Shown piece by piece: positions 1 through 26,333 of a DNA stretch of 26,333 nucleotides. How positions within the stretch are numbered: position 1 is the stretch's first letter; every line of letters starts with the position of its first letter. The stretch is from a virus: positions 1-26,333 of IMG/VR virus record IMGVR_UViG_3300025402_000057, one strand, 5' to 3'. The notes below the pieces were generated by a model that saw nothing but the letters and a program-made list of their open reading frames with translations, was not told the DNA's origin and searched no databases. The position numbers and the translations under genes were made by a program.

Positions 1-963
1 ACCTGTAGTACCTTGAGAACCTGTAGTACCTTGAGAACCTGTAGTACCTTGTGAACCTGTAGTACCTTGAGAACCTGTAGTACCTTGTAATCCTTGAATT
101 CCCTGGATACCTGTAGTACCTTGAGAACCTGTAGTACCTTGTGATCCTGTAGTACCTTGAGAACCTGTAGTACCTTGTGAACCTGTAGTACCTTGAGTTC
201 CTTGATTACCTTGTAATCCTTGTATACCCTGGATACCTGTAGTACCTTGAGAACCTGTAGTACCTTGAGAACCTGTAGTACCTTGTGAACCTGTAGTACC
301 TTGAGTTCCTTGATTACCTTGTAATCCTTGTATACCCTGGATACCTGTAGTACCTTGAGAACCTGTAGTACCTTGAGTTCCTTGATTACCTTGTAATCCT
401 TGTATACCCTGGATACCTGTAGTACCTTGAGAACCTGTAGTACCTTGAGAACCTGTAGTACCTTGAGTTCCTTGATTACCTTGTAATCCTTGAATTCCCT
501 GGATACCTGTAGTACCTTGAGAACCTGTAGTACCTTGTATACCTTGTAATCCTTGTATACCCTGGATACCTTGAGTTCCTTGAGTTCCTTGTGATCCTGT
601 AGTACCTTGAGTTCCTTGATTACCTTGTAATCCTTGTATACCCTGGATACCTTGAGTTCCTTGAGTTCCTTGTGATCCTGTAGTACCTTGAGTTCCTTGT
701 GATCCTGTAGTACCTTGAGTTCCTTGATTACCTTGTAATCCTTGTATACCCTGGATACCTTGTCGTCCTTGAATTCCCTGATTACCTTGTAATCCTTGTA
801 TACCCTGGATACCTTGAGTTCCTTGAGAACCTGTAGTACCTTGTGAACCAGTAGTACCTTGTGATCCTGTAGTACCTTGTGAACCAGTAGTACCTTGAGT
901 ACCAGTACCAGTTGTTCCTTGAGTACCTTGATTGCCTTGTAATCCCTGGATACCTTGAACACC
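1..963 (-). repeat. 18-base tandem repeat array coding for Gly-X-Y
   Basis: The basic DNA unit is 18 bases (GSQGTT). It is interspersed with a longer module encoding GIQ GIQ GLQ GNQ GTQ. The marker string ctggatac recurs at 103, 229, 337, 409, 499, 562, 643, 751, 805 and 946. The first four spacings (126, 108, 72, 90) are multiples of 18 and the next four (63, 81, 108, 54) are multiples of 9. Many units are identical at the nucleotide level, not just in protein, which points to recent expansion or gene conversion. Confidence 0.95.
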
Positions 964-1068
964 ATAAGAACCTGCACCAACAAAAGTAGAAGAAGAATGA
1001 ACTACTTTTTCGGTACCTTGATTAATTTTTACATTAATGGAAGATGGAGGAGTTACTGTAACTTTCAT
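1..1068 (-). CDS. Collagen-like tail fibre protein, 3' part cut by window edge
   Basis: The frame begins at the ATG at 1068 and stays open to base 1, giving at least 356 residues and no stop. The first 35 residues are a short non-repetitive head, presumably for attachment to the virion. From about residue 36 the protein is Gly-X-Y triplets: GTT, GSQ, GIQ, GLQ, GNQ, GTQ and one GRQ. I see no proline in the triplets; Thr and Gln fill the Y position. One phase break (GT instead of GXY) lies near residue 53. Collagen-like segments in phage fibres form rigid triple-helical stalks, so this is probably a stalk with a host-binding tip beyond the window. The start is supported by AAGGT eight bases upstream and a 9-base gap to the preceding stop. 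Last gene of the minus-strand block seen here. The repeat class is clear; the exact role is inferred. Confidence 0.85.
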   Translation of the reverse strand, partial: MKVTVTPPSSINVKINQGTEKVVHSSSTFVGAGSYGVQGIQGLQGNQGTQGTTGTGTQGTTGSQGTTGSQGTTGSQGTTGSQGTQGIQGIQGLQGNQGIQGRQGIQGIQGLQGNQGTQGTTGSQGTQGTTGSQGTQGTQGIQGIQGLQGNQGTQGTTGSQGTQGTQGIQGIQGLQGIQGTTGSQGTTGIQGIQGLQGNQGTQGTTGSQGTTGSQGTTGIQGIQGLQGNQGTQGTTGSQGTTGIQGIQGLQGNQGTQGTTGSQGTTGSQGTTGSQGTTGIQGIQGLQGNQGTQGTTGSQGTTGSQGTTGSQGTTGSQGTTGIQGIQGLQGTTGSQGTTGSQGTTGSQGTTGSQGTTG

Positions 1069-1077
1069 TTATTACCT

Positions 1078-1422
1078 TTACGGTGTTGTTACAGCGGGAG
1101 ATACAAAAATTTGTCCTTCTAATACACGAGAAACAACATTCGTATCGGTATCACGAATAATTACATCATATACTAATTTACCTGCGGGAATGTTTGCTGT
1201 AATTGCGGAATTTGCTGATAGTTGGATAATGCCATTATTCGCATCATAGATTGAAGCATCAAAAGTTAATATAACATCATTTGAATAGTAGGAACGCTTG
1301 GCTTGACTTTTTACTGTAAAGCCAGTTAAATTATATGGTACAGAATTATCAGCATCAAGAGTTATTTGATTTATGAAGTCGGTACCTTGTTCTAAAAACT
1401 GATCTGAATATCCGGCTGCCAT
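1078..1422 (-). CDS. Small virion protein, BppU-like N-terminal domain type
   Basis: This 114-residue protein starts with MAAGYSDQFLEQGTDF and continues with a conserved-looking PYNLTGFTVKSQAKRSY stretch. It then has alternating beta strands ending in a segment about interpretation as bounded units (AGKLVYDVIIRD, then RVLEGQIFVSP). This pattern (a Gly-Thr/Ser-Asp/Asn start, a DLTGY-like motif, a final EG-x-I-x-VSP strand) is typical of the small beta-sandwich proteins beside fibre genes in T4-like cyanophages, and resembles the baseplate upper protein (BppU) N-terminal domain. The ATG at 1422 directly abuts the preceding stop (1423-1425), with AAAAGG just upstream. It lies between the S74 fibre and the collagen-like fibre, so an adaptor or fibre-attachment role is plausible but inferred. 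Confidence 0.6.
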   Translation of the reverse strand: MAAGYSDQFLEQGTDFINQITLDADNSVPYNLTGFTVKSQAKRSYYSNDVILTFDASIYDANNGIIQLSANSAITANIPAGKLVYDVIIRDTDTNVVSRVLEGQIFVSPAVTTP

Positions 1423-3144
1423 TTATTTACCTTTTAGTTCGTCTACTTCCTGTTTAAGTTCCTTAATAGCTTCCAATAATATACCAATTATACCATTATA
1501 ATTTAATGTTTTAAAACCATTATTCATTGTAACAAGTGAAGGAACAATTTGTTCTACTTCTTGTGCTATTAAACCAACTGAAGATTTTCCACTATCTTTA
1601 AATTCAAAAGTGAAACCATTTAAATTTTGAACAATATTTAAAGCATTTTCTATTTTTTGTATGTTTGTTTTTTGGTTTATATCAGATAAAGAATCAAATA
1701 TAGTTGCTAATAGTGTTCCTGTCGAAGGATTAAAATTTAAACCTGTGCTGCTTGTGTTTGCTGTTAATAAAGAACCTGAAACAACCTGTGATAATAAAGG
1801 ATAATAAATTGTATTAGTTGAATTATCATCAGTAATATTAGTCAATGTAATTAATGTATTAGATGCTGATGTTATTCTTCCAAATGAGTCAACTGTAATA
1901 GATGGAACAGTGCTTGTATTACCATAAGTTGTAGCAGTAACACCTGTAGTACCTAAACCAATAGCAACTACTCCTGTAGAAGCATTAGCCGTTAATTGTC
2001 CAGAATTTGCATAAATTGATGTTCCTGGAGGAACTGTAATTGATGTATTCGATATAGCAATAATTCTACCATTAGCGGCAACTGTAATAGAAGGTATTGA
2101 TGTAGAATTTCCTGTTGTTCCTGGAGTTATTGATACAAAAGTATAATCAGAATTTGCTACAGGAGATGTAGATTGAGCAATACCTAATGCTTGATTTGCT
2201 ATTAGTAAAGTTGATATAATAGAATTATTCAGAGTATTTGCTGCTGATGCTGTTGCAATCAAAGAAGAATTTGAAGTTGTTACAGAATTAGTCAAATACT
2301 CTGATGTTAATAATTTATTATAGGTTAAAGATCCAACATCTAAAATATCCCAATACTGAGATGATTCATTCCAGCGAATAGAAGCATTTGCACCAGGACT
2401 TCTATAAACATTATAGTAAGCATATGAAGGATTTGGACTGGATGCACTTAAAACGAATTGTGGTGTATTATATACAGTAGAACCACTAACAGTAAAATTT
2501 CCACTTACGGAAAAATTATTTGCTGAGAAATTGTTGGATACATTTAAATTTCCACTGATTGTACCTCCAGACAATGGAAGATATGTTGTATCAATATATG
2601 TTTTTAATCTTATGCCATTTTCATAAACGGGCCCAGAATATAATGAACCTACAACAGATAAACTTCCACTCACATTAGCATCAGAACGAACCAATAATGT
2701 ATTTGAATTTGCTAAACCACCAACAGTTAAAATTCCACTCACATTAGCATTGCCACCAACAGTTAAAATTCCATTAATATTAGCATTATTTGAAACAGTC
2801 AATCCAGTTCCAGAAGATAATGCTAATAACTGTCCTCCAATATTAGCCTGCCCAGAATTAGTTAATCCTAAAGTTGTATTAGTGAAATATACTTGACCAT
2901 CAACACGAAGATTATTTTGAATATATCCAGAAGAACCAGTTCCTAAAACTTGGAGTGTGCTATAGAAGTATGCGGGTCCGTTTGCAGAAAAAGCATTAAC
3001 AGGATCACTAACAATAAGAGTACCTTGAGTTTTATTATAACTACCAGAAGCAAGAGTATTATTTTCTTGAACCAATTTATTGGTAGTAATAACCCAATCA
3101 CCAAAAGTGTTTGCGTAACTAAGTAGTGTAACTGTATTAGCCAT
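1423..3144 (-). CDS. Tail fibre with C-terminal S74 intramolecular chaperone domain
   Basis: This 573-residue protein is rich in Asn, Ser, Thr and Gly. It has repeated strand-turn units (ILTVGG and NVSG types, residues about 120-210) and a trimeric-fibre motif YLPLSGG near residue 190. The C-terminal 90 residues match the peptidase S74 / endosialidase-type chaperone family: SDINQKTNI (Ser487-Asp488), GLIAQEVEQIVPSLV, then a terminal coiled coil (LLEAIKELKQEVDELKG). In this family the domain trimerises, helps the fibre fold, and cuts itself off between the Ser and Asp that are present here. The ATG shares one base with the preceding stop (TGATG), implying coupled translation. Host binding by the mature fibre is inferred. 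It sits where T4 has its short tail fibre genes, but I see no gp12 similarity. Confidence 0.85.
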   Translation of the reverse strand: MANTVTLLSYANTFGDWVITTNKLVQENNTLASGSYNKTQGTLIVSDPVNAFSANGPAYFYSTLQVLGTGSSGYIQNNLRVDGQVYFTNTTLGLTNSGQANIGGQLLALSSGTGLTVSNNANINGILTVGGNANVSGILTVGGLANSNTLLVRSDANVSGSLSVVGSLYSGPVYENGIRLKTYIDTTYLPLSGGTISGNLNVSNNFSANNFSVSGNFTVSGSTVYNTPQFVLSASSPNPSYAYYNVYRSPGANASIRWNESSQYWDILDVGSLTYNKLLTSEYLTNSVTTSNSSLIATASAANTLNNSIISTLLIANQALGIAQSTSPVANSDYTFVSITPGTTGNSTSIPSITVAANGRIIAISNTSITVPPGTSIYANSGQLTANASTGVVAIGLGTTGVTATTYGNTSTVPSITVDSFGRITSASNTLITLTNITDDNSTNTIYYPLLSQVVSGSLLTANTSSTGLNFNPSTGTLLATIFDSLSDINQKTNIQKIENALNIVQNLNGFTFEFKDSGKSSVGLIAQEVEQIVPSLVTMNNGFKTLNYNGIIGILLEAIKELKQEVDELKGK

Positions 3145-3374
3145 CAGTTGTCTGAACCTTTATTTAAAAGTTGTAACATTATTTTTTTTATTTCATCCAT
3201 ATCATTTTTGATGCTTTTAATTTCTGATTGTACTATATTTATTTCGTTTTTTTCTTTAGATATTTTATTTAATTGTTGTTCATATAAACATCCCGATGGA
3301 TCATTATTAATTAATGCCATAGTTTTTGTGTCCCTAATATAATTTGTTCCTTTTACATTCACAAATCTTTCCAT
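3144..3374 (-). CDS. Small coiled-coil virion-associated protein
   Basis: Taken from the ATG at 3374, the product is 76 residues. An in-frame TTG at 3380 also exists, but it overlaps the previous stop and sits only two bases from the AGGAAA Shine-Dalgarno sequence; the ATG is 8 bases from AGGA and is preferred. The N-terminal half (MERFVNVKGTNYIRDTKTMALINND) looks like a compact conserved module that I associate with small hypothetical proteins in baseplate clusters of T4-like marine phages. Residues 33-72 are a Lys/Glu/Ile-rich helix with heptad character and probably form a coiled coil. It lies between the giant DUF4815 protein and the S74 fibre, sharing one base with the fibre start, so it may be a fibre chaperone or trimeric connector. 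The function is unknown. Confidence 0.7.
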   Translation of the reverse strand: MERFVNVKGTNYIRDTKTMALINNDPSGCLYEQQLNKISKEKNEINIVQSEIKSIKNDMDEIKKIMLQLLNKGSDN

Positions 3375-3376
3375 AA

Positions 3377-6300
3377 TCAATTTCCTGCCGGTAATGCTAA
3401 TATGCTCAAAGCAGTTAAATAAGGAACTTTGGTATTATCATTGGTAGTTAGAACAATTTTCAATTCCACCTGATTAAACAAGGTGTATGTTGTTCCAGAT
3501 GAATTGATATATGAGAGTTTGTTGTTAGCAACTCCGTTAATTCCAGGTGCTCCAACTAAAGAAACCAAATTGTTTTCTGATTGTGAATATGATGATCCAT
3601 TATTAACCGTAGTCATTAATTGCCAGTTTGTTGATGTGATATTACCCGGATCATTTAAATTTTGAACACGATAGAATACATAAATGTTTGTTCCAATAGG
3701 TCTATACGCTGTATAATAAGTTCTCAAATCACCCGAAATATTTGTTGCACCTATAGTAATCAGTTTAGAAATATATCTGGCAATAGCATTTCCTCCCGTC
3801 GGAGAAAATTCAGAAGAAATAGTTACTACAGCATTTGCATTACCACTTCTTGTTGTTGAATCGAGAACGGTGATTATTGGTGTGTTCAAGTAACCGGCAC
3901 CCGAATTAATTAAATATACTGACTGAACGGTGTTGCCTGATAAAGTTAAACCAGCAGTGGCTTGTGTTCCTCCAGATATATCCGGAGAAGAAACAGATAC
4001 ACTAGCCGTATTAACATTGTATCCGGATCCTCCAGATATTACCGAAATATTATTATTACTCAAATTTAAATTATTAATAGACCATTGAATATTGTATAGT
4101 GTTAATCCATCATCAGAAATAAAAGGTGACATTCTATCATCAACGCTGCTTAGTGTTGCAAACATTGTAAATGAATTTGATGTGTTTGCTTGCAACATGC
4201 GAGGTCCTTGTCCATCATTCAAATTTTCATTAACAAAATTAGGAGCACCATATTTACCAGGAATTATTGATTTTTCTACATCAAGATTACCAGTAGACAT
4301 TAATTGTGCTTGATAACTATAACTAATATTAGTGTTCGTTGGAACATAATCAGTTGTTGTAAAATTCAATTCATCCATTTCATTATCATTTGTTGTTACT
4401 GTTCCTTGAATATTATTAACCAAACTAAGGTCGTAATAAGCCTGTATATCTTGTGTGGCCAATTTTCGAGTAGGACTTCCGTTAATAATATGGAAAGGTA
4501 TTTTAGGTTGGACTGTAGTGTTGAACACACATCTTTCAATTATAAACATTAGCGCTTGTGTTTGATCTCCATTCCATATTCCAGAATTTTGTGAATGGAA
4601 AAGATTTCCTGTATAAGGAACTGATCCAATTTTAGGAATAGTTGAAGAATAATTAACACAAGAGGCTAAAGCCAAATCATTTTGCCTTGCAATATGTAAT
4701 TGATATTCAGACGAAGGAGATTGAATTACGATAGCGTAATTAACTCCAGATTGAACATAACATGGAGCAGGAAATACAAATTCTGTCCATGTCGTATTGT
4801 CCAAATAATATGGAGTGTGTGAATAATTAACTCTTTCTGGTGTAAGAACAACGGTTGAATTATCTAATACTTTTCCATTAGGTTGTCCGTTAACAGTTTG
4901 AACAATAGACAATGTAACTGGTGAACTAGTTGTTGTTGCTTTGTTGTAGAAGAAAATTTTAACGGAAGATATGAACACACCATTGGGATAAGATTTTTTA
5001 TCAATTGTAAATGTTTGAGCAATAGGATCATTGATGTTTAATACTGTTCCCGGATTTACAACAATATTTTCCTGTTGGTCTATGGGTATAATTCTTCTAT
5101 CATCAGAGTCAACAGAAGGACTTAAATCATTATCAATATGTTTATCAATTAAACTACCACAATTAAAGACGCCTTCACACCAAGTGGTTGATGTTGACTG
5201 AACACTATTAACTCTATCATCAAATCTGAATACTTTTTTACCTGTCCTATATGTATTTTGTGGAATATTAAACACACCAAAAATATTTCCATCTTCATTG
5301 GTAGAAATTGTATGTAACACGTTATTTTTTTGTGCTAATATATAATTTGTATATGTTCCATTAATTGTGTATGTTGATGTGTAACCGGTATTGTATCCTA
5401 ATGAAATTGTTACAGGAGTATCAACGTTTACAATTCTAGTTGCAGCATTATATGATGTAATTTTTGCTGAACTATTAATAATTATGTTTTGTCCTGTTCC
5501 GCGATAAGATGATGTAATATTGATTGTTGACCCATTATAAAAATTTGTGTTACTAGCGTTTGCTGCAGGACTTAATGCAAACTGAGTAACACCAGAATAG
5601 AGTTTAACATCAGTATAATCCGTTCTGATTAACGAATTTCCAACATCTAATGGATTAATATTATGATTAGCCAAACTGAATAAAATATTACCCTTAGTAT
5701 TATTTCCTAAAATCCAATCTTGATCAGCAATAGCAAAACCCATATGATTATCATAATTACGATAATCGCTGTATCCATATCTGTAACAATATGATTTAAT
5801 TCTTATTGTATGATATCCTGATGTATGGTTGTATGAATATTTAACAGGATTTCCGTATCTACTCCATAATGTTACGTTTGTATAAGTGTCGTATACCAAA
5901 ACACCATCAATCCATATTTGATATGAACCAACAGCATCAATATGATGATGATATGTTCCTGATGTTGTAAAATTTACATTGAATGTTCTGTCCCAATAAG
6001 AATCATTTCCGTCTTGGTCAGACCAAACGCCATGATTGTTTAAGAAAACACTATAACCAAGGAATGTTCTTCTGAACAAATAACCGGTATATCCAACATA
6101 ATCAACAAAACCATTTCCTACAGATGTTACTGTTCCTGAAGCATGTACATTGACGATATGAGGAGTTAAATTGGTTTGATGTCCAAAAGCAGTATTTGCT
6201 GTATAATTTCCATTTCCATCAAATTCAGCATTTGAAATTATATTAGTTACATATGTATTTAAATTATATTTGAAATTCTTAATTCCATGGAAATTTTCTT

Positions 6301-9300
6301 GTCCTAATACATAAAGACGAACTTTTTGTCCTACTCCACCATAATTATACACTCCAACAACCGTTCCATAAGGATAAAATTGATTTGTTATATAATCTTT
6401 ATATCCTATAACATCATCTTCATCAAATAAACCAGATACATTTGACAATTCAATAATATCCAGATTAACAAAATGATCACTAATATCATCATTATCAAAC
6501 CATGTTCTAATAGGATAATTGAGTTTTAATCCTTTACCCCTCAATACCAATTGTTGTGGTTTTATATAGGGTTGTAATCCGTCATTTGTTATGTAACCAT
6601 TATTCAAGACATATGGAGAACCAAGATTAGACACTACAGAAACCGCAGGATTTTGTGTTCCTGGTATTGATTGCCAATTCACAACATTTAATGTATTGAG
6701 ATTATAAACATTATCTGTTGTTTGAACTAAATTTCTAGGATCAGCAATAACGTTATCAGGATCAAAATCTTTATCGACCCATGTATCAACAGGAGGATCT
6801 ATTTTGCAAACACCTTGAAAAATAGCAGTTGTAAATGGATTTGGATAGACAGTATTACTTGCTAATGATTGAACAACTATTGCTGTATTACTATAAGGCA
6901 AAGAAAAATAATTGGTTGTTTTACTAACTTTATTAACAGCAAATCCTAACGATGCTGCTACACTAGAAGAAAAATTACCTAATCCATTTATAACGGTAGC
7001 GGATTGTAAAGGATAATTTTCTATTGTTTGTGACGCTGTAAGCCTGTTCTGCAACGAATCTATTGATGCTGAAAAATAAGGATTAGATGTGTCTGCGATT
7101 ACCAAAGAAGTGAAATCATCAACAACGATACCAGTGTTTAATCTATCTATACCATTATCATCTGGTACTGTTGTGGTCATTGCTGTTTTTTCTGATTCTT
7201 TCAGTTCATCATAGACATAATCAACTCGTCTTTCTAATTCAGTAATATCTTGCATCCTCCAACGGCGATGATATACTTTTTCCATTGAAAGATTTGGTAA
7301 TATCCCTTTTGGTGCTTCTGAAGGTAAGAAAGCAGTATAAGGATCATGATATATTTTTGCTATCAATAAAGACGCATCAGGTTGGACAGGGAAAGTGGGT
7401 TTAATTGACGACTTTCCTTGTACTATTTGGAAATTTTTATCTTTGCTTAATACTAAAATATCATTTCTTCCGAGATAATATGAATAATTTCCAGTGAAAT
7501 TTGTTAAATCTTGTGGAATATAATATCCAAAATCATTTGTTGGACTTGGAGATGATGTATAATCAAAAATAAATGCGGATGTTGCATTTTTTCTAGTGGG
7601 TCTAAAATCTATACAATCCCGGAGATTGTATACTGTTCCATTTTTGGCTGTATATGAAGGAATTAAAGCATAATTTTCACCACTTCCTGCATATGATTGA
7701 TAACTAAAATATCCATCACCACCCGAGTGTTTATAGTAATTGAAAACAACTAAAATATTTCCTTTAGGAACTGGAGCACCAGGATTCAAAGAAATGTAAG
7801 CATGGTTGTATATTGAATCTTGTTGGCCATTATTAAATGTAAAATTACTAGTTACATTATATAATGAATTTGTCAACATACTTAATGTGGGAGGAGTAGA
7901 AGGTGATCCTGTATCAATAATTGTAACAATATTTTTAACATCAGAAATATACAGAGATTGTTTTTGTCCTACTCCAACAAGAGATTGATTATTAATATAG
8001 ACCTGTCCATTTACCAAATCAATAAATGTATTTGAATTGATAATACCAGATGGTCCTGTATTTGAAACTAGAGAAGTGTTTCCTGAAATTAATGTTTTGT
8101 TTTTTAATATATAAGAACTGTCAGCACTATTTACATTGACTTTTGCAATTATTGTTAATGTTGTTGATGGAGTCTTGTAATGTGTCGATGAAAATGTTGC
8201 TGTTTTAGAATCAGCAGAAATAGTAACCGTGTTGCCAGCAGAACAAAAATCAAGAATTGTTCCAATAGAACCATTATTTGCTGTATCAGTTGTGTTTGTT
8301 AGGATTACTGTATAATTTTGCTTGATCGCGTCTGTGGATAAAGTTCCGCCTCCATTTCCACCCTCAAAAGTAATAGCACCAAGACCATCAGTAATAGTAA
8401 TAGATGCTGTTGGAGTTCCTCCTACCAAAGAAAGTGGAATTCCTCTAAATTCTTTAACTGATGAATAACTAGTGCCAGAAACCGAAGCAACATAAGGTTC
8501 GCCAAGAGAATATATTAATTGAGGATTTATTGGATTTAAATATAATGTAGGATTTGAAGATAATCCAAGAAGTTTTCCTTCTAAATTTATATTAGCATAA
8601 GCAGAATTGACTGTGTTTGCTAAAGATTCAACATCACCAGTTTTAAATCTTAATGAAAAATTTGAAGTTGTGTTTGGATTAAATGAAAAATTAGGAGAAA
8701 CTGTTGCTGTTTTTGTAGTATTGTTATATGAAGAAATTGTTCCCGAATAACCTGATCCTATTCCAGAATCAATAGTTAGTGTTACTCCAGAATACGAATT
8801 TGCAATACTAGAAAATTTATTGTTTGGATCATAAAAGGTTATAGTGTTGGTTGTTCCACTTGATGCATTAGATGATAAAATATTTGTACCAATATCATGA
8901 ACATACGCTTTAAATACATAAGATGCTGTATTGGAATCTGTGGTATTATGATCGTATGTTAAATTTCTGATATATCCAGAACCCACAAGGGTAGAGTTAT
9001 ATGTATTAGTATTTGCTGTATTGATAAGATTTGTGGGCACCAAATGCAAATCAACATGCATACCGGTAGTAACATCAAATACTCCTGTTACAGTATCAAC
9101 ATAAAAATATGAACCATACTCAACAAAAAGAGTATTTGTATTTTGTGTAGAGGTATCTCTTGCACGATTATTGGTTAAAACTAGTGTTCCTTGATTTTCT
9201 AAACGATAACCATGAACATATGCGAGACCATTACCAATATTTAAATCATACAATGAACTATTTGGATCGGTTACAGCGGTAAGATTAAAATTCTTTACGA

Positions 9301-10207
9301 TAAAATCACCATTCGTTTCAAATGTTCTTTTTGCCAAGTAATCATCTAACAGCGAATAAGAAGTTGAATTTACAATTTTAACAATATTACCATTTTGAAC
9401 TCGTGCTAATTCAATAAAACCATCATCATTTCCTGGTGTGAGTGGGAGACTTGTTAGGTTTAATGTTATTGAATATCTATCCGCTCCAGGTGCTTGATAA
9501 TTTGAAGCACCGATTGCAGGATCTAATAAAGAAGAATCATCGGTATAATCAATAATAGTTTCAGTAATACTCAATCCAATTCTAGTATTAGGAGAACTAT
9601 CATATTTGTCCAAAACAATGGTTTGTGGATTTACTTGTACAAAATTACCATTGGTTACCAATAAACCATTGGTGGAATTTGTATATGTCTGTGCAATATA
9701 AAAAACACCTTGTGTAATTGAAGCAATCGAACTACTTCCGGTAGAAGATTGTGATAATGCTTGAGCCGTCAAATTAGATGTTGCATCATATATTATCTGA
9801 TTATCAGAAAAATAAGAACCAGAAAAATATGTAACAATTAATGTTGTAGGATCACCTGAAGTTCCGGTAGAAGCAACCGTAGCAATAACTTTTGCTAAAA
9901 TTGTTCCTGTTGAATCTGTTATTGTTTTTCCTTGAAATTGAGAAACATCTATTGTTATATTATTGTATGTTGGTTGAAGTTTAATATAAAAACAGTTTAA
10001 ATTTGTTGTTATCTGACCACCAGAAATAGGAGTATTTTGTGCAAAAATGTTGGTAGCAAATTTTGTAATTTGATCCTGAAGGATTGTTTGGCTTTGTGTT
10101 AATTCACGTGCTTGAACAGCATAACCGGGTTTAAAAAGTATGCGATAAAAATTCTTTGACGGATCAAAGTCGTCATTGTATGGATCTACATTAAAATTTA
10201 ATGCCAT
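3377..10207 (-). CDS. Giant baseplate/tail structural protein (DUF4815 type)
   Basis: At 2276 residues this is the largest gene here. The N-terminus (DPSKNFYRILFKPGYAVQAR, then ELTQSQTILQDQI) is the DUF4815 signature of large structural proteins of T4-like cyanophages. Further on are: a region at about 1365-1497 that looks like an inserted PA14-like or carbohydrate-binding beta-sandwich (SGTYHHHIDAVGSYQIWIDG, then GYHTIRI); a DPIAQTFTID segment near 1726 followed by a beta-sandwich (ISSVKIFFYNK ... TWTEFVFPAPC), a common DUF4815-partner arrangement; and Gly/Tyr bead repeats at about 2048-2127. It occupies the place of T4 genes 9-11, so it probably forms the outer baseplate and fibre platform. 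The start ATG at 10207 has AAGGG upstream and a 9-base gap from gp8. Family assignment is good; the domain in the middle is inferred from pattern only. Confidence 0.85.
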   Translation of the reverse strand: MALNFNVDPYNDDFDPSKNFYRILFKPGYAVQARELTQSQTILQDQITKFATNIFAQNTPISGGQITTNLNCFYIKLQPTYNNITIDVSQFQGKTITDSTGTILAKVIATVASTGTSGDPTTLIVTYFSGSYFSDNQIIYDATSNLTAQALSQSSTGSSSIASITQGVFYIAQTYTNSTNGLLVTNGNFVQVNPQTIVLDKYDSSPNTRIGLSITETIIDYTDDSSLLDPAIGASNYQAPGADRYSITLNLTSLPLTPGNDDGFIELARVQNGNIVKIVNSTSYSLLDDYLAKRTFETNGDFIVKNFNLTAVTDPNSSLYDLNIGNGLAYVHGYRLENQGTLVLTNNRARDTSTQNTNTLFVEYGSYFYVDTVTGVFDVTTGMHVDLHLVPTNLINTANTNTYNSTLVGSGYIRNLTYDHNTTDSNTASYVFKAYVHDIGTNILSSNASSGTTNTITFYDPNNKFSSIANSYSGVTLTIDSGIGSGYSGTISSYNNTTKTATVSPNFSFNPNTTSNFSLRFKTGDVESLANTVNSAYANINLEGKLLGLSSNPTLYLNPINPQLIYSLGEPYVASVSGTSYSSVKEFRGIPLSLVGGTPTASITITDGLGAITFEGGNGGGTLSTDAIKQNYTVILTNTTDTANNGSIGTILDFCSAGNTVTISADSKTATFSSTHYKTPSTTLTIIAKVNVNSADSSYILKNKTLISGNTSLVSNTGPSGIINSNTFIDLVNGQVYINNQSLVGVGQKQSLYISDVKNIVTIIDTGSPSTPPTLSMLTNSLYNVTSNFTFNNGQQDSIYNHAYISLNPGAPVPKGNILVVFNYYKHSGGDGYFSYQSYAGSGENYALIPSYTAKNGTVYNLRDCIDFRPTRKNATSAFIFDYTSSPSPTNDFGYYIPQDLTNFTGNYSYYLGRNDILVLSKDKNFQIVQGKSSIKPTFPVQPDASLLIAKIYHDPYTAFLPSEAPKGILPNLSMEKVYHRRWRMQDITELERRVDYVYDELKESEKTAMTTTVPDDNGIDRLNTGIVVDDFTSLVIADTSNPYFSASIDSLQNRLTASQTIENYPLQSATVINGLGNFSSSVAASLGFAVNKVSKTTNYFSLPYSNTAIVVQSLASNTVYPNPFTTAIFQGVCKIDPPVDTWVDKDFDPDNVIADPRNLVQTTDNVYNLNTLNVVNWQSIPGTQNPAVSVVSNLGSPYVLNNGYITNDGLQPYIKPQQLVLRGKGLKLNYPIRTWFDNDDISDHFVNLDIIELSNVSGLFDEDDVIGYKDYITNQFYPYGTVVGVYNYGGVGQKVRLYVLGQENFHGIKNFKYNLNTYVTNIISNAEFDGNGNYTANTAFGHQTNLTPHIVNVHASGTVTSVGNGFVDYVGYTGYLFRRTFLGYSVFLNNHGVWSDQDGNDSYWDRTFNVNFTTSGTYHHHIDAVGSYQIWIDGVLVYDTYTNVTLWSRYGNPVKYSYNHTSGYHTIRIKSYCYRYGYSDYRNYDNHMGFAIADQDWILGNNTKGNILFSLANHNINPLDVGNSLIRTDYTDVKLYSGVTQFALSPAANASNTNFYNGSTINITSSYRGTGQNIIINSSAKITSYNAATRIVNVDTPVTISLGYNTGYTSTYTINGTYTNYILAQKNNVLHTISTNEDGNIFGVFNIPQNTYRTGKKVFRFDDRVNSVQSTSTTWCEGVFNCGSLIDKHIDNDLSPSVDSDDRRIIPIDQQENIVVNPGTVLNINDPIAQTFTIDKKSYPNGVFISSVKIFFYNKATTTSSPVTLSIVQTVNGQPNGKVLDNSTVVLTPERVNYSHTPYYLDNTTWTEFVFPAPCYVQSGVNYAIVIQSPSSEYQLHIARQNDLALASCVNYSSTIPKIGSVPYTGNLFHSQNSGIWNGDQTQALMFIIERCVFNTTVQPKIPFHIINGSPTRKLATQDIQAYYDLSLVNNIQGTVTTNDNEMDELNFTTTDYVPTNTNISYSYQAQLMSTGNLDVEKSIIPGKYGAPNFVNENLNDGQGPRMLQANTSNSFTMFATLSSVDDRMSPFISDDGLTLYNIQWSINNLNLSNNNISVISGGSGYNVNTASVSVSSPDISGGTQATAGLTLSGNTVQSVYLINSGAGYLNTPIITVLDSTTRSGNANAVVTISSEFSPTGGNAIARYISKLITIGATNISGDLRTYYTAYRPIGTNIYVFYRVQNLNDPGNITSTNWQLMTTVNNGSSYSQSENNLVSLVGAPGINGVANNKLSYINSSGTTYTLFNQVELKIVLTTNDNTKVPYLTALSILALPAGN

Positions 10208-10216
10208 TTTTTTCCC

Positions 10217-11641
10217 TTAATATTGTAAAACAAATTTATACTGTTCAATACCATCGAAACTTCTTTGAACTCCAGTTCTATTTTGTATAAAAGTAATATA
10301 ACCAGAAAAAGTTATAAAATCTGGAGTTATTACAGTATTTAATGTTCTTGATGTTTTTGAGACATTTCCTGATATTGGTGAATTAAGTATTGGAGTTCCT
10401 GTTATATTTATGAGGTTAATTACATTGGTTCCGGGATCAAATGAAAGAACTGTTGCAGAAAAGACTTGATTTCCATTTGTATCATATTGATAAACATTTT
10501 CATCAGAGACATATTCTCCAAATCCAGGAAAAACAATAGCATCTGTCGCTGTATTATAAATCGCAGCATTAGCCCAATTTGGATAAGTGCTACTGGCTAA
10601 AGGGTTAATTAATAAACCAACCTGGCGATAATCAATATCTGTGGGTATATATGATAACCCATTTTCCGTACCACCTTCGTTACTGTTAAATTCACAGACA
10701 TACATAATATTTTGACAGCCTAATTCAGAAAGAGGATCATAACCGTGGCCACCTATAGGAGAAGATGATGCAATTGCGGTTGCACCTGATCCTGTGGTAG
10801 AAGAAATGATCACATTAGCATAAATATAATTTGTTCCTATATTTGTAACCTGAATATCAGTAATTGATCCATTAGCAACTACAACCGAACCATTTGCACC
10901 TATTCCATCTCCAGTAATTGTAACAAAAATAGCAGAATTTGAAGGATTATATCCAGAACCACCATTCGTAACATTAATAACTTCTATATCACCAGAACCA
11001 GGAACAGTTCCTGTTGTTAAACTAGTTTCAGTAGGATCAAGGGTTTGTCCTGTCAATACTTTTCCTACAACTGAAGTTATGGGAACAGGCATCCATGATG
11101 AATCCATAAAGTTTCTTTTTGATCCAAGATCAATAGTATACATATATTTCCACTTATAACCATCTGAGTTTTGAAATATAGCATTTGTATTATATGTTCC
11201 TGGTTGGAAGATAGGTTCATTTACTGAATATGCACCATTATTATTCCAAAGACACTTGAAAACTTGATTAAAACTATTTCTAACATAAAAATTAAATATT
11301 AAAAATCCATTCGTATCTCTTTCCAACATATCAACATCATCTCTATAATAATCGTAGACTGTATTTAAAGTCCAATCAATTCTTTGGATTACTGGAGATA
11401 TATTATTTGTTGTTATTTTTTTAGCAACAAACATATTTTTATAAACAGATTTTATATATTTTTGATCTTGTGTTGGTGTATCCGGATTATTATCATCTGT
11501 CCAGGGATCAACTTTAGATAAAAAACAATAAGTTGAATTGATACTTTGAGAAGTTCCAGGTAAAATAGCAACAGGAGAATAATAATCTTGTTGCGTTCTT
11601 GTAGTTTTATAAGTATGTGTTAGTAAATTTTGATTAGCCAT
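10217..11641 (-). CDS. gp8: Baseplate wedge protein gp8
   Basis: This 474-residue protein matches the T4 gp8 type seen in cyanophages. It contains RIDWTLNTVYDYYRDDVDML, then FYVRNSFNQVFKCLWNNNG, then EPIFQPGTYN and SDGYKWKYMYTIDLGSK, followed by WMPVPI. In T4 gp8 dimers link gp10, gp7 and gp6 in the wedge. The protein is longer than T4 gp8 (334 residues). The extra length is a Gly-rich beta insert at about residues 216-285 (NGGSGYN ... GIGANGSVVV) that resembles segments in three neighbouring baseplate proteins. The start ATG at 11641 has no clear Shine-Dalgarno sequence and follows the preceding stop by 12 bases, so translation may depend on coupling. Located just before the DUF4815 protein, in the T4-like order. 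Confidence 0.85.
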   Translation of the reverse strand: MANQNLLTHTYKTTRTQQDYYSPVAILPGTSQSINSTYCFLSKVDPWTDDNNPDTPTQDQKYIKSVYKNMFVAKKITTNNISPVIQRIDWTLNTVYDYYRDDVDMLERDTNGFLIFNFYVRNSFNQVFKCLWNNNGAYSVNEPIFQPGTYNTNAIFQNSDGYKWKYMYTIDLGSKRNFMDSSWMPVPITSVVGKVLTGQTLDPTETSLTTGTVPGSGDIEVINVTNGGSGYNPSNSAIFVTITGDGIGANGSVVVANGSITDIQVTNIGTNYIYANVIISSTTGSGATAIASSSPIGGHGYDPLSELGCQNIMYVCEFNSNEGGTENGLSYIPTDIDYRQVGLLINPLASSTYPNWANAAIYNTATDAIVFPGFGEYVSDENVYQYDTNGNQVFSATVLSFDPGTNVINLINITGTPILNSPISGNVSKTSRTLNTVITPDFITFSGYITFIQNRTGVQRSFDGIEQYKFVLQY

Positions 11642-11653
11642 TGTATATATTTA

Positions 11654-13147
11654 TTAAGAGTGGGCAACGGAAACTAAAGTATTCGCTAAAGTACCATCAA
11701 CACAAAAATACCTTGCATAAATCGTTGATGTACCTGGCATAGTATATGTGGTTGCATTTAATGTTGAATTGATAGCAGAAATACCAGTCGTAAATGTTTG
11801 ATTTGTGCCTGAAGTATTTGTAATCCACAATTCAACAGTTTTACCTACAATATAATTTTTAAGGGATACAGTTAATCCTGATGTAGTTTGTGCTCGGACC
11901 AATGAATTATTAGCAAAGTCAATTGTAATTGCTGTTTGTGCCGAAGGATATACTAGTGGTGTATAAATAAAACCTTTACTCGGATATACATGGCCTGAAA
12001 AAGTAACTTCAGTTGCATTAAATGTAGCAATTTGATTTAATGTATTTGTTCCTGGTTGTGTATTCCAAAATTGAATTTGTGAACCTTTTGATGAATCTGT
12101 ATAATTTTCTGCTGCAACAATATCAATTCTACCAACACCCAAATTACTAAAACCAGTTGTACCCCAACCATTTCCAGCAAATCTCATCAATACATCACCA
12201 GACAATGTTGATGATGGTGATGAGGCTGATCCTCTTGCGGTACGACCAGCAATAAGTCCATATGTATTTGCACCAAAAGAATCAACAATTAATTTAGTGG
12301 GAGTATTTGCATAACCGGTAATTTGTGCAATATAACCAGTTTGTGTTGTTGGTTGAGAATAATTATTAGAAGCAGCAGAAATCGTTAATAATTGAAATGT
12401 ATTTGGAAAAGTTGAAGGTGCATTTAATGTTAATGCTCCATAATTTGTAGTATTACCCGAAACATTAAAATCACCAGCAGTAACCACTCCTTTTGTATTA
12501 GCAAGATAATGTGTTTGAATAAATGTATTTGCTGTATCAGTATATGCTTCTGCAATAGCAAGATTTCCTGACACCTGAGAAGAAATTTGTGATGTTATAC
12601 TATTGAAATGAATTCCTGTGGAATCAATATATCCTATAATATTACTTGAATTAGATCCGCCTGCAATAAAATTTATTTTTGTTCCTGTAGATGTTGTACC
12701 AATCACTAAATTCCCACCTGGACCAGCACCACCTTGAGCATACAAATAAGCATCTAGAGCGTTTAACGCAGTTCCTAAACTATTATAAGGACTTGATGTA
12801 TTATAATTTTTATTAGCAAAACCTAAATCTACATAATATGACGTATCTGTTCCTGTGTTTGCTGTTACAATATAATCGGCTGTTCCATAATCATTATTGA
12901 TATTTTCAAGATTTATCTGAACATAATTATTTGATGTTCCAGCAAATTGAGCAATAGTATTAGGTAAAAACGAACTATTGTTTCCAACATTTAGTACATT
13001 ATTAAGATATAATGCTGCTGCCAACGCGGTTGCTGTTAGTTGTCCTGTTATATCTGAACCTACATCCACTCCAATGAGCAAAGTATTTGATGTATTTGAA
13101 TTTAATCGACTTAATACAGGAAGGTCTGATATTTTTACTGTTGACAT
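11654..13147 (-). CDS. Tail-fibre-like structural protein
   Basis: The 497-residue product begins MSTVKISDLPVLSRL and then NTLLIGVDVGSDITGQL, a common N-terminal attachment module of phage fibre proteins. The body is Asn/Ser/Thr/Gly-rich with short beta-strand repeats (DFNVSGNTTNYGALTLNAP), like trimeric fibre shafts. The C-terminal 120 residues (PLVYPSAQTAITIDFANNS ... YARYFCVDG) look like a compact beta head domain often found at phage fibre tips. No S74 domain or enzymatic motif is visible. AGGAT lies 7 bases before the ATG at 13147, and the gap to the preceding stop is 4 bases. It lies between the gp7-position gene and gp8, where T4 has no gene. A baseplate-attached fibre or decoration is the likely role, inferred from composition. 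Confidence 0.7.
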   Translation of the reverse strand: MSTVKISDLPVLSRLNSNTSNTLLIGVDVGSDITGQLTATALAAALYLNNVLNVGNNSSFLPNTIAQFAGTSNNYVQINLENINNDYGTADYIVTANTGTDTSYYVDLGFANKNYNTSSPYNSLGTALNALDAYLYAQGGAGPGGNLVIGTTSTGTKINFIAGGSNSSNIIGYIDSTGIHFNSITSQISSQVSGNLAIAEAYTDTANTFIQTHYLANTKGVVTAGDFNVSGNTTNYGALTLNAPSTFPNTFQLLTISAASNNYSQPTTQTGYIAQITGYANTPTKLIVDSFGANTYGLIAGRTARGSASSPSSTLSGDVLMRFAGNGWGTTGFSNLGVGRIDIVAAENYTDSSKGSQIQFWNTQPGTNTLNQIATFNATEVTFSGHVYPSKGFIYTPLVYPSAQTAITIDFANNSLVRAQTTSGLTVSLKNYIVGKTVELWITNTSGTNQTFTTGISAINSTLNATTYTMPGTSTIYARYFCVDGTLANTLVSVAHS

Positions 13148-13151
13148 TTTA

Positions 13152-15926
13152 TTATCCTAATAAGATTATTGTTCCATCTTGTGTAGTTATTATGTTTCCT
13201 GATTGTGTTGATAACTCAGGTTGATATTGTTGTCCTGTAGGTCCAAATATTTGAACGTATTGAGCAGTAGCGAAAAGTGTTCTATTCACAGATATATAAT
13301 CGTTATTTGCACCGTAAGTTAAATTACCGTTTAAATATACTATATTATTTATATAGTCAACACTAGATACGGTTTGAGTCATATTGTTGATTGATATCGT
13401 ATCACCTAAACGAATTATATCTTTAAGTGGATAATTTGGATCAGTATAAACACCACCATTTACAATATTATACGAATTTGTTAAGGATATTATATTTATT
13501 ACACTATTTCCTGCATTTGCAGAGGCATAGGCCACATTTGCAAAAGATAACCATACATTGTCTGCTAAGGTAACGGTATTTGAAGTATTATCAACAACAC
13601 TTAAAATTTGAGAGAAAACCACATCTCCGTTGCTTGTTGTAAAACTTATAGAACTATTTGGTAAGATTATGTTTTCTAAATTGGCTCCAGCCAAATTATT
13701 AAATTGTATAATGTTATTACTTGGATTATTAAAATTTGCCGACATTGTTACAGAAGAACCATTGGTCCCTGTAAAATATGATAATGGATAACCTTGATTC
13801 AACGCAGTTTCCGAATTTAAAATAAATGACCCATTAGATTTCATTGCAAAACGACCAATAACTTTCATTCCGCTTGGATGTAATAGGTTTAATAAAGTTT
13901 TTCTATATTTTTCAATTTCTTTTTCAACGGTAATTTCATAGGTAAAATTGTTATAATCTATGCTTTGTAATACATCAAATGAACTTAGTTGGCCAGAAGA
14001 ATCAAGATATTGTCCTTGGCCTATTAACAAACCATTTAAAAATTTTGCTGTGGCTTTTGCTGTTCCATCACCATAATCTTTATATGATAAAACATTTAAT
14101 ACAACATTTTTACCATTTGCAACTAAAGGTACTCCGGCAACAGGATTAGTATTATAACCATACACTCTCATTGTATATTGTGATAGATATGGATTGTTGT
14201 CAGGTATACCATAAGGAGAAATAGAATCTACCGTAGATCGGTATGTTGAATTGGCTAGATTTGGGCCCTGATAAAAAATATCACCTTTCTGTATTGTTTG
14301 ATATGAAGAAACATTCGAAATAATAATATCTTGAACTTTTAATGATACAGAAGGTGGTGAAATGTAATCTTCTCCAGGATCAGTAATTTTAATAGAAGTT
14401 ATTGATCCTACACGATTAACAATTGGAGATAATACGGCTCCTTCACCTAAAATACCAGTAACATAAAGAGAACCATTTGATGCCGCCATATTTGTTGATG
14501 AAATTGCAATTGTCGGTAATGAATCAGAACCATAACCTAATCCACCGAGAGGATAAGATCCAACAATATTTCCATGAACATAATACACAGAAACAATAGA
14601 ACCTGACGAATTAACGGATAAATTTGCATATGCGCCATATCCTGAACCACCTGATATGATAATAGTGTCGTTGTTAGTATAATTAACACCACCATTGGAA
14701 ATTTGAATAGGCGCAAGAATACCCAAATATGATAAGTTTCCTGGAGATGCAACATTATCTGTTGGATAATATGAAGTTGCAGTAATTACAGGAGTATTAC
14801 TTATTCCCCCTCCACCGTTTTGCACAGTTACAGAAGAAATAGGAAATGTGTTTAATGAAAAAAAAGAAAATGCATTAGCCAAACTACTATTAATATTGGC
14901 CGCTAAATTAGATGTAAAACCATAACTAAATGCATTTATGGATATAAATTGTTTTAAACCTATATCGTTTATAGGAAATGTAATATTAGAACTTCCTTTT
15001 GCCGCCGGATCCAGACCCGATACTATTGCAACTGCACCCGGAGAATTTGTTAATGATATTAAAGTATTGGGATATAATGTATAACCATAACCACCATTCA
15101 ATACATTAATTTTTTGTATTGATCCTGAAGTAACTGATCCTACTATGGCTTGTGCTCCATGTCCAGTATTGGAGTTTAATCCTCCGTAAACAATAACAGG
15201 ATCACCTGGGTTATATAATGTTCCTTGGTTATTGGGATCAATGTTTAATTGACTTATCTGACCTAAAATTTTTGCTCTTAATAATTGTCCATTAAAAAGA
15301 ACAGGTTGTGAATTTTGATCTATAACATAAACAAATTCACCTGTTTGAAACAATCTTTCGATGTCGGAAATAAAAACTTCAGTATTAATTCCAGATTCAA
15401 CCACATTTTCAATTGTAGCCAATGATTTTGAAATTTCACCAAAAATTTTAAGATTTTTTACTTTTAACCAATTATTATCATCAGATTGTACTTTTAAACT
15501 TCTTGGAACATACCACTTTCCTGCGGATGCTCTTAATACAAAATCTCCTGTGTTATAATAATCAAAATCAGAGTTATATAAAACTTTGAATAAAAATTTA
15601 TAGGAAGATGGAGTTCCTTTGGATTGATATAATTGCTTGGCAAGTTTAATAACTTCTGCTTTATTTTGAATTGCCCATGATGTTTCAGGAGGAAAACTTG
15701 CAACAAAATCATTTATAAAATATTTTTGAAATTCTGAAGTTGTTTCATCAATATCTTTATAGCTTAAAAGATTTTTTGCTCTATCAGTAACATTATCGGT
15801 TTGTTCCAGCCATTCATAATATGATTGCAAAAACAATACAAAATTAGAATAATTAGGATCATCCCGAATAAATTCTGGAAGTTGAAATGGTATTAATAAG
15901 GATGTTTTTTGATCGTTAGGTATCAT
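13152..15926 (-). CDS. Large baseplate wedge protein in gp7 position
   Basis: The 924-residue product has a well-conserved-looking, mostly helical N-terminus: LPEFIRDDPNYSNFVLFLQS, then YYEWLEQ, FQKYFINDFVASFP, AKQLYQSKGTPSSYKFLFKV and GKWYVPRSL. This region is typical of a large structural protein of T4-like cyanophages. From about residue 268 to 540 come several Gly/Tyr bead repeats (LNGGYGYTLYP, ISGGSGYGAYANL, DPGEDYISPPSVSL). Residues 640-690 (EIEKYRKTLLNLLHPSGMKV) form another conserved-looking segment, followed by a beta-rich C-terminus. Order (gp25-gp6-this-fibre-gp8) and size (T4 gp7 is 1032 residues) make it the likely counterpart of gp7, the wedge initiator, but I cannot show homology to T4 gp7 from sequence alone. 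The start has no evident Shine-Dalgarno sequence; the preceding gp6 stop is 3 bases away. Confidence 0.7.
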   Translation of the reverse strand: MIPNDQKTSLLIPFQLPEFIRDDPNYSNFVLFLQSYYEWLEQTDNVTDRAKNLLSYKDIDETTSEFQKYFINDFVASFPPETSWAIQNKAEVIKLAKQLYQSKGTPSSYKFLFKVLYNSDFDYYNTGDFVLRASAGKWYVPRSLKVQSDDNNWLKVKNLKIFGEISKSLATIENVVESGINTEVFISDIERLFQTGEFVYVIDQNSQPVLFNGQLLRAKILGQISQLNIDPNNQGTLYNPGDPVIVYGGLNSNTGHGAQAIVGSVTSGSIQKINVLNGGYGYTLYPNTLISLTNSPGAVAIVSGLDPAAKGSSNITFPINDIGLKQFISINAFSYGFTSNLAANINSSLANAFSFFSLNTFPISSVTVQNGGGGISNTPVITATSYYPTDNVASPGNLSYLGILAPIQISNGGVNYTNNDTIIISGGSGYGAYANLSVNSSGSIVSVYYVHGNIVGSYPLGGLGYGSDSLPTIAISSTNMAASNGSLYVTGILGEGAVLSPIVNRVGSITSIKITDPGEDYISPPSVSLKVQDIIISNVSSYQTIQKGDIFYQGPNLANSTYRSTVDSISPYGIPDNNPYLSQYTMRVYGYNTNPVAGVPLVANGKNVVLNVLSYKDYGDGTAKATAKFLNGLLIGQGQYLDSSGQLSSFDVLQSIDYNNFTYEITVEKEIEKYRKTLLNLLHPSGMKVIGRFAMKSNGSFILNSETALNQGYPLSYFTGTNGSSVTMSANFNNPSNNIIQFNNLAGANLENIILPNSSISFTTSNGDVVFSQILSVVDNTSNTVTLADNVWLSFANVAYASANAGNSVINIISLTNSYNIVNGGVYTDPNYPLKDIIRLGDTISINNMTQTVSSVDYINNIVYLNGNLTYGANNDYISVNRTLFATAQYVQIFGPTGQQYQPELSTQSGNIITTQDGTIILLG

Positions 15927-15929
15927 TTA

Positions 15930-18017
15930 TCAACTAGTTTTAGTAACAACATTAACAATAATTGCAGAAGGATCAAAAGGATCCACAGTGATAATTCCAT
16001 TAAATGTTGATGATACAATTGATGTGGATGGTGTTGCTGATATAGAAAGTTGGCCTAAAGGATTATCAACATTGACAGGAGTAAAAGAATTTAATGTGAT
16101 AATACCATTGGTGTAATCTATTGTACCAATGTTACCATTTAAAATTGTTTTAACATTCATTGAATTATAATAATATAATCTTAATGTTCCGTATCTTCCT
16201 TGCATATTAGCAATAGCAGCACCATTCTGACCAGTTGTATCTCCTGGTTGAGCAGTAATAGAAACTACCGTTGATGTATAATTATTTCCTGAACTATCTA
16301 CAACTATTTTAGCAATACTTCCTCCAGAAACAATTGCATGAGCTGTTGCTCCAGTTCCATCGCCCAATATAGTTACCTGTGGAGCCAATTGATAACTAAA
16401 TCCAGGATTTAAAATTGAAATAGTGTCTATGCCATGAGTTTGTGATGGAATTTCTTCAATATAAACCCCATCAATTATGTTATTTAAATTTGTCGGATCT
16501 CTAAATTGTAAAGCAGGAGAACTTGATATTCCACTTAAAAATGTACCGGGTTGTAACGAAGTGTTATAATATAAATTATATGTTGTGGGTGTAATAAGAC
16601 TAGGATAAAATCTTTTTTGTAATTTTAGTGCATATTCAGAAGTAACAACCGATTGATCAAAATTTTGTATTGCACTTAACAAATCATAAGAATTAAATGT
16701 TGAATTAAAAGTATTTAATGTAGATAATGCAAAATTTTGAATGGCTGATGTAACTCCGGATTGAATTTGTGAAGAAGTTAATGTGGTTTTTGTTGGATCA
16801 TAATAAACATTAACATTTAATGTAATATAAGTATAATCCGGATCAACAATAGATGATTTAACAGTCAATACGGAAATTGGAGTAATAACGCTATTAATAA
16901 TTTGTTGTTTTTGTGAGGTTGTTAGAGAATAAGATCCTGTTGGTTTTAAACAAACAAAAATTTGGCCATATATAGGAGGAGTATTTTCTTCTCCACCCCA
17001 AACATTAACAGCATCAAACGAATATCCCAATTTATTTTGTTGTATTGCTGTAATATAATCTTCTTTTGTTACTGCACGATTTTGTGCCGAGAATGACTTG
17101 GGTGCTTGGAATTTAATAGAAGCAATGGATTCTTTGTTACCACCTTGAGTTGCAGGTACTACAGGAGACACCAAAATGTTACTGTAACCATCAATGTTAT
17201 CCTTTGAAACAAAATTATTAGCACCAGAACTTAAAGTACCTGCTGTAATTATATACGATAAAGTTACACTATTGTCGTTTGTTAACTGTGTGCCTAAGAT
17301 TCCATCACCAAAATAAATCTCATAATTTCCATTTAATCCTTCTTGAAGAAAATAAACTTGAGATGTTCCGTCCAACGTTAAAAAATTTGTGGCTATATTA
17401 TATACAGTAGATGTTCCTAATGATATTGAAGAAACAATTACCTGGAGTGTTGTAGTATCAACATTAGTATCGGGTATTTGAAATATGCAACTCGGATTAG
17501 TTGCCAAATTAACAGGATATGTATATGTTATAGGTTGACCTTGGACAATTTGAACATTACTAAAAGTTGCGACTGAATTGGCAATATCAGTATTAACAGT
17601 ATATGAATCAAATGTAATAAATGGATAATTTACACCGTTTACTTGCTCAGACATAAATGTTGAATTCTTAGGCAAAGTAATCGAAGATGTTGTTACACCA
17701 CTTATAGTTACATTTATTGTTGCTGTAGGAGCCAATGAGGACATTGGTGTATAATTCAATAATTTTGCATGAGAAACAACAGATGATCTATATGCTGCCG
17801 TATCCAAAAACATTTCATTAGCAACAATATTCAAATAATATGCATTATAATGGGTATTGTATGCCAGTATATCCATTAATGTAGATATTCCAGAACCCGA
17901 AAAGTTAAAATCTTGGAATGGACTATTGGGTAATCCTTGAAGATATTGAATAAAACCTGATTTTATTTGATCAAAATCAAGTTCTGCTATTTGAATTTGT
18001 GAGTTGGCTGTTGACAT
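15930..18017 (-). CDS. gp6: Baseplate wedge protein gp6 (baseplate J-like)
   Basis: The 695-residue product begins with ELDFDQIKSGFIQYLQG and continues FNFSGSGISTLMDILAYNTH and ANEMFLDTAAYRSSVVSHAK, the classic N-terminus of T4 gp6 and baseplate J-family proteins. The middle (QNRAVTKEDYITAIQQNK, then VNVWGGEENTPPIYGQIFV) matches the J-like core. In T4, gp6 dimers form the inner ring holding the wedges together round the hub. T4 gp6 is 660 residues. Here the C-terminus contains a Gly/Tyr bead segment at about 528-591 (LNPGFSYQLAPQVTILGDG) that resembles those in gp8 and neighbours, then a final beta-rich region. It starts one base after the gp25 stop, so is likely translationally coupled to it. 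Confidence 0.9.
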   Translation of the reverse strand: MSTANSQIQIAELDFDQIKSGFIQYLQGLPNSPFQDFNFSGSGISTLMDILAYNTHYNAYYLNIVANEMFLDTAAYRSSVVSHAKLLNYTPMSSLAPTATINVTISGVTTSSITLPKNSTFMSEQVNGVNYPFITFDSYTVNTDIANSVATFSNVQIVQGQPITYTYPVNLATNPSCIFQIPDTNVDTTTLQVIVSSISLGTSTVYNIATNFLTLDGTSQVYFLQEGLNGNYEIYFGDGILGTQLTNDNSVTLSYIITAGTLSSGANNFVSKDNIDGYSNILVSPVVPATQGGNKESIASIKFQAPKSFSAQNRAVTKEDYITAIQQNKLGYSFDAVNVWGGEENTPPIYGQIFVCLKPTGSYSLTTSQKQQIINSVITPISVLTVKSSIVDPDYTYITLNVNVYYDPTKTTLTSSQIQSGVTSAIQNFALSTLNTFNSTFNSYDLLSAIQNFDQSVVTSEYALKLQKRFYPSLITPTTYNLYYNTSLQPGTFLSGISSSPALQFRDPTNLNNIIDGVYIEEIPSQTHGIDTISILNPGFSYQLAPQVTILGDGTGATAHAIVSGGSIAKIVVDSSGNNYTSTVVSITAQPGDTTGQNGAAIANMQGRYGTLRLYYYNSMNVKTILNGNIGTIDYTNGIITLNSFTPVNVDNPLGQLSISATPSTSIVSSTFNGIITVDPFDPSAIIVNVVTKTS

Positions 18018-18018
18018 A

Positions 18019-18408
18019 TTATCTTAATCTATCCAATAAAAGGTTAACCGTTACAAGTTGCGTTTGATTTACAACATAAAAAGTAATTGTTACTGAGTAC
18101 GAATTATAATCTGGATTAACCGCTACCACTACAGAATCTAATTGGGCCCTAGGTTCATAATTCCGTATAACATCACTAATTTCTCTTTGGATATAATTAG
18201 AAGTTAGTGGAGAAATTGGTTCAAATAACATTTTAGTTAAATTTGAACCCAATAAAGGTTGAAATGGTCTTTCAAAAAAGTTAGTGAATATTAGATTTTT
18301 AACAGAAGTTATTACATCCTGTGGACCAGTAATTATGGATATATCGCCTTTAACAGGATGTATCGTGAAGGTCATGTCTAAATCTGAATATTGAGTTACA
18401 GTTGCCAT
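18019..18408 (-). CDS. gp25: Baseplate wedge protein gp25
   Basis: The 129-residue protein is nearly the length of T4 gp25 (132). It carries the family hallmarks: a GPQDVITSVKNLIFTNFFER helix, RPFQPLLGSNLTKMLFEP, and the EPR core motif (residues 85-87, in IRNYEPRAQL). In T4-like baseplates and in type VI secretion (TssE), gp25 interacts with gp6 and nucleates the sheath at the wedge. GGAG lies 7 bases before the ATG, and an exact TATAAATA late promoter box lies 16 bases upstream, overlapping the stop codon of the preceding gp5 gene. gp25 and gp6 are adjacent here, whereas T4 has them in different operons. Confidence 0.93.
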   Translation of the reverse strand: MATVTQYSDLDMTFTIHPVKGDISIITGPQDVITSVKNLIFTNFFERPFQPLLGSNLTKMLFEPISPLTSNYIQREISDVIRNYEPRAQLDSVVVAVNPDYNSYSVTITFYVVNQTQLVTVNLLLDRLR

Positions 18409-18424
18409 TTAATCTCCAATAACT

Positions 18425-18432
18425 TATTTATA
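18425..18432 (-). promoter_or_regulatory. T4-type late promoter box upstream of gp25
   Basis: The minus strand reads TATAAATA exactly, the consensus -10 element of T4-type late promoters recognised by the gp55 sigma factor. Its last bases overlap the gp5 stop codon TAA (18430-18428). The gp25 ATG is 16 bases downstream with GGAG between. The leader would be only about ten bases. No -35 element is expected in this class. Confidence 0.65.
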
Positions 18433-20323
18433 CTGCAGGAGTGACAGGTAACACTGCATTATAATAACTAGTTCTTTGACTATCAGCGTGTGCAGGTTTT
18501 GCACCATTTATTTTTGATGAAACCGCCGATATATTACCTGCGTCTGCAAGAGTTGATAGTTTATTAGACATCCAGTACCAAAAAGCCGATTCTACCGCAC
18601 CATCTGTTGTTTGAAGATAGGCCGCGGCATCAGTAAGCGACATTTGTAAAGAATTAGCAAAACCAACGTAATTTGCTTTTCCTGTTAATTGTATCAAACC
18701 TTTGCCCGCATATGTCCATCCATCACCCGAAGCCGTGTTTCCATTTCCCATTCTACCCGCATACACAATATTTGCTAATCCTTGAGGATTATTCACATAA
18801 GGTTGTGCTGCGGCTGTAGTAGGAAAATATTTTGGAAATATTTGAACTAATCTTGCTGCTGAAGTATAATTTAAATTTTCTTTAATTGTTGAGAAATTAC
18901 CCGATTCAACAGAACATTCCGCAACAAATGCTGCTCTTGATTGAATAGAAGCCATACCATACTTTTGACCAAATTTATTAAGTGCAGGTAGATAAGTTGA
19001 TATATTCGCTGATTTTACTCCTGCTGCTTGCATCATTTCAGTGGTAAATAAGTCGCCTGTGATAGGAGCAGTTGGTGCAACATTACTTGATGCAGGAACA
19101 TCCGTTACGTCAGCAGTTCCTGCTGAGGAAAGTGTAGTATTTGCGGCTTCTGCTGCCGATAGAGGAATAAATGGAAAAACAACAGGTCTGACTGTTTCTG
19201 TCACAGGAACAACTGGCGTAGGATTTTTATACGTATTTGTGGGAGAAGGTATTCCTGCTGGTGAAGCGACACCAGAATTTAATTGTATCTGTGGTCCATC
19301 AAGTGCAATAACTGAAGCGGCAGTGATAAAATAAGTTGCACCAGTATCAAAATTTACATTGCCACCAGTTTTTATATTCAAATCCTTTCCTATAGATAGA
19401 TTCATTCCACCAGAAATCTTCCAATCTACGTCACCATCCACTTCTATTGTAGTTTTACCTTTAATTCTAATATTAGCCACATTTTCAACAGATAGTTCCA
19501 ATTTACCTTGAACATATGCAAAATCTGATCCATGTACAATCGTGTAATTATCCTTGATAATCTTCTCAACTTGTGTTCCTGAAGGATACATTTCTTGTGT
19601 TGTACCACTTCTATGAGTGATCGCTACTCGTTCATTCCCAGGTGTATCATCAACTTCAACTGTATGCCCAGATTCAGATTCATTTACTGAATTATAGGGA
19701 TACATAGCACCATAGGCAGGTTGAGGTTCTTTCCATTGAGCACCCATAACGGAATCTGCTAGAACCCAATTCTTTTTTCTAAACTCAACTGCTGTGTTGG
19801 CCACATCTTCATTTCTTGCAAGCCTAGAAATATAATGTTCATATATCGTAGGATTAGTTTTTAGATATTTTATGTCTGTTCTTGGATATTGAGTTTTTGG
19901 AACTGTATTAACTCTTACACCATATGTACTGTTAATTAATCTACTAATTGGCTTTGCTGGCGCATCACCTAGATCAGATACTTGTCTTGGATCAGAGAAT
20001 CCTTTTGACTGAGGTGGTCTTATTCCTGGTACAGCGGGTATAACTCCAAGATACATGGGCATTTGACCAGAATCACCATCAGTAAAAAATCCAAAAATCC
20101 AATCGCCTTCTTTAGGTGTTCCTGATATATTGGGAACATTGGGTCCAAATGATGGTGTTGCCCAAGGTAAATCTGATGTAGGAATTAATACTTTATCATC
20201 GGTATGCCATCCAAATATTCTGGCTTGTACTCTATTCAGAAATAAAGGATCCATACGATTTTCAACAACACCCAACCACCAAATAAATCCTTCTTTCCCC
20301 ATAAATGATCTAGTGTAACTCAT
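18428..20323 (-). CDS. gp5: Baseplate hub needle gp5 fused to C-terminal GH19 lysozyme-like domain
   Basis: This 631-residue protein has three parts. Residues 12-97 are the gp5 OB-fold (WWLGVVENRMDPLFLNRVQA, IPTSDLPWATP, EGDWIFGFFTDGDSGQMPMY). Residues about 220-345 are a gp5/VgrG-type triple-stranded beta-helix (HTVEVDDTPGNERVAITHRS, then EVDGDVDWKISGGMNLSIG). Residues 423-622, after a Pro/Ala/Thr linker, are a GH19 chitinase/endolysin-like domain: ECSVESGNFSTIKENLNY with likely catalytic Glu473 and Glu482, then IVYAGRMGNGNTASGDGW and AGKGLIQLTGKANY. T4 gp5 instead has a GH24 lysozyme between OB-fold and helix. The role is hub spike and local peptidoglycan cutting at infection. The ATG at 20323 shares one base with the previous stop and has AGGAG 6 bases upstream; an in-frame TTG one codon earlier is less likely. 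Confidence 0.9.
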   Translation of the reverse strand: MSYTRSFMGKEGFIWWLGVVENRMDPLFLNRVQARIFGWHTDDKVLIPTSDLPWATPSFGPNVPNISGTPKEGDWIFGFFTDGDSGQMPMYLGVIPAVPGIRPPQSKGFSDPRQVSDLGDAPAKPISRLINSTYGVRVNTVPKTQYPRTDIKYLKTNPTIYEHYISRLARNEDVANTAVEFRKKNWVLADSVMGAQWKEPQPAYGAMYPYNSVNESESGHTVEVDDTPGNERVAITHRSGTTQEMYPSGTQVEKIIKDNYTIVHGSDFAYVQGKLELSVENVANIRIKGKTTIEVDGDVDWKISGGMNLSIGKDLNIKTGGNVNFDTGATYFITAASVIALDGPQIQLNSGVASPAGIPSPTNTYKNPTPVVPVTETVRPVVFPFIPLSAAEAANTTLSSAGTADVTDVPASSNVAPTAPITGDLFTTEMMQAAGVKSANISTYLPALNKFGQKYGMASIQSRAAFVAECSVESGNFSTIKENLNYTSAARLVQIFPKYFPTTAAAQPYVNNPQGLANIVYAGRMGNGNTASGDGWTYAGKGLIQLTGKANYVGFANSLQMSLTDAAAYLQTTDGAVESAFWYWMSNKLSTLADAGNISAVSSKINGAKPAHADSQRTSYYNAVLPVTPAV

Positions 20324-21708
20324 CAAGCACTCCTGATTTTATTCCACGCAGGAATAGTGTTGTTAGGATCAATATAAGGATTATTCATACTCTCTTTACT
20401 AATTTCCAAAAGAGTTAAAAAGCCGCCTTCTTGATCTATTTTATGTCGTATTGCAGTAACCAAGTAATTTCCCGAATAGTACCTGTCATTCTTTCTTCCT
20501 GTAGGATCAGAATTCATTTCTAAAAAATTAAAGGTAATAACGTCACCAACATCTATCGTAGGATTGCCAGGAATAACAATCTTCATTTTTATAGTATTTA
20601 ACTGAGATATCTGTGATACTCTATTCGGTGTTGATACTTCTATATTGATATCTTTGATATCATTTTGATGTGTCTGGATATAAGAAACTTTATTCTGTCC
20701 AGTATTTGTTACCATTACTTTATAGACTGAATCGTATGTTGAATTTGTTGTATCTAAAAATCTATTTTGTGTGTTTGATAATAAACCCGATGAGTTTAAT
20801 ATGGATGCTGTTTGAATATATTGGTTATAATCAAAATTTGTTGTATTATATATTCTATCTATAGGATCAACTGTTACTAACTTATTGGCAAATGTTCCAG
20901 ACATAATAGAATCAAGCATATCAAAGTTTCTTACATGTTCATACGACAAGACATTATGATTGGTATAATAATCCATATCGGTTACTGTATCATCATTAGG
21001 AAGATTTAAATTCTGGACAGCATAATTCAAAATTTGTGACGGTTCAACTTGTACCATTGATTGCAAAGATTTGAAATTAAAACCACTATTAGTTTCATAA
21101 AAAAGATAAGGTGATCCAGTTGTCTTCGGATCATTTGAAATTGCATAAGTTGTCAGCCAATTTAATGCCTCAAAAGGCTTGAAATTAGGAACTATAAAAT
21201 TGTACATTCCTTGAGTTTCTTCAATATAATCAGAAATATTTGAAGGATCAAATTTTGTTACGTTTACTTTTAGATAAGTAGTAAGAATATCAGAAACAAT
21301 ATCTGATATTTTTTTACCTTTATAAGACTTGCTGATTTTATACTGTTCTGATAATAATAATTCTTCTGAACAGAAATGAAGCATATACATTTCATTCTGA
21401 TTTTTTGTTTGTTTTCTATCTGATACTTTAAAAATTCTAAAAGTCTTATCTATATCTTGATTCAGATTACCAGGTTTACCTAACTTAATAGTAATAAACT
21501 CATTTCCATTAAAAGACATATTATTAATAAAACCACTGGAATCTGTTACAATAATATTTCCAGTCATAACAGGAGAATATATATCCTGAAATAAGGTAAG
21601 TTTCATTACAGCAGGTCTAAAATCAAATGGTGTATTTAATGATGTAATTAAAGTACATTGATTTAAAGAAAAATCCTGTGGATATTTTAATTGTGTTATA
21701 TCTTCCAT
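20323..21708 (-). CDS. Baseplate hub protein, gp27-like
   Basis: The 461-residue product looks like the gp27/gpD hub fold. It has an N-terminal beta-barrel with LFQDIYSPVMTGNIIVTDSS and EFITIKLGKPG, then DIVSDILTTYLKVNVTKFD (a typical hub helix-strand segment after SYKGKKIS), then FKPFEALNWLTTYA. A second barrel follows with MKIVIPGNPTIDVGDVITFN and YYSGNYLVTAIRHKID. T4 gp27 is 391 residues and forms the trimeric socket for gp5 at the base of the tail tube. The gene overlaps the gp5 start by one base, which fits stoichiometric production of a gp27-gp5 complex. The start ATG at 21708 lies 3 bases after the gp53 stop. Identification rests on fold-like pattern and neighbours rather than strong sequence match to T4. 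Confidence 0.75.
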   Translation of the reverse strand: MEDITQLKYPQDFSLNQCTLITSLNTPFDFRPAVMKLTLFQDIYSPVMTGNIIVTDSSGFINNMSFNGNEFITIKLGKPGNLNQDIDKTFRIFKVSDRKQTKNQNEMYMLHFCSEELLLSEQYKISKSYKGKKISDIVSDILTTYLKVNVTKFDPSNISDYIEETQGMYNFIVPNFKPFEALNWLTTYAISNDPKTTGSPYLFYETNSGFNFKSLQSMVQVEPSQILNYAVQNLNLPNDDTVTDMDYYTNHNVLSYEHVRNFDMLDSIMSGTFANKLVTVDPIDRIYNTTNFDYNQYIQTASILNSSGLLSNTQNRFLDTTNSTYDSVYKVMVTNTGQNKVSYIQTHQNDIKDINIEVSTPNRVSQISQLNTIKMKIVIPGNPTIDVGDVITFNFLEMNSDPTGRKNDRYYSGNYLVTAIRHKIDQEGGFLTLLEISKESMNNPYIDPNNTIPAWNKIRSA

Positions 21709-21711
21709 TCA

Positions 21712-22356
21712 CTAATTTCCCAGTAACGATTTCAATTCATTAAATATCTCTGATGTATATTGATTGTTTAGTATTTTTATACTTCTCTTGCTTTCATTGA
21801 TAGATTGCTCATTATCATATATTAGAACTCTTTGTACATATTCGTTTATTGTACATATAGAAGTTTGGTATATTTTTGGAATAAATGTATTAAAAGTATT
21901 CTCATCAATATAATAACTATTTGTTGTAATTGTTCCTGTTACTAAATCTGTTGAAATAACAACTTTTTCATAATGATCTGTTGTTAATTGTGTATAAGCC
22001 AATACTTGTTGTGGTGTTACATCTGCAACGGTTATACTCAAATTAGCGGCAGTAGCATCCATATACTTGTCGGTAAGATATACATTAAATTTTTTGTAAT
22101 CTAATGGCCAATCATAAAAAGGATCAATAATGTTATTTGTTAAAAGAATAATCCAATGTTTTTCAATATCTTGATAATACTTATATGCAATACTTTCTGG
22201 TGTATCTCCATCTTGAATATCATAATTATAGAAAACTAAAGAATTATTAGCATATTCAGAAACAGGTCTAATTCTTGCCATTATATTGGTGACAATTTTT
22301 GTATACTTATCTTGCGAATATACAACTTTTGGAAAATAATTAAAGTATTGTGACAT
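21712..22356 (-). CDS. gp53: Baseplate wedge protein gp53
   Basis: The 214-residue protein matches the T4 gp53 family (T4: 196 residues). The best-kept part is VFYNYDIQDGDTPESIAYKY followed by YQDIEKHWIILLTNNIIDPF and YDWPL, a LysM-like segment that contacts neighbouring wedge proteins in T4. An N-terminal YFNYFPKVVY motif and the Ser/Asn/Ile-rich C-terminus (RSIKILNNQY) also fit. In T4, gp53 locks wedges together around the hub. The ATG shares one base with the gp48 stop (TAATG), suggesting coupled translation. The gene ends with TAG, 3 bases before the hub gene. Confidence 0.9.
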   Translation of the reverse strand: MSQYFNYFPKVVYSQDKYTKIVTNIMARIRPVSEYANNSLVFYNYDIQDGDTPESIAYKYYQDIEKHWIILLTNNIIDPFYDWPLDYKKFNVYLTDKYMDATAANLSITVADVTPQQVLAYTQLTTDHYEKVVISTDLVTGTITTNSYYIDENTFNTFIPKIYQTSICTINEYVQRVLIYDNEQSINESKRSIKILNNQYTSEIFNELKSLLGN

Positions 22357-23366
22357 TAGAATCCTTGATCAACTCTTTGTTTGGTTATATATTCAACTTC
22401 CTTGAATTGTAACGTTAATCTAGTTTGAACTGGAAATCCATCATTATATGTAGCCCAACCATTAGGAGCATAATCTACATTTATGTTAGTTAATACACAG
22501 GTTGATATCTTATTAACATTAGAATTTTCCACACCTTGAAACATAAACTGTATATCAAATTCAGAAGGCATTATAAAATATCTGGCCGAATCTCCAGCAG
22601 ACGAACCAATCTCCGGTGCCATATGAAATTTAAAAGTCTTTATAATATCTTTTATTGCTTGGGCTTCAGCCGAACTTTTAGGTGAAAATAGAAATTCAAA
22701 TTGAAATTCTCTAAAACCTAATCCTTTATATAAAACTTCCAATTGTGGATTTAATGCCAATCCACCCGAATATAACATGAAATCTGTAGATTCTGTACCA
22801 GCTCCTAATAAACTTTGAGAGAGTTTACCCGTAACTTCTAATGCTCCTCCTGAAGAACTGAGAGATTTTCCTGCTGATTTCGCTCCTTGAGCAAATGCGC
22901 CAATTGGGCCCATGGCTTTGGTTAAACTCTCACCTTCCCAATTTGCATTATATTGTGTTTGCATTGTATCAGGCATATATAAAGAGATAGCAGATAATAT
23001 TCTTTTTGTGGGTCTTGTTAGTGTACCGTTACTAAATTGGTTTTTTCCTGATATATTAACATTAGTTGAAACATTAACGCCTTCTTTCAGTTGTAAAGCA
23101 GCAGCCGTTCCTGGTGTTGCCATCGATCCCGTTGCAACATAATTTGTATTTTTTGTATATTGAGAAGATTGATTCGCATTTATAAAAAATTGAATATAAT
23201 GTCCACCACGGTTTTGGGAAAGTAAGTCTAAAGGATAATTTAAAAAATTATACCCTGTTGTATTTGTGTACAATGCAGATAATGGTCCTGAAGGAGAATC
23301 AGGTGTCGAAGGATTAGTTTGACCAGCAGAATAACTGTTGAATCCTTGAGTTCCGTTTCCACTCAT
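22356..23366 (-). CDS. gp48: Baseplate tail tube cap gp48
   Basis: The 336-residue product is close to T4 gp48 (364 residues). The diagnostic C-terminus reads NKISTCVLTNINVDYAPNGW, then FPVQTRLTLQFKEVEYITKQ, as in gp48 of T4-like cyanophages. A middle segment FREFQFEFLFSPKSSAEAQA with FKFHMAPE also fits. The N-terminal 30 residues are Gly/Ser/Pro-rich and probably flexible. gp48 caps the hub and with gp54 starts tail tube polymerisation. It is the first gene of the minus-strand block. An AGGTG Shine-Dalgarno lies 9 bases before the ATG, and an exact TATAAATA late promoter box lies 30 bases upstream. Confidence 0.88.
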   Translation of the reverse strand: MSGNGTQGFNSYSAGQTNPSTPDSPSGPLSALYTNTTGYNFLNYPLDLLSQNRGGHYIQFFINANQSSQYTKNTNYVATGSMATPGTAAALQLKEGVNVSTNVNISGKNQFSNGTLTRPTKRILSAISLYMPDTMQTQYNANWEGESLTKAMGPIGAFAQGAKSAGKSLSSSGGALEVTGKLSQSLLGAGTESTDFMLYSGGLALNPQLEVLYKGLGFREFQFEFLFSPKSSAEAQAIKDIIKTFKFHMAPEIGSSAGDSARYFIMPSEFDIQFMFQGVENSNVNKISTCVLTNINVDYAPNGWATYNDGFPVQTRLTLQFKEVEYITKQRVDQGF

Positions 23367-23446
23367 TATTTTACACCTAAGAAGTTGAATATATACTATT
23401 TATACTTGTTGCAAGAACAATAATAATTAAAGAAAATGGCGGTAAT
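23367..23446. promoter_or_regulatory. Divergent intergenic region between gp48 and gp4
   Basis: This 80-base AT-rich gap separates two oppositely transcribed blocks. It holds the minus-strand late box at 23397-23404. For gp4 on the plus strand there is only a GGCGG just before the ATG as a possible ribosome site. I see no convincing plus-strand late box or sigma70 promoter with correct spacing. Confidence 0.55.
23397..23404 (-). promoter_or_regulatory. T4-type late promoter box heading the minus-strand block
   Basis: The minus strand reads TATAAATA exactly, 30 bases upstream of the gp48 ATG and inside the 80-base divergent gap. This is the only clear late box ahead of gp48, and it probably drives gp48-gp53-hub-gp5 and perhaps more of the block. 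No equally clear TATAAATA is seen on the plus strand for the divergent gp4 gene. Confidence 0.7.
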
Positions 23447-23884
23447 ATGTCGTATACAGGTAAATTTAAACCTCGAAATCCAGAAAAGTACAAAGGCGAT
23501 CACACAAATATAGTGTGGAGAAGCACATGGGAAGCAAAATTTATGAATTGGTTGGATACTAATGATTCTGTTACAAATTGGAGTTCCGAAGAAATTGTTG
23601 TTCCTTATAGAGATCCACTAAAGGGTCACTGGAGAAGGTACTTTGTAGATTTTTACGCGCAAATTAAAGATTCAAATGGAAAAATAAAAACTTATCTTAT
23701 CGAAATTAAACCAAAATATCAAACAATTGAACCCGTTAAAAAATCAAGAGTTACGAAAAAATACATCAATGAAGTTTACACTTTCGGCGTAAATCAAGCA
23801 AAATGGATTGCCGCCACCGAATTTTGCCTAGAACGTGGTTGGGAATTCCAAATTATTACAGAAGATCATCTAGGAATCAACTAA
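23447..23884 (+). CDS. gp4: Head completion protein gp4 (gp50), TnsA-like nuclease fold
   Basis: The 145-residue protein matches T4 gp4 (150 residues) along its length: YKGDHTNIVWRSTWEAKFMN, WSSEEIVVPYRDP, RRYFVDFYAQIKDSNGK, LIEIKPK and FGVNQAKWIAATEFCLERGW. The likely PD-(D/E)XK catalytic set is visible as Glu29, Asp68, Glu86 and Lys88. In T4-like phages it is needed late in head maturation, before tail joining, and is thought to trim or prepare packaged DNA at the head neck. It is the first gene of the plus-strand block, and its stop is 8 bases before the next ATG. Confidence 0.9.
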   Translation: MSYTGKFKPRNPEKYKGDHTNIVWRSTWEAKFMNWLDTNDSVTNWSSEEIVVPYRDPLKGHWRRYFVDFYAQIKDSNGKIKTYLIEIKPKYQTIEPVKKSRVTKKYINEVYTFGVNQAKWIAATEFCLERGWEFQIITEDHLGIN

Positions 23885-23892
23885 ATAATCAA

Positions 23893-24507
23893 ATGACGAC
23901 AAAACAAACAAAACCCTCTAAATTGACGGAACTTGCAGCCCAGAAGGCAGCAGATAATATTCCAGACATGTCTAGACAATCTTTCAAGTGGCTTGCCGAT
24001 AAGATTTCTAAATTAAAAAACATGTCTGCTATACCTAATGCTATTAGCAAGGAAAACTTTAGAAGAACGAATCAATTTAAACTAGGCAGATTATACTACT
24101 TTTATTATAATCCAAAAGGCAAAGATTCGTTACCATACTATGATAAGTTTCCACTTGTTTTGGCATTGGAAAAATATCCTGATGGATTTTTGGGTTTAAA
24201 TTTGCACTACTTACCAATTAAATATAGAATGGTATTTCTGAATAAACTAATGCAATTTGCTGTTCATAATGAGGCCGGCGAGATCCAAAGGATGAGAGTA
24301 ACATACGACATATTGAGTGCAACCAGACGCTTCCGTGAGTTCAGGCCGTGTCTTAAAAGGTACTTACATGGTCATATTCAGTCCAAGATTCTTGCTGTCC
24401 AACCTAATGAATGGGAAATTGCCACTTACCTTCCAATCCAGAAGTTTAAGGGTGCAATGGTAAACGAAGTATGGCAAGATTCCATACACGAAGTAAAGGA
24501 AAACTAA
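23893..24507 (+). CDS. Probable DNA end protector, gp2-like
   Basis: The 204-residue product is taken from the ATG at 23893. A start 90 bases earlier is open but would only translate gp4's last codons in another frame, so it is rejected. The core is FKLGRLYYFYYNPKGKDSLP, YYDKFPLVLALEKYPDGFLG, LNLHYLPIKYR, then RRFREFRPCLKRYLHGHIQS and NEWEIATYLPIQKF. I associate this with proteins annotated as gp2 (DNA end protector) in T4-like cyanophages. T4 gp2 (274 residues) binds ends of packaged DNA and shields them from host RecBCD. Being next to gp4 fits, since T4 genes 2, 50 and 4 are clustered. The N-terminal 55 residues are Lys-rich. Many basic residues fit DNA binding. The name is moderately sure; the function is from family knowledge. 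Confidence 0.6.
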   Translation: MTTKQTKPSKLTELAAQKAADNIPDMSRQSFKWLADKISKLKNMSAIPNAISKENFRRTNQFKLGRLYYFYYNPKGKDSLPYYDKFPLVLALEKYPDGFLGLNLHYLPIKYRMVFLNKLMQFAVHNEAGEIQRMRVTYDILSATRRFREFRPCLKRYLHGHIQSKILAVQPNEWEIATYLPIQKFKGAMVNEVWQDSIHEVKEN

Positions 24508-25215
24508 ATGGCAGGTAATATAAGCGACTTCAGAAGTTCATTCACAGATGATCTATCAAAGACATCTAGATTTGATGTGCTTTTTAATTTTCCCATAGAA
24601 CTTGGTTCAGTGACGGGTATTGGTGCAGAATCAATCTCCCTTAGGTGTGATGTTTCTGAACTGCCCGGAAGAACTTTTCAGTTGTATGAACAAAAAATAT
24701 ATGGCCCCACAGAAAAGTATCCTTTTCAAGCGATTTACAATGATATAACGTTCTCTTTCATATGTACCGATAACTTACTTGAAAAAGCGGTATTTGAGAA
24801 TTGGTTACGATATATCAATCCAGAAGAAGATTGGAATTTTAAATATAAAACAGATTCTAATTATATACAGCCTATTCTAATAACACAATATAATAATGAT
24901 GGAACAATAGCCCAGGTTATTAAATTGCACGATGCTTTCCCTCACACAATAAACTCTTTAGATTTGAATTGGTCTGATGATGGTTATCACAAAATGGCAG
25001 TCACATTTTCATATTTTTATTGGACAGTAGATAAACAACCCAGTGTAGCATCTATTCCATCTTATGTGTATAATACTGTACCACAAGCAGGAACAACAAC
25101 AGCACCAATACAAACACCAGTGAATCCAATTTATGGTTCTGGACCAGTACCCGCAACAACAGGAACTTCTTTTTCGTCTGATAATCCACAAGACTACATT
25201 ATGTCGGGTGGTTGA
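24508..25215 (+). CDS. Tail-tube-like protein, probably baseplate tail tube initiator gp54
   Basis: The 235-residue protein has the tail-tube fold pattern shared by gp19, gp48 and gp54. It reads SRFDVLFNFPIELGSV, SLRCDVSELPGRTFQLYEQK, FQAIYNDITFSFICTDN, LLEKAVFENWLRYINPEEDW, then LHDAFPHTINSLDLNWSDDG and VTFSYFYW. With gp48 identified elsewhere and gp26 next door, gp54 (which starts the tube on top of gp48) is the best guess; a paralogous tube protein is the alternative. The last 55 residues are Pro/Thr/Ser-rich (from about residue 178) and probably flexible or exposed, which is unusual for a buried tube initiator. The start has AAGGA 7 bases upstream and directly follows the preceding stop. 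Confidence 0.65.
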   Translation: MAGNISDFRSSFTDDLSKTSRFDVLFNFPIELGSVTGIGAESISLRCDVSELPGRTFQLYEQKIYGPTEKYPFQAIYNDITFSFICTDNLLEKAVFENWLRYINPEEDWNFKYKTDSNYIQPILITQYNNDGTIAQVIKLHDAFPHTINSLDLNWSDDGYHKMAVTFSYFYWTVDKQPSVASIPSYVYNTVPQAGTTTAPIQTPVNPIYGSGPVPATTGTSFSSDNPQDYIMSGG

Positions 25216-25244
25216 TTTTGTAATTTTTTTATGGAGATATTGCA

Positions 25245-25964
25245 ATGTTACCTAAGATAGATGCCCCGATTTATAGTCTTACCTTACCTTTGTGTAATAA
25301 GAAGATTGAGTATAGACCTTTTTTAGTAAAAGAACAAAAAATTCTTATGATGGCTTTAGAATCGGATGAAAAAGATTCTATGGAAAAAGCAACTCGTCAA
25401 GTACTAAGAAACTGTACACTCACTGATATAGATATTGATAATGTTCCATTAGTGGATATAGAATTTTATTTTCTTAATCTTAGAGCAAAATCAAGTGGAG
25501 AAATATCAGAATTAGTTTACAAGTGCGGAAATGTAATTAATGATAAAAAATGTGATAATAGAATGGAAGTAAATGTAAACCTTTTGGATATAAAAGTAGA
25601 AAAGAACAATACAGTTTCCGATCTTATACAATTAACACCCGCAATTGGTATTAAAATGAAGTATCCAACATACTCTATTATGAATCAATTGAATAGTGAT
25701 GATGATATTCACGATATTGCTATCAATACAGTAGTTGAATGTATTGATTATGTGTATGATCAGGATGTTATCTATCATACTAAAGATGTTACAAAAAAAG
25801 AACTTTGTGGATTTATAGAATCATTAAATGCAGATCAATTCAAAAAAATAGAAAATTTCTTGGATAACTTACCACAACTTAAAAAGAAAATAGAAGTTGA
25901 TTGTAAAAAATGTGGTTTTCATCATGAGATTAATATAGAAGGCATTGAAAGTTTTTTCGCATAG
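25245..25964 (+). CDS. gp26: Baseplate hub assembly protein gp26
   Basis: The 239-residue protein fits the T4 gp26 family (T4_baseplate, T4: 208 residues). It has PLCNKKIEYRPFLVKEQKIL near the N-terminus, then a middle segment IEFYFLNLRAKSSGEISELV, and an end DCKKCGFHHEINIEGIESFF. Four cysteines at 94, 103, 220 and 223 could form a zinc ribbon. In T4, gp26 is needed for hub assembly. Upstream GGAG sits 9 bases before the ATG. Only three codons before its TAG stop is the heptamer T TTT TTC in the zero frame, allowing a -1 shift into a downstream open frame; see the frameshift entry. The unshifted product ends in SFFA. Confidence 0.85.
   Translation: MLPKIDAPIYSLTLPLCNKKIEYRPFLVKEQKILMMALESDEKDSMEKATRQVLRNCTLTDIDIDNVPLVDIEFYFLNLRAKSSGEISELVYKCGNVINDKKCDNRMEVNVNLLDIKVEKNNTVSDLIQLTPAIGIKMKYPTYSIMNQLNSDDDIHDIAINTVVECIDYVYDQDVIYHTKDVTKKELCGFIESLNADQFKKIENFLDNLPQLKKKIEVDCKKCGFHHEINIEGIESFFA
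25952..25958 (+). promoter_or_regulatory. Predicted -1 ribosomal frameshift site (T TTT TTC)
   Basis: In the gp26 frame the bases read as agt-ttt-ttc-gca-tag, so the heptamer T TTT TTC is in the correct X XXY YYZ phase. A slip of one base back gives TTT TTT and then CGC, and the new frame stays open for 62 codons, to 26143. A perfect 6-base hairpin (25982-26003) lies 23 bases after the heptamer. The motif is a classic form; function here is predicted. Confidence 0.65.
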
Positions 25965-26146
25965 CACTTTGTAATGACACATTGTCCAATTATTATAGGA
26001 CAAATTTTAACTTGATGCAACACCATAAATATAATCTAACGGAACTGGAAAACATGTTACCGTGGGAAAGGGACATTTATGTTGCTCTCCTTATCAAACA
26101 TGTAGAAGAAGAAAACGAAAGGATTAAACAACTTAATAAAAAATGA
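25958..26146 (+). CDS. gp51-like hub assembly segment, -1 frame extension of gp26
   Basis: After the slip the -1 frame continues 62 residues. It includes LSNYYRTNFNLMQHHKYNLT, ELENMLPWERDIYVALLIKH and VEEENERIKQ, a helical Glu/Lys-rich block with the PWERDIYVALL motif of short tail-assembly frames annotated near gp26 or as gp51 in T4-like phages. The combined gp26-extension product would be 300 residues. The protein-like pattern starts upstream of the first ATG (26015), which would give 43 residues; that ATG has only AGGA 14 bases away, inside a hairpin stem, and a later ATG (26054) would discard the QHHKYNL part. T4 gp51 is far longer, so the name is by position only. Its TGA overlaps the next ATG (ATGA). 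Either a frameshift product or a separate short protein is possible; I favour the frameshift. Confidence 0.65.
   Translation, partial: RIALCNDTLSNYYRTNFNLMQHHKYNLTELENMLPWERDIYVALLIKHVEEENERIKQLNKK
25982..26003 (+). other. Hairpin downstream of frameshift site
   Basis: ttgtcc (25982-25987) pairs perfectly with ggacaa (25998-26003) over a 10-base AT loop. It may stimulate frameshifting or take part in a pseudoknot. It also buries the AGGA that could serve as a ribosome site for the ATG at 26015. The short stem and lack of a T run make a terminator unlikely. Confidence 0.45.
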
Positions 26147-26333
26147 AAATAAAAAACTCAAAGGGTAAAAAATCTTCAGTAATTCCTGAAGTTAAAGAGT
26201 CTCCAACAACTCCTACAGTTAAAGAGTCTCCAACAACTCCTACAGTAGAACAAGTTACATCTGCAACTCCTACAGTTAAAGAGTCTCCAACAACTCCTAC
26301 AGTAGAACAAGTTACATCTGCAACTCCTACAGT
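26143..26333 (+). CDS. Start of a Thr/Pro-repeat structural protein, cut by window edge
   Basis: The ATG at 26143 overlaps the preceding TGA by 4 bases (ATGA), and 63 codons are visible with no stop. The first 16 residues are Lys/Ser-rich (MKIKNSKGKKSSVIPE). The rest is tandem units VKESPTTPT and VEQVTSATPT in the order A-A-B-A-B. Nothing can be said about the body. Its place directly after a tail-assembly frame (where tape measure genes usually sit) makes a tape measure or other long tail protein possible, but this is a guess. The Thr/Pro-rich repeats look like a flexible, exposed linker. Confidence 0.75.
   Translation, partial: MKIKNSKGKKSSVIPEVKESPTTPTVKESPTTPTVEQVTSATPTVKESPTTPTVEQVTSATPT
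26191..26331 (+). repeat. 27- and 30-base tandem repeats in the last gene
   Basis: Unit A (27 bases, VKESPTTPT) occurs at 26191, 26218 and 26275. Unit B (30 bases, VEQVTSATPT) occurs at 26245 and 26302. A and B together repeat as a 57-base block. Copies are identical at the nucleotide level, including codon choice, which indicates recent duplication. The array runs into the window edge. Confidence 0.95.

Follow-up and report, generated by a model that had tools for sequence, protein, structure and literature searches.

The locus examined here raises the question of how a short reading frame at the 3' end of a T4-type gp26 gene is translated: as a gene of its own, or as an extension of gp26 reached by -1 ribosomal frameshifting. 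The gene lies on a virus contig of 26,333 nt (IMG/VR record IMGVR_UViG_3300025402_000057, positions 1 to 26,333), the whole of which is referred to as the window. Very probably (about 0.94), the phage is of T4 type with gp26 as its short tail assembly chaperone, and a -1 slip on T_TTT_TTC gives a long form of ~300 aa that carries the gp51 domain.

Reading frames at the 3' end of gp26

The following features of the window are considered:

24508-25215, + strand: upstream gene, tail tube or tube initiator (gp19/gp54 type); phrog_45 tail tube, E=2e-31
25245-25964, + strand: gp26 (239 aa), read as the short tail assembly chaperone (TAC-N) and ending at TAG 25962-25964 in normal termination
25938-25942, + strand: GAAGG, a weak Shine-Dalgarno-like element 9 nt upstream of the heptamer
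25952-25958, + strand: slippery heptamer T_TTT_TTC; tandem -1 re-pairing to TTT TTT
25958-26146, + strand: -1 frame extension, gp51 or TAC-C domain, 62 codons; stop TGA 26144-26146
25982-26003, + strand: small TTGTCC/GGACAA hairpin 3' of the slip site; unsupported as a stimulator, though a possible one
26143-26333, + strand: next gene, putative tape measure (by position) with a repeat-rich N terminus, running off the contig end

The gp26 product matches the family PF12322 (T4_baseplate) over positions 2-219 of the 219-position profile (E=5e-57, 193 bits against a cut-off of 24.5) and the baseplate hub family phrog_150 (E=4e-61). The codons of the gp26 frame from 25950 onward are AGT TTT TTC GCA TAG (25962-25964), which places T_TTT_TTC in X_XXY_YYZ phase. 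Read from 25952, the -1 frame gives FFRIALCNDTLSNYYRTNFNLMQHHKYNLTELENMLPWERDIYVALLIKHVEEENERIKQLNKK and then a stop, corresponding to 62 codons past the shift. Codon reading thus confirms both parts of the original prediction at this point, a T TTT TTC just before the gp26 stop and a -1 frame that stays open for 62 codons. The prediction had also described the residues after the shift as protein-like before any ATG; this holds for RIALCNDTLSNYYRTNFNL and fails for the rest of the peptide quoted, since the first ATG of the -1 frame (the M of NLMQHH) lies inside that peptide. A TTG codon of the same frame encodes the L of LSNYY.

The extension matches phrog_634 (gp51, baseplate hub assembly catalyst; E=4e-28), a family that is matched by all 39 members of the extension alignment. 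Columns 7-232 of phrog_150 match gp26 and its C-terminal 50 columns match the -1 peptide, indicating that fused forms exist in the family. The predicted product of gp26 and extension together (TAC-NC) is ~300 aa long. Most ribosomes would stop at TAG 25962 and release gp26, and a minority would slip one base back on T_TTT_TTC and translate 62 more codons to give the ~300 aa form with the gp51 domain. By analogy with lambda gpG and gpGT, many short and few long subunits might coat the tape measure protein encoded by the next gene, and the extension might recruit tube subunits. Slippage itself, its rate and the binding partners of each form are what we infer here.

The repeat protein that follows had been proposed as the tape measure. 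Its position and length make this plausible, but a family search with the next gene returned no significant match. A contig that is identical to the window over gp26 (L003) extends the next gene to at least 473 aa, and the downstream genes of two relatives have weak tape measure matches (E ~1e-4 to 1e-5). At its N terminus (window 26143-26333, L003:3899-5317), the putative tape measure consists of 27/57-nt repeats (KESPTTPTV, EQVTSATPTV), which continue in L003 with further copies followed by charged and hydrophobic stretches. The gene at the tape-measure position in phage P-HM2 (L084:3375-5207) matches VanY peptidase (PF02557) at residues 388-479, which would give this putative tape measure a cell-wall enzyme domain. 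At the other end of the window, positions 1-1068 encode collagen-like glycine-rich repeats (GTQG/GIQG) on the - strand, perhaps part of a tail fibre, which run off the contig end.

Conservation across related loci and rival readings

A scan of IMG/VR with gp26 identified 80 loci, and further scans and isolates were added later. Every locus of the IMG/VR scan with a complete gp26 end carries an in-phase U6N near the stop together with a -1 extension of ~55-70 residues, which is shorter only at contig ends; over all 105 canonical loci the extension measures 56-73 residues. The canonical set consists of 105 loci in 43 clusters at 70% identity. The heptamer is in phase in 43 out of 43 canonical clusters (TTTTTTC in 25, TTTTTTT in 10 and TTTTTTA in 8), where loci were admitted by having the heptamer and only the Ackermannviridae type, Vibrio phage D506 and the two-gene phages were left out for want of it. 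Members of the set include cyanophages, pelagiphage Mosig, Sinorhizobium phage phiM19, Agrobacterium phage OLIVR5, Stenotrophomonas phage Marzo, Vibrio phages QD01 and K575, Aeromonas phages P19, ZPAH1 and AsFcp_1, Cronobacter phage S13, and many uncultured phages.

The original prediction had proposed an alignment of related gp26 loci as a check; both the heptamer and the -1 frame are kept in the 43 clusters, and constraint at the heptamer is visible at the codon level. The codon preceding the heptamer ends in T in all clusters (p ~7e-11) and the first Phe codon is TTT in all clusters (p ~1e-7), both under the genes' own codon usage and with related clusters that are not fully independent. 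As a control, an in-phase TTTTTT[ACT] was found within the last 46 nt of 4 out of 197 further long ORFs from these loci, and the -1 frame of the control ORFs was open for at least 50 codons in 29%. The dN/dS ratio of the extension is 0.077 (37 independent pairs, synonymous sites near saturation), showing that it evolves as protein.

The short -1 frame might instead be gp51 as a gene in its own right, read from a start codon of its own or after a restart past the gp26 stop. This agrees with GenBank records, where small gp51 genes (~30 to 57 codons) begin at internal downstream starts, and with the TAATG found in the right frame at the gp26 stop of a few non-canonical relatives (L089, L118-L120), where a restart is possible. 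In the canonical group, however, the first ATG, GTG or TTG of the -1 frame falls anywhere from residue 1 to residue 31 of the extension depending on the cluster, and in two clusters it precedes the slip site. A Shine-Dalgarno sequence at the first start of the -1 frame is absent in nearly all canonical clusters, and conserved residues (D.L.NYY.TNF) stand before that start in many. On these variable, SD-poor starts and the conserved residues before them, an independent gp51 start was rejected for the canonical group. A separate gene would also leave the invariant heptamer and its codon bias unexplained, and T4 gp51 contains the gp26 domain fused in frame, making this reading of the window quite improbable. 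Several GenBank gp51 genes (L084:3283-3375, L085:3256-3390, L101:3220-3360 and similar) seem to annotate the -1 extension in truncated form.

Were the slippage transcriptional, with mRNAs that gain one U or lose two at the T run, the product would be almost identical, and every canonical locus does have at least six T. Yet most loci have C or A as the seventh base, six T alone make a short run for efficient transcriptional slippage, and the conserved Shine-Dalgarno-like element described below acts on ribosomes and not on the polymerase; this explanation is considered even less probable than a separate gene. Least probable of all is that the extension is the functionless, decayed coding sequence of an old frameshift mutation, given a dN/dS of ~0.08 and its retention in 43 clusters of several phage families.

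Candidate stimulatory elements and possible variant slip sites

Relatives of the window carry a stronger GGAGGG-type sequence at the position of GAAGG. This Shine-Dalgarno-like element is conserved in the family ~9-14 nt upstream of the slip site (Wilcoxon p 2e-13), and its mean anti-SD energy is -4.9 kcal/mol compared with -0.8 kcal/mol elsewhere in the same genes; the value for the window itself is only -1.9 kcal/mol. Glu is encoded by GAG in 26 out of 40 cases near the slip site and in 242 out of 942 cases elsewhere (p 4e-7), and GGT is avoided near the slip site (non-GGT bias p 4e-4), so the signal goes beyond a conserved Glu-Gly. The spacing of 9-14 nt agrees with known -1 stimulators (PMC5009743). 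On the 3' side, the TTGTCC/GGACAA hairpin of the window is not better than shuffled sequences (z = -0.47), and no conserved 3' structure was found across the loci (mean z ~-1.2 just past the site, compared with ~0 to -0.6 within gp26). Strong downstream hairpins occur in some lineages only (L068, L078 and L084).

The Ackermannviridae (L091, L092 and L104-L121) and Vibrio phage D506 (L089) retain the extension without the heptamer. The candidate slip site at the corresponding place is N_NTT_TTC and has no obvious Shine-Dalgarno-like element: G_GTT_TTC in phiMAM1, A_ATT_TTC or G_ATT_TTC in others, and A_CTT_TTC in D506. T7 gene 10A, for which the record joins a second reading frame, has G_GTT_TTC close to its end as well. 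A scan with D506 gp26 found no relatives.

Probable chaperone identity and the two-gene arrangement of T4

An AlphaFold2 model of the window gp26 (pLDDT 93) was compared with 647 chains using VIA-align. The best match was 3fgx (Z 8.0, 85 aligned residues, 3.7 A), a structure named phage tail assembly chaperone (PMC9603447), followed by the HK97 tail assembly chaperone 2ob9 (Z 7.4, 83 aligned, 3.6 A) and then by matches at 5.8 and 4.4, where a Z under ~8 can reflect a mere common arrangement. The 3fgx and 2ob9 matches cover gp26 residues 1-94 at 6-9% identity and leave the remaining ~150 residues uncovered. Foldseek alone gave no match under E 0.001 for the gp26 model, a sequence search of solved structures gave no matches, and a model of T4-type gp51, standing in for the frameshift product, had no chaperone match with Foldseek or VIA-align. 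As far as the model goes, an HK97-type chaperone fold of gp26 supports the chaperone identity without proving it.

A 2010 review describes gp26 and gp51 as hub assembly chaperones, with gp51 essential and of unknown function (PMC3004832). The original prediction knew of no description of gp26 in T4-like phages; this does not hold, as the chaperone identity, the poly-T signal and the two-gene variant of T4 appear, according to the citing texts, to have been published in 2022. Vladimirov, Gautam and Davidson (2022; Virology 566:9-15) named chaperone genes of T4-like phages which, judging from the citing text and from the T4 genes analysed here, would be gp26 and gp51. In papers that cite this work, poly-T is a known -1 signal in T4-like TAC-N genes (PMC12846349), and some T4-like phages have one short and one long fused chaperone gene and do not use frameshifting (PRFect paper, PMC10885494). 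The window shares with the published pair, as it is cited there, a short and a long form and the families PF12322, phrog_150 and phrog_634, and is therefore a further case of a published kind. The conserved stimulator, the breadth of the family and the variant slip site of the Ackermannviridae are possibly new here.

In place of the single gene and slip site of the window, T4 and some relatives have two separate genes. Genes 26 and 51 of T4 are such a pair and are divergent. The T4 gp51 protein is a PF12322 domain that runs in frame into the extension, and gp26 consists of the first part only, with neither extension nor heptamer; its Phe-Phe codons are now TTC TTT, so the heptamer is gone. T4 gp26 and gp51 are thus the short and long forms from two separate genes. 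Divergent 51/26 pairs were also found in phage 31, a Krischvirus, phiP4-3 and Ac42. RB43 carries the long (51) and short (26) genes in tandem (L096:3501-4791), which may represent a step between the one-gene state and the divergent gene pair.

All gp51 sequences group together in a gene tree (100%) and the frameshift genes stand apart from the two-gene forms; the tree is unrooted, which leaves the direction of change unproven. The wider spread of the frameshift form suggests that frameshifting was lost by duplication. On balance we give even odds to a scenario in which an SD-stimulated U6N cassette was ancestral for the two chaperones of the T4-type superfamily and was replaced once by duplication (a short 26 and an in-frame fused 51) in the branch of T4, RB43, Krischvirus, Biquartavirus and the Acinetobacter phages, with T4 gp26 keeping a dead slip site, RB43 keeping both copies in tandem, and the Ackermannviridae using the variant N_NTT_TTC site, which resembles that of T7 gene 10.

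The lambda G/GT system (PMC5009743) resembles the window in the placement of the gene before the (here putative) tape measure gene, the -1 slip near the 3' end, and the production of a short and an extended form. It differs in its slip site, which is U6N in the window, and in the larger short form of the window (239 aa), which has extra regions. The conservation in 43 clusters, the constraint at the heptamer, the lack of a consistent start, the chaperone fold and the fused T4 gp51 all support the view, put forward in the original prediction, of gp26 plus the frame downstream as the T4-type version of lambda G/GT. The slip site of lambda is G_GGA_AAG. As in the family studied here, the slippery heptamer of Escherichia coli dnaX is paired with a Shine-Dalgarno-like stimulator 9-14 nt upstream (PMC5009743), but the dnaX heptamer is A6G and not U6N, and the family studied here has no consistently conserved 3' stem-loop.

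A frameshifted gp26 would place a hidden long tail-assembly protein in many T4-type phages, marine ones and others, in whose records gp26 and a tiny gp51 stand as two unrelated-looking genes, and would make T4 gp51 readable as the long chaperone form. The Shine-Dalgarno-like element and U6N would together form a testable cassette for frameshift rates in cyanophages and pelagiphages. Among the one-gene Straboviridae, the downstream genes of two (L087 and L090) were tested and fall outside the T4 gp29 family (phrog_1283); two others (L098 and L103) were grouped with them by position as having a downstream gene that is not of the T4 gp29 type. Chaperone and tape-measure genes may be exchanged as a module.
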